Below, in pieces: positions 1 to 64,000 of a DNA stretch of 64,000 bases (position 1 is its first letter; every line of letters begins with the position of its first letter). The notes beneath the pieces are model-generated. The model did not search any database. It was not told where the DNA came from and saw only the letters and a list, made by a program, of their open reading frames with translations. The translations under genes and the position numbers were made by a program. The DNA comes from an uncultured Ectothiorhodospiraceae bacterium. Lineage in GTDB: Bacteria; Pseudomonadota; Gammaproteobacteria; UBA6429; Thiohalophilaceae. The stretch lies in contig CAMYJG010000015.1 in assembly GCA_947258695.1 (NCBI GenBank), positions 12,956 through 76,955 on the forward strand, read 5' to 3'.

Positions 1-310
1 AGCGAGTTGGCGTATCCTGGTTTAAGTGATGGGCATCAATACGCGCAACCTGGGGTGTCATATCTGCGCGCACGCCCATTAATCGACCCGTTAGTTGGTC
101 AGTGAGTTTAAACGTTTGCAAGTCCAGGTCATTACCCGTGCCGGTTAATAATGACTCAAGATATTCAATAAATGGAGGGATTACCAATTCATAGCCCCAA
201 CTTTCATACGTATCTAATAAAGTTCGACGTAATTGTTCAAGACGTTTTGCTTCTTTTGGCAAAACTTCTTCAATTCCTTCGGGCAATAACCAACGATCTG
301 TCTTATTCAT
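1..310 (-). CDS. hisZ: ATP phosphoribosyltransferase regulatory subunit (5' part)
   Basis: Only the first 103 residues lie in the window; the gene runs off the left edge. HisZ is a catalytically dead class II histidyl-tRNA synthetase paralogue that binds short-form HisG and makes it active and feedback-regulated in the first step of histidine synthesis. The visible part starts [18 protein letters not shown] and carries the class II core segments [13 protein letters not shown] and [15 protein letters not shown] typical of HisZ. It is the last visible gene of the hfl operon, 27 bases after the DUF2065 gene. The hflKC-DUF2065-hisZ(-purA) order is known from several gammaproteobacteria. A true HisRS is less likely because of the LLPEGIEE start, but the deciding C-terminal part is missing. 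Confidence 0.9.
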
Positions 311-337
311 ATTATTTTAAAAAGTTTGGAGTTTTAA

Positions 338-526
338 CTAGCTAGTGAGAAAGTAGACGATAGTTGCACCAATCGACATACTGATTAAGCCCATGGTTCG
401 CAGTGTCTTTTCATCCAGCTCTCTTATTGTACTCATGGTTTTTTTAAATGCCTTTGGGTTAAGTGATGGCATCAAACCTTCAATGACCAACACTAAGCCC
501 AAAGCAATCCACAATGAATCCCACAT
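338..526 (-). CDS. DUF2065 family small membrane protein (YjeT-like)
   Basis: 62 residues with two predicted membrane helices (about 2-20 and 42-60) joined by a short basic loop. The pattern WDSLWIALGLVLVIEG near the start and the G-rich second helix match the DUF2065/YjeT family, which commonly follows hflC in gammaproteobacteria. It starts 8 bases after the hflC stop, so it is co-transcribed and probably translated by the same ribosomes. The function is unknown; the setting suggests an accessory of the HflKC-FtsH assembly, but nothing in the sequence proves that. Confidence 0.85.
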   Translation of the reverse strand: MWDSLWIALGLVLVIEGLMPSLNPKAFKKTMSTIRELDEKTLRTMGLISMSIGATIVYFLTS

Positions 527-534
527 TCAGATTC

Positions 535-1401
535 TTACTTGGATTTTTTAAAGTATTTAAAAAACTCAGAACTAGGATCAATGACCATGATATCACCCTG
601 AGTAGTAAACGATTCTTTATAAGCATTTAAGCTGCGATAAAAAGAGTAGAACTCACGATCTTTGCTATAAGCTTTTGCATAAATATTTGCCGCTTTACCG
701 TCACCATCACCACGTATTTTTTCAGCTTCACGATAAGCATCGGCAATGGTTACTGTGCGTTGGCGATCTGCATCAGCACGAATACGTTCTGCTGCTTCTG
801 CACCACGTGAACGAAAATCTTTAGCGACTCGAGTCCGTTCTGCTTCCATACGACGGTATACAGAGTTGCTAATATCTTCACTAAAATCGATACGTTTCAC
901 ACGCACATCTACGAGATCTATACCAAATTTATTCACTTGTACATTTGCTGTTTTGGTTGTGGCATCCATTATCTCTTCACGTTCACCAGAGATAACTTCT
1001 TTAATAGTTCGTTTACTAAACTGTTCACGTAAACCTTCATTAACAACGGTATATAAACGCTCAGCGGCAACACGCTCATTACCACCCGACATTGCCTTAT
1101 AAAAGGTTGCAACATTGTTAATGCGCCATTTCAAAAAGAAATCAACGTTGACGTTTTTCTTTTCTTTTGTGAGATAAATGGCTGGACGTGCATCTAACGT
1201 TAATATACGTTTATCAAACTTACGAATATTATTGATAAAAGGCACTTTAAAATAAATACCGGCTTCATAATCTGACTTAACTATTTCACCTAAACGAAAT
1301 TTCAATGCCAGTTCACGTTCATCAACTACAAAAATTGACATTAAGCCGCCAACTAAAATAACAACAGCGGCAATTAAACCTGAAGTTTTTAAATCAAACA
1401 T
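535..1401 (-). CDS. hflC: HflC, SPFH/band-7 membrane protein
   Basis: 288 residues: an N-terminal membrane anchor (about 8-25), a periplasmic SPFH/band-7 domain (about 25-190) and an alanine/glutamate/arginine-rich coiled coil (about 185-245). HflC pairs with HflK in a large periplasmic cage around the FtsH protease and limits its access to membrane substrates. The motif DVRVKRIDFSEDISNSVYRRM, followed by ERTRVAKDFRSRGAEAAE, is diagnostic of HflC. It starts 2 bases after the hflK stop, so the two are translationally coupled. Length is slightly under the usual 290-330. Confidence 0.97.
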   Translation of the reverse strand: MFDLKTSGLIAAVVILVGGLMSIFVVDERELALKFRLGEIVKSDYEAGIYFKVPFINNIRKFDKRILTLDARPAIYLTKEKKNVNVDFFLKWRINNVATFYKAMSGGNERVAAERLYTVVNEGLREQFSKRTIKEVISGEREEIMDATTKTANVQVNKFGIDLVDVRVKRIDFSEDISNSVYRRMEAERTRVAKDFRSRGAEAAERIRADADRQRTVTIADAYREAEKIRGDGDGKAANIYAKAYSKDREFYSFYRSLNAYKESFTTQGDIMVIDPSSEFFKYFKKSK

Positions 1402-1403
1402 GA

Positions 1404-2630
1404 TTAACGACCCTCCCGGCCACGTAAGTTATCACGTGTTCGTGATGTGTTATTGCTATTTGTAGTGCTTGGTAATGATTGCTTCAATTCTTCAAGGTCT
1501 TGTACGCTTAAAGAAGAACCCTGGCGAGACTGCAAACGGTCTAAAGGTAAATACATCAGGTTATTTCCTTTCTTAACATCCACCATGACTTTATTACTAT
1601 TACCTAAAACTGATTCCATTGCTTCTAAATAAAGACGCTCACGAGTAACAATGGGTGCTCTTTTGTATTCTGTTAAAACTTTCAGAAAACGTTCAGTTTC
1701 ACCATTCGCTTTTGCAATAATTTGATCACGATAAGCGGCCGCTTCCTGTTCCATACGTGCCGCTTTACCACGCGCTTTTGGAATAATGTCGTTGAAATAA
1801 GCTTCGGCTTCATTCTCCAATCGTACTTTATCTTCACGTGCTTTAACCGCATCGCTAAATGCATGTTGTACTTGCTCTGGTGGTTGCGCGTTTTGCATAT
1901 TCACATTGGTGACAACCAGGCCCGTTTTATAACTATCAAGTATTTCTGTCATTAAATCTTTAGTACTTGTTGCTACCTGCACCCGACCATCTTTAATAAC
2001 AAAGTCCATGTTATTTTTACCCACGACTTCACGCATGGCAGTTTCAGTGACTTGACGCAATGTTGTATCTGGGTCTCTAACATTAAAGATATAATCTTTA
2101 GAATTACCCACTTTATATTGAACGGCGAATTGAATATCGACAATATTTTCGTCTTTAGTCAGCATCAAAGATTCAAATGAGGTCGCACCAATATTTATAC
2201 TACGAACTTGCTCTACATCAACAATTTCGACAGTCTCAATAAAACGTGGGTACCAATGTGGGCCCGGCTCAGTAATACGGTCAAAAGCGCCAAAGCGTAA
2301 AACTACGCCTTCTCTACCTTCATCTATGATATAGATACCGGATAAAACCCAAAGTACTAATAAAATGACAGCAACAAAGCTCAAACCTTTGCCACCACCT
2401 GCTGCGCTGCCTCTACCACCCGAGCGGCCGCCACCTTTACCACCAAATAAACTGGTGACTTTATCATTCAGTTTTTTGAAGACTTCATCCAGATCAGGCG
2501 GACCATCCTGATTTTTATTTTTATTTCCCCAGGGATCCTTATTGCCAGATCCATTTCCAGAACCACCGGGTTCATTCCAAGCCATTTCCTGATTGGGCTT
2601 GTTCAATTTTGAGATATCTTCATTCGACAT
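1404..2630 (-). CDS. hflK: HflK, SPFH/band-7 membrane protein
   Basis: 408 residues. A glycine/asparagine-rich cytoplasmic N-terminus with the HflK signature MAWNEPGG at residues 16-23 and DPWG at 32-35 precedes a membrane helix (about 83-101), the SPFH domain and a coiled coil, then a low-complexity Ser/Asn/Arg tail. HflK forms the FtsH-regulating complex with HflC. Most homologues begin at MAWNEPGG; here 15 extra residues precede it. The internal Met at 2585 is therefore an alternative start and has CAGGAA just before it. Neither start has a strong Shine-Dalgarno. Confidence 0.96.
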   Translation of the reverse strand: MSNEDISKLNKPNQEMAWNEPGGSGNGSGNKDPWGNKNKNQDGPPDLDEVFKKLNDKVTSLFGGKGGGRSGGRGSAAGGGKGLSFVAVILLVLWVLSGIYIIDEGREGVVLRFGAFDRITEPGPHWYPRFIETVEIVDVEQVRSINIGATSFESLMLTKDENIVDIQFAVQYKVGNSKDYIFNVRDPDTTLRQVTETAMREVVGKNNMDFVIKDGRVQVATSTKDLMTEILDSYKTGLVVTNVNMQNAQPPEQVQHAFSDAVKAREDKVRLENEAEAYFNDIIPKARGKAARMEQEAAAYRDQIIAKANGETERFLKVLTEYKRAPIVTRERLYLEAMESVLGNSNKVMVDVKKGNNLMYLPLDRLQSRQGSSLSVQDLEELKQSLPSTTNSNNTSRTRDNLRGREGR

Positions 2631-2705
2631 TATTAGTCTCGTCTTTTCAGCTTAAAATTAAGGTTATTTGTAGAATCACGCACAAAGGGTGACATTCTAT
2701 TTGGC

Positions 2706-4019
2706 TTAGGCGTCTGCCGCAAGCTGGAGGGAGGAATGATTCTCAACGATATACTGATCTACCGCTTCATATTTGACCAAACTATCCCAATCTGCCCGTC
2801 TCAGGGTGACATCCATCAGCCATCCCCCTGTTTCAAGCATATCTTGCTGGTTAACCGAGCCCACTTCAAACAAACGGGCATGTAATCTTCCTGCTTGTGC
2901 GGGTAAAGAAAGTTGCTGATGAATCATGTCAGTATTTACCCGTTCAGCCAGCGCTTGATTGAGTAAATCCAGTCCTTCGCCGGTTAACGCAGATACCCAG
3001 ACCCGTATTGGCATCCCGGTTTCATCGCGATCGATACGTGCTGACATCCCATCGAGTAAATCTATCTTATTATATACCTTGAGTTGAGGACGATCCTCAG
3101 CGCCAATCTCCTCAAGCACCCGATTAACAGAATCGATATTCTCATCACGTTCATCACTCGAGGCATCCACCACGTGGAGTAATAAATCTGCGTCCTGTGT
3201 CTCTTTTAATGTTGAGCGGAAAGCGGCAACCAGGTCGTGGGGTAACTGACGAATAAAGCCCACGGTATCGGCCAACACCACGGGGAATCCGGCAGGTAAC
3301 TTTACTTTTCGTAATGTCGGATCCAGCGTGGCAAATAACTGATCAGCCGCGTAGACCTCGGCATTTGTCAGGTTATTAAATAGCGTTGATTTTCCCGCAT
3401 TGGTGTAACCGACCAGAGAAACCGTGGGTACATCGGCTTTTTTACGTGCACGTCTGCCCTGCTCACGTTGGCGTTGTACTTTTTCTAAGCGGGTTTTAAG
3501 GGTCCGAATTCGGTGTCCAATTAAACGTCGATCAGTTTCTAGCTGTGTTTCGCCCGGACCACGAAGTCCAATCCCGCCTTTTTGTCGTTCCAGGTGAGTC
3601 CAACCACGTACCAAACGGGTGGATAAATGGCGTAATTGTGCCAATTCAACTTGTAGCTGACCTTCATGGCTGCGTGCGCGTTGGGCAAAAATATCCAGGA
3701 TAAGACCAGTGCGATCGAGTACCTGGCATTCGAGTAAGGCTTCTAAATTTCGTTCCTGAACGGGAGAGAGTTCATGATCAAATAAGACCACGTCGGCTTC
3801 ATACGTTAAAACGGCATCGCGCACTTCTTCCGCTTTACCGGTGCCGACAAAATAACGTGGATGTGGCACAGCACGTGAGCCTGTGACTACGGCAACAGGC
3901 TCCGCACCAGAAGAAACCACGAGTTCTTTAAATTCTTCGAGAGACTCATCATCTGAGCCAGTATGCAAATTGAGGTGAACCAAAACAGCACGTTCACCCC
4001 CTTGAGGACGTTCAAACAA
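2706..4019 (-). CDS. hflX: HflX ribosome-associated GTPase
   Basis: 437 residues. An N-terminal HflX domain with ALLECQVLDRTGLILDIFAQ and the glycine-rich linker GGIGLRGPGETQLE comes before a TRAFAC GTPase domain with G1 GYTNAGKST (about residues 204-212), G3 DTVGF and G4 NKID. The C-terminus is variable. HflX splits stalled 70S ribosomes under heat and antibiotic stress. It lies 32 bases after hfq, the standard gammaproteobacterial order. Start Met at 4019 gives the usual N-terminus MFERPQGGERAVLV. Confidence 0.97.
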   Translation of the reverse strand: MFERPQGGERAVLVHLNLHTGSDDESLEEFKELVVSSGAEPVAVVTGSRAVPHPRYFVGTGKAEEVRDAVLTYEADVVLFDHELSPVQERNLEALLECQVLDRTGLILDIFAQRARSHEGQLQVELAQLRHLSTRLVRGWTHLERQKGGIGLRGPGETQLETDRRLIGHRIRTLKTRLEKVQRQREQGRRARKKADVPTVSLVGYTNAGKSTLFNNLTNAEVYAADQLFATLDPTLRKVKLPAGFPVVLADTVGFIRQLPHDLVAAFRSTLKETQDADLLLHVVDASSDERDENIDSVNRVLEEIGAEDRPQLKVYNKIDLLDGMSARIDRDETGMPIRVWVSALTGEGLDLLNQALAERVNTDMIHQQLSLPAQAGRLHARLFEVGSVNQQDMLETGGWLMDVTLRRADWDSLVKYEAVDQYIVENHSSLQLAADA

Positions 4020-4051
4020 TCAAAATACCCTCAAGTAAAACTTCAGAATGA

Positions 4052-4312
4052 TTAAACATTGCCACCATTTTCCGCGCCTTTACCACCTTCTTCGGTAGCA
4101 GGCATTTTAACATTTCTAGCAGGTACCACGGTTGAAATAGCGTGTTTATACACCATTTGGCTAACGGTATTTCTGAGTAAAACAACGAATTGATCGAAAG
4201 ACTCGATCTGGCCTTGAAGTTTAATTCCATTAATTAAAAAGATTGATACTGGAATACGTTCTTTTCGCAAGGCATTAAGAAATGGATCTTGCAGAGATTG
4301 CCCTCTACTCAT
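4052..4312 (-). CDS. hfq: Hfq RNA chaperone
   Basis: 86 residues from the ATG at 4312, giving the conserved N-terminus [19 protein letters not shown] longer reading from TTG at 4327 is rejected because GGAG at about 4322-4325 is placed for the ATG. Sm1 (residues 8-50, with Q8, F42-type and K31-type contacts) and the Sm2 motif [10 protein letters not shown] are intact. Hfq hexamers pair small RNAs with mRNAs and act in translation control and RNA decay. The acidic/glycine C-terminal tail (about 15 residues) is short compared with E. coli. It sits between miaA and hflX as expected. Confidence 0.98.
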
Positions 4313-4472
4313 AATTATTATCTCCAAATATAATTGTTGTTATTTGGCAGCAAAAACAACGACTTACGCTACCTGCAAATCACACACCATAACATCGTTG
4401 ACCAAAATGAAGTCCAAACGAGTGCTAACGAAAACTGTTTGTCCATTAATCCGGTATTCACCGAACCAGTGT
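4313..4472. other. hfq leader / miaA-hfq gap
   Basis: This 160-base stretch holds the hfq Shine-Dalgarno (GGAG near 4322-4325 on the minus strand). I see no convincing terminator or promoter hexamer pair in it. Confidence 0.4.
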
Positions 4473-5423
4473 TTAACTATCTAGGTACTCTTTAACAGTT
4501 TTCAAGACATTTTCCTGGATATGTAGCTCAGAATATCGGCTTGAATCATAAATAGTTAAGTCTTTTTCTGAGCGCAACCAGGTAAATTGTCTTTTTGCCA
4601 GCTGGCGTGTGGCAATGACACCTCTTTCTTGCATTTCAGTATAGTCTATTCTGCCATCAAGATAATCCCATACTTGCCGGTATCCGACGGCTCTTATCGC
4701 CGGTAGGTCTGGGTGCAAATCCCCTCTTTCTTGTAATGCTTTTACTTCCTCGACCAATCCATGCTCCAACATAAGCGCAAAACGTTTTTCAATTCGCTGA
4801 TGTAGTAGTGCACGATCTGAAGGAATCAGTGCGAGTTTCAGCAGCTTATAAGGCAAAGGTTCTGCTTTTTGCTCTTTTTGTAATTGACTCATCGGTTTGC
4901 CGGACATTTCATAGACTTCCAATGCCCGTGAAATTCGTTGTGGATCATTAGGATGAATACGCTCAGCCGCTTCAGCATCAACCTCAGCCAGTCGTTGATG
5001 CATTTTTTTCCAACCCATTTCTTTTGCTTGTTGTTCAATTTTTTTTCGGGTCGCCTCATCCGAGCTCGGTAACTCAGATAAACCTTCTAGTAAGGCGCGA
5101 AAATACAACATTGTGCCGCCCACTAATAAAGGAATGCGTCCTGCTGCAATAATCGATGCCATTTCTTTTAACGCATCTTCACGAAACCTTGCGGCAGAAT
5201 AGGCATCAAGCGGGTCAACCACGTCAATTAAACGATGCGGAGCTTTCGCAAGTTCTTCCTTGCTGGGTTTAGCTGAACCGATATCCAAGCCACGATATAC
5301 CATCGCTGAATCAACACTAATAATATCGACAGGAAAATGTTCTGCCAGGAAAATAGCAAGGTCGGTTTTACCCGACGCTGTTGGTCCCATTAAACAAATT
5401 GCTTTTGGTAAGGATGATGGCAT
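4473..5423 (-). CDS. miaA: tRNA dimethylallyltransferase
   Basis: 316 residues, normal length. P-loop GPTASGKT at residues 13-20, then [16 protein letters not shown] with the catalytic Asp-38 that contacts A37. The family motifs [15 protein letters not shown] and [14 protein letters not shown] with the following KRQFTWLR are all present. MiaA adds the isopentenyl group to A37 of tRNAs reading UNN codons, the first step to ms2i6A. The gene precedes hfq by 160 bases, and hfq may be partly transcribed from promoters inside or just after miaA, as in E. coli; I see no clear promoter in the gap. Confidence 0.98.
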
Positions 5424-5455
5424 TGACTATATTACCTAAATACTCACAGTTTTAT

Positions 5456-5534
5456 TGGCTCGTCATTCCGGTGTGCTCTTAACCGGAATCCAGCGTTAAT
5501 GATAATAGATTGCCGCGCTTTGCTCGCAATGACA
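5456..5534. repeat. Composite palindromic intergenic repeat
   Basis: The mutL-miaA gap holds two short foldback modules. The first is TTCCGGT ... ACCGGAA with flanking CGTCA and TCCAGCG. The second reads, on the minus strand, GTCATTGCGAGCAAAGCG then CGGCAATCT. Both resemble dispersed CATTCC/CATTGCGAG palindromes seen between genes in many bacteria. The core GAGCAAAGCGYGGCAATCT recurs at about 48652-48670. Confidence 0.7.
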
Positions 5535-5546
5535 GCATTCATTTCG

Positions 5547-7262
5547 CTACTTAAACCAAGCGGCTAAATCTTTATCCGAAATTTGATGATAACAATGCTT
5601 AACTTTATCCAGGCCAAGACTTTCTAAACCACGCAGTAATGCATTCCAATCAGATGGATTATCACTGAACTCATCTTCTACAATAATATCGAGCAAAGTA
5701 CTTTTAAAATCGGTATCACCATTCTCGATACGATTTATATAAAGTTCGACACATTGTTTAAGTTCAGAAACATTTAATAGAGACGGTACCTGGCGTAACA
5801 TAAGTTCATTTTCACCCAGGGTCGAAAATTCAAAACCTAACCTTTTTAAACCCGCATGATTTTGTTCTAACCATGCTACTGCATTTGATTTTATATTCAC
5901 GCTAAATGGAATAAGTACCGGTTTAGAAATCAAATGTTCTTGTTCAGACAAGGCAGTTTCAAGCTGTTGCTGTAGTAATAGTTTTCGACAATCAGTTAAT
6001 GCAAACGCTAACAAACCCTGGTTGTTTTGAGCCAGCAAGTAATTATTGTTTACTCTGGCTAACGCTATGCCAAGAGGCTTATTTAAATCGTCATTACCCG
6101 CTAAACTTTGATAGGCAGAAGCATAAAGCGCATGAGACTCAGAAACGGAATTAGTAAAAGAAGAATTATATGATGTAGACTTAAATTCAGACGATGCGGT
6201 AGCAGCAAACTTATTGCTTGGATACTTATTATCACCTATTTGCTCACTACCTGCCTGTTGTGACAATGCTTGACGTAAACTATAAAATAAAAAATCATGA
6301 ATTAAACGACTTTGCCGGAAACGTACTTCATGTTTTGTTGGGTGTACATTGACATCAACCTGCTCGGCATCCATTTCTAGCTGTAAAACATAAACAGGAA
6401 AACGTCCCGGGTAAATCATATCCTGAAAAGCCTGGCGCACTGCATGCGTGATCACTTTGTCTCGAATCATACGGCCATTAACAAAGAAGTACTGCATATC
6501 CGACTGGCTACGTGAATACTCTGGCTTTGCTAACCAACCTGTTAATTTTAAACCGGCATTTTCAAAATCAAGTTTGACCGCGGCCTGGATAAACTCTTTA
6601 TTAATTAGTCGTGTTAGTCGTTGCAACTTACTTTCATATGAATCAGCAACCGGTAAAGAAAAAATCTGGCGCTGGTTATGCCTGAAAGTAAAAGCCACAT
6701 CAAAACGCGCTAGTGCTAGCCGTTTAACCACATCTTCGATATGTCGATACTCAGTACGTTCAGCTTTTAAAAATTTTCGTCTTGCCGGTGTATTATAAAA
6801 AAGATTATTCACTTGCACCGTTGTTCCCTGGGGATGGGAAGCCGGTGTTAAATCGAACTGGTCTTCTTTTGTTTTAATACTCCAGGCCACATCATCATAA
6901 AAGGAAGTTAATGTCAGTTCACTAACCGATGCGATACTTGCCAGTGCTTCACCACGAAACCCCATGCTTACAACATGAATAAGATCATCTAATGAACTAA
7001 TTTTGCTGGTAGCATGCGGGCTCAGTGCCAGGGCAAGTTCATCTTGGGGGATACCATAGCCGTTATCCCTGATACGGATTAATTGTGTACCGCCAGCCTG
7101 GATATCAATATCAATTTGGGTTGCACCCGCATCCAGACTATTTTCCAGTAACTCTTTAACAACAGAAGCCGGACGTTCGATAACCTCGCCGGCAGCAATT
7201 TGATTGGCCAGTTGCGTTGAGAGTTGTTGAATAGATGTTCTGGGTTTTGTCATTGCATGCAT
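5547..7262 (-). CDS. mutL: DNA mismatch repair protein MutL
   Basis: 571 residues, a little shorter than E. coli MutL (615). The GHKL ATPase domain (about 1-220) has ENSLDAGATQI, DNGYGIP, ATSKI and GFRGEALASI. The transducer domain carries FVNGRMIRDKV and VDVNVHPTKHEVRF. A poorly conserved Ser/Asn-rich linker (about 335-400) leads to a C-terminal dimerisation domain. I do not see the DQHAxxERxxxE endonuclease motif, so this is the nickase-less type that works with MutH (or another nicking partner). Met-1 (7262) and Met-4 (7253) are both possible starts; neither has a clear Shine-Dalgarno. Confidence 0.97.
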   Translation of the reverse strand: MHAMTKPRTSIQQLSTQLANQIAAGEVIERPASVVKELLENSLDAGATQIDIDIQAGGTQLIRIRDNGYGIPQDELALALSPHATSKISSLDDLIHVVSMGFRGEALASIASVSELTLTSFYDDVAWSIKTKEDQFDLTPASHPQGTTVQVNNLFYNTPARRKFLKAERTEYRHIEDVVKRLALARFDVAFTFRHNQRQIFSLPVADSYESKLQRLTRLINKEFIQAAVKLDFENAGLKLTGWLAKPEYSRSQSDMQYFFVNGRMIRDKVITHAVRQAFQDMIYPGRFPVYVLQLEMDAEQVDVNVHPTKHEVRFRQSRLIHDFLFYSLRQALSQQAGSEQIGDNKYPSNKFAATASSEFKSTSYNSSFTNSVSESHALYASAYQSLAGNDDLNKPLGIALARVNNNYLLAQNNQGLLAFALTDCRKLLLQQQLETALSEQEHLISKPVLIPFSVNIKSNAVAWLEQNHAGLKRLGFEFSTLGENELMLRQVPSLLNVSELKQCVELYINRIENGDTDFKSTLLDIIVEDEFSDNPSDWNALLRGLESLGLDKVKHCYHQISDKDLAAWFK

Positions 7263-7299
7263 AGTGCAAGCTTACAACAAAGCGGGACGAAAGGGATAT

Positions 7300-8631
7300 T
7301 TAGATAGCAGGAATTCTCAGAGTTTTACCGACATGCAATTTATCGCCGCGAATATTATTAACATCGCGGATTGATGCCATACTAATTTGATAACGTTGCG
7401 CGATACCACTTAGTGTTTCACCACGAGCAATACGGTGTTTACGATCACGAAGTGCTAACAATGTTCCCGGAACAGGATTGGAACGAAAATAAGAACGGGT
7501 GCCTTTAAAAATAGCCTTGGCTAATGCACGTTGATGTTTGTGGGAACGTAATTTACGTTCTTCACTGCGGTTAGAAATAAAGGCAGTTTCAACTAAAATC
7601 GCCGGGCGTCCTGCTTTCAAAACCCGGAACCCCGCTTGCTCAACTGTCTTTTTGTGTAAGCGGTTAACGCCTTTTAAACCGGCTAATACTTTACTTGCAA
7701 CCTGGTGACTGTCTTCCAAGGTTGAATTTTTCACCATGTCCGCCAGTACCATATTTAATAAATCATCATTTGTACCATTAACACCACCGTTCAAATCAGC
7801 GCTGTTTTCACTGTCGGCCAAATAACTGGCTAAATCCGAACTGGCACCACTTTCAGATAAAATAAATACTGAAGTACCACGTGCTTTGCCATTTTTAAAT
7901 GCATCGGCATGAATCGAAATAAATAAATCAGCCTGAGCCATCTGTGCTTTTTTAACCCGTTGCTTCAACCCAATATAGTAATCACCATTTCGTATCATTA
8001 AGGGTTTCATACCACGTTCACGCTTGATTAATTTTTCAAGCTCTTTGGCTATGCGCAATACAACATCTTTTTCACGGGTACCTCGTTGGCCAATCGCTCC
8101 AGGGTCTTCCCCTCCATGTCCGGCATCAATCGCAATTATCAAATCTCTAGCCCGTTTTTTTGATTTATAAACGGGACGCTTAACAACAACTGGCTTTTTA
8201 CTCTTTTTCGCGTCGAATAAATCTACCACTAAGCGGTGGCCATAAGTGCCATGGGGTTTTAAGACAAAACTTTTTGGCTTAACTGCATTTTTTAAATCCA
8301 ATACAACACGCAAACCATTTTCACCACGTTTGGCATAACGAAGTCCTTTAATACGAGACTCATTATATGTTGCTGATGGCAAAGCACCGCTGACCCTGGT
8401 GTCTTTAAGATCGATAACTATTCGATTGGGATTACGTAAAGTAAACAGGCTATGTTCAACCGGCGCATTCAGGTCAAAAACAAGGCGGGTATTATCGGGG
8501 GCAGGCCACATGCGTAAGCCGCGTACTTCGGACGCTAGCAGATTATTAGGCAGCAACGTTACAATCAAGCCAAGACTCAGACTCAAAATAGAAAGCAAAC
8601 GCGACTGTTTCATTAACGCAGATTTAAACAC
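7300..8631 (-). CDS. amiC: N-acetylmuramoyl-L-alanine amidase with LysM (AmiC/AmiB type)
   Basis: 443 residues. A signal peptide (hydrophobic core ending near LLASEV) leads to an AMIN domain (about 36-140), a basic linker, a zinc Amidase_3 domain (about 160-390) with IAIDAGHGGEDPGA, RNGDYYIGL, ISIHADAF and ETAFISN, and a C-terminal LysM (about 397-441). It cleaves the amide bond between MurNAc and the stem peptide during daughter-cell separation and is normally activated by EnvC/NlpD. The GTG at 8631 is preferred because AAGGGG lies 8 bases upstream; the internal ATG at 8613 would give a tighter signal peptide. Symbol could equally be amiB. Confidence 0.95.
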   Translation of the reverse strand: MFKSALMKQSRLLSILSLSLGLIVTLLPNNLLASEVRGLRMWPAPDNTRLVFDLNAPVEHSLFTLRNPNRIVIDLKDTRVSGALPSATYNESRIKGLRYAKRGENGLRVVLDLKNAVKPKSFVLKPHGTYGHRLVVDLFDAKKSKKPVVVKRPVYKSKKRARDLIIAIDAGHGGEDPGAIGQRGTREKDVVLRIAKELEKLIKRERGMKPLMIRNGDYYIGLKQRVKKAQMAQADLFISIHADAFKNGKARGTSVFILSESGASSDLASYLADSENSADLNGGVNGTNDDLLNMVLADMVKNSTLEDSHQVASKVLAGLKGVNRLHKKTVEQAGFRVLKAGRPAILVETAFISNRSEERKLRSHKHQRALAKAIFKGTRSYFRSNPVPGTLLALRDRKHRIARGETLSGIAQRYQISMASIRDVNNIRGDKLHVGKTLRIPAI

Positions 8632-8710
8632 TTGGATACCCCTTTACCCATGTATAGTACTAATAATGGATAAAATCCGTACCAGAATCAAGTATTTTAC
8701 TATATTTTTT

Positions 8711-8745
8711 AGATAGATAGCCGATCTATCTCGAAAGAATCGAGA
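8711..8745. other. Two adjacent short hairpins before amiC
   Basis: Stem AGATAGAT/ATCTATCT (8711-8718 with 8724-8731) and the abutting stem TCTCGA/TCGAGA (8730-8735 with 8741-8746 approximately, loop AAGAA). Read on the minus strand, A residues rather than U residues follow, so this is not a typical intrinsic terminator for tsaE. It may be an mRNA processing or attenuation site between tsaE and amiC. Confidence 0.45.
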
Positions 8746-8754
8746 ATATTTGGA

Positions 8755-9255
8755 CTAAGCCTGGACGGCGGCGATGAGTTGCTTTACGAGTTCATTTCCT
8801 TTATCTGAATCTGCAACTAACTCAACGTTCCTTCCATCTTCTTGATATTTAAGCATTATTTCTAAATCTGCAGCGGCTAACCAGCCTTCACCACGCTGGG
8901 GCCATTCGACCAGGCAAACGCTGTCGTCGGCAAAATAATCTCGCCCGCCTAAATATTCCAGTTCTTCTGGATCAGCCAGTCGATACAGATCGAAATGAAA
9001 AATATGTTGGAGTTTATTGGGGTTTTTCCCGGCAGTGCTTTTTTCTCCAATGTCATAATCTTCAACCAGGGTATAAGTTGGACTCTTCACTTTAGCCCCC
9101 GGTAAAAAATGTTGGATTAATCCCCTGACCATCGTAGTTTTCCCTGCTCCTAGATCACCATATAAATAGATATTGATCCCGGCAGGACAATAATGGGCAA
9201 GCGCTTCACCGAAAGAAAGAGTCGCCTCTTCATTAGCAAGATAAACTGATTTCAT
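8755..9255 (-). CDS. tsaE: tRNA threonylcarbamoyladenosine biosynthesis ATPase
   Basis: 166 residues. Walker A GDLGAGKTT at residues 33-41, a downstream SPTYTLVEDY switch segment, HFDLYRLADPEELEYLG and CLVEWPQRGEGWL are the standard TsaE motifs. TsaE powers the TsaB-TsaD complex that makes t6A37 in tRNAs reading ANN codons. It follows nnrD by 10 bases and precedes amiC, the usual gammaproteobacterial arrangement. It carries an insertion of about 10 residues (GEKSTAGKNPN) in a loop compared with E. coli. Confidence 0.97.
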   Translation of the reverse strand: MKSVYLANEEATLSFGEALAHYCPAGINIYLYGDLGAGKTTMVRGLIQHFLPGAKVKSPTYTLVEDYDIGEKSTAGKNPNKLQHIFHFDLYRLADPEELEYLGGRDYFADDSVCLVEWPQRGEGWLAAADLEIMLKYQEDGRNVELVADSDKGNELVKQLIAAVQA

Positions 9256-9265
9256 GATGTTTGAT

Positions 9266-10753
9266 TTAAGAAAGATTTACCAGACGACGTATCGCAGGCA
9301 TTAAGTCACTGGCAAGTAAGCCACGCTCACCTGCCCCTTTTGCAGCAGCATCACCTGCAGCTGCATGCAAATGCACCCCTATTTTAGCGGCATCTGTCAT
9401 TGAAAATCCTTGTGCTACTAAACTGGCAACGATGCCCGTTAAGACATCACCCATGCCGCCACTGGCCATGCCCGGGTTTCCTTTATCACACAGGTAAGTG
9501 AATCCTTCTGAACATATCAGACTACCGTTACCTTTCAAAACGATGGTGCCACCATATTTTTCACTCAGCTGCTTTATAGCCGTAAAACGATCGGATTGAA
9601 TTTCTTCCGCTGTCACAGCTAGCAAACGTGCTGCTTCTCCTGGATGAGGCGTTAATATCCAGTTATCTCTTTTCATAGGTTCCAAGGCCAATAAGTTCAA
9701 CGCATCCGCGTCAACGATTAACGGTTTATCACTATTCACAGCGGTGGCAAATAAGGTTGCGGCCCATTCACTTAATCCCAGTCCGGGACCAATGGCGATA
9801 ACATTCGCTTTTTCAATTAACTCTTTTATTTCATGTTCCCGCTCTGCCGGATGACTCATGATTTCGGGGCGGGCACTGTTAATCATTGAGGCATGGGCAT
9901 AACGGGTTGCCAGGCTCACTAAACCTGCACCGCTTCGCAAAGCAGATTCACAGGCTAACCGGGCTGCGCCACTCATGCCGATATCACCACCAATAACCAG
10001 GACATGGCCAAATAAACCCTTATGCGATTCTTTATCACGTTTTTGAAATACCGAAGATGAAATCTCTAAACGCTGTACCGGAGTTGGAACTTTATGGATC
10101 ACCGCCGAAGGAATTTGTAAATCATCAAAAATAAGCTCACCACAGCAATCGGGTCCCTTTGCCGTTAATAACCCCTGGTTTAATCCAATAAACGAAACGG
10201 TAACATTAGCACGCACCACTTCTGCAAAGGCATTTCCCGTGTCAGCAATCAATCCAGATGGTATATCTAAAGATAAGATAGGTGTGCCATGTTGGTTGAT
10301 GGCATTAATGGCATATACTGCATCTCCGGTTACCTCACCTTTTAGCCCGGTACCAAAAACGGCATCGATAACGATATCCGCTAAAGGCAGTTTACCGTTG
10401 CCATAAGTCTGGATGCTAACACCACAGCCTTCAAGTCGCTGTTTTGCTGCCAGGGCATCGCCTTTTATTTTATGACTATCGCCAACAATAAAGACCTCTA
10501 CCTGTAATCCTTGTTCATAAGCCAGGCGTGCTACGACAAAACCGTCACCACCATTATTGCCTGTTCCACAAACAATGCAGAGTGTTTTTGCCTCGGGCCA
10601 ATGTTGTTGTAAAACTTCGAAAGCGACCGTTCCGGCTCGTTCCATCAGCACCGTACCAGAAACTTCAAACTCTTCGATTGTAATACGATCCAGTTCCCGG
10701 GTTTGCTCAGCGCTATATAAATTGTTTGGTAGTTGCTCCATGCGCGTTATCAT
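9266..10753 (-). CDS. nnrD: Bifunctional NAD(P)HX epimerase/dehydratase
   Basis: 495 residues with the fused NnrE (YjeF_N, about 10-215) and NnrD (carbohydrate-kinase-like, about 225-490) domains. Seen: CGTGNNGGDGFVVARL and the Asp of DAVFGTGLKGEVTG in the epimerase; GHVLVIGGDIGMSGA, DADALNLLA, TPHPGEAARLL and the catalytic GMGDVLTGIV in the dehydratase. Together they epimerise and dehydrate the damaged hydrates NADHX and NADPHX. Start Met-1 is at 10753; Met-5 at 10741 is an alternative. The divergent queG start is only 7 bases away. This is the first gene of the minus-strand superoperon. Confidence 0.97.
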   Translation of the reverse strand: MITRMEQLPNNLYSAEQTRELDRITIEEFEVSGTVLMERAGTVAFEVLQQHWPEAKTLCIVCGTGNNGGDGFVVARLAYEQGLQVEVFIVGDSHKIKGDALAAKQRLEGCGVSIQTYGNGKLPLADIVIDAVFGTGLKGEVTGDAVYAINAINQHGTPILSLDIPSGLIADTGNAFAEVVRANVTVSFIGLNQGLLTAKGPDCCGELIFDDLQIPSAVIHKVPTPVQRLEISSSVFQKRDKESHKGLFGHVLVIGGDIGMSGAARLACESALRSGAGLVSLATRYAHASMINSARPEIMSHPAEREHEIKELIEKANVIAIGPGLGLSEWAATLFATAVNSDKPLIVDADALNLLALEPMKRDNWILTPHPGEAARLLAVTAEEIQSDRFTAIKQLSEKYGGTIVLKGNGSLICSEGFTYLCDKGNPGMASGGMGDVLTGIVASLVAQGFSMTDAAKIGVHLHAAAGDAAAKGAGERGLLASDLMPAIRRLVNLS

Positions 10754-10760
10754 AGCCTGT

Positions 10761-11858
10761 ATGAGTGAAATTCAGAACCAGTCCAGTTCATATAATAATG
10801 AACAACTTATCAAATTAGCCCAACAAATAAAAATTTGGGGACAAGAACTTGGTTTTCAGCAAATCGCGATTACCGATACGCAGCTGGAAAAAGCGGAAAG
10901 AAGCTTAAACAACTGGCTGCAACAGGGTTGCCATGGCGATATGGAGTGGATGGCGCAACATGGTACAAAACGGACCCGTCCCGCTGAACTGGTTTCTGGT
11001 ACTCACCGTATTATTTCTGGCCGCATGGATTACTGGCCACCCGATATTCTCAAATCTGAATCTGTTCTTGCTGAAGCCAATAAAGCCTATATCTCGCGAT
11101 ATGCCTTGGGCCGTGATTATCACAAAGTCTTACGGCAACGCCTGCAGAAACTGTCGAGCAAAATTGAGCAAGAAATTGGGGCTTTCGGTTACCGCGTTTT
11201 TGTCGATAGTGCACCGGTAATGGAAAAACCATTGGCTGAAAAAGCCGGACTCGGCTGGATCGGTAAGCACAGTAACTTACTCAATACCGATGCCGGCTCC
11301 TGGTTTTTTCTTGGCGAAATTTATACCGATTTACCTTTGCCGATTGATACACCGGCTGAAAAACATTGTGGTACTTGCCAAAGTTGTATTGATATTTGTC
11401 CAACAAAAGCAATCACTCAGCCCTATGTTGTTGATGCTCGTTTATGCATTTCATATTTAACGATTGAATTAAAAGGCGCGATTCCTGAACAACTTCGTCC
11501 TTTATTGGGTAACCGTATATATGGTTGTGATGACTGCCAGTTGTGTTGCCCCTGGAATCGTTTTGCAACGACTAGCCCTGAAACAGATTTTTTACCACGA
11601 CATCATCTAGATGACATCAGCTTAGTTGAGCTTTTTGACTGGGATGAAGCGACCTTTTTAGCGAAAACAGAAGGCACGGCTATCAGGCGAATTGGTTATG
11701 AACGCTGGTTACGAAATATTGCCGTCGCCATAGGAAATGCGCTGGCAAGTGATAAAACAAATGAAAAAATGATTTCTGCTTTAAAGAAAAAACTGGATAA
11801 CAAGTCAGAGATAGTCAGAGAACATGTGCAATGGGCATTACAACAAAGCGGTTCATAA
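10761..11858 (+). CDS. queG: Epoxyqueuosine reductase
   Basis: 365 residues from the ATG at 10761; a longer upstream reading would run antisense through nnrD and is rejected. QueG uses cobalamin and two 4Fe-4S clusters for the last step of queuosine formation in tRNA. Both cluster motifs are visible: CGTCQSCIDICPTKAI and CDDCQLCCPWN. The family segments KVLRQRLQKL, DSAPVMEKPLAEKAGLGWIGKHSNLL and a C-terminal HEAT-like helix pair are present. Its 5' end faces nnrD, so its promoter must lie inside the first codons of nnrD. Confidence 0.97.
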   Translation: MSEIQNQSSSYNNEQLIKLAQQIKIWGQELGFQQIAITDTQLEKAERSLNNWLQQGCHGDMEWMAQHGTKRTRPAELVSGTHRIISGRMDYWPPDILKSESVLAEANKAYISRYALGRDYHKVLRQRLQKLSSKIEQEIGAFGYRVFVDSAPVMEKPLAEKAGLGWIGKHSNLLNTDAGSWFFLGEIYTDLPLPIDTPAEKHCGTCQSCIDICPTKAITQPYVVDARLCISYLTIELKGAIPEQLRPLLGNRIYGCDDCQLCCPWNRFATTSPETDFLPRHHLDDISLVELFDWDEATFLAKTEGTAIRRIGYERWLRNIAVAIGNALASDKTNEKMISALKKKLDNKSEIVREHVQWALQQSGS

Positions 11859-11884
11859 AAGAGATGTTTAGCTTTTAGATAGGC

Positions 11885-12124
11885 TCATACCGTTTCGTCA
11901 ATGAAGCGACCCAATGTTTCACCTTCGGTTTTAACAACTTTACTATTAATAGCCACTTCACGCTCAGCCTCTTGCAAGTTCAGTAATGGTCTGACCGTAT
12001 CCTGTACAGTTTCAGAACCCGTGGTGAGTTTTGCCACTTCTCCGGCCGCCGCTTGCGCATTACTGATACCCACCTGAAGGCCAGATAAGGCAGAAGTTAA
12101 TGTTGTTGTTAAATCAGTTTTCAT
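11885..12124 (-). CDS. Small protein resembling a flagellar rod C-terminal segment
   Basis: 79 residues, no membrane segment. The middle (residues 5-30) is an amphipathic, Ala/Ser-rich helix. The C-terminus QDTVRPLLNLQEAEREVAIN followed by SKVVKTEGETLGRFIDE resembles the C-terminal helix of flagellar rod/hook proteins (pattern V..LV.M..A.R.Y..N.KV..T....LG..ID). No flagellar genes are nearby. Small stand-alone proteins of this kind occur in gammaproteobacteria without known function. The start ATG lies 27 bases downstream of the lipoprotein gene stop, so the two are probably one operon. Confidence 0.65.
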   Translation of the reverse strand: MKTDLTTTLTSALSGLQVGISNAQAAAGEVAKLTTGSETVQDTVRPLLNLQEAEREVAINSKVVKTEGETLGRFIDETV

Positions 12125-12151
12125 AATAGGCTCTCATTATACAATAAAAAA

Positions 12152-12745
12152 TTAGTCGCGATCATAGCCACGACCTTTTTTACCCCGGTCATCGTCTTCC
12201 TCGTCACCAAAAAAACCACCCTTTTTAGGTCGATCTTTCTTTTTATAATGCTCTTTATTTTCATATCGCTCTTTATTTTTATAATATTCTTTCTTTTTAT
12301 AACGCTCTTTTCCTTCATCACCAAAGTACCCTTTTTGCTGATGGTGTTGATACCTTTTACTTTTTTTATACTTACGTTTGTACTTATGATTTTTATATTT
12401 ATTTTTATGATATTTATGCCTTAAATAAGGGCGTGTTTCTTCCATCTCGATTTCAACAAACCCACTGTGCAAATGATGGCGCAAGCGGACAGGCAAGGTA
12501 ACAGAGAAAGACCACTGGCCATGATTATCCAGATAAAAATACATGTTACGCCCAACATCAAAATAAAATTCTGCGTTAGGGTAATAATGATACATATGAT
12601 GACGCCGCCCATGAGCAAGTGCATGAGGGGGAGGTGCATGATGTGCATGAGGAAAACCGGCTTCTAGCCTGATGCCGCCACCCACATTATGACAGCCAGT
12701 AAAAATTAAAACACCCAACACACAGAGTAATGCAACTTTCTTCAT
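12152..12745 (-). CDS. His/Lys/Tyr-rich putative lipoprotein
   Basis: 197 residues. The N-terminus MKKVALLCVLGVLIFTGC is a lipoprotein signal with Cys-18 as the acylated residue; the -3 Phe is not ideal. Residues 30-55 are histidine-rich (HAHHAPPPHALAHGRRHH), then comes a short beta-like segment (YPNAEFYFDVGRNMYFYLD). From about residue 110 the chain is very rich in Lys, Tyr and Asp, with the near-repeat GYFGDEG / GGFFGDEED. Possible metal or polyanion binding, purely by composition. No family recognised. The tail can vary without harm in such proteins, so frame errors there would be hard to see. Confidence 0.7.
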   Translation of the reverse strand: MKKVALLCVLGVLIFTGCHNVGGGIRLEAGFPHAHHAPPPHALAHGRRHHMYHYYPNAEFYFDVGRNMYFYLDNHGQWSFSVTLPVRLRHHLHSGFVEIEMEETRPYLRHKYHKNKYKNHKYKRKYKKSKRYQHHQQKGYFGDEGKERYKKKEYYKNKERYENKEHYKKKDRPKKGGFFGDEEDDDRGKKGRGYDRD

Positions 12746-12882
12746 ATTTTCATCCTGATAATTTTCTTACCTTTATATTATCGTCCTGTTCTAAAGTAAA
12801 TATTAGTAATAAACCCTGCTTTTACCAACTTATTCACACTATTTTCGTTATAATTCGCCAAATTCAACTAATCACCCTCTAT

Positions 12883-13485
12883 ATGCCAATTAAACCAGAA
12901 AATATTACTGCTGTTATCCTCGCTGGGGGACAAGGATCGCGCCTTGGTGGTGTTGATAAAGGTTTACTCGAACTTAAAAATACCCCCCTGGTTCAGCACC
13001 TGATTAGCCGGCTGCAACCACAGGTAGCTGAAATTATTATCAGCGCAAACCGCAACCTGAGTCGTTATAAAGAATTTGGATTCCCTGTATTTAGTGATGA
13101 AATAACTGACTATGCTGGCCCACTGGCTGGCATACTTAAAGCACTACAGCAGTCAAGCAGCGAGTGGTTACTTACTGTACCAGCTGATAGTCCATTTATA
13201 CCGCATGATCTTGTACAATGTTTGAGTCAGGATATTGGCGACAGTAAAATTATTATGGTGCACGATGGCGAGCGTTTACAACCCACCTTTGCTTTAATTC
13301 ATAAAAGCCAGCTTTCATCATTAGAGGATTTTCTGGAAAAAGGTGAACGTAAAACGCGTATCTGGATGCAACAACAACCCCATAAAATAGTAGATTTTTC
13401 AAGCCAGGCAGACGCCTTCATCAACATTAATACCAACGATGATCTTAAGTTTGTTGAAAAACATTTAGCGTCATTTATGGCATAA
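12883..13485 (+). CDS. mobA: Molybdenum cofactor guanylyltransferase
   Basis: 200 residues from the ATG at 12883, which gives the normal N-terminus; a longer upstream in-frame reading overlaps the lipoprotein gene and is rejected. Nucleotide-binding signature AVILAGGQGSRLGGVDKGLL at residues 9-28, then PVFSDEITDYAGPLAGIL and VPADSPFIP with the metal-binding Asp. MobA adds GMP to molybdopterin to make the bis-MGD cofactor of DMSO-reductase family enzymes. It lies 38 bases before moeA. Confidence 0.95.
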   Translation: MPIKPENITAVILAGGQGSRLGGVDKGLLELKNTPLVQHLISRLQPQVAEIIISANRNLSRYKEFGFPVFSDEITDYAGPLAGILKALQQSSSEWLLTVPADSPFIPHDLVQCLSQDIGDSKIIMVHDGERLQPTFALIHKSQLSSLEDFLEKGERKTRIWMQQQPHKIVDFSSQADAFININTNDDLKFVEKHLASFMA

Positions 13486-13523
13486 TTCGTATTTAAACTT
13501 TCTATTTTTTCGAGTTAGCTAGC

Positions 13524-14789
13524 ATGAATAAAACAATACCCGTATCTCCTTGTGACACTGCACAAAAACAATCTCCCTGGTTAAGTGTTGACGACGCCAT
13601 TGAACGCATGACCAACGCGGTGAAAAAAATACAAGGCACTGAAGTAGTGACCATACGTGATGCACTCAACCGGGTATTAGCAAAAGAAGTTGTTTCAAGC
13701 ATTAACGTTCCTCCTTATGCAAACTCGGCAATGGATGGTTATGCTGTTAACGCCAGTGACTTACCCTCTGCCGGTGAAACAACGCTAAAACTCGTTGGTA
13801 AATCTTTTGCCGGCATTCCCTTTGCTGGCGAAGTAAAAAGTGGTGAGTGTGTTCGCATTATGACAGGTGCTCAAATAGCCAACGGCACCGATACCGTTAT
13901 CATGCAGGAACAAGTTGAGGCCAACGATGATCAAATAACCATTAAGCCCGGTCATTGTAAAAATGAAAATGTTCGCCACATTGGCGAAGATATCAAAGAC
14001 GGTGACACTGTTTTAAGCGTTGGACAACACCTGACCCCCGCAGAACTGGGTGTACTGGCTTCACTCGGTGTTGCTGAAGTGACCGTTTATAAACAACTGC
14101 GTGTGGCTTTTTTCTCAACCGGTGATGAACTACGAAATGTGGATCAAGAATTAGAACAAGGTCAGATTTATGACAGTAATCGCTACACCCTGTTTGGTAT
14201 GTTAAAAAACCTTGGCGTTGAGTTAATTGACATGGGCATTATTCCTGATGATCGTCAGGCAATAGAAAATGCGTTTATACAAGCCTCACAGAAAGCAGAT
14301 GCTGTTATGACCTCGGGTGGTGTTTCTGTAGGTGAAGCCGACTTTGTTAAAGACACTCTCGACAAACTCGGTAAGGTTGATTTCTGGAAAATTGCAATGA
14401 AGCCAGGTAAACCGCTTGCCTTTGGTTTTGTTAACGATGCGGTATTTTTTGGCTTGCCCGGTAACCCGGTATCGGTCATGGCAACATATTATCAATTTGC
14501 GTTGCCAACATTAAAAACCATGATGGGATTAAAGGCGACCAAAGCGACCGTGGTAAAAGTACCCTGCAAAACAGATCTGCGAAAAGCACCCGGTCGAACT
14601 GATTTTCAACGTGGTATTTTACAGAGCAACGAAAAAGGTGAGCTGGTAGTCGAAAGCATTGGCATGCAAGCCAGTCATGTTTTAAGCGGAATGAGTAAAG
14701 CAAACTGCTTTATTATCTTGCCGCAAGACTGGGGAAACGTGGCAGCAGGTACATTAGTCGATGTTCAACCATTCCGTGGCTTAATGTAA
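13524..14789 (+). CDS. moeA: Molybdopterin molybdenumtransferase
   Basis: 421 residues, normal length. The family motifs NVPPYANSAMDGYAVN, IMTGAQIANGTDTVIMQE, RHIGEDIKDGD, YDSNRYTLFGML, TSGGVSVGEADFVKD, KPGKPLAFG and GLPGNPVSVMATY cover all four MoeA domains. MoeA inserts molybdate into adenylylated molybdopterin. With mobA it forms a two-gene Moco operon. No obvious Moco riboswitch precedes it. Confidence 0.97.
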   Translation: MNKTIPVSPCDTAQKQSPWLSVDDAIERMTNAVKKIQGTEVVTIRDALNRVLAKEVVSSINVPPYANSAMDGYAVNASDLPSAGETTLKLVGKSFAGIPFAGEVKSGECVRIMTGAQIANGTDTVIMQEQVEANDDQITIKPGHCKNENVRHIGEDIKDGDTVLSVGQHLTPAELGVLASLGVAEVTVYKQLRVAFFSTGDELRNVDQELEQGQIYDSNRYTLFGMLKNLGVELIDMGIIPDDRQAIENAFIQASQKADAVMTSGGVSVGEADFVKDTLDKLGKVDFWKIAMKPGKPLAFGFVNDAVFFGLPGNPVSVMATYYQFALPTLKTMMGLKATKATVVKVPCKTDLRKAPGRTDFQRGILQSNEKGELVVESIGMQASHVLSGMSKANCFIILPQDWGNVAAGTLVDVQPFRGLM

Positions 14790-14936
14790 TTCACACTATT
14801 ATATAAAGGGTAAACCCTGTATTTTAAGCGATTTTCAGTAAATAACGCTAAATTACCCTTATAAATCCTTCTTCATATTGCAATATATATAATAAGCGTC
14901 TAAAAATTAAAACAATCTGTTTTACAGGGGATTGTT

Positions 14937-17096
14937 TTGCCGAATAACGAAAAAAATAGAAGCTCGACTATCGTTATACTGATTGGGTTCGCAGCCATGC
15001 TTACCTTAATCTCGGTTCTTATCATCATTACCTATTATAGTATTGCCAGTAATAGCAGCAGCCTGAATAAAATTGTTACTGAGCAACAACATATCTCTGA
15101 CATCTACACTATGCGTGATGCTGCACAAGCAAGGGCACTCAAACTCTATCGCATGATGACCGTGTCTGATTATTTTACCCAGGACGATATTTATCTTCAG
15201 TTCAAAAACGAAGCTGGCCGCTTTGTTCAGGCAAAAGATCATTTACTGGCTACCATGGATACTGCTTCAACCCGTAAAATATGGGATTCAATTAACCCCT
15301 ACCTGATTCAAGGCAGTGAAGTACAAAATGAAACCGTTGAATTAATTCATGAAGAAAAATACGATGCAGCCTCAAAAACTATACTCAACAGAGTCATTCC
15401 CATTCAGGACAAGGTTGCCAGCGGCTTATATAAACTCTTAGAAACGCAACACACTAATATTAAAAACGATCTTAAATCGGCACAAGAGAAGAATAATTTA
15501 TTTTATCTTTACCTGTTCAGCTTAGGCACAGCAGTATTACTACTGGGTCTTTTCATAACCTATTATGTTTATCGTTATAATATCAATACCGAAAATGCAT
15601 TAATACAAGAGCAACAAACAGCTGAAAAAGCTAACCAGGCTAAGAGTGCATTTTTAGCCAATATGAGTCATGAAATTCGCACACCCTTAACCGCAATCAT
15701 CGGCTTCTCAGAACAAATCTCGAACTCAAATTTAAACCACAACGATCAGGAAAAACTAAAACAAACCATCGTTAGAAACAGTAAACACTTACAACAGTTA
15801 ATCAATGACATATTAGACTTATCAAAAATAGAATCGGGGCAACTCGAGCTTGAAATGACAGCAACTTCACCTTGTGCGATTAACATGGAAGTAGAATCTA
15901 TTATTTCAAGCCGGGCGGTAGAAAAAGACCTGTTTTTTAAAGTAAACAATATTTACCCGCTGCCTTCTTCTATCATTACTGACTCAGTTCGCTTAAAACA
16001 AATTCTGTTAAATTTGTGTAGCAATGCCATTAAATTTTCATCTAAAGGTGGCGTGACTCTTGATACCCATTATGATTCTGAAAAAAATATTATTTCATTT
16101 TCTGTATCTGATACTGGCATTGGCCTTACCACTGAAGAACAAAAAAATATTTTTAAACCATTCACCCAGGCAGATATTTCTACCAGCAGAAAATTTGGTG
16201 GCACGGGTTTAGGCTTATCTATTTCACAACTACTTGCTAATGAATTGGGCGGAAGCCTGACATGCTCAAGCACTAAAGATCACGGTAGCCAATTTATTTT
16301 AACTATTCCTACCGGTATTGATGGCAAAATAAAAATGATTACAGAAAGTGAAGTTCACTCCACCATAAGTGAACATTCTCTGGATAAAATGAGCGTTAAA
16401 CAACTTCAGGGAACTATCCTGGTAGCAGAAGACATCAAAGACAACCAGGATTTAATTTCTTTATATATTAGCCAAACCGGAGTAAACATTGAGTTTGCTA
16501 ACAACGGTGAAGAAGCAATACAAATGGCAAGTAGCAAAGCATATGATTTAATATTAATGGATATGCAAATGCCGAAAGTCGATGGTATTGAAGCGATATC
16601 AACATTAAGAAAAAACGGTTATACCCGCCCTATTGTTTCACTCACGGCGAATGCGTTAGCTGCTGACAGAGAGAAATGCTTGCTTGCCGGTGCCAACCAG
16701 TTCTTATCCAAACCTATTAATGTTGATGAGTTTTACGCAATGCTCAACACCTACCTTAAAGAAAAACAGCAAGTCTTAACTCAAAGTGAATATGAACCAT
16801 ATGTTACTGCAGGTATCCTGCGGTTAAAAAATAAGTTTATTGAAGAGCTACCGGATAAAATTTCTAAAATTAATACCGCACTTAGCAATCAAGCCTGGCA
16901 AGATATCGATCAGGTTTCACATTTTTTAAAAGGCGTGGCTGATACTTTCGGTTTCCCCGAAGTAACTGAAATCAGTAAGAAATTAAATATCGCAGTACGA
17001 GCACACGATATTGAGAATGTTGCAAAACTGGTAAAAGAGTTAAGCCATGCCGCAGAAAATGTAATTTCTTCTGCAAAAAAATTGAATCAGAATTAA
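14937..17096 (+). CDS. Hybrid sensor histidine kinase with REC and Hpt
   Basis: 719 residues from a TTG at 14937, with GGGG six bases upstream. Order: membrane helix (about 11-33), periplasmic helical sensor (about 34-195, four-helix-bundle-like), second helix (about 199-218), HisKA with [13 protein letters not shown] (His-245), HATPase_c with NAIKFS, DTGIGL and GGTGLGLS, receiver domain with DLILMDMQMP (phospho-Asp) and FLSKP, then an Hpt-like end with VSHFLKGVADTFG. It thus contains a whole His-Asp-His relay except for the final response regulator. No regulator gene is adjacent, so the output is unknown. Confidence 0.93.
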   Translation: MPNNEKNRSSTIVILIGFAAMLTLISVLIIITYYSIASNSSSLNKIVTEQQHISDIYTMRDAAQARALKLYRMMTVSDYFTQDDIYLQFKNEAGRFVQAKDHLLATMDTASTRKIWDSINPYLIQGSEVQNETVELIHEEKYDAASKTILNRVIPIQDKVASGLYKLLETQHTNIKNDLKSAQEKNNLFYLYLFSLGTAVLLLGLFITYYVYRYNINTENALIQEQQTAEKANQAKSAFLANMSHEIRTPLTAIIGFSEQISNSNLNHNDQEKLKQTIVRNSKHLQQLINDILDLSKIESGQLELEMTATSPCAINMEVESIISSRAVEKDLFFKVNNIYPLPSSIITDSVRLKQILLNLCSNAIKFSSKGGVTLDTHYDSEKNIISFSVSDTGIGLTTEEQKNIFKPFTQADISTSRKFGGTGLGLSISQLLANELGGSLTCSSTKDHGSQFILTIPTGIDGKIKMITESEVHSTISEHSLDKMSVKQLQGTILVAEDIKDNQDLISLYISQTGVNIEFANNGEEAIQMASSKAYDLILMDMQMPKVDGIEAISTLRKNGYTRPIVSLTANALAADREKCLLAGANQFLSKPINVDEFYAMLNTYLKEKQQVLTQSEYEPYVTAGILRLKNKFIEELPDKISKINTALSNQAWQDIDQVSHFLKGVADTFGFPEVTEISKKLNIAVRAHDIENVAKLVKELSHAAENVISSAKKLNQN

Positions 17097-17104
17097 AAAA
17101 ACTG

Positions 17105-17144
17105 ACTGGTGGGAATAGTTCATATTAGCCCACCAGTATGTTTT
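17105..17144 (+). terminator. Bidirectional terminator-like hairpin
   Basis: Stem CTGGTGGG/CCCACCAG (17106-17113 with 17129-17136) with a 15-base loop, followed by TATGTTTTAT. It lies between the convergent kinase and thioredoxin genes and probably serves both. Confidence 0.7.
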
Positions 17145-17148
17145 ATCT

Positions 17149-17523
17149 TTAAGCTTGTTGCTTTGCTTGCTCTTCAGCAATCTGTTTATGCACTTCCGCC
17201 ATATCTAATGATTTAGCTTTTTCAATCACTTCTTCTAAACCTGCAGCAGGTAAGGCACCGGCTTCAGAATATAAAACCACCTGATCTCTCAGTATCATTA
17301 ATGTAGGAATTGAACGAATGTTCATCATACCTGCAATTTCCTGTTCAACTTCTGTATTAATTTTTGCAAATACAATATCAGGATGTTTTTCAGATACTTC
17401 AGTAAACACAGGACCAAACTGTTTACATGGACCACACCACGGCGCCCAAAAATCCAGGATAACGAAGTCGTTATTATCAATCGTCTCTTTAAAATTACTG
17501 TTGTCTAAATCTACTGTTGCCAT
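17149..17523 (-). CDS. Thioredoxin family protein
   Basis: 124 residues from the ATG at 17523; GGAGGCC immediately upstream decides this start over the one five codons earlier. A single thioredoxin fold with the active site WAPWCGPCKQFGP (Cys-x-x-Cys) and the cis-Pro segment RSIPTLMI. No signal peptide, so cytoplasmic. The C-terminus continues about 20 residues past the fold as a charged helix ending AEEQAKQQA. Likely a disulfide reductase of the TrxC/YbbN-like group rather than the housekeeping TrxA; partner unknown. Confidence 0.9.
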   Translation of the reverse strand: MATVDLDNSNFKETIDNNDFVILDFWAPWCGPCKQFGPVFTEVSEKHPDIVFAKINTEVEQEIAGMMNIRSIPTLMILRDQVVLYSEAGALPAAGLEEVIEKAKSLDMAEVHKQIAEEQAKQQA

Positions 17524-17654
17524 GGATGGCCTCCACAAGTGTGAGTATAAAAATGCGCTGCATTAGAAAATCCTTATATTTTAACTATTTAAGGACGGAT
17601 ATGCGAGTTTCAAGGTAGCTTAGTCACCAGTAAGGCATTAATTAATAATGCGCT

Positions 17655-18101
17655 TTAGCCCGTTCTAAGCTCCGCTACCTCACCCGTTTCGCGAAATTTC
17701 TTATAATCTTCAAGCACTTGCGAGTGATCAAAGGCTAGCTCGTCTGGCAATACATCGATATCAAACACAGCCAGGTTTTTAGCATCATCAGCAGCTACCG
17801 GCTCGCCGTGCGATTCAGCGACATAAACAGCTGTCACCGTATGGCCACGATGATCCCGCTTAGGATCTGAGTACATTCCTAATAAAGCTTTCAACTTAAC
17901 CTCTAAACTTACCTCTTCTTTGGCTTCTCGAATCGCAGCGATTTCTAATCGTTCACCCACATCGACAAAGCCTCCGGGAATAGCCCAGCCGTAGGGTGGA
18001 TTTTTTCTCTCAATTAAAATAATCGGGCGACCGGGCCTGTCAGACAATTCAATAATGGCATCCGCTGCAATTAAAGGTGTGATTGGTCGGTAGTTTGGCA
18101 T
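17655..18101 (-). CDS. Nudix hydrolase
   Basis: 148 residues with the Nudix box [20 protein letters not shown] followed by EV (G-x5-E-x7-REUxEE-type), and [17 protein letters not shown] before it. Resembles ADP-ribose pyrophosphatase/MutT-like enzymes with preference not predictable from sequence. Its start overlaps the last base of the Hsp15 gene stop, so translation is coupled. Confidence 0.92.
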
Positions 18102-18514
18102 TAGTTTTCCCTGTTGATGTTTTTAAAGCGAATAATTCGCCGCCGGTCTCTTTTATCTGGACGGCGCTCAGCATGTGGAAACTGAGCAGCATTCAATTTT
18201 CTCTGTGCTGCCAGCTCCTCACGTTTTTGAATGCTTTCTTCCAGTTCAGTATAAAGTAGTTGTGCTTGCTTAGCTGGACCACGGCGTACACTAAGCGCTT
18301 CAACAATAATATCAAAGGTAAAGGGGGTCTTATGAATGCTTAGCTTATCGTTCACCTTTAATACACGCGATGGTTTAACTCTTTGTCGATTAAGCTGTAC
18401 ATGGCCACCATTAATCGCTTCAGCCGCTAACTGGCGTGTTTTGTAAAATCGCGCAGCCCATAACCACTTATCGAGTCGGGTCTTTATATCTTCATCTGTC
18501 GATTTTTTATTCAT
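18101..18514 (-). CDS. hslR: Heat shock protein 15 (S4-domain RNA-binding protein)
   Basis: 137 residues. The S4 domain [36 protein letters not shown] and the basic tail match Hsp15, which binds 50S subunits carrying a stalled nascent chain and helps recycle them. The C-terminus is highly basic ([16 protein letters not shown]). It overlaps the Nudix gene by one base (18101). Divergent from glcD with a 70-base gap. Confidence 0.93.
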
Positions 18515-18584
18515 CTTGTAAATAAATAGTTAATGAGTCATTACCAGGGCTGAGAATTTTATTGTCCTGCAGTATCATTGTCGT

Positions 18585-20057
18585 ATGACTAGCGCGACAA
18601 AAGCAAACCGGGAATCTCTGCGTAAGCAATTACATCAGGTTTTACCGAAAACATCGATACTTGAAACAGAGGAAGAAACACATCCCTATGAATGCGATGG
18701 TTTAACCGCCTATCAACAAAAACCATGGATCGTTGTTTTACCTGAAACGATTGAACAAGTACAAAACATATTAATCCTATGCTACAACGAAGGCGTACCT
18801 GTTGTCGCACGTGGTGCAGGAACCGGGCTTTCTGGTGGCGCTTTACCATTGGCAAATGGTGTTCTACTAAGCCTGGCCAAGTTTAATAGCATTTTGAATA
18901 TTAATCCCGCTAATAGAAGCGCAGTTGTTCAACCGGGTGTGCGTAACCTTGCTATCTCACAGGCAGCAGAAGAATTTAATTTATATTACGCCCCGGATCC
19001 GTCTTCGCAAATCGCCTGTACTATTGGTGGAAACGTGGCAGAAAATGCCGGTGGTGTGCATTGTCTGAAATATGGCTTAACGGTACACAATATATTACAA
19101 CTTAAGATCGTCACGATGGATGGAGAACTTATCAGCATTGGTAGCCAGGCTTTAGATACTCCCGGTTATGATTTATTGGCTTTAATGACTGGCTCAGAAG
19201 GCATGCTTGGTGTGATTGTCGAAGTGACGGTTAAGCTTTTACCCCGGCCTGAGCAGGCACAGGTGATACTTGCCGCGTTTGATAATGTAGTTAAAGCAGG
19301 AGAAGCTGTCGGTGCGATCATTGCTGAAGGTATTATTCCTGCAGGTTTGGAAATGATGGATAACCCGGCTATCCGTGCAGCAGAAGATTATGCACACGCA
19401 GATTACCCGGTTGATGCAGAAGCGATTCTGCTGTGTGAACTCGATGGCAGCCATGAAGAAGTCAATGAACAAATTACGCTGGTTGAAAACTTACTCACTA
19501 AAAAAGGCGCCGTCAGTTTACGCACATCATGCAATGAAGCGGAAAGATTAAAAATATGGCTGGGCAGGAAGTCTGCTTTTCCTGCGGTAGGACGTATTTC
19601 ACCTGATTATTACTGCATGGACGGCACTATTCCTAGAAAGCAATTACCTTTTATATTAAAGAAGATCAGTGAACTATCTGCCGAGTATGGTTTATTGGTC
19701 GCAAATGTTTTTCATGCGGGTGATGGTAATTTACACCCTCTCATTCTCTACGATGCCAACATTAAAGGAGAATTAGAACGAACAGAAGAGTTTGGTGGAA
19801 AAATACTAGAACTGTGTGTTGAAGCGGGCGGTACCATTACCGGAGAGCATGGTGTTGGTAAAGAAAAAATTGATCAAATGTGCGTGCAGTTTAAATCACT
19901 GGAACTTCAAATCTTTCACGACATTAAACATTCTTTTGATCCACAAGAATTATTAAACCCTGGGAAAGCCGTACCAAGTTTGCATCGTTGTGCTGAGCTT
20001 GGTGGTATGCATGTACATGATGGCTTATTGTCTCATCCTGAACTGGAACGTTTTTAA
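18585..20057 (+). CDS. glcD: Glycolate oxidase FAD subunit
   Basis: 490 residues. FAD_binding_4 domain with GVPVVARGAGTGLSGGALP and TIGGNVAENAGGVHCLKYG, then the FAD-oxidase C domain with NVFHAGDGNLHPLILYD and GGTITGEHGVGKEK. These are the GlcD signatures. The enzyme oxidises glycolate to glyoxylate and passes electrons through GlcF to the respiratory chain. It begins the glcDEF operon; glcE starts 2 bases after the stop. Possible lactate activity cannot be excluded by sequence, but the adjacent GlcE and GlcF make glycolate the likely substrate. Confidence 0.97.
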   Translation: MTSATKANRESLRKQLHQVLPKTSILETEEETHPYECDGLTAYQQKPWIVVLPETIEQVQNILILCYNEGVPVVARGAGTGLSGGALPLANGVLLSLAKFNSILNINPANRSAVVQPGVRNLAISQAAEEFNLYYAPDPSSQIACTIGGNVAENAGGVHCLKYGLTVHNILQLKIVTMDGELISIGSQALDTPGYDLLALMTGSEGMLGVIVEVTVKLLPRPEQAQVILAAFDNVVKAGEAVGAIIAEGIIPAGLEMMDNPAIRAAEDYAHADYPVDAEAILLCELDGSHEEVNEQITLVENLLTKKGAVSLRTSCNEAERLKIWLGRKSAFPAVGRISPDYYCMDGTIPRKQLPFILKKISELSAEYGLLVANVFHAGDGNLHPLILYDANIKGELERTEEFGGKILELCVEAGGTITGEHGVGKEKIDQMCVQFKSLELQIFHDIKHSFDPQELLNPGKAVPSLHRCAELGGMHVHDGLLSHPELERF

Positions 20058-20058
20058 A

Positions 20059-21129
20059 ATGTCGAGTAACCGAACCCAGGAATTACAGGATCGTATACGT
20101 GCAGCCGTCAATAACAAAAGCATGTTACAAATTGTTGGTGGCAACAGTAAACACTTTTACGGCAATACAACGTCACAAAGCGCTAAATCAGAAGTATTAG
20201 AGACACGCATTCACCAGGGTGTGGTTAGTTATGAACCCAGTGAGCTTGTGATCACTGCCCGGGCAGGTACACCTTTAAAAGAAATTGAAGTGCTGCTTGC
20301 AGAAAACAATCAAATGTTACCGTTTGAACCGCCTCACTATGGTGAGCATGCAACATTAGGTGGTGCCATTGCGACGGGGTTATCAGGATCGAGACGTCCT
20401 TTTACCGGCTCAGCACGTGACTTTGTATTAGGCGTCAGGATTATTAGCGGTAAAGGTGAGGTAATGTCATTTGGTGGCCAAGTGATGAAAAATGTTGCCG
20501 GCTATGATGTATCCCGCCTGATGGTAGGTGCTTTAGGAACATTAGGATTATTGTTAGAAGTTTCTATTAAAGTATTACCCCGGCCACAACAGGAAATAAC
20601 TCAGTGTATCGCCGTGTCCAGGCAGGAAGCACTGAAGACTATGCAAACCTTAAATCAAAGTTCACAACCTTTATCTGCCCTGGCTTATGAAGGTGAAAAA
20701 CTTTATGTCCGTTTAAGTGGTGCCGCAAGTGCAGTAACATCTGCTCAAAAAGAAGTGGGTGGTGAAACATTGATTCATGCCGATAACTTTTGGCAACAAC
20801 TTAATGAACAGAGCCACCCTTTTTTTGAATCAGACAAACCATTATGGCGCTTATCGGTTCCTTATGTTGCCGAGATAGATTCAAATGAACAACCATTTAT
20901 AGATTGGGCAGGCGCACTTTACTGGCTGCATAGCGATAAAAGTACCGAAGAGATACAACAGCTCGCCAGTGAACAAGGGGGAGCTGCTACCCTGTTTAAA
21001 ACACCGGATCAAAAACAGGAACGATTCGCACCACTACAAGCTAAAATAAAACAACTCCATGTCAATTTAAAAATGCGCTTTGATCCCTATGGCATTCTTA
21101 ACTTTGGTAGGTTGTATTCAGATTTATAA
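20059..21129 (+). CDS. glcE: Glycolate oxidase subunit GlcE
   Basis: 356 residues from ATG at 20059, 2 bases after glcD; an upstream in-frame start inside glcD is rejected. A shorter relative of GlcD with the FAD-binding features HATLGGAIATGLSGSRRP and GGQVMKNVAGYDVSRLMVG, and the C-terminal motif RFDPYGILNFGRLY. GlcE is needed for active glycolate oxidase and keeps an FAD-type fold. Confidence 0.95.
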   Translation: MSSNRTQELQDRIRAAVNNKSMLQIVGGNSKHFYGNTTSQSAKSEVLETRIHQGVVSYEPSELVITARAGTPLKEIEVLLAENNQMLPFEPPHYGEHATLGGAIATGLSGSRRPFTGSARDFVLGVRIISGKGEVMSFGGQVMKNVAGYDVSRLMVGALGTLGLLLEVSIKVLPRPQQEITQCIAVSRQEALKTMQTLNQSSQPLSALAYEGEKLYVRLSGAASAVTSAQKEVGGETLIHADNFWQQLNEQSHPFFESDKPLWRLSVPYVAEIDSNEQPFIDWAGALYWLHSDKSTEEIQQLASEQGGAATLFKTPDQKQERFAPLQAKIKQLHVNLKMRFDPYGILNFGRLYSDL

Positions 21130-21158
21130 ATACTGAATAGTGTAATTGATACCGCATA

Positions 21159-22367
21159 ATGCAAACTAAAATAACAAAAGAATTCTTACAATCTGAAAAC
21201 GGACAGCTCGCAGATAAAATATTGCGCAAGTGCGTACACTGCGGGTTTTGTACTGCTACCTGTCCAACTTACCAAATCTTAGGCGATGAATTAGATGGCC
21301 CACGCGGACGTATATATCAAATTAAACAAATGCTGGAAGGCTCAACTGTTACAAAAGAGACACTAGGGCATCTGGATCGCTGTTTAACCTGTCGTGCATG
21401 TGAAACGACCTGCCCTTCTGGTGTTGAATATGGTCATTTACTCGAGATTGGCCGTAAGGAAGTTGAAAAACGAGTTCCACGTCCTTTCGGGCAAAAAATT
21501 TTACGAAAAGCATTACTGAGTATTTTACCTTACCCCAAGCGCTTTAATTCTTTATTAAGCATAGGCAGATTTTTTCGTCCCGTTTTACCCTCACCATTAA
21601 AAAAACACATACCGATAAAATCGAGGCTTACTGAACCAGCCATAAGCCAACACCAGAGAAAAATGTTAATACTTGATGGTTGTGTGCAACCTTCTCTTTC
21701 ACCTGAAATAAACCAGGCGACGAAAAAAGTACTGGATGCTTTAAATATAGAAGTTATTTCATTTAGCGGTTGTTGTGGAGCGATTAACCAGCACTTATCT
21801 GACGAAGAAAATGCGCTTTATACTGTAAAAAACAATATTGATCGGTTAATAGTTGAGTTTAATAAAGGGATTGAAGGCATTGTGATGACTGCCAGTGGCT
21901 GTGGAGCCATGTTTAAAGAGTACCCTCATCTATTGCGAGATGATGACAACTATAAAGAAAAAGCTGAGCTGATCGCCAGTAAAACTTTTGATCTGACTGA
22001 AGTCATTAATCCGGTTGAACTCAATAATAAATTAGTCGCCAGTAACATGACTGTTGCTGTTCATACCCCTTGTACCTTGCAGCACGCTCAAAAATTACCG
22101 GCCAATATTGAGTCACTATTATCGGGCTGTGGTTATTCATTAAGTGTTACCAGGGACAAACATTTGTGTTGCGGATCTGCAGGGACTTATTCAATCACCC
22201 AGGGGGAATTGTCTAAAAAATTAAGAGAACAACGACTCCACGGGCTGATGGCAGGAAAACCAGAACTAATTGTTACCGCAAATATTGGTTGCCTGCATCA
22301 TCTAAATACTGGCAGTAGCGTACCGGTCCGCCACTGGATTGAAATGCTGGCACAAGATTTAAAATAA
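21159..22367 (+). CDS. glcF: Glycolate oxidase iron-sulfur subunit
   Basis: 402 residues. Two 4Fe-4S motifs, CVHCGFCTATCPTYQ (about 25-39) and CLTCRACETTCPSG (about 75-88), are followed by two CCG domains with FSGCCGAINQHLS and LCCGSAGTYSITQ. GlcF links the flavin subunits to the quinone pool. It starts 29 bases after glcE. The set glcDEF plus the glyoxylate aminotransferase at 40486 would give glycolate salvage to glycine. Confidence 0.97.
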   Translation: MQTKITKEFLQSENGQLADKILRKCVHCGFCTATCPTYQILGDELDGPRGRIYQIKQMLEGSTVTKETLGHLDRCLTCRACETTCPSGVEYGHLLEIGRKEVEKRVPRPFGQKILRKALLSILPYPKRFNSLLSIGRFFRPVLPSPLKKHIPIKSRLTEPAISQHQRKMLILDGCVQPSLSPEINQATKKVLDALNIEVISFSGCCGAINQHLSDEENALYTVKNNIDRLIVEFNKGIEGIVMTASGCGAMFKEYPHLLRDDDNYKEKAELIASKTFDLTEVINPVELNNKLVASNMTVAVHTPCTLQHAQKLPANIESLLSGCGYSLSVTRDKHLCCGSAGTYSITQGELSKKLREQRLHGLMAGKPELIVTANIGCLHHLNTGSSVPVRHWIEMLAQDLK

Positions 22368-22395
22368 CGGCATATAAAAATCAGCCCGGACTGTG

Positions 22396-22401
22396 TATAA
22401 T
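22396..22401 (+). promoter_or_regulatory. Possible -10 element
   Basis: A perfect TATAAT lies 28 bases after the glcF stop. The -35 region 17 bases upstream is poor (TATAAA). It could give the next gene its own transcript with a leader of about 30 bases. Confidence 0.35.
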
Positions 22402-22434
22402 GACAACTATCTACAGCAACACATCAAACTCCCT

Positions 22435-23136
22435 ATGACCATGAATTTCAGCCTAAACCCGGGCCCGCATGAGCGCCATTTAAAACGTCGTTTATTGAAC
22501 CCGTTATATCCACAACCCGAGAATGGGCTGACCCAGGCTGATATCGATAGTGCACAACAAAAAGATGAAGAAGATTTACTATCCTTCATGACATACTTTC
22601 AATCTGTGGTGCAACGAACAACTGAACTCGGTAATAGTAGCGAAAGTGATATTGTGCTGGAGCTCAAAGAACAACTAGACCAGTGTTATGCAACAAGCTG
22701 TGCCATGCCAGGTGATCACTCTAACTTAAAGATAGCTATTTCAAAACTAATCACCGCGATTATGGCTGCAATTCGAAAAGGTGCTGCCGGTGATCCCGTT
22801 GCATTAAAAAAACTCGATGAAGAAGAAGTTGCCAGAGAAATGCATAACCAATTGCATGAACGAAAACTCATCGCCGATTTAATGTTAGAAAACTCGCCAA
22901 TACTTGAACATGAATTAACGCCGACACTACTAAATGAAGAAGCCGATGACCTGAATGCGGCATTACAATTATTTAATTCAGAACAATTAAACTTGGTTGT
23001 TAAAGACGCGCAAAACTTACTGGAAAAACTGCGTCAGAATGGACATGAAATTCCACACGCATGGGAACGTTTTCAACAAATTAAAAACGCAGCTGAAGCT
23101 TTAACGAATAAAATGGATACCAACAATGTCAACTAA
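22435..23136 (+). CDS. Conserved-looking protein of unknown function before ycgL
   Basis: 233 residues from ATG 22435 (ATG 22441 and GTG 22393 are alternatives; the GTG would overlap the TATAAT just noted). Mostly helical and acidic, no membrane segment or signal. It begins MTMNFSLNPGPHERHLKRRL and holds a long central helix-rich region (about 95-175). I do not recognise a family. It overlaps ycgL by 11 bases, so the two are translated together. YcgL is often found beside RNase D in related bacteria, but this protein shows no RNase D motifs. Confidence 0.75.
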   Translation: MTMNFSLNPGPHERHLKRRLLNPLYPQPENGLTQADIDSAQQKDEEDLLSFMTYFQSVVQRTTELGNSSESDIVLELKEQLDQCYATSCAMPGDHSNLKIAISKLITAIMAAIRKGAAGDPVALKKLDEEEVAREMHNQLHERKLIADLMLENSPILEHELTPTLLNEEADDLNAALQLFNSEQLNLVVKDAQNLLEKLRQNGHEIPHAWERFQQIKNAAEALTNKMDTNNVN

Positions 23137-23437
23137 CAACAAAGAACTCGAGTGTGCGGTTTACAGAAGCTCATTAAAAGATGAGACCTATGTATTTTTG
23201 CCAACAACAACACCGCTATCAGACTTGCCTGAACAGCTAATAAAAATATTAGGCCAGGCTGAAATGGTTATGACATTAAACCTGAGCCCCGAAAAGAAAA
23301 TGGCTCGGGGTACAGCCGCTGAAATAATGAAAAGCATTGACGAACAAGGCTTTCACTTGCAACTGCCAGAGAACCCACAAATCAATGACAACCCGCTGGC
23401 CTATATGAATGAAAGGTTTCTTGATAAAAACTTATAG
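23126..23437 (+). CDS. YcgL domain protein
   Basis: 103 residues. CAVYRSSLKDETYVFLP, a conserved LP.L....G.AE.VM.L pattern (LGQAEMVMTLNL) and the C-terminal GFHLQLPENPQIND match the YcgL/DUF709 family. Its function is not established; it is a small cytoplasmic protein widespread in gammaproteobacteria. The start is inside the preceding gene. Confidence 0.93.
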   Translation: MSTNNKELECAVYRSSLKDETYVFLPTTTPLSDLPEQLIKILGQAEMVMTLNLSPEKKMARGTAAEIMKSIDEQGFHLQLPENPQINDNPLAYMNERFLDKNL

Positions 23438-23492
23438 ATAACTTAGCAATTTGCTAAAACTATCTATTCGTTTATTCACTTTAATGTATTGG

Positions 23493-23804
23493 CTATTTTC
23501 CACCACCTAAACACGGTGGTGACATAGGTGCACCGCCTGATGTTTCTTGCCATTCTTCTTCAGTGTATGTATGAATTGCTAAAGCATGAATGACATCCTT
23601 TAATTCTTCTGCGAGTGTGGCATTTATCATACGATGACGTGCCAATAAGTTTTTTCCGGCAAAAGCAGGTGAAACTACCACAACTTTAAAATGTGACTCT
23701 GAGCCTTCAGGTACATTATGATTACTGCTTTCGTTAATCACTTCTAAATGCAATGGTTTAAAATCATTTGCTAGTTTTTCTTCGATTGTTGCTTGTACTG
23801 ACAT
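23493..23804 (-). CDS. bolA: BolA family protein
   Basis: 103 residues. The class II KH-like fold of BolA is seen in [40 protein letters not shown] (invariant His plus Arg) and [14 protein letters not shown]. BolA proteins bind a 2Fe-2S cluster with monothiol glutaredoxin. The C-terminal tail has an extra Cys in SPPCLGGGK. It starts 9 bases after the Lon-like protease stop and is probably in one operon with it. Confidence 0.93.
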
Positions 23805-23813
23805 AATATTTTC

Positions 23814-26252
23814 TCACTTATCCTTTTTTGAATCTTTATCTTCTTCATGATGCTCATGATCATCTTTATGATGATCTTCATGCTTTAACTCTGCCATTTC
23901 GAGCAAACGTTTCTCAACTTTATAATTTACTGAACCTTCAGAAAATTCACCTAATTCATTTCTTTCACCCGCAGGTAGTCCTGTTAACAGTGATATGGCT
24001 TGATCGACCGATGTAACCGGGTATAAGTTGAATTGTCCCTGCTCAATGGCATCAATCACATCATCTCGTAAGATTAAGTGATTAATATTTGCTTCAGGCA
24101 TTATCACTGCCTGTTCACCAGTTAATCCCTGCAACTTACAGATATCAAAAAAACCTTCAATTTTTTCATTAATTCCGCCAATTGCCTGAACATTACCATG
24201 TTGATCAGCTGAGCCAGTAATTGCAAAAGATTGTTTTATCGGTAATTTAGAGATGGCTGACACAAGTGCACATAATTCTCCGACTGTGGCACTATCACCA
24301 TCAACGTTACCGTATGATTGTTCAAATACCAGGCTTGCAGCTAATGATAATGGTTTACCCGTTGCGTAATGTCCTCCCAGGTATGAAGATAAAATTAACA
24401 CGCCTTTGGAATGCAGAGCCCCACCGAGTTCGACTTCTCTTTCTATATCAATAATATCACCATCACCAATACGAACAGTTGCGGTAATGCGAGCGGGTTG
24501 TGCATATTCTATACGGCCTGTTTCAATCACAAATAAGCCATTAACTGTTGCAACTTTCTCGCCGCTAACATCAATAAGGATTGTGCCTTTGTTTATTTCA
24601 TCATAAAGCCGATCACGGCTACGATCTGCACGATAAACTTGTTTATCTATCGCATTCTGAACATCACTTTTTTCAACCAGTGATTTAGATTTATTTGCTT
24701 TTTTAGCCCAGTGAGCAGATTCAACAAGGAGATCCAGCATACTGTGCATATGAGCTGAAATCTGAGTGGTATCTTCAATCTGGCGCATCCCATATTCAAT
24801 CACGCGTTTAACGGCATCCTGATCAAATGCAGCCAGTTTATTTTTTCTGATTAAAGTAGCAATAACCTGCGCATACTGATTGAGTGATTCTTTAGTGCAG
24901 TCAATACTTTCTGAGAAATCGACTTCAACTTTAAATAACTCAGAAAATTCGGGATCCTCATCTTCTAACATATAATATAAAGCACGGTTGCCAACCAGGA
25001 TAACTTTTATATCAAGTGGAATCGGTTCAGGTTCCAGTGAGACTATATTCTGTATGCCGACGGCATCACCTAAAGATTGAATATTAATTTCCTTTGCAAC
25101 CAGTACTCTTTTCAACGCTTCCCATGAATACGGCTGACTCAGTAATTTATGTGCATCAATAATTAAGTAACCACCATTCGCCTTGTGTAACGCTCCAGAT
25201 TTAATAAAACGATAATCGGTTACCTGCGAACCCATTTGTGATACGTATTCAACACGTCCCAGTAAATTCTGGTACATCGGGTTATCTTCAAAAACTATCG
25301 GTGCAGTATTGTTATTTTTATTATCAACGATAAGGTTTATTTCATAATGCTGGAATCCATAATAATCTTCTGTTGATTCATAACCTGTTTCGACATGTTC
25401 CGGTTCGTGAAATTCATCAAGTCCATTAATCACATCTTCCTGAACATCCATTAAATAATTGGTAATGGCTTTAATTTCGTTATACTTGGCCTTTACTTCT
25501 TCAATCAGGTGAGCCGCTGCAAACATACCAACATCACGGTTGATTTCATTAATCTTATCCCGTGCTTCTTTTTGCCATTGATTACGTAAACGAATTAAAT
25601 TATTTAAGCTGTCTTCCAGATCAGAGATAACCTTATCAAAATGCTTTTTCTCTTTAGCTGACAGTTTTTCATATTCTTCCGGGCTTAATTTTTTTCCATC
25701 CTTAGCAGGTGCAAAAGTCAGTTCTTCCTCACTACGTAAAAAGATAACATCATGTTGCTTTGATTCTTCCGCTAAGTTATTAAACGCGGCGTGGGTTTTT
25801 TCTTGTAATGAATTCCGTACTTCCTGCTGACGGGTATAATACTGCTCGCTCTCAAATGCACTGGGAATAGCTGTTTGCAAATCCTTCACCAGCTGTCGCA
25901 TATCATCGCGAAATTCCCGTCCCTGGCCTGCCACTAACTTAATCGCTTTAGGTTTTTGTGGGTCATCAAAATTAAAAACATAACACCAATCATCTGCCAC
26001 ATTTTCTTCTGCTGAAACTTCATCGAGAAACCGCTTAAGCAGGGTATGCTTGCCCAGACCAGTAGAACCCATCAGGAACATATTGTAACCAGGACGCTTC
26101 ATTTCTACCGCAAATGATAATGCTTCGGTAGCTCGCTCCTGACCAACCATTCCTGCAAAATCAGCAAGATCATCTGTCGTTTTAAATGTGAATTCTGCTT
26201 TTTCACAAAATGCGCGTAATTGCTCAGGCTTTAATACTTTGATCTGGGTCAT
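23814..26252 (-). CDS. Lon-like ATP-dependent protease (LonB/YcbZ-type)
   Basis: 812 residues. An N-terminal AAA part with Walker A MGSTGLGKHTL (about 61-71), a long coiled-coil insert (about 150-270), a LonB-like AAA module with GGYLIIDAHKLL and the S16 protease domain. The catalytic Ser sits in NVDGDSATVGELCALV (about residue 652), the Lys in IGGINEKIEGFFDICK (about 695). The tail is a His/Asp/Lys-rich stretch (HEDHHKDDHEHHEEDKDSKK). Soluble relative of bacterial Lon with unknown substrates. It is divergent from rrf2 with a 277-base gap. Confidence 0.93.
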   Translation of the reverse strand: MTQIKVLKPEQLRAFCEKAEFTFKTTDDLADFAGMVGQERATEALSFAVEMKRPGYNMFLMGSTGLGKHTLLKRFLDEVSAEENVADDWCYVFNFDDPQKPKAIKLVAGQGREFRDDMRQLVKDLQTAIPSAFESEQYYTRQQEVRNSLQEKTHAAFNNLAEESKQHDVIFLRSEEELTFAPAKDGKKLSPEEYEKLSAKEKKHFDKVISDLEDSLNNLIRLRNQWQKEARDKINEINRDVGMFAAAHLIEEVKAKYNEIKAITNYLMDVQEDVINGLDEFHEPEHVETGYESTEDYYGFQHYEINLIVDNKNNNTAPIVFEDNPMYQNLLGRVEYVSQMGSQVTDYRFIKSGALHKANGGYLIIDAHKLLSQPYSWEALKRVLVAKEINIQSLGDAVGIQNIVSLEPEPIPLDIKVILVGNRALYYMLEDEDPEFSELFKVEVDFSESIDCTKESLNQYAQVIATLIRKNKLAAFDQDAVKRVIEYGMRQIEDTTQISAHMHSMLDLLVESAHWAKKANKSKSLVEKSDVQNAIDKQVYRADRSRDRLYDEINKGTILIDVSGEKVATVNGLFVIETGRIEYAQPARITATVRIGDGDIIDIEREVELGGALHSKGVLILSSYLGGHYATGKPLSLAASLVFEQSYGNVDGDSATVGELCALVSAISKLPIKQSFAITGSADQHGNVQAIGGINEKIEGFFDICKLQGLTGEQAVIMPEANINHLILRDDVIDAIEQGQFNLYPVTSVDQAISLLTGLPAGERNELGEFSEGSVNYKVEKRLLEMAELKHEDHHKDDHEHHEEDKDSKKDK

Positions 26253-26378
26253 ATTTTTATAGTTTTAATGTGACAATTAGTGGGTTTAGCGGTTATTATA
26301 AATTAAAGTAGTACTTGCAAGCGAGTAAGCAATTACCCGCATAACAACTGCATAATTTATTGATATAATTACAAATTT

Positions 26379-26400
26379 ATTGTTTAGGCTATAGAACAAC
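26379..26400 (+). promoter_or_regulatory. Operator-like repeat, copy 1
   Basis: ATTGTTTAGG followed by CTATAGAACAAC; an imperfect inverted repeat TTGTT..AACAA. It repeats at 26494-26514, so two sites flank the presumed promoter of the Rrf2-family gene. Confidence 0.4.
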
Positions 26401-26493
26401 ACAATGTCTGAGTAATTCACTTAGAATTAACAATTGTTCACATAAACCATATTGTCATTGTGTCTTTAAGGTTCTAACTTTAGTCCACGAATA

Positions 26494-26514
26494 ATTGTTT
26501 AGGGAAAAAACAAC
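26494..26514 (+). promoter_or_regulatory. Operator-like repeat, copy 2
   Basis: ATTGTTTAGG followed by GAAAAAACAAC, the second copy of the TTGTT..AACAA repeat, ending 15 bases before the Rrf2 start codon and just before its AAAGGGG Shine-Dalgarno. Confidence 0.4.
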
Positions 26515-26529
26515 AAAGGGGCAACACCA

Positions 26530-26979
26530 ATGAAACTATCTTCACGCGCACATTACGCGATAAAAACAGTATTAGAATTATCAACTCACGTCGACGAACC
26601 CGTTACCCTGGCACATCTTGCCCAGGCACAAAATATCTCCATTTCTTACCTGGAGCAAATTTTTGCTTTATTACGCAAATGTGACATAGTCAAAAGTGCA
26701 CGGGGTCCAGGTGGTGGCTATATGCTGAATAAACCACTAAGCGAAATTTCGATTGCTTCAATCGTAAAAGCTGTTGATAAAGCGACTGTCAAAGAAACCA
26801 GCATGGAACCAGACTTTAACAATACTGACAGCCACACACTTTGGTTACGTTTACTGGAATTAATCGGTGGCTACCTCGACAGCATCAGCCTGGCTGAACT
26901 GCATTCGCTTTACACTACACCTGACGCTTCTTCATCAAAAATTGAAACTGAAAAAGAAGATTCTTACCAGGTAGCATAA
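26530..26979 (+). CDS. Rrf2 family regulator without Fe-S cysteines
   Basis: 149 residues. The winged-helix N-terminus MKLSSRAHYAIKTVLEL, ISISYLEQIFALLRK and SARGPGGGYML are close to IscR. The three cysteines that hold the 2Fe-2S cluster in IscR (spacing C-x5-C-x5-C) are absent; the only Cys is residue 51, next to the recognition region. The C-terminus is a short acidic tail. Either an apo-form regulator or one that senses something other than a cluster. No isc genes follow. It has its own terminator. Confidence 0.93.
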   Translation: MKLSSRAHYAIKTVLELSTHVDEPVTLAHLAQAQNISISYLEQIFALLRKCDIVKSARGPGGGYMLNKPLSEISIASIVKAVDKATVKETSMEPDFNNTDSHTLWLRLLELIGGYLDSISLAELHSLYTTPDASSSKIETEKEDSYQVA

Positions 26980-27013
26980 GCAAGATTAGAATATTAGATA
27001 ACTCTTAATCTAT

Positions 27014-27050
27014 AAAAAAACGGGAATACTTTTGTATTCCCGTTTTTTTT
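27014..27050 (+). terminator. Intrinsic terminator of the Rrf2 gene
   Basis: Perfect stem ACGGGAATAC/GTATTCCCGT with a TTTT loop, preceded by A7 and followed by T8; would act in both directions. Confidence 0.92.
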
Positions 27051-27098
27051 ATGTCCAAAATATTAATTTGACATCAAGCATCTGACGAGAAATCTAAC

Positions 27099-27127
27099 TT
27101 GACAGATGACTACTCGCGCCCTATTTT
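27099..27127 (+). promoter_or_regulatory. Strong sigma-70-type promoter
   Basis: TTGACA (27099-27104), 17 bases, TATTTT (27122-27127). Expected start near 27134. The next thing downstream is the 24-codon ORF and its hairpin, so this is probably the promoter of that short unit. Confidence 0.65.
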
Positions 27128-27255
27128 AGATGACTTGCGCAAAATACCGCTAACAGGAAGGCAATATTAGAGCACGGATTCCAATTTTGTGACTTGTTTC
27201 CCAGCAATATAAGGGAATATTAATAATAATAATTATTCAATAAAGGGACACAATC

Positions 27256-27330
27256 ATGCACTTAACATTACCCCACTTAGTCATGATCACCGCTGCTTTG
27301 CTGATAGCACACAGTTTGATCTGGTCTTAA
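27256..27330 (+). CDS. Putative 24-residue membrane peptide
   Basis: ATG 27256 to TAA 27330. AAAGGGA at 27242-27248 is spaced 7 bases from the ATG, better than many genes here. The peptide MHLTLPHLVMITAALLIAHS plus LIWS is a single hydrophobic helix with two His near the N-terminus and one in the helix. It lies in a complete unit: consensus promoter at 27099, about 120 bases of leader, ORF, hairpin at 27338. No family recognised. The alternative is a small RNA whose leader only happens to hold an ORF. Confidence 0.5.
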   Translation: MHLTLPHLVMITAALLIAHSLIWS

Positions 27331-27337
27331 AAATCTA

Positions 27338-27366
27338 TTCACATCGACATTCAGTGTCGGTGTGAA
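27338..27366 (+). terminator. Hairpin after the 24-codon ORF
   Basis: Stem TTCACATCGACA/TGTCGGTGTGAA (12 pairs, one T-G) with a TTCAG loop, followed by ATAATTTATTTATT. The U-run is weak, so termination may be partial. Confidence 0.6.
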
Positions 27367-27474
27367 ATAATTTATTTATTAAAACTTAACTATATAATTA
27401 AATTCTAAAAATATTCTATCTTTAGCCGCTAATCTTATTCTGTTTTATCTCTCCGTTCGTTTTGAAATTGTTGT

Positions 27475-27744
27475 ATGAATAACTCTTTGACTTTATTGAT
27501 CCAGAATAATTCATCAAATATTGCTGTATGCAAGAAAAACTATGGCACAGCACAGCTAACCGTGCTAATCGAAGAGCCCGTCACATTATTAGTTGCGCTA
27601 TTCGCAACACGCACTACCCTGGCAGTTAAGTTGGCATCACGTAATATGATTCGAGATAAATCTGAAATTGAAGTAGCATCTTTTGATACCACATCATTAA
27701 TTGCATGCACCGTATATTTAAAATGGGCAATTCATTTTCGCTAA
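27475..27744 (+). CDS. Doubtful ORF of 89 residues
   Basis: Open frame MNNSLTLLIQNNSSNIAVC... in the gap after the small-peptide unit. It has no Shine-Dalgarno, no recognised domain and no promoter I can point to. It has a hydrophobic middle (VTLLVALFATRTTLAVKLA). The rest of the gap from 27367 to 27872 shows nothing else I can support. May be chance or a gene remnant. Confidence 0.22.
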   Translation: MNNSLTLLIQNNSSNIAVCKKNYGTAQLTVLIEEPVTLLVALFATRTTLAVKLASRNMIRDKSEIEVASFDTTSLIACTVYLKWAIHFR

Positions 27745-27872
27745 TACGCTCGATTCAGTTATCCTGATTTTCAGATATAAATACTATGTAGTAGTTCGAT
27801 TCTTATTGATGATATAAATAAGATAATGGGCAGATTACTTGGTTTCTTTAACAAACACTGTCATGCAGGAAA

Positions 27873-28325
27873 TCAGCTATGCCATTTTGCAACAAACCGA
27901 TCAAGTTGGTTAGCGAATTCACGACGGTCACGTTGATTTAATGGTGGAGGTCCGCCACCGGTCACTTCACCAGAACCACGTAACTCATCCATCAAATCTC
28001 GCATAACTAATTTTTGTTTAATCGTTTCAATTGAATACAGTTCACCACGTGGATTCAGAGCATGCGCTCCTTTTTCAATGATTTCAGCCGCCAGTGGAAT
28101 ATCCGCGGTAATCACTAAATCACCTTTATTAATTTCCTGGACAATGAAATTATCAGCCACATCAAAGCCCGATGAGACCCGGATACTTTTTATAAATGAA
28201 GATGGCGGTGTGGATAAACTTTGATTGGCAACCAGGGTCACCTGAATTTTGGCACGCTCAGCAACTCGAAACAGAATTTCTTTTACCACTTTTGGACAGG
28301 CATCGGCATCAACCCAAATCTGCAT
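27873..28325 (-). CDS. UPF0178/YaiI family protein
   Basis: 150 residues. [51 protein letters not shown] and [20 protein letters not shown] are the hallmarks of the YaiI/YqxD (DUF188) family, which has a PIN-like fold with conserved acidic residues. No established substrate; a nuclease role is likely by fold. Confidence 0.95.
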
Positions 28326-28374
28326 AGTTTATTCCCATATTTTAACGATATTGTGTTCTGTTAACTTTGTAGTA

Positions 28375-28752
28375 TTACTTCAGCATTTCAGCCATGGCTT
28401 CTGGTAACACCGGGTATTGTAGTGCCGCATGTAAAGTAAATAAATCAGCTAACTTAGACAGGTGTTTTACTTCCTCTTTTTCTACCATCACAATGACTTT
28501 TGCTTGAGGCGAGTACTTTTGTAAACTGTGTAAGAACACATCCAGGTTACTCACATTCACTCCAGCGTAGTTGTTGCCATAGCCATATAGAAAATCAGCA
28601 ACAACAAAGTCTGGCGGCTGTTTTTTTAAATGAGACAGTGCTTTACGCATTGAATTAAACTGAACATTCTCAAAATTCAATTCATGATACAAACGGGTGA
28701 GATCAGGATGAAGCGGTGATTCAATAATGGAATAGATGACTTTTTGGCTCAT
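28375..28752 (-). CDS. Unknown protein with receiver-like pattern
   Basis: 125 residues, soluble. The pattern of alternating strands and helices (VIYSIIES, PDFVVADFLYGYG, QAKVIVMVEKEE, ALQYPVLPEAMAEML) looks like a response-regulator fold with Asp in VVADF in the phospho-Asp place, but the acidic pair near the start and the conserved Lys are not clear. Proteins of this size sit near small regulators in related genomes. Not recognised beyond that. It shares a 185-base divergent gap with deaD. Confidence 0.7.
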   Translation of the reverse strand: MSQKVIYSIIESPLHPDLTRLYHELNFENVQFNSMRKALSHLKKQPPDFVVADFLYGYGNNYAGVNVSNLDVFLHSLQKYSPQAKVIVMVEKEEVKHLSKLADLFTLHAALQYPVLPEAMAEMLK

Positions 28753-28844
28753 TTTTTGATTCGGTTAAAGTTAAAATTACAATAAATCATGTTAAATCAA
28801 GCGCTACAATATCGTATTTTGCTGTAAATTGTCATATAAAACAG

Positions 28845-28850
28845 TATAAT
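28845..28850 (+). promoter_or_regulatory. -10 element of the deaD promoter
   Basis: TATAAT followed by the GC-rich discriminator GCGCG. No good -35 is placed 16-18 bases upstream. The predicted leader is about 80 bases, in line with long untranslated leaders of cold-shock helicase genes. Confidence 0.55.
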
Positions 28851-28937
28851 GCGCGTCCTTTATTCTCGTCTGGCCCAGATAATTTACTGGTTCAAGATTG
28901 GCGCCTCGCCATAACTTCATTTACAGGACTGTTTTTA

Positions 28938-30755
28938 ATGTCGAAACTAGACACGTTACCCCTATTTAGTGAACTTGGTCTTTCCAGCCCTGTGCTTGAA
29001 GCATTGAATGAAATTGGCTACGAAACACCATCACCAATACAAGCGGAAATGATTCCTTATGTTATGCAAGGTCGCGATGTCCTGGGACAAGCTCAGACAG
29101 GTACCGGAAAAACAGCGGCATTTGCATTACCAATTCTGTCGCAAATAGATATAAAACAAAAATCACCGCAGGTGCTGGTATTGGCCCCTACCCGCGAATT
29201 GGCTATCCAGGTCGCCGAGGCATTTCAAAAATATGCCTCTAAAATCAAAGGCTTCCATGTCTTACCCGTTTACGGTGGACAGGACTACCGGGGACAAATC
29301 CGCCAACTCGACCGTGGCGTACATGTGGTCGTTGGAACACCAGGTCGCGTGATGGATCATATCCGTCGTAAGACGCTCAAACTCGACAGTTTAAAAACAT
29401 TAATTCTTGATGAAGCCGATGAAATGCTACGCATGGGGTTCATTGATGATGTTGAATGGGTGATGGAACATATTCCCGAAGAGCGCCAAATCGCTTTGTT
29501 CTCTGCCACCATGCCAAAGCAAATTCACAAAATCGCGCAACGTTTTTTAGATAATCCAAAAGAAATTACGATTAAGGTAAAAACAACAACGGCAGACACC
29601 ATTACACAACGCTACTGGATGGTTAGTGGTCATCATAAACTTGATGCCTTAACCCGAATATTAGAGTCAGAACCTTTTGATGCCATGATTATCTTTGTCC
29701 GCACCAAGAATGCCACCGTCGAGCTGGCCGAAAAATTAGAAGCACGTGGTTATGCCTCGGCTGCATTGAATGGTGACATTGCACAAAATCAACGTGAAAA
29801 AACCATTGATAAACTTAAAAAGAAAAAGATCGATATCTTGATCGCCACGGATGTCGCTGCGCGTGGACTTGATGTGCCACGCATTAGTCATGTCGTCAAT
29901 TATGATGTGCCCTATGATACTGAAGCCTATGTGCATCGTATCGGTCGTACTGGCCGTGCGGGTCGTACTGGTGATGCTATTTTATTTGTTGCACCACGTG
30001 AAAAACGTATGCTACAACAAATTGAACGAGCAACTAAACAAAAAATTACCATGTTAGAAATGCCTTCAACCGAAGTCATTAATAACAAACGTATTGCTCG
30101 CTTTACGCAAACGATTACAGACAACCTGGCCAGTGAAGGCCTGGAATTTTATTCAAGTATTTTAGAAAAATATACCCTGGAGCATAATATTCCGGCTATC
30201 GAAGTGGCTGCTGCTTTAGCGAAAATGGTTCAGGGTGATGAGCCTTTACTGTTATCCAACAAACCAGAAGCACAACGCTCACAAAGAGACCGTGGCGATC
30301 GAAGTGAACGCGGTCGCAGTCGTGAAAAAGGTTCACGCCGTGATCGTGAACAACGCGGAGAGCGCCCACGCCGTCGCGATAGTCACGAGAAAGAAGAAGG
30401 CATGCAATCCTATCGTATTGAAGTCGGTCATGATCATGGTGTAAAACCTGGAAATATCGTTGGCGCCATTGCTAATGAAGCCGGCATTGACAGCAAGCAC
30501 ATGGGCCGTATTCAAATCAATGATGACTACAGCACCATTGACCTGCCAGAAGGAATGCCAAAAGATATTTTCATGGATTTAAAAAGTGTTCGCGTTGCAG
30601 GACAAAAACTCAATATTACTGTTTCTGGTGATGAGCCGGTTAAGAAAAAACGTGAAACCTTGAAACGTAAGCCTCAAGATAAAAAGTCCGGCAAGAAAAG
30701 AGCTTCTGCAAGCAAAAGAAAAAAACCAGCAAAAAAACCACGCCGCAAATCATAG
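28938..30755 (+). CDS. deaD: DEAD-box RNA helicase (CsdA/DeaD)
   Basis: 605 residues. Helicase core with PSPIQAEMIP (Q motif), AQTGTGKT, PTRELAIQV, LDEADEML, SATMP, ALNGDIAQ, ATDVAARGLDV and HRIGRTGRAGR. Then a dimerisation segment, an Arg/Asp/Ser-rich stretch (about 445-485), a DbpA-type RRM (YRIEVGHDHGVKPGNIVG ... GRIQIND) and a Lys/Arg tail. This order is typical of CsdA/DeaD, which remodels 50S precursors and mRNA in the cold. Confidence 0.96.
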   Translation: MSKLDTLPLFSELGLSSPVLEALNEIGYETPSPIQAEMIPYVMQGRDVLGQAQTGTGKTAAFALPILSQIDIKQKSPQVLVLAPTRELAIQVAEAFQKYASKIKGFHVLPVYGGQDYRGQIRQLDRGVHVVVGTPGRVMDHIRRKTLKLDSLKTLILDEADEMLRMGFIDDVEWVMEHIPEERQIALFSATMPKQIHKIAQRFLDNPKEITIKVKTTTADTITQRYWMVSGHHKLDALTRILESEPFDAMIIFVRTKNATVELAEKLEARGYASAALNGDIAQNQREKTIDKLKKKKIDILIATDVAARGLDVPRISHVVNYDVPYDTEAYVHRIGRTGRAGRTGDAILFVAPREKRMLQQIERATKQKITMLEMPSTEVINNKRIARFTQTITDNLASEGLEFYSSILEKYTLEHNIPAIEVAAALAKMVQGDEPLLLSNKPEAQRSQRDRGDRSERGRSREKGSRRDREQRGERPRRRDSHEKEEGMQSYRIEVGHDHGVKPGNIVGAIANEAGIDSKHMGRIQINDDYSTIDLPEGMPKDIFMDLKSVRVAGQKLNITVSGDEPVKKKRETLKRKPQDKKSGKKRASASKRKKPAKKPRRKS

Positions 30756-30859
30756 CGTGAGAATGGCAAATATATCAGAGCAACTGTAAAAAACTGAAAT
30801 AAGAAGTATTCTCCATTCTTCGCTGGCTGTGATGGTTTCATAAGTATTACAATTCAAAT

Positions 30860-31759
30860 ATGAAATCACTTCTTTCCATTTCATATAATTCAGATGCATC
30901 AAAAAGCAGGGCCACTGAGTTTGCCAAAACGCACGGGTATCCTTGTGTTGCAGATACTGAAGTTACTACAACATTAAAACTCCATTACACTGACGACAAG
31001 GTTGAACTTTGTGATCTGGAAAAAGAGTTTTGTATCGATATCGATTTCATAGCCGGGAACCTTGCTCATCGCCAACAATATGGCGGGGGGCGCGGCCAGA
31101 GTATCGCTAAGGCAATAGGTTTAAAACAAGGGCTAGCGCCACCTTCAGTTTTAGATGCCACTGCCGGATTAGCCAAAGATGCCTATGTTCTCGCTTGTCT
31201 GGGTTGCCGACTGACATTACTTGAACGTTCACCGGTTATTGTAGAACTCATCAACGACGCTATCGAGCGTGCAAAAGAAAATGAACACTTTCAGAAAATC
31301 ATTGATCGTGGTTTTAATGTGATTGCAAATAGTAGTATCGATTACCTGACCGAACTTTTTCAAAAATCAAAAGATAATCTGGCTAAGAAACGGTTACCGG
31401 AAGATATCTACCCTGATGTTATCTACCCTGATGTTATCTACCCTGATGTTATCTACCCTGATGTTATCTACCCTGATGTTATCTACCCTGATGTTATCTA
31501 CCCTGATGTTATCTACCTGGACCCTATGTACCCCGACAGAAAAAAATCTGCCTCGGTTAAGAAGAACATGCAGATATTGCAAACATTGTTAGGTAAAGAT
31601 GAGGATACTGAGGAACTTCTCAACATCGCACTCAAGGTAGCTAAAAAACGCGTAGTCGTAAAAAGGCCCAAGGGTGCAGAAAATTTATCCTCAATAAAAC
31701 CTACCTACCAGGTCAACAGTAAAAAAACCCGCTACGACGTGTATATTATTAAAAGCTAA
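30860..31759 (+). CDS. rsmJ: 16S rRNA m2G1516 methyltransferase with inserted repeat
   Basis: 299 residues, against about 250 usual. QYGGGRGQSIAKAIGLKQG, VLDATAGLAKDAYVLACLGC and LLERSPVIVELINDAI are the RsmJ SAM-binding motifs. The catalytic motif YLDPMYPDRKKSA is at about residue 219. Directly before it the sequence YPDVI is repeated seven times (residues 184-218, DNA 31409-31513). Homologues have a single copy there, of the type PQVVYLDPMFP. RsmJ methylates N2 of G1516 of 16S rRNA. Frame and downstream motifs are intact, so the gene is likely functional unless the long loop hinders the active site. Confidence 0.93.
   Translation: MKSLLSISYNSDASKSRATEFAKTHGYPCVADTEVTTTLKLHYTDDKVELCDLEKEFCIDIDFIAGNLAHRQQYGGGRGQSIAKAIGLKQGLAPPSVLDATAGLAKDAYVLACLGCRLTLLERSPVIVELINDAIERAKENEHFQKIIDRGFNVIANSSIDYLTELFQKSKDNLAKKRLPEDIYPDVIYPDVIYPDVIYPDVIYPDVIYPDVIYPDVIYLDPMYPDRKKSASVKKNMQILQTLLGKDEDTEELLNIALKVAKKRVVVKRPKGAENLSSIKPTYQVNSKKTRYDVYIIKS
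31409..31513 (+). repeat. Tandem repeat, 7 identical 15-bp units in rsmJ
   Basis: Seven exact copies of TACCCTGATGTTATC, in frame, each encoding YPDVI. Exact identity between units indicates recent slippage or active turnover. Confidence 0.98.
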
Positions 31760-31868
31760 TTCACACACTAATATTAAGACTGTGAGCCAACTCACATAAA
31801 TCTAATGGTTTATCAGTACGTTAGCCCCTAGAATTTCACATATCTTCTATCACACAGGTCATTCAAGC

Positions 31869-32693
31869 ATGGAAAACAACCTGGGAAATTGGGTCAAATT
31901 CATTAGTAGCCAGTCGTTGCCGGTGTTTAACTCAACCGTGCAAAAAGTTATAAAAATAACCACGGATGAAAAATCGTCCTGTAAAAACCTGGCAGATATG
32001 ATCATGCGTGATGCCTCTTTAACCTCGCGTGTTATACAGGTGGCTAACGCAACTTATTACAACCGTGGCAATACAAAATCGAATAGTATCCGCAGAACGG
32101 TATTGTTACTCGGTTTTAAAAAAATAGCCGAAATATGCTTTACCCTGGCTATCCTGGATTCTGTAACAGATAAAAAAACACAGAAATTAATTTATAAGAT
32201 TATTTCAAAATCATTCCAGGCTGCAACCCACGCCTATGCTTTAGCAGAATTATGTCACTTAAAAAACAGTGACAAAATCTATATTGCGACATTGCTCAAA
32301 CACATTGGTGAAATTGCCTTCTGGAGTTTAACTGGAAAGGAATCCCTAATACTTTATGACCTTCTGAGTTGCGAATACAAAGATACAGAACAAGTGCAGG
32401 AAAAAATACTTGGCACAACGTTTAAAAGAATCAGTTTAGGTTTAGCAAATGAATGGGATTTATCTAACTTACTAAAACAATCATTATCAGCAAAAATTGA
32501 AAACACGCTTGAATTAAAATGTATAAAATATGGTTATGAAATAACAGAAATTAAAAGTAACGAATATTCTGAATTGGAACCCATTGCTACCTTTATAGCC
32601 CGAGACACAAAGCTAGCAGTAAAAGAAATAATAAAAACCATACAGCATAATGCTGCAAACAAAAATAATATATACAACGAATATGTGAGCTAA
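31869..32693 (+). CDS. HDOD domain protein
   Basis: 274 residues. The HDOD segment (about 10-200) has LPVFNSTVQKVIKITTDEK, SLTSRVIQVANATYYN and LLGFKKIAEICFTLAIL, then LLKHIGEIAFWSL. HDOD domains look like HD phosphohydrolases without the catalytic residues and are often linked with signalling and motility. The C-terminus is Lys/Asn-rich with no further domain. The gene stands alone and ends 18 bases before the stop of the convergent glycosyltransferase. Confidence 0.9.
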   Translation: MENNLGNWVKFISSQSLPVFNSTVQKVIKITTDEKSSCKNLADMIMRDASLTSRVIQVANATYYNRGNTKSNSIRRTVLLLGFKKIAEICFTLAILDSVTDKKTQKLIYKIISKSFQAATHAYALAELCHLKNSDKIYIATLLKHIGEIAFWSLTGKESLILYDLLSCEYKDTEQVQEKILGTTFKRISLGLANEWDLSNLLKQSLSAKIENTLELKCIKYGYEITEIKSNEYSELEPIATFIARDTKLAVKEIIKTIQHNAANKNNIYNEYVS

Positions 32694-32711
32694 ATACTCA
32701 TATTTTTAGTA

Positions 32712-33968
32712 TCAATCAAAATCCTTTAGCTTATTTTTAGTCTCTATCCATTGTGACATATACATTGCACTTTTCATTGTGTGGTGACGTAGCATCTTTC
32801 CAATAAAGTTTTTTTCTCTGATATCGCAAATATTTTTATTTAATATAACCAGTTTATCAACAAATCTTTTTTTATTTGTTGCTTTATTAAATATGTCATT
32901 AACTATCGTAATAGCATTTTGTTGTTTTTCATACCATAGGGATTCATTTTGATACAACTCGATAGCTAAGGTTGAAATCTGATCGGTCGTATTTTCAATA
33001 AAACCCGCCCAATCATGATCTCCATGCATTGATTCAGCACCAATTGACGTTGTCACACTGGGAGTTCCACTTAACATTGCATCGGCTAATTTTCCTTTCA
33101 TACCCGCACCAAAACGCAAGGGTGATAAACAAACCCGATATTGAGCTAATGTTTCATTTGCATCATCTGCCCAGCCTTTAATAAGAAAACCTTCTTTCTC
33201 GTTATGCAATTGCATCGCTTTTTTCGGCAGATATGATCCGTAGATGTGGAGTTCAGCCTTCTTTAATTTGCGACGAATCAGTGGCCAAATCTCGTTTTTA
33301 AGATACAAAACAGAATCCCAGTTGGGTTCATGACGAAAATTACCTATCGTGACAAAATTTTTTCTCTCGTCACAGGCTGGGAAATTGTTTTTCAGGGATT
33401 GTTCATCTATCGCGTCATACATAAAAGGGAGATAGAGTAAAAGTTCATCATCAACCCGAAACTTTGTTTTCAAAATTTCAACTTCAACTTCTGAAATCAG
33501 CAAACTCAAATCACATCTTAAGATACTGGCAACTTCTCGAAGTGCAAGTTCATTATTTAGATCTAAGTTATTTAAATCAGAAGCATCTAATTTATTTTTA
33601 ACCGCAGCATGTCTCGCCTGTCGTAAGCAGTGTAAATCCACTGTTTCTAATATTTTAATCGCGGCTGGACATTCCTTTTCAACCCGCCAGGAAAATTGTT
33701 CTTCCATCATAAAGCGATCAAATAACACTATATCCGGATTTAGCTCCCTGACAAAATCATTAAAACTATTTTTATTAAGCTCTATTGAAGTTTGCTTGAT
33801 TCCTAATGCATTCAGATCAACCATATGATCTGTTTCAAGCGCAGCAGAGGCATAGGTCACCTGGTAACCCTGCTGCTGCATAATTTCAAGAAGTTGCAGC
33901 ATCCTTGAACCTGCGGCGGAGGAATTCGGTTCAGGCCAGACATAGCCAATCACAAGTAAATTTTTCAT
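32712..33968 (-). CDS. Glycosyltransferase (GT4/GT-B type)
   Basis: 418 residues. Starts MKNLLVIGYVWPEPNSSAAG, typical of family 1/4 glycosyltransferases with a GT-B fold. The C-terminal half carries VTIGNFRHEPNWDSVLYLK, LHIYGSY, LIKGWADD and LSPLRFGAGMKGKLADAMLS, the last containing the glycine-rich nucleotide sugar loop. The N-terminal half is variable. No other glycan genes are near, so donor and acceptor are unknown. Confidence 0.88.
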   Translation of the reverse strand: MKNLLVIGYVWPEPNSSAAGSRMLQLLEIMQQQGYQVTYASAALETDHMVDLNALGIKQTSIELNKNSFNDFVRELNPDIVLFDRFMMEEQFSWRVEKECPAAIKILETVDLHCLRQARHAAVKNKLDASDLNNLDLNNELALREVASILRCDLSLLISEVEVEILKTKFRVDDELLLYLPFMYDAIDEQSLKNNFPACDERKNFVTIGNFRHEPNWDSVLYLKNEIWPLIRRKLKKAELHIYGSYLPKKAMQLHNEKEGFLIKGWADDANETLAQYRVCLSPLRFGAGMKGKLADAMLSGTPSVTTSIGAESMHGDHDWAGFIENTTDQISTLAIELYQNESLWYEKQQNAITIVNDIFNKATNKKRFVDKLVILNKNICDIREKNFIGKMLRHHTMKSAMYMSQWIETKNKLKDFD

Positions 33969-34239
33969 TTCACGAGTATATCAGTGTAAAAGGCTAAAAT
34001 TTTACAATTTGTTACAGTAGAAAGTGTTAGCTAAATATAGCCAGGATAAGCATTTTTAACCAATAAAAACAATAACTTAGATAGCACGACAGAGTTGACT
34101 GGATATTATGTGGTTATTGGCTAAAGTTAAAGCAGAATAATTAAAAATTAATTGTTCAAGTCAAACTTAATTTGTCCGCTCTTAGATATATAGGCAAGAT
34201 ATTCTTGTTATGAAGTATCCATTATGTAGGAGTACTCAA

Positions 34240-34827
34240 ATGTCATATGCAAATATTGCTGTTAATTTACACCATCATGATGCGTTTGAAGAACATGCGA
34301 TAGATACCATTCATACATTGCTATTGAATGACAGTGTCATGCCGATGACCTTCCTTTGTGAAACATGTGACAACAAACACTTACTCATTCTTTATTTTAT
34401 GACAGATCAATCTGAGATTGAGAATAAAATTAATATGGTACGTGCAATGATGTTATTACATAACGTCGAACGCTACATTTTTGCATCTGAAACCCTGATT
34501 CCGTCAACAACAGGCTTAAATCCATATGAGGATGAAAACGCTAAAGATGGTCTTGTATTTTTACACGCTAATAAATTTGGGCTACAAAAAGCGACACAAT
34601 ATTTTGTTAGCCGAAAAAATAATGAAATCCAACTTACTGATAAAACAGAATCAGATACATTAAAAACAAATACCGAACTGGATTCACTATTAGCTGGACC
34701 AAAAGTAACTGCAGGCCAGATAAAAGAACTGGAAATGATCGTTTCAACCTTACCGCAGAATTATCCGGTAAAAGCATTCGAATATAGTGCGACAATTAAT
34801 ACTTATCAGCCACATACTTTTAATTAA
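34240..34827 (+). CDS. Protein of unknown function
   Basis: 195 residues from ATG 34240; AGGAG at 34226-34230 selects this over the Met ten codons earlier. Soluble, no signal. HHHD near the start (residues 11-14) and a CETC motif near residue 40 (FLCETCDNKH) suggest but do not prove a metal site. Residues 130-150 are Thr/Lys-rich. No family recognised. It ends in a shared terminator with htpG. Confidence 0.7.
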   Translation: MSYANIAVNLHHHDAFEEHAIDTIHTLLLNDSVMPMTFLCETCDNKHLLILYFMTDQSEIENKINMVRAMMLLHNVERYIFASETLIPSTTGLNPYEDENAKDGLVFLHANKFGLQKATQYFVSRKNNEIQLTDKTESDTLKTNTELDSLLAGPKVTAGQIKELEMIVSTLPQNYPVKAFEYSATINTYQPHTFN

Positions 34828-34841
34828 GAATTCTAAGTATA

Positions 34842-34872
34842 AAAAAAGGCGGTCATTTGACCGCCTTTTTTA
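34842..34872. terminator. Bidirectional terminator
   Basis: Stem AAAAAGGCGGTCA/TGACCGCCTTTTT with a TT loop between the convergent unknown gene and htpG; A- and T-runs on both sides. Confidence 0.93.
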
Positions 34873-34888
34873 TTTCAATGATATAGAG

Positions 34889-36778
34889 TTACATCGTTTC
34901 TAGAAGTAACTGATTTATACGGGTTACAAAAGAAACGGGATCTTCCAACTGTCCACCTTCACTTAACATTGCCTGATCAAATAACAGGTGAGACCAGTCA
35001 GCGAACTTATTATCATCCTGCTCTTCACTCAGACGTTTCACTAAAGGATGTTCAATATTAACTTCCAGAATAGGCTCAATATTAGGAACTTCATGCCCGG
35101 CCTGTTTTAATATTTTTTGCATGCTTACAGCCATGTCTTGTTGTTCTACAACTAAACACGAAGGTGAATCCGTTAATCGTGTTGAGACACGTACTTCTTT
35201 AACTTTATCACCCAGACTGTCTGTCATTTGTTTTAACAATTTCTCGTTGTCTTTTGCCGCTTTTTCGGCTTTTTTCTTGTCTTCTTTATCTTCAAGATCA
35301 CCGAGGTCAAGTTCACCTTTAGCGATATTAACAAACGATTTGCCATCGTACTCTGATAAGTAAGACATCATCCATTCATCAACACGATCATGCATCAATA
35401 TAACTTCAATGCCTTTTTTCTTGAACAGCTCTAAATGCGGACTGTTTTTAACAGCAGCATACGAGTCACCGGTAATGTAATACAGTTTTTCCTGGCCTTC
35501 TTTCATACGGCTGATGTAGTCATCTAGTGATACATCTTCGATATCTGAATCATTATGAGTAGATGCATAACGGAATAACTTGGCAATTTTTTCCTTGTTG
35601 CTTGCGTCTTCTGCCGGACCTTCTTTTAAAACGCGACCAAATTCTTTCCAGAACACTGTGTAGTCTTCAGCATTGTTTTTCGCCATTTTTTCCAGGTGAC
35701 CAAGAATTTTCTTAATCGAAGCGCCACGAATGGTATCAATATGTTTATTTCGTTGCAGAATTTCACGGGAAATATTTAACGGCAGGTCATCAGAATCAAC
35801 TACACCTTTAATAAAGCGTAAGTAGTTAGGCATTAACTGATCCGCATCATCCATAATGAAGACACGTTTCACATAAAGTTTAATACCATTTTTTTGGTCA
35901 CGTTCAAACATGTCAAACGGAGCACGTTTAGGTATATAAAATAACGTGGTGTATTCCTGAGTCCCTTCAACTTTGTTATGTAACCAACTCAGTGGCTCAT
36001 CAAAGTCATGTGCAACATGTTTATAGAATTCTTTATACTCTTCATTTTTAATTTCAGACTTGGGACGCACCCATAATGCAGAGGCTTTGTTTACCGCTTC
36101 TAACTCATCAGTCAGTTCACCTTTGTCATCACGTTTTTTCATTGAAATTGGTAATGAAATATGATCTGAGTACTTGTTAATGATAGAACGTAAACGCCAA
36201 TCATCGGCAAATTCTTCTTCATCTTTTTTCAGGTGCAGAATAATTTTGGTACCGCGTTCTTCTTTATTTATATTCTCTAAATCAAACTCACCTTCACCAG
36301 TTGAATGCCAGCGCACACCGTGCTCAGAGGTTAGTCCTGCTCGACGTGTTTCAACCGTAACATTATCAGCAACAATAAATGACGCATAAAAACCAACACC
36401 AAACTGGCCAATCATTTGCGCATCTTTTGCTTGCTCACCGGTCAGGTTATCCAGGAATTTTCGTGTACCTGAATTTGCAATTGTCCCAATATTGGCAATC
36501 ACTTCCTCGCGGCTCATACCAATACCGTTATCGCTGATTGTGACCGTGCTGGCCTCCTTATCAAAATCCACCGTTATACCGAGATCTTCTTCATTCTCGT
36601 ATAAGGCACTGTCGCTCAGGGCTTCAAAGCGTAATTTATCACAGGCATCTGATGCATTTGACACCAGCTCACGCAGGAAAATTTCTTTATTTGAATACAG
36701 GGAATGGATCATGAGGTTCAGCAGTTGCTTGACCTCGGTCTGAAAACTCAGGGTTTCTTTTTTCGCTTCGACCGTCAT
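34889..36778 (-). CDS. htpG: Chaperone HtpG (Hsp90)
   Basis: 629 residues. N-terminal ATPase with [37 protein letters not shown], middle domain with [13 protein letters not shown], and C-terminal dimerisation domain; no MEEVD as expected for bacteria. ATP-dependent chaperone in the cytosol. SD: the region before the ATG reads AGAGAGAAC on the minus strand. No heat-shock promoter sequence that I would assert. Confidence 0.98.
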
Positions 36779-36876
36779 AGTTCTCTCTCTATTAATTAGG
36801 ATTGATACAAATTTAATGCCTTATATGTAATGGTCATTTTTTGGAATTCAAGGGCTATAACAGGGATTTTGGCATA

Positions 36877-37719
36877 TTACGGTACGTAGGTTCGGGGAGT
36901 CAGGCTCAGCATACTGACGATGGTTGAGGCAATCTCTTCAATCGACATGCTGCTAACATCGAGTAAAGGAATCTGATCACGACTAAACATTGATTCAGCC
37001 TGCCTGGTTTCAAATCTGCAACGGCTGAGCGAAGAATAATCGCTATCTGGGCGCCGCTTTTGCCTGACCAAACTCAGTCTTTCTGGCGAGATATTAAAGC
37101 CGATAACCTTATTTTTGTACTGTTTCAGCGTTTTCGGCAGTCCCTCCCCTTCCAGGTCCTCCTCGACCAATGGGTAGTTGGCAGCATTCAAACCGTAATG
37201 CAGTGCCAAATACAGACAAGTCGCGGTTTTCCCGGTGCGTGATACGCCGGTGATAATTACATCTGCATCATCGTAAATTTTAGCATGGCTACCATCATCG
37301 GTTTTTAATGAATAACTTACGGCACTTATCCGGTCTGCATACTCCTGGTCATCCAGAATGCCATGGGCACGACCAATATCATGTTTTGCCTTTAAACCTA
37401 TTTCATCTTCAATCGGCTTTAAAAAAGTATTAAGCACATCAAAGAATAATCCTTTTGAATCAGACAGGATTTTTCGCAGTTCAGGCCGGATCAGAGTACA
37501 AAACACTAATGGTGGATGATGGGTCTCATCTGCAACTTTATTAATAGTTTGTTGCGCCTCAATGGCTTTAACTTCGGTGTCAATAAAACGTAATGAAAAA
37601 GAAATAAACTCAACAGTATTAAACTGTGATAACAAGCTATGACCTAAGGTTTCAACCGTAATACCGGTGCTATCAGAAACAAAGAAAACAGCTCGGGAAT
37701 TATTTATATTATCAGGCAT
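36877..37719 (-). CDS. ppsR: PEP synthase regulatory protein
   Basis: 280 residues. RAVFFVSDSTGITVETLGHSLL and the P-loop GVSRTGKTATCLYLA (about 158-172) belong to the DUF299/PSRP family, with FNISPERLSLVRQKRRPDS and YSSLSRC in the C-terminal half. This bifunctional serine/threonine kinase and Pi-dependent phosphorylase inactivates and reactivates PEP synthase. Divergent from ppsA with a 90-base gap, the usual arrangement; both promoters must be in that gap. Confidence 0.96.
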   Translation of the reverse strand: MPDNINNSRAVFFVSDSTGITVETLGHSLLSQFNTVEFISFSLRFIDTEVKAIEAQQTINKVADETHHPPLVFCTLIRPELRKILSDSKGLFFDVLNTFLKPIEDEIGLKAKHDIGRAHGILDDQEYADRISAVSYSLKTDDGSHAKIYDDADVIITGVSRTGKTATCLYLALHYGLNAANYPLVEEDLEGEGLPKTLKQYKNKVIGFNISPERLSLVRQKRRPDSDYSSLSRCRFETRQAESMFSRDQIPLLDVSSMSIEEIASTIVSMLSLTPRTYVP

Positions 37720-37809
37720 ATTAATTGTGTTGCTTTCTTTACACTCAATGCTACATTATACGAATAGTTAATAAGGATATAACATAGCATAACCATACGG
37801 TATTTCTCC

Positions 37810-40215
37810 ATGACAAGTACAACAAATATCATTTCAAACAAACACATTTTATGGTTTGAAGAAACCAATCTCAGTCACTTACCACAAGTCGGCGGAAAAA
37901 ATGCTTCGTTAGGTGAAATGATAAGTCACTTAACAGAGTCTGGGATTTCTGTTCCCGGAGGTTTTGCCACCACTGCCGATGCTTTTCGATATTTTCTGCA
38001 AGATTCAAATCTTGAAAAAAAAATCAATGAAAAACTCAACCAGCTGGATGTTTATGATGTACGTGCGTTAAGTGATACTGGCCACGAGATTAGACAATGG
38101 ATAACTGAAGCAAGCTTACCAAGTGAACTGATAAAAGATATTCGTTTAGCTTACCAACAACTGACAAAAAAATATGGTGACAGTGCCAGCTATGCTGTAC
38201 GTTCTTCTGCAACAGCTGAAGATTTAGCCGATGCTTCTTTTGCCGGTCAACAGGAAACCTACCTGAATATTCAGGGTGAAGAAGCAATTATTAAAGCCAT
38301 TCAATCAGTATTTGCTTCTTTATATAACGATCGTGCGATTGCTTACCGGGTACATCATGGGTTTTCTCATCATGATGTCGCCTTATCTGCAGGTATTCAA
38401 TTAATGATACGCAGTGATCTGGCTAGCAGCGGTGTGATGTTTACCCTTGATACCGAGTCAGGCTTTGAAGATGCAATATTTATTACCTCTGCTTATGGTC
38501 TGGGCGAGTCCGTTGTACAGGGGAGTGTCAATCCTGATGAGTTTTATGTTTATAAGCCTTCCCTGCAAAAACATCAAAATGCGATTCTACAGCGGACTAT
38601 TGGTAGTAAAAAATTCAAAATGATTTTTTCTGAAAATACCGCGCATGAAAATTCAACCCATACGATTGATGTGGCACAAGCCGAACAAAACAAGTTCAGT
38701 ATCACTGATGATGAAGTCATGTTAATTGCAGAAATGGGATTAAAAATTGAGAAACATTACGGTAAGGCAATGGATATCGAATGGGCCAAGGATGGTCAGT
38801 CCGGTCAGATATATATTGTTCAGGCCAGGCCTGAAACTGTTAAAAGCCGCGACAACCGACATGTATTAGAGCGTTATGAATTTGAAGAATCCACTGCTAA
38901 TAATACTATTTTAGTATCAGGCCGAAGTGTTGGCCAACGTATTGGACATGGAAATGTTCGTATTATTATGAATGCCAGTGAAATGGATCAGCTTATTGAT
39001 GGTGAGATCCTTGTGACTGATATGACTGATCCAGACTGGGAACCTGTGATGAAACGTGCCAGTGCCATAGTAACAAATCGCGGAGGGCGCACCTGCCATG
39101 CTGCGATCATTGCACGTGAATTGGGTGTACCCGCTGTTGTTGGTGCAGGCAATGCCTCAAGTGTTTTACAAAATGGCCAGGCTGTTACTGTGAGTTGTGC
39201 CGAAGGTGAAGATGGTCGTATTTATGAAGGCATACAGAAATTTAAAATCAACAAGATTGATCTACAGGAAATGCCTGAACTTCCGTTTAAAATAATGCTT
39301 AATGTGGCGACGCCAGATCGTGCCTTTGCCTTTAGCTTCCTGCCAAACCATGGCGTAGGCCTGGCTCGACTTGAATTTATTATTAATCGTTCTATTGGCA
39401 TCCACCCTAAAGCCTTGCTGCAATACAATATACAAAGCGATGAGATCAAACAAAAAATAAATGAACGAATTAAAGGATATTCTGATCCTGTGAGTTTTTA
39501 TATCGAAAAACTTACAGAAGGCATAGCAACTATTGCCGCTGCTTTTTCTCCTAAACCCGTTATTGTTAGACTATCAGATTTCAAATCAAACGAGTACGCT
39601 AATCTCATTGGTGGAGAAAGATACGAGCCACATGAAGAAAACCCGATGATAGGTTTTCGCGGCGCATCACGCTATATTGATGCAAAGTTTTATGACTGTT
39701 TTGAACTCGAGTGTTTTGCGATTAAAAAAGTACGAGAAGAAATGGGCCTGACTAATGTTGCTATCATGGTACCTTTTGTACGTACACTTGACGAAGCACA
39801 TGAAGTTACTAATCTTTTGAAAGAAAATGATTTAGCACGAGGCGAAAATGATTTAAAAATTATGATGATGTGTGAAATCCCATCAAACGCTCTGTTAGCT
39901 GGTAAATTTTTAAAATATTTTGATGGGTTTTCAATTGGTTCCAACGATATGACACAGTTAACTCTTGGATTAGATCGTGATTCTGAGCTTATTGCGGAGC
40001 GGTTTGACGAAAGAAATGAGGCAGTAAAATCTTTACTTAGTATGGCAATCAATGAATGCAAGCTAAACAATAAATACATAGGTATTTGTGGACAGGGCCC
40101 TTCCGATCATCCTGATTTTGCTTACTGGTTAATGGAACAAGGCATTCATAGCGTATCATTAAATCCGGATAGTGTTATAGAGACCTGGTTATACTTAGCA
40201 AAAAACCGATCCTGA
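37810..40215 (+). CDS. ppsA: Phosphoenolpyruvate synthase
   Basis: 801 residues. N-terminal ATP-grasp domain with [10 protein letters not shown] and [12 protein letters not shown], swivelling phosphohistidine domain with [20 protein letters not shown] (His is the carrier), C-terminal PEP/pyruvate barrel with [11 protein letters not shown] and [18 protein letters not shown], then the Cys of [11 protein letters not shown]. It makes PEP from pyruvate in gluconeogenesis. The adjacent ppsR supplies its control. Confidence 0.97.
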
Positions 40216-40273
40216 CTTATCATTTAATATTTCATGTATTAAATCTATATTTATGTACTATACAAGGTGATGT

Positions 40274-40390
40274 ATGAGTAGCAAAATTTTTCATGATAAT
40301 ATTTTCCCCGGGCATGTTTCTGATTTAATTAATTTAATGCATATGGTTGTTTTCAATGGTACCGATGGTGAAGAAAAATGGGATCGTTGA
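40274..40390 (+). CDS. Putative 38-residue protein
   Basis: ATG 40274, TGA 40390, with AAGGTGA at 40264-40270. It encodes MSSKIFHDNIFPGHVSDLIN then LMHMVVFNGTDGEEKWDR. Not a membrane helix. It is the only thing in the 270-base ppsA-aminotransferase gap besides the terminator at 40443. It may be a real small protein co-transcribed with ppsA, or the remnant of a longer gene. No match known to me. Confidence 0.4.
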   Translation: MSSKIFHDNIFPGHVSDLINLMHMVVFNGTDGEEKWDR

Positions 40391-40442
40391 TAAGATCGAA
40401 AGTTTAACTGCCGAAGTATCACTATAATTCTCGGTAATAAAA

Positions 40443-40467
40443 AAGCCAGCTAAAAGCTGGCTTTTTT
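40443..40467. terminator. Bidirectional terminator
   Basis: Stem AAGCCAGC/GCTGGCTT with loop TAAAA, flanked by A and T runs; shared by the ppsA unit and the aminotransferase gene. Confidence 0.92.
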
Positions 40468-40485
40468 ATCTGTTATGAAAATATG

Positions 40486-41607
40486 TTATTTGCCTAATAC
40501 TTCTTTTAAAGAATTCAGACAGAAATTAACATTGTCTTCACTACTGGCATGACCCATTAAACCAATGCGCCATACTTTACCGGCCAATGCGCCAAGACCG
40601 GCACCAATTTCCAGGTTGAAATCATTTAGCAACTTGCCACGTACTTCGGCATCATCCACACCTTCAGGAATATAAACCGAGTTTAATTGTGGCAGGCGCT
40701 CACCTTCTTTCACAACATAACCAATCCCCATATCTTCTAAACCCGCTTTGAGTTTTAGGTGGTTATCCATATGACGCTGCCATGAATTTTCTAAACCTTC
40801 TTCCTGCAGAATCACTAATGATTCATGTAAACCGTAAAGATTGTTGACGGGTGCAGTATGATGATAAGCACGTTTTGCACCGCCACCCCAGTAACCCATC
40901 ACTAAGCTCATATCCAGGAACCAGCTTTGAACTTTAGTTTTACGATTTTTAATCACTTCAGATGCACGTTCACTAAAACTAACCGGTGATAAACCTGGCG
41001 GTGCTGACAGGCATTTTTGTGTACCCGAATAAATGGCATCAATACCCCACTCGTCTACTTTCAATGGTGAACCAGCTAACGAGGTCACGGCATCCACAAT
41101 CGTTAAACAATCATGCTCATGCGCTAACTTAACCAGTGTTTCAGCATCAGACATTGCACCGGTAGATGTTTCTGCATGAACAAAGGCAACAAATTTTGCA
41201 TCTGGATTCGCTTTTAGTGCATCTTCAACTTTCTGAGGATCAACAACATTTCCCCAATCATCTTCAACCATTACTGGTGTGGCACCAACACGTTCCACGT
41301 TTTCTTTCATACGGCCACCAAAAACACCGTTCTGGCAAACGATGACTTTATCACCGGGCTCTACCAGGTTTACAAAGCATGTTTCCATACCAGCAGAACC
41401 GGGTGCAGATACGGGGAAAGTCAGTTCATTTTCAGTTTTGAAGGCATATTGCAGTAAGCTCTTCATTTCATCCATCATGCCAATAAAAGCAGGATCTAAA
41501 TGGCCAATCGTTGGGCGGGCTAATGCCTGGAGAACACGTTCACTGACATCTGAAGGACCTGGCCCCATAAGTGTACGTTTTGGTGGTTGAAATGATGAAA
41601 TAGTCAT
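40486..41607 (-). CDS. Alanine/serine-glyoxylate aminotransferase
   Basis: 373 residues. Class V PLP aminotransferase with GPGPSDVSERVLQAL at the start, VSAPGSAGMETCFVNLV, VDAVTSLAGSPLKVDEWGID and the PLP Lys in YSGTQKCLSAPPGL (about residue 193). These are the AGT/SGAT features (PucG-like). It transfers an amino group from alanine or serine to glyoxylate, making glycine. With glcDEF it would complete glycolate salvage. The exact donor is not decided by sequence. Confidence 0.92.
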   Translation of the reverse strand: MTISSFQPPKRTLMGPGPSDVSERVLQALARPTIGHLDPAFIGMMDEMKSLLQYAFKTENELTFPVSAPGSAGMETCFVNLVEPGDKVIVCQNGVFGGRMKENVERVGATPVMVEDDWGNVVDPQKVEDALKANPDAKFVAFVHAETSTGAMSDAETLVKLAHEHDCLTIVDAVTSLAGSPLKVDEWGIDAIYSGTQKCLSAPPGLSPVSFSERASEVIKNRKTKVQSWFLDMSLVMGYWGGGAKRAYHHTAPVNNLYGLHESLVILQEEGLENSWQRHMDNHLKLKAGLEDMGIGYVVKEGERLPQLNSVYIPEGVDDAEVRGKLLNDFNLEIGAGLGALAGKVWRIGLMGHASSEDNVNFCLNSLKEVLGK

Positions 41608-41826
41608 AATGCGCCCTTAATCTTAAGTCAGTTAATGAATTTATTGGAAAATATCAGCGGGCAATTCTATCACTGACTGCTTTGCTCAAGAATAGGTATT
41701 TCTAAAAAATATCGCCTAACAACCCTTTTAATGATGTTGTTATTTCAAATTTGATAAAATACCTTTCTTTGTCCATCTTTCGTTATAATGTTGGTTTTAC
41801 TGATTAGTTTATTAAAAGGTCCACTC

Positions 41827-42639
41827 ATGTCTGCACAACTTCCCTTAATTATTGAACCCGCTGAATTAAAACAACATTTAAATGATGAAAATGTACTCAT
41901 TGTCGATCTTTCAAGCCCGGCAACCTATGTGCAATACCATGTGCCCGGTGCAGTATTCCTCAACTACGAGTGGCTGGTGAGAATTGAACAACCTCGCATG
42001 GGTTTATTACCGACTGAAGAGCAATTAAACAACGTGTTAAGCAGCTTAGGCTTATCCAACGACACACATGTTGTTGTTTACGATGATGAAGGCGGTGGCC
42101 GTGCCTGCCGTTTTTTATGGACACTGGATGTCGCCGGACATAAAAACTATTCATTGCTAAATGGTGGTTTGCAAGCATGGTCTAACCATGGCAACGAGAT
42201 TTCATCTGAAATCACTTATCCAACACCGGGTAAATATAAAGTAGCGATGGACTTTGAACCGGTAGCCACCCGCCAATATATTTTAGATCACCTCTCAGAT
42301 GACAACGTGGTTATTTTTGATAACCGCAGCCCGGCTGAATTTAATGGAACGAAAGTCTTTGCGCAACGTGGTGGCCATATCCCGGGTGCCGTTAATATGG
42401 ACTGGACAAACACCATGGACATGGAGCATGACCGACGTTTGAAACCCGAAGCCGAATTACGTGACATGTTAGAGAGTCAGGGTATCAGCCATGATAAAAC
42501 CATCATCATGCACTGCCAGGCACACCACCGTTCAGCACACACCTATATTGTGCTGAAGTCACTGGGTTATGAAAAAATTAAAGGCTATCCAGGGGCGTGG
42601 TCGGATTGGGGGAATGAGCCGAATACGCCAATTGAATAA
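41827..42639 (+). CDS. Tandem-rhodanese sulfurtransferase
   Basis: 270 residues from ATG 41827; an earlier in-frame ATG at 41788 has no Shine-Dalgarno. Two rhodanese domains; the second has the active loop HCQAHHRSAHT with the catalytic Cys (about residue 234), unlike thiosulfate sulfurtransferases with CRKGVT and mercaptopyruvate ones with CGSGVT. The first domain has DDEGGGRACRFLWTLD. Sulfur donor unknown. Cytoplasmic. Confidence 0.9.
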   Translation: MSAQLPLIIEPAELKQHLNDENVLIVDLSSPATYVQYHVPGAVFLNYEWLVRIEQPRMGLLPTEEQLNNVLSSLGLSNDTHVVVYDDEGGGRACRFLWTLDVAGHKNYSLLNGGLQAWSNHGNEISSEITYPTPGKYKVAMDFEPVATRQYILDHLSDDNVVIFDNRSPAEFNGTKVFAQRGGHIPGAVNMDWTNTMDMEHDRRLKPEAELRDMLESQGISHDKTIIMHCQAHHRSAHTYIVLKSLGYEKIKGYPGAWSDWGNEPNTPIE

Positions 42640-42659
42640 TTGGCGGTTTATTTTTTAAA

Positions 42660-42925
42660 TCATTTCGACGCGCTGCTCCGCAGCTATCGTCGAGTACCTT
42701 TCTTGTGGCGACAAGAAAGGTACCAAAGAAACGCTCCCGAATACTTGTTGCTTTTAAAAATTCCATTTTTAAAAGCAATACCTTGCGTTCCTCAAACAAA
42801 TAAGCGCTGCGCAACTCACGCGAAGCAAAGCTTCTTATGCGCTCGAACAGTGCTCGCTATAATCTTATTTGTTTTCCGGTACTCAGCTGCATATCACGGG
42901 CAATAAGATCCCTCGTATCAACTAC
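42660..42925 (+). repeat. Three-hairpin dispersed element, copy A
   Basis: Hairpin 1: 42694-42706 with 42711-42723 (13 bp, loop GGCG). Hairpin 2: 42748-42761 with 42765-42778 (14 bp, loop TCC). Long-range stem 3: AAACAAATAAG (42794-42804) with CTTATTTGTTT (42864-42874) closing a loop that contains GAAGC AAA GCTTC. Copies B and C have the same three stems with different bases. Confidence 0.8.
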
Positions 42926-42934
42926 TTGGTAAAT

Positions 42935-43162
42935 CGAAGCGGGTAAGTCCCGTTAGACGATGCCGAGCATATAAATTAAATCAGGATCATAGCGAGCTTT
43001 GTTTGAGCGCATAAGAAGCTTTGCTTCCCGCGAGTTAGCGAGTGCCTGATTAAATTTTTATGCGAGGGAATTGGGATTGGAAATCCCAACAAGTATTCGG
43101 GCTCCCTTCTTTTTGGTTACTTTTTCTTGGGTGAGCAAGAAAAAGTAACTCGACCGTCCGGG
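42935..43162 (-). repeat. Three-hairpin dispersed element, copy B (reversed)
   Basis: Read on the minus strand. Hairpin 1: 43116-43129 with 43136-43149 (14 bp). Hairpin 2: 43071-43078 with 43082-43089 (8 bp, loop TCC on the minus strand). Stem 3: ATCAGG (42980-42985) with CCTGAT (43045-43050), extended by 5 pairs after one mismatch. Its 5' part is the 3' end of the Mut7-C gene. Copies A and B meet tail to tail near 42930. Confidence 0.85.
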
Positions 43163-43610
43163 TCCAATTCTCTAATTGCTTCTGCATTCGTTCAACATGC
43201 CCGCCATCCCAATACACTTTATTGCAACTAGGGCAGTAATTAACAAGCCCGGTAGTCTGTTGAACATCATCAGGGATGGTTTTACGTTGAGTTGCATCCG
43301 CTTCTTTTAAAACAGTATTGCAGCTCAGGCAGCGGCTAAAAGGCTGAAACTGCCAGTTCACCTGGCATTTTTGACTGACTTGTTTTACTAATTTATCTAA
43401 CGAGTCGGTCTCTAACAAAACGACATTTTTATCGGCATCGCGGTATTCTGTTAAGGCACGGTCGCAGGTTAATAAAACTCTGTCCTCTTTCAGTGATAAT
43501 TTAAGAATTTCATAATCATCACGGCCGTCGCTAATAATTTCAGTATCATAACCCGCTGCACGTAACCAACGTCCTAAACGTTGCAGCATTTCATCACAAA
43601 GAAATTTCAT
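43050..43610 (-). CDS. Mut7-C RNase domain protein with repeat-derived tail
   Basis: 186 residues. The Mut7-C domain MKFLCDEMLQRLGRWLRAAG, LLTCDRALTEYRDAD and a zinc ribbon with CLSCNTVLKEA ... YCPSCNKVYWDGGH (four Cys) are standard and end near residue 146 (MQKQLENW). The last ~38 residues, from about VELLFLAHPRKSNQ to the stop, are encoded by copy B of the dispersed element. Copy C in the same frame would read RTAELLFLACPSKSNQK. The tail is therefore captured repeat, not part of the family. Confidence 0.9.
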   Translation of the reverse strand: MKFLCDEMLQRLGRWLRAAGYDTEIISDGRDDYEILKLSLKEDRVLLTCDRALTEYRDADKNVVLLETDSLDKLVKQVSQKCQVNWQFQPFSRCLSCNTVLKEADATQRKTIPDDVQQTTGLVNYCPSCNKVYWDGGHVERMQKQLENWTRTVELLFLAHPRKSNQKEGSPNTCWDFQSQFPRIKI

Positions 43611-43637
43611 TCAATCGTTGATTTAAGTTGAACGAAG

Positions 43638-44123
43638 CTAGCTAGATCTAATCACGCCTGTGACTATGCCAAGAATTTGCACTTCTTCGTTATGTAAATA
43701 GATGGGGTCCATATCGGGATTTGCCGGCTGCAAACGAATACCATCGCGTTCTACGTAAAACTTTTTCAAGGTCACTGTTTCCCCATTAATCATCGCCACT
43801 ACGGACTCGCCATTACAGGCCGTTTCACGTTTCTCAATAACGATTACGTCACCATCTTGAATATTGTCATCGATCATCGAGTGACCCCGAACACGCAGGG
43901 CATAGCTGTTCCTGCGAACCATGCTAGTCGGTACTGATACGCTTTCATTCTCTTCAGATAAATGCACAGGCTCACCCGCAGTAACATAGCCTAACAAGGG
44001 TAATTCATGCAGATCTTCGGCTGATATTTCGAGATTTTCTAAATCAGGCGTCCAGATTTGCCGGTTATTTTTATTTAAATTATTCGTAAACTTATTATTT
44101 ATCATATAGTTAACGTTACTCAT
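43638..44123 (-). CDS. LexA-like S24 autopeptidase lacking the DNA-binding domain
   Basis: 161 residues. Cleavage site TAGEPV (Ala-49/Gly-50), catalytic Ser-82 in RVRGHSMIDD and Lys-120 in ETVTLKKFY, ending GIVTGVIRSS: all LexA/UmuD-type features. The first 40 residues are Asn/Lys-rich (MINNKFTNNLNKNNRQIW) and contain no helix-turn-helix; LexA has about 70 residues of DNA-binding domain there. An in-frame TAA three codons before the last possible upstream codon and AGAGG before the ATG support this start. No umuC follows. Not UmuD by sequence: it is closer to LexA. Confidence 0.85.
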   Translation of the reverse strand: MSNVNYMINNKFTNNLNKNNRQIWTPDLENLEISAEDLHELPLLGYVTAGEPVHLSEENESVSVPTSMVRRNSYALRVRGHSMIDDNIQDGDVIVIEKRETACNGESVVAMINGETVTLKKFYVERDGIRLQPANPDMDPIYLHNEEVQILGIVTGVIRSS

Positions 44124-44321
44124 TGACTTAACCTCTTAGGAATATAGCCTAACCATACTCATTTTTATAATAAACATCAACCATTGTTCGCTAAAAGTTC
44201 TCTAAAATCGTGAGTAACCCTGTTTTGTTAAACTTCATTAAATAGAAGCCGTTATTAAATAGAGAGAAGTCAAAACATGATAGAGTAAAATTTAAATAAC
44301 AAACTAAATGGATTAGAGCTA

Positions 44322-45182
44322 GTGCAAGAGTTTATTTTTCAATATGAAGGTTATATTCGTCTTGGTGCTTTTTTAGGTATCTTAGCACTGCTGGCAATTT
44401 GGGAAATATCATCGCCTAAACGAAAATTACTTGAGCTTCGTCGTTTTCGCTGGTTTAGTAATATCGGCTTAGTCGTCATCTCAAGTCTATTAATCCGCTT
44501 TATTATTCCCACGGCCGCTGTGGGTGTTGCTATATATGCAGAAAAAGCACAACTAGGTTTTCTGAATCATTCAGATTTCCCTTTTTACATTCACTTTATT
44601 ATTGCTTTTGTGCTGATGGATTTATCCATTTATTTCCAACATGTGATGTTTCACGCACTGCCCATGTTCTGGCGCTTTCACAGAGTACACCACTCTGATC
44701 TTGACTGTGATGTTACCACTGGCCTGCGCTTTCACCCCTTTGAAATTATTATTTCAATTATATTTAAATTTGTCGTCATTATTTCCGTTGGTGTACCCGT
44801 TATAGCCGTTGTCCTTTTTGAAATTATCCTCAATGCAGCTTCGATGTTCACTCATTCCAATATTAGAATTCCGCAATTCATTGAACCGCTGGTACGCTGG
44901 TTTATTGTCACTCCGGACATGCATCGGATACACCATTCAATGGAAGAGAATGAAACCAATAGTAACTTTGGATTTTTTATTTCAGCCTGGGATCGGTTAT
45001 TTGGTACTTACATCGCTTATCCCGAGAAAGGACATGAAAAAATGGAAATTGGCTTATCGTTTTTTCGCGAACCGAAATGGCAAAATTTACGCTGGCTGAT
45101 TTATTTACCGTTTGTAGACACAATACATGGTTATGCCATCAACAAACGTACTCATAAGAAAGAAGATACAGAAACTAATTAG
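44322..45182 (+). CDS. Fatty acid hydroxylase/sterol desaturase family protein
   Basis: 286 residues, GTG start at 44322. Several membrane helices (about 10-28, 40-70, 80-105, 140-170). Diiron histidine motifs [27 protein letters not shown] and [18 protein letters not shown] are all present. The ATG 14 bases earlier is out of frame with an immediate stop. Substrate unknown; could be a lipid hydroxylase. The stop overlaps the convergent kinase gene by 8 bases. Confidence 0.9.
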
Positions 45183-46320
45183 TGATATAAGGTAGTGAAA
45201 AACTAAATTCAGTTCCTTGCTCAAGCGAGCTTTCTACCCATATATTCCCGTCGTGTTTAGCTATAATCTCTTTAGCAATAGCTAAACCTAATCCGGTTCC
45301 ACCTGCTTGTGTTTTGGTGCGACTACTTTGAACAAACTTATTAAAGACCGAAGTTAATTCATCTGCCGGAATATCTACCCCTTTATCTAATACCGAGAGC
45401 TGTATAGCGGGTGTATCTTTGTTTGTTGCTTTATCTGTTAATGCAGTTTCATTAATAGTAATTACGATTCTTTCATTTTTGTTTGAAAATTTTATTGCGT
45501 TATTGACCAGGTTGACTATCACCTGTTTTATTTTATCCAGGTCAGCATTAACTTTCATTTTTGAAGTTAATTTTACAAAATCAAACTGCAAATTCTTTTC
45601 TTCAAGTAAATTAACAACACTACTCATGACGGAGTCGACTAAGGGGGCTAAATCAAATTCTTCCTTATAGAGTTTCATTTTCCCTGTATCAAGACTTGAT
45701 AAATCCAACAGGTTATCAAGCAGGCCAAGTAATCGCTCTCCACTTAATTCAATCTTGCTAAAATAGCTAAGTAACTTATTATTTTTTTCATCCTCACCTT
45801 CAAACCTGGACACACCCAGTTGAGCATAGCCTAATATGCCATGCATAGGCGTTCGTAATTCATGTGACATATTAGCAAGAAACTCTGATTTAGCCCGGTT
45901 AGCTTCTTCGGCAACTTCTTTTGCCGCTACTGCCTCGGCAGTTATTTCCTGCACCCTTTCTTCCAGGCCATCCTGTTCTGCTTTGAGTTGTTTTGTGAGT
46001 TGTTCATTGGAATAAATCGTTTTTGCCAGTTGATCCAGGCTGGCATTAATACGGTAACCGAAGATGATCAGTAAAGTGATAATCACCACAATATTGAGGC
46101 GAACCAGTAAGCTGTCAAAAATCAGAAGGAATGCCAGCAAAAACACCACAATCAAAAGAGTGACAAAGTTATTCTGAATACCTAAACATTGCTTTGTTTT
46201 TAATTGACAGTAATTACAGCGGCGATAAGGTTTAATTTTCTTTCGCGAGAGCGCGCACGATGGATTAATCCAGTCTTTATTGATCGCTTCATCAGGATCA
46301 GGTTCAAAATAAACATCCAT
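45175..46320 (-). CDS. Orphan sensor kinase with N-terminal cysteine cluster
   Basis: 381 residues. The cytoplasmic N-terminus has Cys-22, 35, 38 and 45 (pattern C-x12-CNYC-x6-C), two membrane helices (about 53-72 and 75-90), coiled coil, HisKA with [15 protein letters not shown] (His about 154) and HATPase_c with [10 protein letters not shown] and GGTGLGLA. The second G-box reads DKGVDIP, a slightly degraded DxGxGI. No regulator is adjacent. The cysteine cluster could bind a metal or Fe-S centre; nothing else serves as a sensor. Confidence 0.88.
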
Positions 46321-46476
46321 AAAATGCAGGAAACCTGTATGAGTAATATAACTTATTAAAAATTACGTTCTTCTTATCAATATGTCAAATAGTCCTGCTA
46401 AATAGGGTAAAATCTTGTCGATTAGTCAGCACAAGTAGTAAAATTCCATTAAAATACCCACTTAAAAACTAGATAA

Positions 46477-47157
46477 ATGGATATCCACATGTCATCCGAA
46501 AAACGCTCAGTCAAAAATATTATTTTACCCATTAGTATAGGCGCGATAAGCCTTGTTATCGGCTTGTGGCTAAGCCAGCAGATGTTGTTAAACAACAATG
46601 ATACAAAAATACCTAAAAACCTGGATGCCACGGTGTTACCTAATGCACGTGTATTAGCAGGCTTTAATTTAATTAACCATGACAAACAGCCCTTTACCGA
46701 GGAACAACTTAAAGGACAGTGGAGTTTTCTTTTTTTTGGTTTTACCAATTGCCCGGATGTATGTCCGACAACATTAAAAGTCATGCAATCCGTGTGGAAA
46801 ACGTTACCAACTAAACCCGGTGAGGTTGGCCATCCTAAACTCTATTTTGTTTCGGTTGATCCTGATCGCGATAAAACTGAAATCATAAAATCATATATTC
46901 AATATTTTCACACAGAATTTATCGGTGTCACGGGTAAAGCAAACGAGCTGGATAAACTAACCAACCAAATTGGCATCCTTTATGGTTATGATGACAAATC
47001 TGACGGTTCTGATCTTGAGTATACGGTTAACCACAGCGCACAACTTATCTTGATTGATCCACGGGGACGTATGCGCGCGGTTATTTCTCCTCCTCATATT
47101 GCTAAAACCATTGCGGCTAACTTTCAAACTATTCGCACCTTCTACGGAGATGAATAA
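46477..47157 (+). CDS. Sco1/SenC copper chaperone
   Basis: 226 residues (ATG 46489 is an alternative start). Single N-terminal membrane helix (about 16-34), then a thioredoxin-like domain with the copper motif FTNCPDVCPTT (CxxxC) and the ligand His in YTVNHSAQLIL. Sco proteins deliver copper to the CuA site of cytochrome oxidase. Its stop overlaps the next gene by one base. Confidence 0.93.
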   Translation: MDIHMSSEKRSVKNIILPISIGAISLVIGLWLSQQMLLNNNDTKIPKNLDATVLPNARVLAGFNLINHDKQPFTEEQLKGQWSFLFFGFTNCPDVCPTTLKVMQSVWKTLPTKPGEVGHPKLYFVSVDPDRDKTEIIKSYIQYFHTEFIGVTGKANELDKLTNQIGILYGYDDKSDGSDLEYTVNHSAQLILIDPRGRMRAVISPPHIAKTIAANFQTIRTFYGDE

Positions 47158-47633
47158 TGTCTTTCTCTAGAATATTGATACTGGCAATATGCTTTTTATT
47201 CTCTGTTTCGACAGTTTATGCAGCTGAGCTGGTGAAGATTGAAAATGCCTGGAGTCCTGAAGCACCACCTGTGGCAAAAGTGATGGCGGGTTATATGAAA
47301 ATAAGTAACCTTAGTAATAAAGACATAAAAATAAAATCAGCTAATAGCAATTTTTTTACTAAAGTTGAAATTCATCGTACCGAATTGAAAGATGGAATGT
47401 TCACAATGATTAAGCAGGACAACCTTATTATTAAAGCAAAAAGTCATATCGAACTAAAGCAAGGTGGTCTACACATGATGTTGATGGGTAAGTTAAAACC
47501 TATGAGGGAGGGTTCAATTATTCCTGTTAAGTTAACGTTTAATAATAATGAAACAGTTGAAGTTAATTTAAAAGTTAAAAGTGACAACCGTCCACAAATG
47601 AAATGTGGTAGTGGTAAATGTGGCTCCATGTAG
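47157..47633 (+). CDS. PCu(A)C-type periplasmic copper chaperone
   Basis: 158 residues. Signal peptide to about residue 22 (SVSTVYAAE). Copper-binding Met/His pattern: VEIHRTELKDGMFTM (H then M) and GGLHMMLMG (HxM-type). The C-terminus MKCGSGKCGSM adds two Cys outside the usual domain. It works with Sco to build CuA. Together with sco, a two-gene copper delivery unit with psd following 50 bases later. Confidence 0.92.
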   Translation: MSFSRILILAICFLFSVSTVYAAELVKIENAWSPEAPPVAKVMAGYMKISNLSNKDIKIKSANSNFFTKVEIHRTELKDGMFTMIKQDNLIIKAKSHIELKQGGLHMMLMGKLKPMREGSIIPVKLTFNNNETVEVNLKVKSDNRPQMKCGSGKCGSM

Positions 47634-47683
47634 TATCCATAAGCTAACAATACAACGCTATAATTATATCCGGAGTAACAAAA

Positions 47684-48541
47684 TTGAAATTACGTGCACG
47701 CCTTTTTATCGCATTACAACACATGCTACCGCAACACTTCCTTTCAAAAATGATGTGGCGACTAACCCGTTGTGAATATAAATGGCTTCTAAAAATAACA
47801 CTACCCCTCTTTATTCGCCTGTTCAAAGTTAATATGGATGAAGCCAAAAATCCCGACTGGAAAAGTTATAGCAGTTTTAATAATTTTTTTACCCGTGAAT
47901 TAAAACAAGAAGCGCGGGAAATTTCTAAAGATAAAAATAGCATAGCATCACCTGTTGATGGTGCCGTTAGCCAGCTTGGGAAAATTAACGCCGATTTAAT
48001 ATTCCAGGCAAAAGGACATGCGTATTCACTGACGCAACTTCTAGGCGACAGAGAAGACCTGGCGAAAAAATTTAAAAATGGTCAGTTCAACACGATTTAT
48101 CTTGCACCAAAAGATTATCACCGTATTCATATGCCAGTTGATGGAATTTTATTAGAAATGATTCATGTGCCAGGTGAATTATTTAGTGTCAATCCAACAA
48201 CGGTAGAAAACGTGCCGGCCTTATTTGCCCGCAATGAGCGTGTTGTTTGTATGTTTGATACACCAGCAGGACCAATGGCAATGATACTGGTAGGTGCAAT
48301 TTTTGTCGGTAGTATAGAAACGGTATGGCATGGTGAAGTCACTCCACCAACAGCGAAGGAAATTCGCAACTGGAAGTATGACGAGCAAGAACTGAGCTAT
48401 AACAAAGGCGAAGAAATGGGTCGTTTCAATATGGGATCAACGGTCATCTTACTGCATGCCAATAAAAAAATGGATTGGGATATAGAACTGAAAGCCGAAC
48501 AAGTCGTGCGTTTAGGTGAAACAATAGGACATATTAAATAA
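47684..48541 (+). CDS. psd: Phosphatidylserine decarboxylase proenzyme
   Basis: 285 residues from TTG at 47684 with GGAG 8 bases upstream. Family motifs FNNFFTREL, VDGAVSQLGKI, YHRIHMPVDG, PTVENVPALFARNER and the self-cleavage motif FNMGSTVILL (cleaves before Ser to form the pyruvoyl group). Makes phosphatidylethanolamine at the inner membrane. Confidence 0.96.
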   Translation: MKLRARLFIALQHMLPQHFLSKMMWRLTRCEYKWLLKITLPLFIRLFKVNMDEAKNPDWKSYSSFNNFFTRELKQEAREISKDKNSIASPVDGAVSQLGKINADLIFQAKGHAYSLTQLLGDREDLAKKFKNGQFNTIYLAPKDYHRIHMPVDGILLEMIHVPGELFSVNPTTVENVPALFARNERVVCMFDTPAGPMAMILVGAIFVGSIETVWHGEVTPPTAKEIRNWKYDEQELSYNKGEEMGRFNMGSTVILLHANKKMDWDIELKAEQVVRLGETIGHIK

Positions 48542-48788
48542 AGTCCTGTCGTTGCGACGACTGCAGGGAAGCAGAAGGTAGAGTAACGCATTAGGGCAGG
48601 ATGCCCGTAAGTAGAATAACGCAGGAGCAGTTATCGAGGAGCAGTTACCGAGCAAAGCGTGGCAATCTCATATTTAATGCTACTTTTCTAAAGATTGCTT
48701 CGTCGCTACGCTCGATGCCAGAACCTGTAGAACACGTTAGGGTAATGCTAAACGAAGCGCGTAGCGGTTCATTAAGTACAATGACATG
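48542..48788. repeat. Degenerate palindromic intergenic repeats
   Basis: The psd-epmA gap contains several fragments: GAGCAAAGCGTGGCAATCT (48652-48670, seen also near 5508-5527 reversed), AAGATTGCTTCGTCGCTACG (about 48693) and a second set AACGAAGCGCGTAGCGGTTC. These look like decayed copies of the CATTGCGAG-type palindrome. No gene. Confidence 0.6.
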
Positions 48789-48793
48789 ACAAT

Positions 48794-49774
48794 CTACGCT
48801 CTATCAAAAGGAAAAGTTAAAACATCCTTAATGTCTTCTGCCCCGGTTAACACCATCAGCAAGCGATCAACTCCCAGCGCAACCCCGGCACAACCCGGCA
48901 AACCATGTTGTAAGGCAGCGAGTAAATGTGCGTCCGCCGGTATCCCCGCAAGCCCTCTCTCTTTTCTGATTTGTTGTTGCTTTTGAAAACGCGTTGCCTG
49001 CTCCTGGGCATCGGTTAATTCATGAAAGCCATTCGCTAATTCCATACCATTGATATAAAGCTCAAAACGTTCTGCTACATCAGTTATACCTTTTCTTATT
49101 TTAGCTAGCGCTGCCTGGCTGGATGGATAATCATAAATAAATACAGGGCAATTTGCAGGAAGGTTTTTTTCAACTACCTCGCTCATCAATAAATCTAACC
49201 AGTCATCAAAGCTCGCATCGTCCATACCAACAATATCAATTCCAGCATTAGTTACCGCGGCATTGAGCTCTTTGATGTCCGCTTTAAATGGATCAACATC
49301 AGCAAATTTAATCATCGCATCCTGGTACGAATAAAACTGGCTCCGCTCCAGTTTAATAAAAAAATCATCTGCAATAAAGCGAAGCAAGGCATTCACTTCT
49401 CCCATTAATGCATGATGATCGTAATCAAGTCGGTACCATTCTAATAAAGTGAATTCAGAGTTATGTCTTTTACTCTGCTCATCCTGACGAAATGCCGGTG
49501 TGATCTGATACATTGAACCGTAACCGGCGGCTAATAACCGTTTCATGGCAAATTCAGGCGAGGTATTTAAAAATGAAGGCTCGCTGGCATCTTGGTACTG
49601 CTGTGTAAGAAACGTTTCTATAGTGGGGTCAGTATTGCCTGCATGTGAAAGCACCGGCGTTTGAACTTCAATAATATCTTTTTCTGCAAAAAAAGCCCGC
49701 AGCTTTGCAAGCAAACGGGCCCGGGTCTTTACCATGTCTAAACTGGCTGTAGGTTGCCAATCATCACGGTTCAT
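48794..49774 (-). CDS. epmA: EF-P beta-lysyltransferase
   Basis: 326 residues; class II LysRS-like core without the anticodon-binding domain. Motifs: EVQTPVLSHAGNTDPTIETF, FRQDEQSKRHNSEFTLLEWY, ELANGFHELTD and AGVALGVDRLLMVL. It attaches (R)-beta-lysine to Lys-34 of EF-P. Its Shine-Dalgarno GGGGCG is the end of foldback element 1 (49782-49868), 8 bases before the ATG. It is next to efp and epmB, its partners. Confidence 0.96.
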   Translation of the reverse strand: MNRDDWQPTASLDMVKTRARLLAKLRAFFAEKDIIEVQTPVLSHAGNTDPTIETFLTQQYQDASEPSFLNTSPEFAMKRLLAAGYGSMYQITPAFRQDEQSKRHNSEFTLLEWYRLDYDHHALMGEVNALLRFIADDFFIKLERSQFYSYQDAMIKFADVDPFKADIKELNAAVTNAGIDIVGMDDASFDDWLDLLMSEVVEKNLPANCPVFIYDYPSSQAALAKIRKGITDVAERFELYINGMELANGFHELTDAQEQATRFQKQQQIRKERGLAGIPADAHLLAALQHGLPGCAGVALGVDRLLMVLTGAEDIKDVLTFPFDRA

Positions 49775-49781
49775 AATTTTC

Positions 49782-49868
49782 GCCCCAGCTGCGTTAAAAA
49801 CGATCTCAAAATACTCATTTACTTATCCGTAAACTCCGTTTTTTCGATAGTTTTTGCCTTGCTGGAAC
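49782..49868. repeat. Foldback element 1 (MITE-like)
   Basis: About 87 bases with imperfectly complementary ends: GCCCCAGCTGCGTTAAAAAC at the left, and at the right the inverted, diverged partner GTTTTTGCCTTGCTGGAAC. The left end supplies the ribosome-binding site of epmA. It looks like the small palindromic elements between genes of marine gammaproteobacteria. Confidence 0.6.
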
Positions 49869-49971
49869 AAAAATTCTATCCCGTGAAAGCTCTTAGAATT
49901 TAAACAGTCCAACTATAGTATTCCTTAAATCATCCAAACAACTTAATTATTTAGGCAAAATAGTTTTCGTT

Positions 49972-50053
49972 CTGACAAGGCATTAACAATTTTAAAAAAC
50001 GCAGTTGGCAATAAGCCAATGAGTATTTTTAAAATTGTTAATAACGCCGTCAG
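49972..50053. repeat. Foldback element 2 (long hairpin after efp)
   Basis: Nested pairs: CTGAC (49972-49976) with GTCAG (50049-50053); TTAACAATTTTAAAAA (49983-49998) with its perfect complement 50026-50041; TTGGC/GCCAA around loop AATAA (50005-50019). It lies 24 bases after the efp stop and may end the efp mRNA, but has no U-run. Confidence 0.75.
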
Positions 50054-50076
50054 GGCGAAAAATATGCAGCCTAAAT

Positions 50077-50646
50077 TTATTTCTTTTCGCGGCCGACATA
50101 CTCCCCTGTCCGCGTATCCACCTTAATCATTTCACCTTCTTCAATAAACAAAGGCACCCGCACAACGGCTCCCGTGTTACAGGTAGCAGGTTTACCACCA
50201 CCACCGCTGGTATCACCGCGTAAACCGGGATCGGTTTCTGTTACTTCCAGTATGACAAAATTCGGTGGTGTAATGGCAATCGGTACTCCATTCCATAGAG
50301 TGACTTCACAGGTATCCTGCTCTTTCAGCCACTTAATATTGTCACCAACTGCTGTTTCATCAGCGCCAACTTGTTCAAATGTTTTTTCATCCATGAAATA
50401 CCATAATTCACCGTCGGTATATAAATATTGTAAATCGGTATCCATGACATCGGCGGCTTCAACCGACTCACCAGACTTAAAAGTTTTTTCTACTACCCTT
50501 CCCGTTTTAAGGTTACGTAATTTTACGCGGTTAAATGCCTGCCCTTTTCCAGGTTTAACCAGCTCATTTTCAGTAATGCTGCACGGATGTCCGTCAATCA
50601 TTATTTTCAGGCCATTTTTGAATTCGCTAGTGCTATAGGTTGCCAT
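50077..50646 (-). CDS. efp: Translation elongation factor P
   Basis: 189 residues. N-terminal KOW-like domain with the beta-lysylated Lys-34 in [14 protein letters not shown], then two OB folds ending with [20 protein letters not shown] and YVGREKK. EF-P relieves stalls at polyproline. Divergent from epmB with a 56-base gap. Confidence 0.98.
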
Positions 50647-50702
50647 ACTCGTTAAACTCTCCGGGAAGTAAAATTGCTGCTAAAACATAAAATACATATT
50701 AT

Positions 50703-51737
50703 ATGCCTATGATACCGCGATCAGTCCCTCCTTGTCAGTCCAATGATGCGACCGAATGGCCAGCCCACCATTGGCAAACCGCCCTGGCAAGTGCTATTCG
50801 GCAACCTGCTGAACTTCTAAGCTATTTAGAATTACCCGAGTCTTTACTGGATGCGGCAACAGCAGCCAGTGAGTCCTTTGCCCTGCGTGTTCCAAAAGCC
50901 TATCTTCACCGTATCGAAAAAGGAAATATTAATGATCCCTTACTACAGCAAATATTACCGTTGGGATCTGAACTGATTGAGTCAAAGCAATATAGCTATG
51001 ATCCTGTTGGCGACTTAGACTCAGTCGAGATACCCGGTTTATTACATAAATATCATGGTCGTGCCTTAATCATTACCACTGCGGCATGCGCGGTCCATTG
51101 TCGTTATTGTTTCCGCCGTCATTTTCCCTACCAGGAAAACCGGGTTGAACAAAACTGGCAACAAGCCATTGATTATATTCGTCAGCATGAGGATATTCAT
51201 GAAGTGATCTTAAGTGGTGGCGATCCACTTAGCTTGACAGAATCACGTTTAAAAAAATTAACCGATAAACTGCTGACTATTCCTCATGTTCACACTTTAC
51301 GTATACACACCCGGTTGCCCATTGTTTTACCTGAACGGGTAAATAATGAACTACTCGATTGGCTCAATTCATTGCCATGGAAAATTGTTATGGTCTTACA
51401 TTGTAATCATGCCAATGAAATTGATGAGGCGGTTGCTGATGCCTTACAACAACTTCATCAACATTCAGTAACGTTACTTAACCAGTCTGTATTACTCGCC
51501 CGAGTGAACGATAATGCCGGGGCATTGATAAAATTAAGCGAAAAGCTGTTTAGTAATCATGTCTTGCCCTATTACTTACACATGCTGGACAAGGTACAAG
51601 GCGCAAAACATTTTTATGTAAACCAGGACACTGCTACACAGTTAATCAACGAAGTACGTCAGTGTTTACCCGGTTACCTTGTACCTAAACTAGTAATCGA
51701 AGAAGCGGGAAAACAATCGAAAACAGCTCTGGCATAA
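50703..51737 (+). CDS. epmB: EF-P (R)-beta-lysine synthase (lysine 2,3-aminomutase)
   Basis: 344 residues. Radical-SAM motif CAVHCRYCFRRHFPY (CxxxCxxC) and the PLP-binding and substrate segments ILSGGDPLSL, RIHTRLPIVLPER, LPYYLHMLDKVQGAKHF. It makes (R)-beta-lysine for EpmA. Shorter than catabolic lysine 2,3-aminomutases and lacks their extra N-terminal part, as normal for EpmB. Confidence 0.96.
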   Translation: MPMIPRSVPPCQSNDATEWPAHHWQTALASAIRQPAELLSYLELPESLLDAATAASESFALRVPKAYLHRIEKGNINDPLLQQILPLGSELIESKQYSYDPVGDLDSVEIPGLLHKYHGRALIITTAACAVHCRYCFRRHFPYQENRVEQNWQQAIDYIRQHEDIHEVILSGGDPLSLTESRLKKLTDKLLTIPHVHTLRIHTRLPIVLPERVNNELLDWLNSLPWKIVMVLHCNHANEIDEAVADALQQLHQHSVTLLNQSVLLARVNDNAGALIKLSEKLFSNHVLPYYLHMLDKVQGAKHFYVNQDTATQLINEVRQCLPGYLVPKLVIEEAGKQSKTALA

Positions 51738-51994
51738 TATAACTATCCCAGCTTAATGACTCATTCTGTTACAAAATGTTATATCCGATTCAATTATTGC
51801 AACTTTTAACCTTTCATCGCTAAAAATTGCACGAAAACACCTCTAAATGCATTGAAAATAGTCATAAACGACAAGTTTATGCCATAATTAATACCAGTTA
51901 AGCGCAATTAACCAGCTATGCAGCAGCAGCGTCAATAACTAATTAAAAACAGCAGGTTAAGGCAGCCAACGAAGTTAACATGGGATAAAGAAAG

Positions 51995-53833
51995 ATGGGT
52001 AAAAGTATTGGCCTCGATGTGCCAAGCAGAACACTGCCTGACAAAAAGGCATTTAATATCAGACCACGAAAATTAGCGACGTGGATTGATGCCCTTCCCC
52101 GTGCAAACCTGGGCGAAACTGCCAAACAGATATTTACTGTTCTACATCAAACCAACCAACTCTCGTATCCTTACCAGGATCGCATCCGTTTCCTGGAAAC
52201 TTTGCGTGAACCACTTGATTACGTTACACGCTCAATGAAAAAACATTTCATTGGTGTCAGCTTACCCTTACCAGAAAAAAGCCAAAAAATTGCCAGTATC
52301 ACCAAGGAGCTGTTTTCCAGTATGGCTACCGGATACAAAATTGCTTTGGAAGACACCCTGGCAAACAACCTGATGATTTTTGATAAAAAGTCACTGGCAC
52401 TATTAACCCATCGAAGTATTTCTTATATCGGACAAAATTTTTTAACCGCTTACCAATCCTACTCTCCTTTTGATGAACAAGATTGGGCCGAACTGCATAA
52501 GCTTTATCAATTTGCTGAAAAACGAAATATACTGAAAAATAAAATCCGCGATGATCAACTGAGTTACGTTGAGAAAACCTCTATTTCAACTGAATACACG
52601 CGAATATTACTGTTATCACTTGCTTCACCTTATCACTTACGCCAGGGTGAATCCGGTAAAGTCTATGGCGCATTAGAGCGCTGGCTAAACCAGCCAATTA
52701 TTCGTGCTTTAAACGACAAGGATGAAGACAATAATAAATTTGTTGATAACCTGGCTGAAGCGCATGCACCCATGGCGTTAGCACTGACATTAGCAAAAGA
52801 GACTGTTGACCCGAGCACATTAAGAGTCATTGATACCTTAGATATTGCTGAAAAATTAGAGTACGAACTCAAAAATACTGAAGACATCGGTGCCTCCACT
52901 ATTACTAACATTGATATGGTACGACCTGATTTGTCGCATGATCTGCTGCATCGATTACTTATTGCCTGGGCCATGGCCAGTAAACGACACTTTCCAAGAA
53001 CCAATAAAAATGAGCAGGTTAAAATTACTATTGGTTTAAGTGCCGCTCACCAATTTATCACTCAAAAAGCGCAGGCCATGGATAATGGTCAATACACCAA
53101 TAAATACAACCATCGAGCTCATTTTGAAAGCACCGAGATAAAACTTGATCTTAAAGATCCGGCATCGTCCTCTGATGATGTCTGGGGGCTGATCTACCCA
53201 TCCGAGTCAAAAATGGGTATCGAGCCACTGGTTGAACAGGAACTCAGCCTGCAAGATCCTAATGCCATTGAGATAACCCCCTTACAAACTGAAGCGAAAG
53301 AATATCGCGCTGATAACTGGTTAATCGTCAATGAAAGCGCCAAAGGCCTGATGATTAACAACCAGGAAGAATTAAGTAACAAGGCCCAGGTTGGTGAGTT
53401 GGTGAGTGTACGCCGCCAGCAAGCAAATAAGCCTGAAAGATGGAGTATTGGCGTCATTCGCTGGATCAGGTTCAATAAGGATAAAACCTTACAAATGGGG
53501 ATAGAAACGCTTAACCCAAATGGAGCAGCCGTTGGTATTCGTCCTGCCGCTACACCAAATGCCCCGTTGCAACGTACATTAATGCTACCAGAATTAAAAA
53601 ACCTGAAACAGCCAGCCTGTTTAATTACCAGCCCCGTTCCATGGCGTGAGGGCAATAAAATCGTTATAAATATGCTGGGTAAAGAAGTACCGGCGACACT
53701 CACCAAATCGGTACAAAGTACAGGTTTATTTTCTCAGTTCCAGTTTATTATTGAATCGCATAATAAATCTGAAGCAAAGGTCGAAATAAGTGAAAAAGAA
53801 CAAGATTTCAACCAGATTTGGTCTTCAATTTAG
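51995..53833 (+). CDS. Large protein with PilZ-like C-terminus
   Basis: 612 residues. The first ~400 are helical and of no family I can name. The C-terminal 170 residues (from NWLIVNESAKGLMINNQEEL, SVRRQQANKPERWSIGVIRW to MGIETLNPNGAAVGIRPA) follow the PilZ-like beta-barrel pattern, though the RxxxR motif for c-di-GMP is not obvious. Followed at 107 bases by the FimX-like gene, so a role in c-di-GMP signalling or type IV pili is inferred from context only. Confidence 0.75.
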   Translation: MGKSIGLDVPSRTLPDKKAFNIRPRKLATWIDALPRANLGETAKQIFTVLHQTNQLSYPYQDRIRFLETLREPLDYVTRSMKKHFIGVSLPLPEKSQKIASITKELFSSMATGYKIALEDTLANNLMIFDKKSLALLTHRSISYIGQNFLTAYQSYSPFDEQDWAELHKLYQFAEKRNILKNKIRDDQLSYVEKTSISTEYTRILLLSLASPYHLRQGESGKVYGALERWLNQPIIRALNDKDEDNNKFVDNLAEAHAPMALALTLAKETVDPSTLRVIDTLDIAEKLEYELKNTEDIGASTITNIDMVRPDLSHDLLHRLLIAWAMASKRHFPRTNKNEQVKITIGLSAAHQFITQKAQAMDNGQYTNKYNHRAHFESTEIKLDLKDPASSSDDVWGLIYPSESKMGIEPLVEQELSLQDPNAIEITPLQTEAKEYRADNWLIVNESAKGLMINNQEELSNKAQVGELVSVRRQQANKPERWSIGVIRWIRFNKDKTLQMGIETLNPNGAAVGIRPAATPNAPLQRTLMLPELKNLKQPACLITSPVPWREGNKIVINMLGKEVPATLTKSVQSTGLFSQFQFIIESHNKSEAKVEISEKEQDFNQIWSSI

Positions 53834-53940
53834 ACCTTAATCTAAGAAAAAATCATTTAAGTCAAGGATTTGCATGCCGATATGTTTTATAAGCATAATA
53901 GCGGCTTAAATACCCGCAAAAATAAAAATAAGGAAAGCGA

Positions 53941-56016
53941 GTGAGTAACGAAAAACTGTTACGTGTTTTAACTATATTTGATTCTTCTGAAGAAGCAGAG
54001 GTCCTGATAAATGTACTGCGTAAAGCCGGTTACATTGTGCGGGATATTCGCGTCGAGGATGATGAGGATATGGAAACAGCTATCGAAGACAACCCTCTCG
54101 ATATTATCCTCGCAAAACAAACCTTACCCATTTTTAGTGCAAAGCAGGCGGTTAAACTGTTACTTGCATCCGGGCGGGATATTCCTCTTGTTGTGATTAC
54201 ACCCAAAAGCCAGGAAGCGAGTGCACTCGACGTGTTAAATATGGGTGCACGTGATGCCGTGGCCAGCGATCAGGGTGATCGCCTTAAATTCGTGGTGCAA
54301 CGTGAACTGGCGGACATACAAAACCGCCGCGCTCTAAGACGCAATGAAAAACTATTGCATGAAACTGAAAAGCGAACCCGTAGCTTAATTGATAGTTCAC
54401 GTGATGCTATCGCCTATGTTCATGATGGTGCACATATTTATGCCAACAGCGCTTATTTAAAAATGTTTGGCTATGCCGATCTTGAAGACATAGAAGGTAT
54501 GCCAATACTTGATATGGTCAGTAGTGATGAACATGCAAAATTAAAAGAATTTTTACGTGGTTACGCAAAAGGACAAATCACGGATGACACGCTCGATGTT
54601 GTTGGCCAACACACCGAAGGTAAAACGTTTAATATCACCATGGAATTTTCGAATGCCAGTATGGAAGGTGAGTCCTGTAGCCAGATTATCATAAGAGATA
54701 AAGCACAAAGTAAAGAGCTGGAAAAACAACTCAATGTGCTTAGTAAACAGGACCTGTTAACCGGTTTATATAACCATACCTATTTCATTGAGCAAGCAGA
54801 CAAAATGATTTCGCGTGCAGTTGAAGGTCAGGCTAAAGGCGCTTTGCTTTATATCATGCTCGATAAATATGATGAGATTAAAAACAATGTCGGTATATCT
54901 GGTCGGGATCATGTGTTGACTGATATCGCCACCTTACTTAAAGAAAAAATTTCTAACTTAGGCTTACTGGCTCGTTTTGAAGGTTCTGCATTTACCTTGT
55001 TATTAAATAATGCCGATCAAACCCAGGCAGAAAAAATTGCTGGTGGTATATGTAAATTAGTCCATGACCACATTTCTGAAGTTAACGAAAAATCAATTAC
55101 CACGACCAGTAGTATTGGTATCACCAGTATTAATGAAACAACCAGCAACCTGCAAGATTGCCTGGAAAGAGCCGAAAAAGGTGCATTAGCCGCTGAAAAA
55201 GCGGGCGGTGATCAATTCAGTATATTTAACCCGGCTATTGAAGAACTGGCAGAGAAAGAACAGTACACCGTTTGGGCAAATAAAATTAAGGTCGCGCTTA
55301 AAGAAAATAAATTCCACTTACTCTATCAACCTGTTGTCAGTTTACGAGGTGAGCCCGGCGCTCATTATGAAGTTCTGGTCAGAATGACTGATGATGATGG
55401 TAATGAAGTGTTACCTACTGAATTTTTACCTGCCGCAGAAGCAATGGGACTGATTAACTATGTCGATCGTTGGATCATTGCCCATGTCTTTATGTTGCTG
55501 GCAGAACGAATGAAAGCCGGAATAAGTACGCGTTTCTTCATTAAACTTTCTTCAGGTTCACTCACCGACCTTGAGTTTCTGCCCTGGATTACAGAGCGAA
55601 TTAAATCACTGCGGCTGGATGCGGATAGCCTGGTCTTTACTCTTAATGAAACAACTGCACTTAATTACCTGAAACAAGCAAAAGCCACATTACAAGGTTT
55701 ACGTTCAATTAATTGCCGGGTTGGTTTAGAAAACTTTGGTACCGAACAAAATGTATTCCAGTCATTGAAACACCTTGATGTTAATTATCTGAAAATTGAT
55801 TCATCCTTAGCACTGAACCTAAAAGACAGTATAGAAAACCAGGAAAAACTAAAAGAAATTGCAGAAGAAGCTAATGATAAAGGCATTATGGCAATTGCCG
55901 CCTTTGTTGAAGATGCCAATAGTATGGCGTTGTTATGGCAAAGTAGCGTTGCCTTTATCCAGGGTCACTTCCTGCAGCAACCTGATGCTGAGCTCAAATA
56001 CGATTTTGAGCAATAG
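53941..56016 (+). CDS. FimX-like REC-PAS-GGDEF-EAL protein, both catalytic sites degenerate
   Basis: 691 residues, GTG start with AAGGAAAG upstream. Receiver-like (1-125; phospho-site not clear), PAS (about 150-250), GGDEF (about 265-430) in which the signature is RFEGSAF, EAL (about 440-690) with EVL in place of EAL and LENFGTEQ where DDFGTG is expected. Key metal ligands are therefore missing in both. Such proteins bind c-di-GMP without making or breaking it, as FimX does in type IV pilus assembly. The neighbouring PilZ-like protein is the expected partner. Confidence 0.9.
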   Translation: MSNEKLLRVLTIFDSSEEAEVLINVLRKAGYIVRDIRVEDDEDMETAIEDNPLDIILAKQTLPIFSAKQAVKLLLASGRDIPLVVITPKSQEASALDVLNMGARDAVASDQGDRLKFVVQRELADIQNRRALRRNEKLLHETEKRTRSLIDSSRDAIAYVHDGAHIYANSAYLKMFGYADLEDIEGMPILDMVSSDEHAKLKEFLRGYAKGQITDDTLDVVGQHTEGKTFNITMEFSNASMEGESCSQIIIRDKAQSKELEKQLNVLSKQDLLTGLYNHTYFIEQADKMISRAVEGQAKGALLYIMLDKYDEIKNNVGISGRDHVLTDIATLLKEKISNLGLLARFEGSAFTLLLNNADQTQAEKIAGGICKLVHDHISEVNEKSITTTSSIGITSINETTSNLQDCLERAEKGALAAEKAGGDQFSIFNPAIEELAEKEQYTVWANKIKVALKENKFHLLYQPVVSLRGEPGAHYEVLVRMTDDDGNEVLPTEFLPAAEAMGLINYVDRWIIAHVFMLLAERMKAGISTRFFIKLSSGSLTDLEFLPWITERIKSLRLDADSLVFTLNETTALNYLKQAKATLQGLRSINCRVGLENFGTEQNVFQSLKHLDVNYLKIDSSLALNLKDSIENQEKLKEIAEEANDKGIMAIAAFVEDANSMALLWQSSVAFIQGHFLQQPDAELKYDFEQ

Positions 56017-56038
56017 CTCGCACTGATTTATTTAAGAA

Positions 56039-56956
56039 TTAGTCAATGACATTTTCACGAATGAAATGAATTCTTTTATTTAAAGGTGGATGACTACTGA
56101 AAATAGTTTTTATACTGCCCATATTGCCTACCAGGCCTTCCAATACTACCGTTGTTAATCCAAAAGCTGTGATCTGTTTTAAAAATAATGGGTGTTGTTT
56201 TGTATCAGATAAACGTTGTAAAGCGGAAATCATTTTTTCTCCGCCATTAATTAATGCACTGGTTTTATCAGCAGAGTACTCTCGCTGTCGACTAAACCAC
56301 ATCACGATAAAATGAGGAAACAAGCCCATTAGCAACATACAAAACCAATAAACACTTAAATAGGCAATACCACCCTGGCTACGCTGACGAAAAATCAAAC
56401 CATCAATCAACCAGCCAAAAAACCGGGCTGGTAATTCAGTTAAACAAACCACGATACCCTGGGCAATGGATAGTGAAACCATATCACCATTCTCGATATG
56501 TGCCAGTTCATGTCCAATGACCGCCTCAAGCTCATCCTGATCGAGACTTTCAAGTAGACCGCTGCTAACAGCAAACATGGCATGTCGCTCTCCCCAACCC
56601 GTGGTGAATGCGTTCAAATCAGAAGCATAAAAAACGCCTATTTTCGGCATCATTATACCCAGCTGACGCGATTGCCTTTGCACCGAGGTAAAGAGCCACT
56701 TTTCCAGGTAAGTCGACGGTTGCTTAATCAGGGTAACACCCAGCATAAAGCGAGCAATCATCTCAGAGAAAATAAACGAGATGGACGCCCCTACAATGGC
56801 AAGAAAGATGACCAGGCTGATAAACCAGCCTGTATCAAGGCTAAATAGCTTTAAAAAGTAATCAAAATCGAGGAAATACAGGGCTAATCCCAGGTTCAGC
56901 AACAATGCCAACAGGGTCACGAAAACAAGATAAAATGTTGTCTTTTTATTCATCAT
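56039..56956 (-). CDS. M48 family membrane zinc protease (HtpX-like)
   Basis: 305 residues. Two N-terminal membrane helices (about 9-30 and 40-66), zinc motif AVIGHELAHIENGD (HELAH) and the third ligand in RQREYSADKTSA (E in the EYSAD pattern). Two more helices after. HtpX cleaves misfolded membrane proteins in the stress response. Symbol htpX is likely but the paralogue question cannot be settled here. Confidence 0.93.
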   Translation of the reverse strand: MMNKKTTFYLVFVTLLALLLNLGLALYFLDFDYFLKLFSLDTGWFISLVIFLAIVGASISFIFSEMIARFMLGVTLIKQPSTYLEKWLFTSVQRQSRQLGIMMPKIGVFYASDLNAFTTGWGERHAMFAVSSGLLESLDQDELEAVIGHELAHIENGDMVSLSIAQGIVVCLTELPARFFGWLIDGLIFRQRSQGGIAYLSVYWFCMLLMGLFPHFIVMWFSRQREYSADKTSALINGGEKMISALQRLSDTKQHPLFLKQITAFGLTTVVLEGLVGNMGSIKTIFSSHPPLNKRIHFIRENVID

Positions 56957-57189
56957 TTTGCCGTATGTAAATAAAATGTATTACAAATCCCTTATAATAA
57001 AGACAATTCACATAGAGAAAGAATACCCTGTTTTTCTTTAAATTCATAACGCTATAATCACTATATGTTTGAATAATTTCTAGGGGTATAAAAAATTTCT
57101 GCTACTTATCGAGCATGCGTGATATATTGGCCGCATACAAAAATAATAATTAAGTATTTCTGACTAAATTATTAATTGGAAAACCTTAA

Positions 57190-58719
57190 ATGGTTAACTT
57201 ACGAAGAATATTAACATTTTGCTTATCCCCCAAAGCAAGGTTAAAAACCTTTCTTCATGGCCGCTTAGTACCCAAGCATTTCCCTATCGCTTATAAGCTT
57301 GCAGCAATCTTGACCCTACTGATTAGCAGTGGAATGATTCTTCTTGGTCTGGTTATAGTGAATAATCAAACCCATTTACTGCAAAAACAAATGAATCATT
57401 TTGCAGATACGGTTGTTGAACAATTGGCCGATAACTCGAAAGAACTGGTTATGTCTGATGATATTCTCAGTTTAATGGTTGTTATTAGCAATTTAGGTAC
57501 ACAAAGTAATATTTTAGGCGCCGTCATATATTCCGATGATGGACAAATACTTGCATCAACCGGCGTTATTCCGAGTGATGAAATTTATCGTCTATATAAT
57601 CGCTCAGAAGAAAGTAAGAATGATCACTTCCAGTTACAGTGGCGCACGAATGCTGCTGGCGGCCAAGCTGTCGGTGCCACTTCTTATATCTCTCCCATTA
57701 AGTTTCAAAATATCGTGGCGGGTCATGCCTTAGTGACATTTAGTACCGCTGAAATCGATCAAACTATTGCCGACATGATTAATGCCATTATAGCGGCAAC
57801 AATTATTATGATCTTACTCGGTGTGTTTGTCTCTCTGCACATGGGTCGACGTATCTCAAAACCATTGCACTCATTAATGGATGCCAGCCGTGAAATATCG
57901 AATGGTAACTATGAATATCAAATTAAAGAGCGTCGTAACGATGAGCTCGGAAATTTAACTACCGCACTCAACCGCATGGCAGATGGCCTGCTGGAAAAAA
58001 CACAAGTTGAAAATGCTTTCTCGCGCTATGTTTCAAAAAACATTGCAAAAGAAATTATGGGTAACCTCGAACATATTCAACTTGGCGGCCATCATGTTGA
58101 CGGCAGTGTTATTTTTGCAGACATCGTCGGTTTCACACAACTATCAGAAACTTATTCAGCCGACGAGATTGCCGGTGTATTAAACGATTATTTCTCTTAC
58201 ATCACCCTCGCTAGTAAAATGCACCAGGGTACCATTGATAAATACATGGGTGACTGTGCCATGATTGTATTCGGTGTGCCTGAAGAAGATAAGTTACATA
58301 AATTACATGCCGTTTATTGCGCCGTTATGATTCAAAAACTGGTTGAGCGCATCAATGCCATTCGTAGAAGCAATAACAAGTTAGCAGTATCTTTCCGTAT
58401 TGGTATTAACAGCGGTTCTATGCTCGCAGGCAACCTGGGTTCAACGGAGAGAATGCAATACACGGTTGTAGGTGAATCGGTAAACCTGGCATCACGCTTA
58501 CAACACATCGCAGAGAAAGACCAAATCATTATCAGCAGCGAGTTTTATAATGATCCGGATATAAAATGGCGATTAACTGCAGAAAAATATAAATCTATTT
58601 ATCTGAGGGGTATTACGGAAGAAGTATCGACCTATATTGTGAAAGATGTAATTGCCCTATACCAGGACAAGATAGATGAACAGATTGATGAGATTTTACG
58701 GATAAAACCTGCCGCATAA
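57190..58719 (+). CDS. Membrane class III nucleotide cyclase with HAMP
   Basis: 509 residues. Membrane helix (about 34-56), periplasmic sensor (57-195), second helix (about 198-220), HAMP (about 220-275) and a class III cyclase (about 300-490). Metal Asp in VIFADIVGFT and GDCAMIVFG; substrate Lys in TIDKYMGD; the partner position is Thr in QYTVVGESVNLASRL. The Lys/Thr pair is typical of class IIIb adenylate cyclases. GES replaces the usual GDT. Its stop overlaps the next start (TAATG at 58717), so the lipoprotein is made with it. Confidence 0.92.
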   Translation: MVNLRRILTFCLSPKARLKTFLHGRLVPKHFPIAYKLAAILTLLISSGMILLGLVIVNNQTHLLQKQMNHFADTVVEQLADNSKELVMSDDILSLMVVISNLGTQSNILGAVIYSDDGQILASTGVIPSDEIYRLYNRSEESKNDHFQLQWRTNAAGGQAVGATSYISPIKFQNIVAGHALVTFSTAEIDQTIADMINAIIAATIIMILLGVFVSLHMGRRISKPLHSLMDASREISNGNYEYQIKERRNDELGNLTTALNRMADGLLEKTQVENAFSRYVSKNIAKEIMGNLEHIQLGGHHVDGSVIFADIVGFTQLSETYSADEIAGVLNDYFSYITLASKMHQGTIDKYMGDCAMIVFGVPEEDKLHKLHAVYCAVMIQKLVERINAIRRSNNKLAVSFRIGINSGSMLAGNLGSTERMQYTVVGESVNLASRLQHIAEKDQIIISSEFYNDPDIKWRLTAEKYKSIYLRGITEEVSTYIVKDVIALYQDKIDEQIDEILRIKPAA

Positions 58720-59762
58720 TGAGACAAATACTTTTATTGCTCTTTATAGCCATCAGCATAAATGGCTGCTCACTTCTCTACTCCTACAGTGATAATTTAC
58801 CACAACGCCTTGATCAGTTAACTGCTGAAAAAAAATTCAACACCGCTTTAAATACCATTGAACACATCAAACCAAGTCATAAAGATTACCGCTTAATCCA
58901 GAAGAAAAAAATTGTTATTCGTAACAAAATGAATGTCTATGAAAAAAATGCAATAGACAAATCAAGCCAACTTGCCCGTCAAGGTTACTGGTTAAAAGCC
59001 TTGGAGACTCTTGATAACGTAGCCGAAAATATTCTCGAAACACAAAAAATAGATGCTCAGCGTAAAAAACTACTGGCAGAACGTAAAAAAGTCATTTCAG
59101 GTTATGAGAATGATATTTTATACAGCCAGGCTAAAAGCCTGGCCGATAAAATGGGTTTATATAAAAAGATAAAAAGAACCGTTAGCATGTCTGAGGATAA
59201 TCAACTGGATATCGATGAGTTTGATGAACTAAGACAAGAAACCAGCATGAGATTAGTACAACGCAGCGAACAACAGTTTAAAGCCGGTCGTTATGATAAT
59301 GCTCTCACTACCGTTAACCTTGCCCTAAAGCTCAAACCAGATGAAGACATCACGGAAGAACTGAATAATATAAAAGAGCGTGTTACCAAGGCAACCAAAC
59401 TAAAAAAATTATCTTACATAAAAAAAGTTAAAACCTTGCTCAGTAAATTATCACAAGGATACAGCCACGCAATTTTAAAAGAAACAAAAGAAACGATTAC
59501 CTGGTTGAATACCATAAAAGGTAATGAAAAAGAATATGTAAAACTGATTGCTAAACTCAAAAAGCATCTTGCTAATGGCGTAAAAGAAAATTTTCAGGCT
59601 GCAAGAAAATTATATAGCGAGGGAAAAACTCAGGAAGCATTAAGTATCTGGCTGGATCTTAAAGAATTAGATCCCAACCATCCTAAGCTTGACTCCCATA
59701 TTGAACGAGCTCAAAAAGTATTAATTAAGCTTAAAGAGTTGAGTAATAAACCAAAGAAATAA
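58719..59762 (+). CDS. Outer-membrane or periplasmic lipoprotein with TPR-like repeats
   Basis: 347 residues. Signal MRQILLLLFIAISINGC with lipobox ISINGC (Cys-17). The rest is helical with TPR-like patterns (RYDNALTTVNLALKLKPDED and GKTQEALSIWLDLKELDPNH). Lys-rich. Coupled by 1 base overlap to the cyclase gene. Perhaps a periplasmic partner of the cyclase sensor domain; this is inference. Confidence 0.85.
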   Translation: MRQILLLLFIAISINGCSLLYSYSDNLPQRLDQLTAEKKFNTALNTIEHIKPSHKDYRLIQKKKIVIRNKMNVYEKNAIDKSSQLARQGYWLKALETLDNVAENILETQKIDAQRKKLLAERKKVISGYENDILYSQAKSLADKMGLYKKIKRTVSMSEDNQLDIDEFDELRQETSMRLVQRSEQQFKAGRYDNALTTVNLALKLKPDEDITEELNNIKERVTKATKLKKLSYIKKVKTLLSKLSQGYSHAILKETKETITWLNTIKGNEKEYVKLIAKLKKHLANGVKENFQAARKLYSEGKTQEALSIWLDLKELDPNHPKLDSHIERAQKVLIKLKELSNKPKK

Positions 59763-59765
59763 TAT

Positions 59766-59779
59766 GTCCGTTTTCGGAC
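59766..59779 (+). terminator. Short hairpin after the lipoprotein gene
   Basis: GTCCG TTTT CGGAC starting 4 bases after the stop codon; a short stem without a U-run, so only a weak terminator candidate. It abuts copy C. Confidence 0.4.
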
Positions 59780-60055
59780 GGACAGCCGAGTTACTTTTTC
59801 TTGCTTGTCCAAGCAAAAGTAACCAAAAAGAAAGACACCCGAAGACTTGTTGGGATTTCCAATCCCAATACCCTCACATCAAAACAAAAACAGGCACTCG
59901 CCAACTCGGTCGTAGAACCACTACGTGTTTCATTCGACATGTCCTACACGCTCTGCGTTCTGGCCACGCCAAGTAAAGCTTCTGATCCGCTCAAACAAAG
60001 GCTCGCTATAATCCTGTTTTTATTTAGATGCTCGGCTGCGTCTAACGGGCATGGC
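59773..60055 (+). repeat. Three-hairpin dispersed element, copy C
   Basis: Hairpin 1: GTTACTTTT (59790-59798) with AAAAGTAAC (59815-59823), plus GCTT/AAGC. Hairpin 2: 59850-59857 with 59861-59868 (TTGGGATT/AATCCCAA, loop TCC). Stem 3: AAAAACAGG (59886-59894) with CCTGTTTTT (60013-60021). It has an extra ~50 bases inside the stem-3 loop compared with A and B. Open frames crossing it are products of the repeat. Confidence 0.85.
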
Positions 60056-60308
60056 CCAGCAGCAGATATTAGTGCGATGATGACTGCTAACGACCCATAG
60101 CTGCCAGTTAAATTTTACCCTTCCAAACACAACACACCTCTAAAGCAGACATTCATAACTTCTAAACTCTCTATATATCCTTGCACTTTGCAATCAGAGG
60201 TCCCGATTTGCTCTTTATGAATTTCAGACATAAACTATTGATAAATAAAAAATAAAGGGGCTATATAAGTGAATACTGTTAATGTTATACGGACCCCGTT
60301 AATCATCT
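60056..60308. other. Gap between copy C and the cassette array
   Basis: Here I find no gene, no integrase and no recognisable attI. It holds AT-rich DNA with a possible Shine-Dalgarno-like AAAGGGG at 60252 that leads to no ORF of useful length. Its right end is the G|TTAGGT junction of the first cassette. Confidence 0.5.
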
Positions 60309-60325
60309 GTTAGGTTTAAAAAAAA

Positions 60326-60667
60326 ATGAATGCGTTATCTATAGGGTTAGGAGCTTTAATATTACTTGGTTTACTTTTCAATCCTGCAGGAACACTTTTT
60401 ACTTATGATGCAGTGGCTTTTTTTATTTCAGGTGTAGCCTTAATTTCTGTTGGTGTTACATCAATAAAAAAGAAAAAACCGCAAATAATATATTACCTTG
60501 CATTAATTGCTTTATTTAGTTATTTCGTAGTTATATATAGCCGCTTTACTTACACATCACAAGAAGCATGGTGGCTGCCTTTAATTTTTGATGCTTGGTT
60601 TATCTTTCACATAGTTTTTATAATAGTGAAGAAAAAACCTAACAAGGCAATCAAAATGGACGTTTAA
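60326..60667 (+). CDS. Cassette 1: small multipass membrane protein
   Basis: 113 residues, about four membrane helices (2-20, 27-47, 53-72, 83-103). No family recognised. ATG follows the cassette head by 11 bases through a run of A, no Shine-Dalgarno. The C-terminus KKPNKAIKMDV is encoded by the 5' end of the attC, a common feature of cassette proteins. Confidence 0.75.
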   Translation: MNALSIGLGALILLGLLFNPAGTLFTYDAVAFFISGVALISVGVTSIKKKKPQIIYYLALIALFSYFVVIYSRFTYTSQEAWWLPLIFDAWFIFHIVFIIVKKKPNKAIKMDV

Positions 60668-60717
60668 AAGCGGTGCTCCGCACCACTTTAAATCGCCACT
60701 TATTTTAATCGTTAGCC
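60637..60717 (+). other. attC site 1
   Basis: R'' ACCTAAC (60637-60643) and R' GTTAGCC (60711-60717), with TTTAAA..GGTGC/GCACC..TTTAAA as central hairpin and L'/L'' TAATC-like arms. R'' is the perfect complement of the cassette 1 head GTTAGGT at 60309. Confidence 0.85.
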
Positions 60718-60737
60718 GCTAAAAAAGGAGTCATACT

Positions 60738-61130
60738 GTGATTGAACCAAAAAGCTCTTTTCCTGTGTTTACCGTTAAAGACCTCGATGAAGCGAAATCC
60801 TTCGTTGTCTTTTCGGGTGATTGGTACATTCACTTGGTTTCGAAGTCAGGCATTCAGGTAGGATTTCTGTTGCCAGATCAACCCACCCAACCACCAATAT
60901 TTCAAAAACCATACCTTGGTGATGGCGTTATTTTCAGCTTGGAAGTGGAAGACGCAGATACCGCTTACGCAGCAGCACAATTGAAATCGCTCAACATCGT
61001 GCTTGAGTTACGGTCCGAGGACTGGGGGCAGCGGCACTTCTGTATCCAAGATCCGAATGGGATTTATTTGGATATTGTTCAGTCTTTTGAGCCAACTGAA
61101 GAATATCAGAGTGATTATGTCTCAGAATAA
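60738..61130 (+). CDS. Cassette 2a: VOC (glyoxalase/bleomycin-resistance fold) protein
   Basis: 130 residues, GTG start with AAGGAG spaced 7 bases. FPVFTVKDLDEAKSFV, VGFLLPDQPTQ and the end EDWGQRHFCIQDPNGIYLDI follow the VOC pattern; the last carries the usual metal Glu/His region. Substrate unknown. Overlaps the next ORF by 14 bases. Confidence 0.85.
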   Translation: MIEPKSSFPVFTVKDLDEAKSFVVFSGDWYIHLVSKSGIQVGFLLPDQPTQPPIFQKPYLGDGVIFSLEVEDADTAYAAAQLKSLNIVLELRSEDWGQRHFCIQDPNGIYLDIVQSFEPTEEYQSDYVSE

Positions 61131-61380
61131 AAACCTCACAGATCTTAGAAATATCGGCAAGAAGATTTCCGGCCGACTCAATGAAGTTGGGATCTTTTCC
61201 GAAGATGACTTAAGACGAGTTGGTGCTGTTGGCGCACATCGCATGATCAAGGAGAGACATCCGGATGAAACATTGCCGGTCTGTTTTTACCTGTATTCAT
61301 TTGAAGGAGCTTTGACTGACAAACATTGGGATGAAATCGGTGAGCGTAGAAAACAGCAGCTTATGGCACAAATCGGCTAA
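61117..61380 (+). CDS. Cassette 2b: TfoX C-terminal domain protein
   Basis: 87 residues from ATG 61117 within the end of the VOC gene. LTDLRNIGKKISGRLNEVGI and GAHRMIKERHP match the helix-hairpin-helix-like TfoX_C domain (competence-regulator C-terminus) as a stand-alone protein. Its TAA stop is within the R'' box of attC 2. Bicistronic cassettes are uncommon, and coupling by overlap suggests the two travelled together for some time. Confidence 0.85.
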   Translation: MSQNKNLTDLRNIGKKISGRLNEVGIFSEDDLRRVGAVGAHRMIKERHPDETLPVCFYLYSFEGALTDKHWDEIGERRKQQLMAQIG

Positions 61381-61446
61381 CAAGGCGCTTGCTCGGACGC
61401 AAACTACGCGGCGCTTCGTTTGCGCCCCACAACTATAACGTTATGT
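61375..61446 (+). other. attC site 2
   Basis: R'' GGCTAAC (61375-61381), R' GTTATGT (61440-61446), central hairpin GACGCAAAC/GTTTGCGCC. R'' is the perfect complement of the cassette 2 head GTTAGCC at 60711. Confidence 0.88.
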
Positions 61447-61488
61447 TTGTAAAACCAAACCCGTTAAGTATTAATTAGGAGAGCAATA

Positions 61489-61998
61489 ATGGAAACTAAT
61501 GCTTTACCAAAATACGATATGAGTGACAACCCGACAAACTGTTGTCCAAGATTTAATCCGGAAGGATGGGATGAACAGGAACTTCATTTTAAGGACAAGC
61601 TGTTCGTCAAAGCTAAAACTAGAAGTATTTTCCATATTCCTATCAATATGGGCTCTGTTTTTCCAAAGACATTTGCTGCTATTGAAAAGGTAAATGCAAG
61701 AGATGATAACGATTTTATTGTCTTGTCTTATGAGCCGTCATCATGGACTGGAGAACATTATTTTTCAGTAAATAAAGATGTTCCTGATGAGGAAATGGTT
61801 CATATGACGGGAAATTATTTGACAAAGGTGTTTGAAGGGCCATATAAAAATGCACCTAAATGGGAAAAAGAAATGAAGGAGTTTGTAAAAAATAAAGGAA
61901 AACATGTAAAGAAAACATATTTTTTCTACACAACGTGTCCGAAGTGCGCCAAGTTTTATGGTAAAAATTATATGGTAACGGTGTCTGAGATTGAATAA
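61489..61998 (+). CDS. Cassette 3: protein with CPKC motif, GyrI-like pattern
   Basis: 169 residues with AGGAGAG upstream. DNPTNCCPRFNPEGWDEQEL, FHIPINMGSVF, VFEGPYKNAPKW and YFFYTTCPKCAKFYGK are conserved in a widespread, unnamed family I have seen annotated as hydrolase; the GPYKNAP segment is reminiscent of GyrI-like small-molecule binding domains. Real function unknown. Cys pairs CC and CPKC suggest a metal site. Confidence 0.82.
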   Translation: METNALPKYDMSDNPTNCCPRFNPEGWDEQELHFKDKLFVKAKTRSIFHIPINMGSVFPKTFAAIEKVNARDDNDFIVLSYEPSSWTGEHYFSVNKDVPDEEMVHMTGNYLTKVFEGPYKNAPKWEKEMKEFVKNKGKHVKKTYFFYTTCPKCAKFYGKNYMVTVSEIE

Positions 61999-62001
61999 AA
62001 T

Positions 62002-62067
62002 TAAGCATAACAAATCGTTCAAAAATGACCGCCAAAAAGCGGCGGCCTTTTAACTCAGCGATATGTA
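62002..62067 (+). other. attC site 3 (degenerate R')
   Basis: R'' GCATAAC (about 62004-62010), central stem GACCGCC/GGCGGCC, and R' GATATGT where GTTATGT is expected (head of cassette 3: GTTATGT). The single T-to-A in the core triplet may stop recombination. Confidence 0.75.
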
Positions 62068-62566
62068 TCATATAAATAATCCATTCATTATTGATGTTGA
62101 GGCTTCTGGATTTGGAAGTAAGAGTTACCCTATTGAAATTGGTGTTGCATTGAATGATGGGCAGAAGTTCTGTAGTTTAATCTCGCCAGAACCAGATTGG
62201 ACTTATTGGGATAATAAAGCAGAGAAGATACATAATTTGTCTCGTGACATACTAAACGTTTATGGCAAACCAGTACATGAAGTAGTTGATCAACTAAACG
62301 CAACATTGGCTGGGATGACACTTTTTTCAGATGGTTGGGTAGTAGACAAACCATGGCTTACAACTTTGTTTCATGCTGCAGGGAGGCCGATGAAATTTAG
62401 TGTCAGTCCACTGGAAATGATACTTACAGAAAAGCAAATGTCGATATGGCATGAAACAAAAGACCAGATAACCAAGCAAGTCAATCTAACGCGACACCGA
62501 GCAAGTAATGATGCCTTGATTATACAAATGACGTACAACCAAACATTAAAAGCAACTAATGATTAA
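62063..62566 (+). CDS. Cassette 4: DnaQ-like 3'-5' exonuclease
   Basis: 167 residues. Exo I DVEASGFGS (Asp-11, Glu-13), Exo II DGWVVDKPWLTTLFHA and Exo III HRASNDALI (DEDDh His/Asp). The ATG is inside the R' region of attC 3, with no Shine-Dalgarno. Cassette-borne exonucleases of this type occur in other integrons; role unknown. No attC after it. Confidence 0.85.
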   Translation: MYHINNPFIIDVEASGFGSKSYPIEIGVALNDGQKFCSLISPEPDWTYWDNKAEKIHNLSRDILNVYGKPVHEVVDQLNATLAGMTLFSDGWVVDKPWLTTLFHAAGRPMKFSVSPLEMILTEKQMSIWHETKDQITKQVNLTRHRASNDALIIQMTYNQTLKATND

Positions 62567-62581
62567 TTGAGAAATAAAGAA

Positions 62582-64000
62582 TCACTCTTCTTTTCTTAAA
62601 ACCTCAACCGCTCGAAGCGAAGGTGGTAACTTCTTACCACGTTGGCCACGTTCACCTTCATACGGTTCCATGTCATCTGAGTTTAATACTTTAGTTGTCT
62701 TAACAGAACGTATAAACAAATTATCATCTTCACTAATAACCGTCACTGCAGAAGCAAATTCTTCACCGGTTTTCAGCTTGGCTGAAGGTATATTCATAAT
62801 CTTAATGCCTTTGCCTTTTGGCATTTGTGGCAATTCAGATATGTGATGGAACAGTAGATGACCATCGTTTGATGTCATGGCAACCCAATCGGTTTCCATA
62901 TCACTCACCGGTACCGGTGGTAACATTTTTCCACCGATTGGCACTTTAACAATGCCTTTACCTTTTTTGTTCTTGGTAATGAAATCTTCCATTTTTCCGA
63001 TAAAGCCATAACCATGGCTTGTTGCTAATAAGAACAACTGCTCATTAGAACCTGTCATCACACCACAGAAGGTAGCACCAGGTGGTGCATTTAAACGGCC
63101 TGTTAACGGCTCACCCAGTCCACGTGCCGAGGGTAAGGTATGAATCGGTAGCGCATAAGTCCGACCGGTAGAGTCGATTGCAATGACTTGCTCATTTGTT
63201 TTACTTCTTGTGTAAGACAGTAGCCTATCACCCGCCTTAAATGGCATGGTCTCAGGATCTATCTCATGACCTTTAGCTGCACGGATAAAGCCATTTTCAG
63301 ACAACACAACCGTGACAGGATCAGAAGCAATCAAATCTGTTTCGGCCATTGCTTGTGCAACTTCACGTTCTTTAATTGGAGAACGACGTACATCACCATG
63401 TTCAACTGCAATTTCTTCTAATTCTTTACGAATCAATGTTTTCATTCGAGTTTTAGAACCAAGAATCGCTTCAATTTCATCTCGCTCTTTGGCCAGTTCT
63501 TTTTTCTCTTTTTTCATCGTCATTTCTTCTAACTTAGCTAAATGACGCAGCTTTAATTCAAGAATCGCTTCTGCCTGGATTTCTGAAAGCTTAAAGCGCC
63601 TCATTAATACCGGCTTAGGTTTATCATTCTCACGAATAATTTTTATCACTTCATCGATATTTAAATACGCTTTAATTAAACCATCAAGAATATGTAAACG
63701 GCTTAATATTTTCTCTAAACGGAAGTTTAAACGTTTGGTAACGATGTCAGTTCTAAACTGTAACCACTCAGTTAATATTGTATTTAAATCTTTTACACCC
63801 GGGCGATCATTTAAACCAATCATGTTCATATTAACGCGATAGGTTTTTTCAAGATCAGTGGTTGCAAATAGATGTGTCATCAATTCATCAACATTAGTAT
63901 CTTTTGATTTAGGCACAATCACTAAACGTGTTGGATTTTCATGATCGGATTCATCACGTAAATCAACCACTAACGGTAATTTCTTGGCATTCATTTGCGC
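62582..64000 (-). CDS. parC: DNA topoisomerase IV subunit A (C-terminal part)
   Basis: About 473 residues are visible; the gene runs beyond the right edge. KKLPLVVDLRDESDHENPTR, HLFATTDLEKTYRVNMNMIG, LKLRHLAKLEEMTMKKEKKE, SARGLGEPLTG and the five-blade beta-propeller with AMTSNDGHLLFHHISELPQM match ParC. GyrA is excluded by the absence of the GyrA box (QRRGGKG). Decatenates chromosomes. Its stop is 15 bases from the cassette array; that boundary is probably the array insertion edge. Confidence 0.97.
   Translation of the reverse strand, partial: AQMNAKKLPLVVDLRDESDHENPTRLVIVPKSKDTNVDELMTHLFATTDLEKTYRVNMNMIGLNDRPGVKDLNTILTEWLQFRTDIVTKRLNFRLEKILSRLHILDGLIKAYLNIDEVIKIIRENDKPKPVLMRRFKLSEIQAEAILELKLRHLAKLEEMTMKKEKKELAKERDEIEAILGSKTRMKTLIRKELEEIAVEHGDVRRSPIKEREVAQAMAETDLIASDPVTVVLSENGFIRAAKGHEIDPETMPFKAGDRLLSYTRSKTNEQVIAIDSTGRTYALPIHTLPSARGLGEPLTGRLNAPPGATFCGVMTGSNEQLFLLATSHGYGFIGKMEDFITKNKKGKGIVKVPIGGKMLPPVPVSDMETDWVAMTSNDGHLLFHHISELPQMPKGKGIKIMNIPSAKLKTGEEFASAVTVISEDDNLFIRSVKTTKVLNSDDMEPYEGERGQRGKKLPPSLRAVEVLRKEE

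Follow-up and report, generated by a model that had tools for sequence, protein, structure and literature searches.

RESULTS

The tandem repeat lies in a gene for RsmJ

The window analyzed here, a stretch of 64,000 nucleotides, contains on its plus strand an open reading frame of 299 amino acids (positions 30860 to 31759) that was identified through Pfam, NCBIfam, and structure matches as rsmJ (PF04445, SAM_MT/RsmJ). The encoded protein scored 252.8 bits against PF04445, above the curated cut-off of 26. Its score against the NCBIfam RsmJ equivalog NF008012, a model with which this protein alone was scored, was 198.4 bits, below the cut-off of 422, perhaps because that model is narrow. The predicted structure resembled the known 16S rRNA m2G1516 methyltransferase RsmJ (YhiQ; PF04445; 2oyr, 2pkw, 2pgx, 2r6z) in both whole fold and motif. 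These structures were the best matches by far, with Z scores of 28.4 to 29.1 (2pkw, Z of 29.1 and rmsd of 2.2 over 246 aligned residues; 2oyr, Z of 28.9) and of 22.2 for 2r6z, compared with 13.9 for the next row; matches ranked under the YhiQ rows reflected the common methyltransferase fold. All 14 invariant columns of a 25-row RsmJ alignment were retained, the DPM[YF]P motif and the other invariant residues included, and the conserved YLDPMYP motif (residues 219 to 225; plus strand, 31514 to 31534) was unaltered. In relatives from the same genus, matches to deaD, the glycosyltransferase gene, htpG, and other genes of the window were found next to rsmJ wherever the compared locus reaches them. 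The gene is firmly a member of PF04445 and is called RsmJ by fold and motif only; the family match, fold, and alignment bear out the identity proposed in the initial annotation, with the NF008012 match below its cut-off.

Positions 31409 to 31513 on the plus strand consist of seven perfect copies of the 15-bp unit TACCCTGATGTTATC, which encode (YPDVI)7 (residues 184 to 218) in frame with the surrounding gene and directly ahead of YLDPMYP, exactly as first read from the sequence. TRF reported this array at 31405 to 31517 (period of 15, 7.5 copies, 100% matches, score of 226) as the top of its four rows in the window. A search of the 3,215,845-base draft genome for the unit, allowing at most one mismatch, returned seven matches, every one inside the array, while the reversed unit used as a control returned none. 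Chance is thereby excluded, as are copies of the unit at other genomic sites and a mobile DNA element. With perfect units, a period that is a multiple of three, and a position within an open reading frame, the array is an in-frame coding tandem repeat (minisatellite). The 15-bp length of the unit keeps the reading frame, and the identity of all seven units at the DNA level implies that the expansion is recent or has been homogenized. Directly upstream (plus strand, 31394 to 31408) lies a weak candidate for a further unit, LPEDI, identical to the repeat at 10 of 15 bases by hand count. Read by eye, it resembles the first units of two-unit relatives (CPDVI, NPDVI, and CSDII), and it could be an ancient eighth unit, first in the array, that has since diverged. 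An overlapping gene was ruled out, the array being covered, besides rsmJ, by short mechanical open reading frames (62 amino acids on the minus strand and 58 on the plus strand) that are unsupported.

For comparison, 464 kb of the 3.2-Mb genome (14%) was scanned with TRF, yielding 23 rows. Two other perfect short-period arrays with at least five copies were present in this sample, both of 9 bp and in frame: 6.3 copies encoding (AST)6 in a CheW/LysM protein (L076:9139-9195) and 5.9 copies encoding Asn-Lys-Arg repeats in a TonB-like protein (L074:6444-6496, minus strand). Such expansions are therefore not unique to rsmJ. Both 9-bp arrays fall outside the Pfam domains matched in their proteins; the rsmJ array, the highest-scoring short-period array in the sample, is the one of the three within a compact enzyme fold. 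The scan also returned an 85-bp unit present 3.1 times at 98% identity (L061:7256-7522), with no open frame of 60 amino acids across it. Elsewhere in the window, an imperfect 18/36-bp array (12230 to 12310) lies in an open minus-strand frame that reads as a protein tail rich in Lys, Tyr, and Glu.

The repeat lengthens a loop ahead of strand beta4

An AlphaFold model of the seven-unit protein was built with 25 orthologues (mean pLDDT, 87.5). In this model, a helix (residues 159 to 177) is followed by coil and then by a strand (residues 217 to 220) that starts within the last repeat unit and leads into YLDPMYP. Residues 190 to 206 lie in coil with a pLDDT below 50, while most of the remaining fold is confident. 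The six spare units are thus modeled as a low-confidence, floppy coil between the helix and strand beta4. The predicted fold of a two-unit relative (G007; pLDDT, 90.0) was the same, with a closely similar order of elements.

The length of this segment was measured in the alignment from the threonine at the helix end (T164 of the window's protein; alignment column 182) to the aspartate of the DPM motif. It spans 56 residues in the seven-unit protein, 16 to 23 in the four two-unit rows, and 9 to 16 in the 20 single-unit rows, so that strand beta4 is preceded in the seven-unit protein by about 40 residues more than in single-unit RsmJ proteins. An expansion of the catalytic loop, as had been proposed for the array, is ruled out by the model together with the alignment, which place it upstream of the motif in the loop between helix and beta4. 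The strands of class I methyltransferases carry the active site at their C-terminal ends; an insertion before a strand should therefore fall on the far side of the fold. With the array modeled in a loop of variable length and its last unit always supplying the strand, folding of the enzyme and methylation of G1516 should both be preserved.

Copy number varies among related species

A search at the level of the order gave 40 genomes, all from the same family. PF04445 was found above the cut-off in 10 of them, namely, six of eight genomes of the source organism's own genus (g1) and all four of genus g14. These are 2 of the 18 genera in the family; the other 30 genomes seem to be without rsmJ, one of them (G029) having a weak, sub-threshold PF04445 match. 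Five of the 10 rsmJ-bearing genomes have at least two units: the source genome (G000) has seven, and G004, G006, and G007, of the same genus, and G035, of another genus, have two each. The remaining five (G002, G005, G020, G031, and G060) have one. Apart from the residue that opens unit 1, the two units of G007 are identical at the DNA level, the first unit of G004 has diverged to CSDII, and in G035, whose rsmJ is split between two contigs near the repeat, two units are present on both contigs. Homologues had initially been thought to have a single unit equivalent, which does not hold for these four relatives. The proposed variation in length did emerge between species, with 1, 2, or 7 units in related genomes, one genome being counted per species. 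The differences in length between species are genuine and have arisen more than once.

In a broader draw from the class, the motif was found in 104 of 369 genomes by a pattern that misses motif variants and sites with G at the first position, and a YPDVI tandem occurred in G000 alone and in none of the other 103. The draw included three further members of the family, and these lacked the motif by the pattern used. In one genome (G332), two adjacent units just upstream share 12 of 15 bases, perhaps from another old duplication or by chance.

A tree was calculated from 25 RsmJ proteins with the repeat columns left out. This tree requires three switches between the one-unit and several-unit states, and at least two are forced by well-supported branches because G035 groups with one-unit genes of its own genus. 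Within the genus of the source organism, branches are weakly supported (bootstrap values of 59 to 91% on several), and several distant rows are very long-branched; one gain plus a loss is therefore not separated there from several gains. The end branch of the seven-unit row (0.17) is comparable to those of its four nearest sisters (0.16 to 0.26), indicating no acceleration. Between units 1 and 2, G006 shows two silent changes, G035 shows one, G007 shows none once the initial residue of unit 1 is set aside, and G004 has three amino acid changes. Selection on unit 1 is thus not consistently indicated. The two-unit state in G004 is old enough to have diverged. By eye, the likeness of the relatives' first units to the LPEDI segment suggests that the ancestor had two units and that the second was amplified in the G000 lineage.

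DISCUSSION

The rsmJ array is a long and striking example of an ordinary, known kind of element, the in-frame coding tandem repeat. We consider it likely that a two-unit ancestor was amplified to seven units with fold and methylation kept and with nearly neutral effect. The ancestor of the genus probably had two units (x-PDVI-YPDVI) ahead of the motif, the second of which would have been raised to seven copies by replication slippage or by unequal recombination between copies. Throughout, the last unit would supply strand beta4, and the spare copies would lengthen the variable, duplication-prone loop. Slippage or recombination fits the perfect units, the frame-keeping period, and the length-tolerant loop. 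The expansion itself was most likely nearly neutral, and RsmJ activity should have been retained. MutS and MutL are both encoded in the genome, which rules out absent mismatch repair as the cause; the window that holds the repeat also contains mutL (minus strand, 5727 to 7232). Exogenous protein synthesis is reduced in an existing E. coli rsmJ knockout strain (PMC7056703), suggesting that some loss of activity would be tolerable in E. coli. Among the papers listed by searches of the open PMC literature, none mentions tandem repeats in rsmJ in its title or the opening of its abstract.

It is unlikely that the array is instead a tunable contingency locus, in which frequent changes in copy number would adjust RsmJ, m2G1516 would vary within the population, and selection would keep the array. 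The perfect units, the in-frame period, and the occurrence of 1, 2, and 7 copies in related species would all be expected of such a locus, and there are precedents. The E. coli tolA repeats are likewise in frame, coding, and variable in copy number among related genomes, and they alter stress tolerance; their contractions are RecA dependent and can take place at 6.9e-5 (PMC3477136). Tandem-repeat insertions also diversify the KPC beta-lactamase, like RsmJ an enzyme with in-frame insertions (3 to 84 bp), which are attributed to slippage (PMC12593533). The tolA units are each unique in sequence and come with a demonstrated phenotype and dynamics, whereas the rsmJ units are perfect and lie inside a compact enzyme domain; the KPC insertions arise under drug selection, whereas rsmJ has seven copies and no known selection. 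However, the spare copies are modeled as a disordered loop ahead of the strand and outside the motif, the two-unit state persisted long enough for divergence in G004, and the modification seems dispensable in the 30 of 40 family genomes that lack rsmJ at the Pfam cut-off.

Neutral slippage alone leaves one observation unexplained: unit duplications cluster in one family, being found in 5 of its 10 rsmJ genes and in none of the other 103 motif-bearing genomes of the class sample. A more novel reading is a recurrent duplication hotspot in the family, with an internal 15-nucleotide spacing (Y-P/L-D in PDVIY-LDPMY-PD) seeding slippage and the loop kept through an altered contact with the 30S subunit, making RsmJ tunable; this seems quite unlikely. 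Among 108 single-unit sequences, the 33-base motif region has a self-identity of 0.46 at offset 15, where most offsets give 0.18 to 0.27, and offsets 9 (0.39) and 20 (0.49) are also high. As a seed for slippage, the spacing in single-unit genes is only suggestive.

It is very doubtful that the seven copies are an artefact of assembly and that the actual number of units is lower or higher. In favor of such an error, the draft genome comprises 164 contigs, short reads cope poorly with perfect tandem repeats, and the rsmJ gene of G035 is broken near its own repeat. However, four relatives have two units at the same site, and tandem repeats are usually collapsed, not expanded, during assembly. Reads of 150 bases can span a 105-bp array, although the read type behind this assembly may differ. 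Finally, decay of rsmJ, with expansion tolerated since the enzyme no longer matters, would agree with the patchy presence of the gene in the family but is highly improbable given the open frame, the 14 of 14 invariant columns kept, the ordinary end branch, and the gene neighborhood kept within the genus.

A compact rRNA-modifying enzyme here carries a segment of 56 residues where its relatives have 9 to 23, the added length coming from residues at the beginning of a core strand that were duplicated several times. The array offers a natural test of how far a Rossmann-fold methyltransferase tolerates insertion into a loop. If copy number did prove to tune activity, the array would represent a novel way of regulating rRNA methylation.

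Follow-up and report, generated by a model that had tools for sequence, protein, structure and literature searches.

Layout of the locus

The window analysed here is a stretch of 64,000 nucleotides (G000:C15:12956-76955) from the draft MAG G000 (3.2 Mb, 164 contigs, 95% complete), which derives from an uncultured Ectothiorhodospiraceae bacterium. A TPR lipoprotein-like gene and parC enclose, in this order, a dispersed repeat, a leader, an attI site, three gene cassettes and one more ORF; features are on the forward strand unless stated otherwise. The left chromosomal flank is the TPR-repeat lipoprotein-like ORF (58719-59762), which gives a weak Pfam TPR match and is syntenic in the congeners G003 and G007. 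The right flank is the 3′ part of parC (62582-64000, reverse strand); nearly all relatives have homologues of this topoisomerase IV subunit A. The array lies inside a 119.7-kb contig, with flanks that are syntenic in both of these congeners. Comparison of the parC flanks, proposed as a check in a preliminary description of this DNA, showed an empty site in G007, where the homologous flanking genes are only 64 bp apart, and a different insert with unrelated ORFs at the same spot in G003. The spot therefore tolerates insertions, and at least two congeners lack the array.

The dispersed repeat (59764-60053) lies between the left flank and the leader. Three more copies, 77-84% identical, lie within the different insert of G003 at the parC spot. 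The element measures about 250-300 bp and occurs in both orientations in a congener (L044 6883-7142, 8407-8619 and 9472-9692), beside unrelated inserts; it is a possible recombination substrate. An Rfam scan of the 64-kb window gave no match.

attC sites and cassette boundaries

We searched for attC sites with a covariance model, R2, whose training set was the ends of 26 attC in relatives' integron arrays and included no site of the window or of G000. R2 has an N-filled centre; an earlier model, R1, was dropped because it was unable to span the variable centre of attC. With filters off, the best R2 match in the 64-kb window was attC1 (60637-60717; 33.8 bits, E 5.6e-5), whose bottom strand also folds far better than shuffled sequences (z -3.26). 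attC2 (61375-61446) ranked second (17.5 bits, E 0.16) and attC3 (62005-62066) fourth (13.3 bits, E 1.2), and neither stands out from shuffles in its fold (z -0.96 and -1.75). Since a chance-looking match of 43 nt ranked third, attC3 is not significant alone; its R′ box is degenerate, reading GATATGT instead of GTTRRRY. For comparison, R2 scored known attC of relatives at 25-44 bits, most of these being training sites, and an attC of the resident integron, outside the training set, at 30.2 bits. Failure of attC models to score any site had been named beforehand as evidence against an array; with our own model the sites do score, and attC1 scores best in the window.

The cassette boundaries are supported by base pairing between the two ends of each cassette. 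The heads GTTAGGT (60309), GTTAGCC (60711) and GTTATGT (61440) are complementary to the R′′ boxes ACCTAAC (60637), GGCTAAC (61375) and GCATAAC (62005) at 7/7, 7/7 and 6/7 positions, as first reported, and where heads 2 and 3 depart from the consensus, the R′′ of the same cassette carries the compensating base. Among unrelated head/R′′ pairs drawn from the 26 known attC of relatives, 7/7 occurs in 8.8% and at least 6/7 in 33%, and with this null the joint chance of the pairing in three cassettes is about 0.003. Across the window, GTTA/TAAC pairs at cassette spacing reach 7/7 in 2%.

The closest relative of attC2 lies in a class-B integron of another genus, G015: over 66 nt it is 88% identical to an attC (L148) in an intI-linked array. 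A further match, at 84%, is a site on a Thiolapillus brandeum plasmid. The earlier reading that the attC sites have different origins holds. The plasmid, pTBH13 (NZ_AP012275.1, L245; 13.5 kb), shows ten attC matches and no annotated integrase, and is largely a cassette array. A genome-wide count of attC by pattern in G000 showed no enrichment over a reversed-pattern control (55/47 vs 79/88). Small contigs or contig ends rich in attC were seen in G000 (C128, C106, C19 and C63; L214-L217), and they are probably pieces of two resident arrays broken by the assembly.

Cassette genes and the terminal ORF

Cassette 1 (60310-60711) encodes a 113-aa membrane protein (60326-60667), to which family searches, Pfam included, assigned no family. 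Cassette 2 (60712-61440) holds two genes recognized by Pfam, a VOC/glyoxalase-like ORF (60738-61130) and a TfoX_C ORF (61117-61380). The VOC protein is without eight residues that are present in all three homologues. The same two-gene cassette occurs in G020:C57 with matched ends (head GTTAGCT, R′′ AGCTAAC), and in G022 and G020:C71 the gene pair is followed by weak attC-like matches. Cassette 3 (61441-62060) encodes a PF20603 (Bact_hydrolase) protein (61489-61998; Pfam E 1e-74), whose relatives at 70-87% identity occur in Gammaproteobacteria, Campylobacterota and further phyla. The cassette is 83% identical to a MAG locus (L186), and the similarity extends from its head (61440) to R′′ (62010). 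An attC search around the PF20603 homologues returned at most one weak site.

The last ORF before parC (ORF4, 62063-62566) is DEDDh exonuclease-like (PADLOC DEDDh 1.8e-8; weak Pfam Rv2179c-like match). It had been counted as a fourth cassette, which we reject: no attC-like sequence follows it, and attC are likewise missing beside the family's homologues. The array is genuine, with three cassettes at 60310-62060. A fixed order of these ORFs in relatives, the other finding named beforehand as evidence against an array, was not found.

An attI site and leader to the left of cassette 1

We use the labels A, B and C for integron classes, coined in this analysis. Class-B attI consist of the inverted repeat TATACGGACC..GGTCCGTATA and, after it, (A)TCANCTG^TTA. 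Directly left of cassette 1, the window has a site of this kind (60285-60315), reading TTATACGGACCCCGTTAATCATCTG^TTAGGT with the crossover at 60309/60310. It shows the CGG..CCG palindrome and TAATCA(N)CTG^TTA, with a shortened right palindrome arm. With a leave-one-out PWM that excluded the window copy, this site ranked first of 127,956 positions at 23.5 bits, a score reached by none of 60 Markov-shuffled maxima. The training sites scored 32-36 bits; one alignment gap in two of them was filled with C. The left flank was rejected as an attI of class A, the class of the resident integrons, at rank 26 of 640 GTTA sites. Judged by its sequence architecture, it is the attI of a separate class, B.

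The retained intI-side leader spans 60180-60308, with an approximate start, and begins with the palindrome TTGCACTTTGCAA (60181-60193; no strand assigned). Aligned with intI-bearing class-B integrons, it shares TTGCANNNTGCAA, the TGTCNCGATTTGC box and attI at similar spacing, and the window has a single TTGCANNNTGCAA. The TTGCANNNTGCAA palindrome is conserved near the intI start in class-B leaders (L231, L235, L238) as at 60181 of the window, and is a possible operator for a regulator of class-B intI. A sigma-70 consensus search of the leader for the cassette promoter Pc, covering promoters of the sigma-70 type, gave no match.

Integron integrases in G000 and in its relatives

No IntI match was found on the contig of the window, and tblastn of class-B IntI against positions 56-64 kb of the window revealed no remnant. 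The intI coding region expected to the left of about 60140 is absent, and the dispersed repeat lies there instead. "Integrase-less", as the array was originally called, describes the locus and not the genome: G000 holds two intact integron integrases above the TIGR02249 cut-off on other contigs (C59 and C54). Each is about 470 aa long and is encoded at a contig end with an attI of its own. Both belong to clade A, the only clade represented in G000, which is found in most of the family. Their attI ends in ...CTAAATCACTG^TTA or similar and is unlike that of the window. These resident integrases (L038 7948-9372, L039 236-1645) carry an extra N-terminal region of about 150 aa with no Pfam match, a form seen in most genera of the family. 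On another contig (G000:C2:145329-145499, L007) we noted an IntI-like fragment of 80 aa with stop codons, a possible integrase pseudogene.

The class-B IntI of G015, G021 and G050, from three other genera of the family, form a clade with 100/100 support. The eight genomes of the genus yielded no class-B IntI; a partial IntI in G004 falls outside all three clades. A class-B intI could sit in sequence missing from the draft MAG, given its completeness and number of contigs.

Class-B platforms across the family

A search of the genus with 60050-60330 found one place each in G001, G003 and G006, and all three matches extend to ...TAATCAWCTGTTAG, where a cassette begins. When the family was searched with the pattern, allowing at most two mismatches, the four exact copies were returned together with one further copy in G011 and another in G015:C33, with a single match for the reversed control; a seventh pattern match, in G043, looks like chance. 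The copy in G015:C33 belongs, as attI, to an IntI whose gene lies at a distance of about 200 bp, and the same architecture lies directly beside class-B IntI in G015:C33, G021:C8 and G050:C53.

Within the genus, attI-B with cassettes and no neighbouring intI is present in four of eight genomes: G003, G006, G011 and G001, where the status of intI is uncertain, as the contig begins too close to attI-B to exclude it. The copy in G011 adjoins a glycogen phosphorylase-like gene. That in G006 is followed by seven attC. The G006 platform (G006:C98, L209 3548-8965) lies directly behind a BolA-like gene, at a locus that also has a LonB-like gene. No orphan platform was found in viral contigs (searched with attI-B), plasmids (60050-62100) or phages (59770-60330).

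A platform that probably lost its integrase gene

We consider it likely that the locus is an integron platform that lost intI and kept its class-B attI, the leader between intI and attI, and three cassettes. The rank of the attI, the retained leader boxes, the lack of any intI remnant and the different clade of the genome's own IntI together point to a platform without intI. The head of the array has the attI of a complete integron, of class-B architecture, and lacks both an adjacent intI and a class-B IntI in cis. On the other side stand the weak covariance scores of attC2 and attC3, the unremarkable fold of attC2, the draft state of the MAG, and the recurrence of an intI-less platform at different chromosomal places in several species, for which a single local loss is insufficient. 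Cassettes would have arrived one at a time as circles, each recombining through its attC with attI at CTG^TTA, with the most recent arrival bordering attI; a class-B IntI would have catalysed these insertions before it was lost. The platform occupies the intergenic space downstream of parC, which in a congener is empty. The array is now probably mostly static, to judge from the short attI palindrome, the broken last R′ box and the deletion in the VOC gene.

Another possibility, less probable though far from negligible, is that the platform is non-autonomous and active in trans, with attI-B platforms that persist, receive cassettes through integrases of other classes encoded elsewhere in the cell, and perhaps move as units. 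Several observations would fit. An intact attI-B with cassettes and no adjacent class-B IntI lies at different loci in the window, G003, G006 and G011, and probably in G001. The attI core is conserved between the window and G001 (39/43) beyond the whole leader alignment (73%) and the parC match (83%). The leader sequence that replaces intI is common to the window, G006 and G001. G006 has first cassettes both at the orphan attI-B (C98) and at a class-C attI (C38), and the attC of these two are 97% identical; other sites match at 92-96%. However, the attCs of the window are not close to those of the resident integrons of G000, G003 has an orphan platform yet no IntI was found there, and the sharing of cassettes could predate the loss of intI. 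A more general claim, which we consider rather improbable, is that integrons have non-autonomous platforms, consisting of attI and leader without intI, which would last at several chromosomal sites throughout a genus and gain cassettes in trans via integrases of other classes.

For the platform of the window we clearly favour a relic over a satellite, based on the short attI palindrome, the broken last R′ box, the gene deletion and attCs unlike those of the resident arrays. Across the genus, such platforms may serve as satellites.

Integrases can also place cassettes off target, at attG sites, for which the target consensus is GWT. Our initial working hypothesis was that an IntI had placed cassettes of a resident integron at a chance genomic GWT site, and two IntI in G000 and a last R′ box that reads GAT, compatible with a GWT target, would agree with it. 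This is now very improbable and largely refuted by the attI at the left border: the left flank is no unrelated DNA but a conserved attI with its leader, which lies beside IntI in other genera and before arrays in congeners. Chance resemblance or an assembly artefact, for which one could cite the draft state of the MAG and the weak scores of two of the three attC, is hardly credible for an array inside a 119.7-kb contig with syntenic flanks in two congeners, where the attI, the head/R′′ pairing, the score of attC1 and homologous cassettes with the same ends agree independently.

Discussion

Arrays of two or more attC with their cassettes and no intI nearby are known as CALIN and are common in integron-bearing genomes (PMC9024848, PMC8618304, PMC12444791). 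The locus next to parC is a CALIN by definition, with at least two attC (attC1 strong, attC2 supported, attC3 weak), complementary heads and R′′ boxes and no adjacent intI, but one that keeps its attI. It was described from the start as an integron cassette array beside parC without a neighbouring integrase; this description holds, and the attI with the intI-side leader makes the locus more than a loose group of attC. Proposed origins of CALIN are off-target insertion, loss of intI or degradation of an integron, and rearrangement (PMC8618304; also PMC9024848, PMC12444791). Unlike other CALIN, this one has an attI that can still be recognised, together with the leader on the intI side, and both are of a class with no integrase found in G000 or in our sample of the genus.

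The integron at ilvD in Xanthomonas has repeatedly lost intI and retained its cassettes (PMC12444791). In these sedentary chromosomal integrons, where intI is inactivated or deleted, as probably in the window, cassettes outlast the integrase gene. In Xanthomonas, however, intI is consistently downstream of ilvD, though CALINs also occur elsewhere, whereas here intI-less attI-B lie at different loci across species, in a host that also carries integrons of other classes. With cassettes at attG the window shares a position outside the resident integron of an IntI-bearing genome, but the left border of the array is an attI and not a genomic GWT site. The class-B integron of G015:C33, from the same family, resembles the locus in its attI architecture TATACGG..CCGTATAATCAACTG^TTA, the leader elements and a near-identical attC2; it combines intI, attI and array, whereas the platform of the window has no intI beside its attI. 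Platforms filled in trans, if they exist, would resemble short non-autonomous transposons that depend on full-length ones.

The new element is that, in a genus with other integron classes in use, several loci have an attI that can be read and assigned to a class, while the integrase of this class is missing. In the literature outside subscription journals we found no description of such multi-locus attI platforms missing the integrase of their own class. Surveys find arrays without an integrase roughly as often as complete integrons (PMC9024848). Whether such an array is a relic, an off-target insertion or a satellite can usually not be told, because nothing identifies its borders. The border of this array is legible: it is a class-specific attI, which has intI-bearing counterparts in sister genera and recurs in congeners as orphan copies, and the question of relic versus satellite therefore becomes directly testable. 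The family offers a case of several integron classes sharing one cassette pool.
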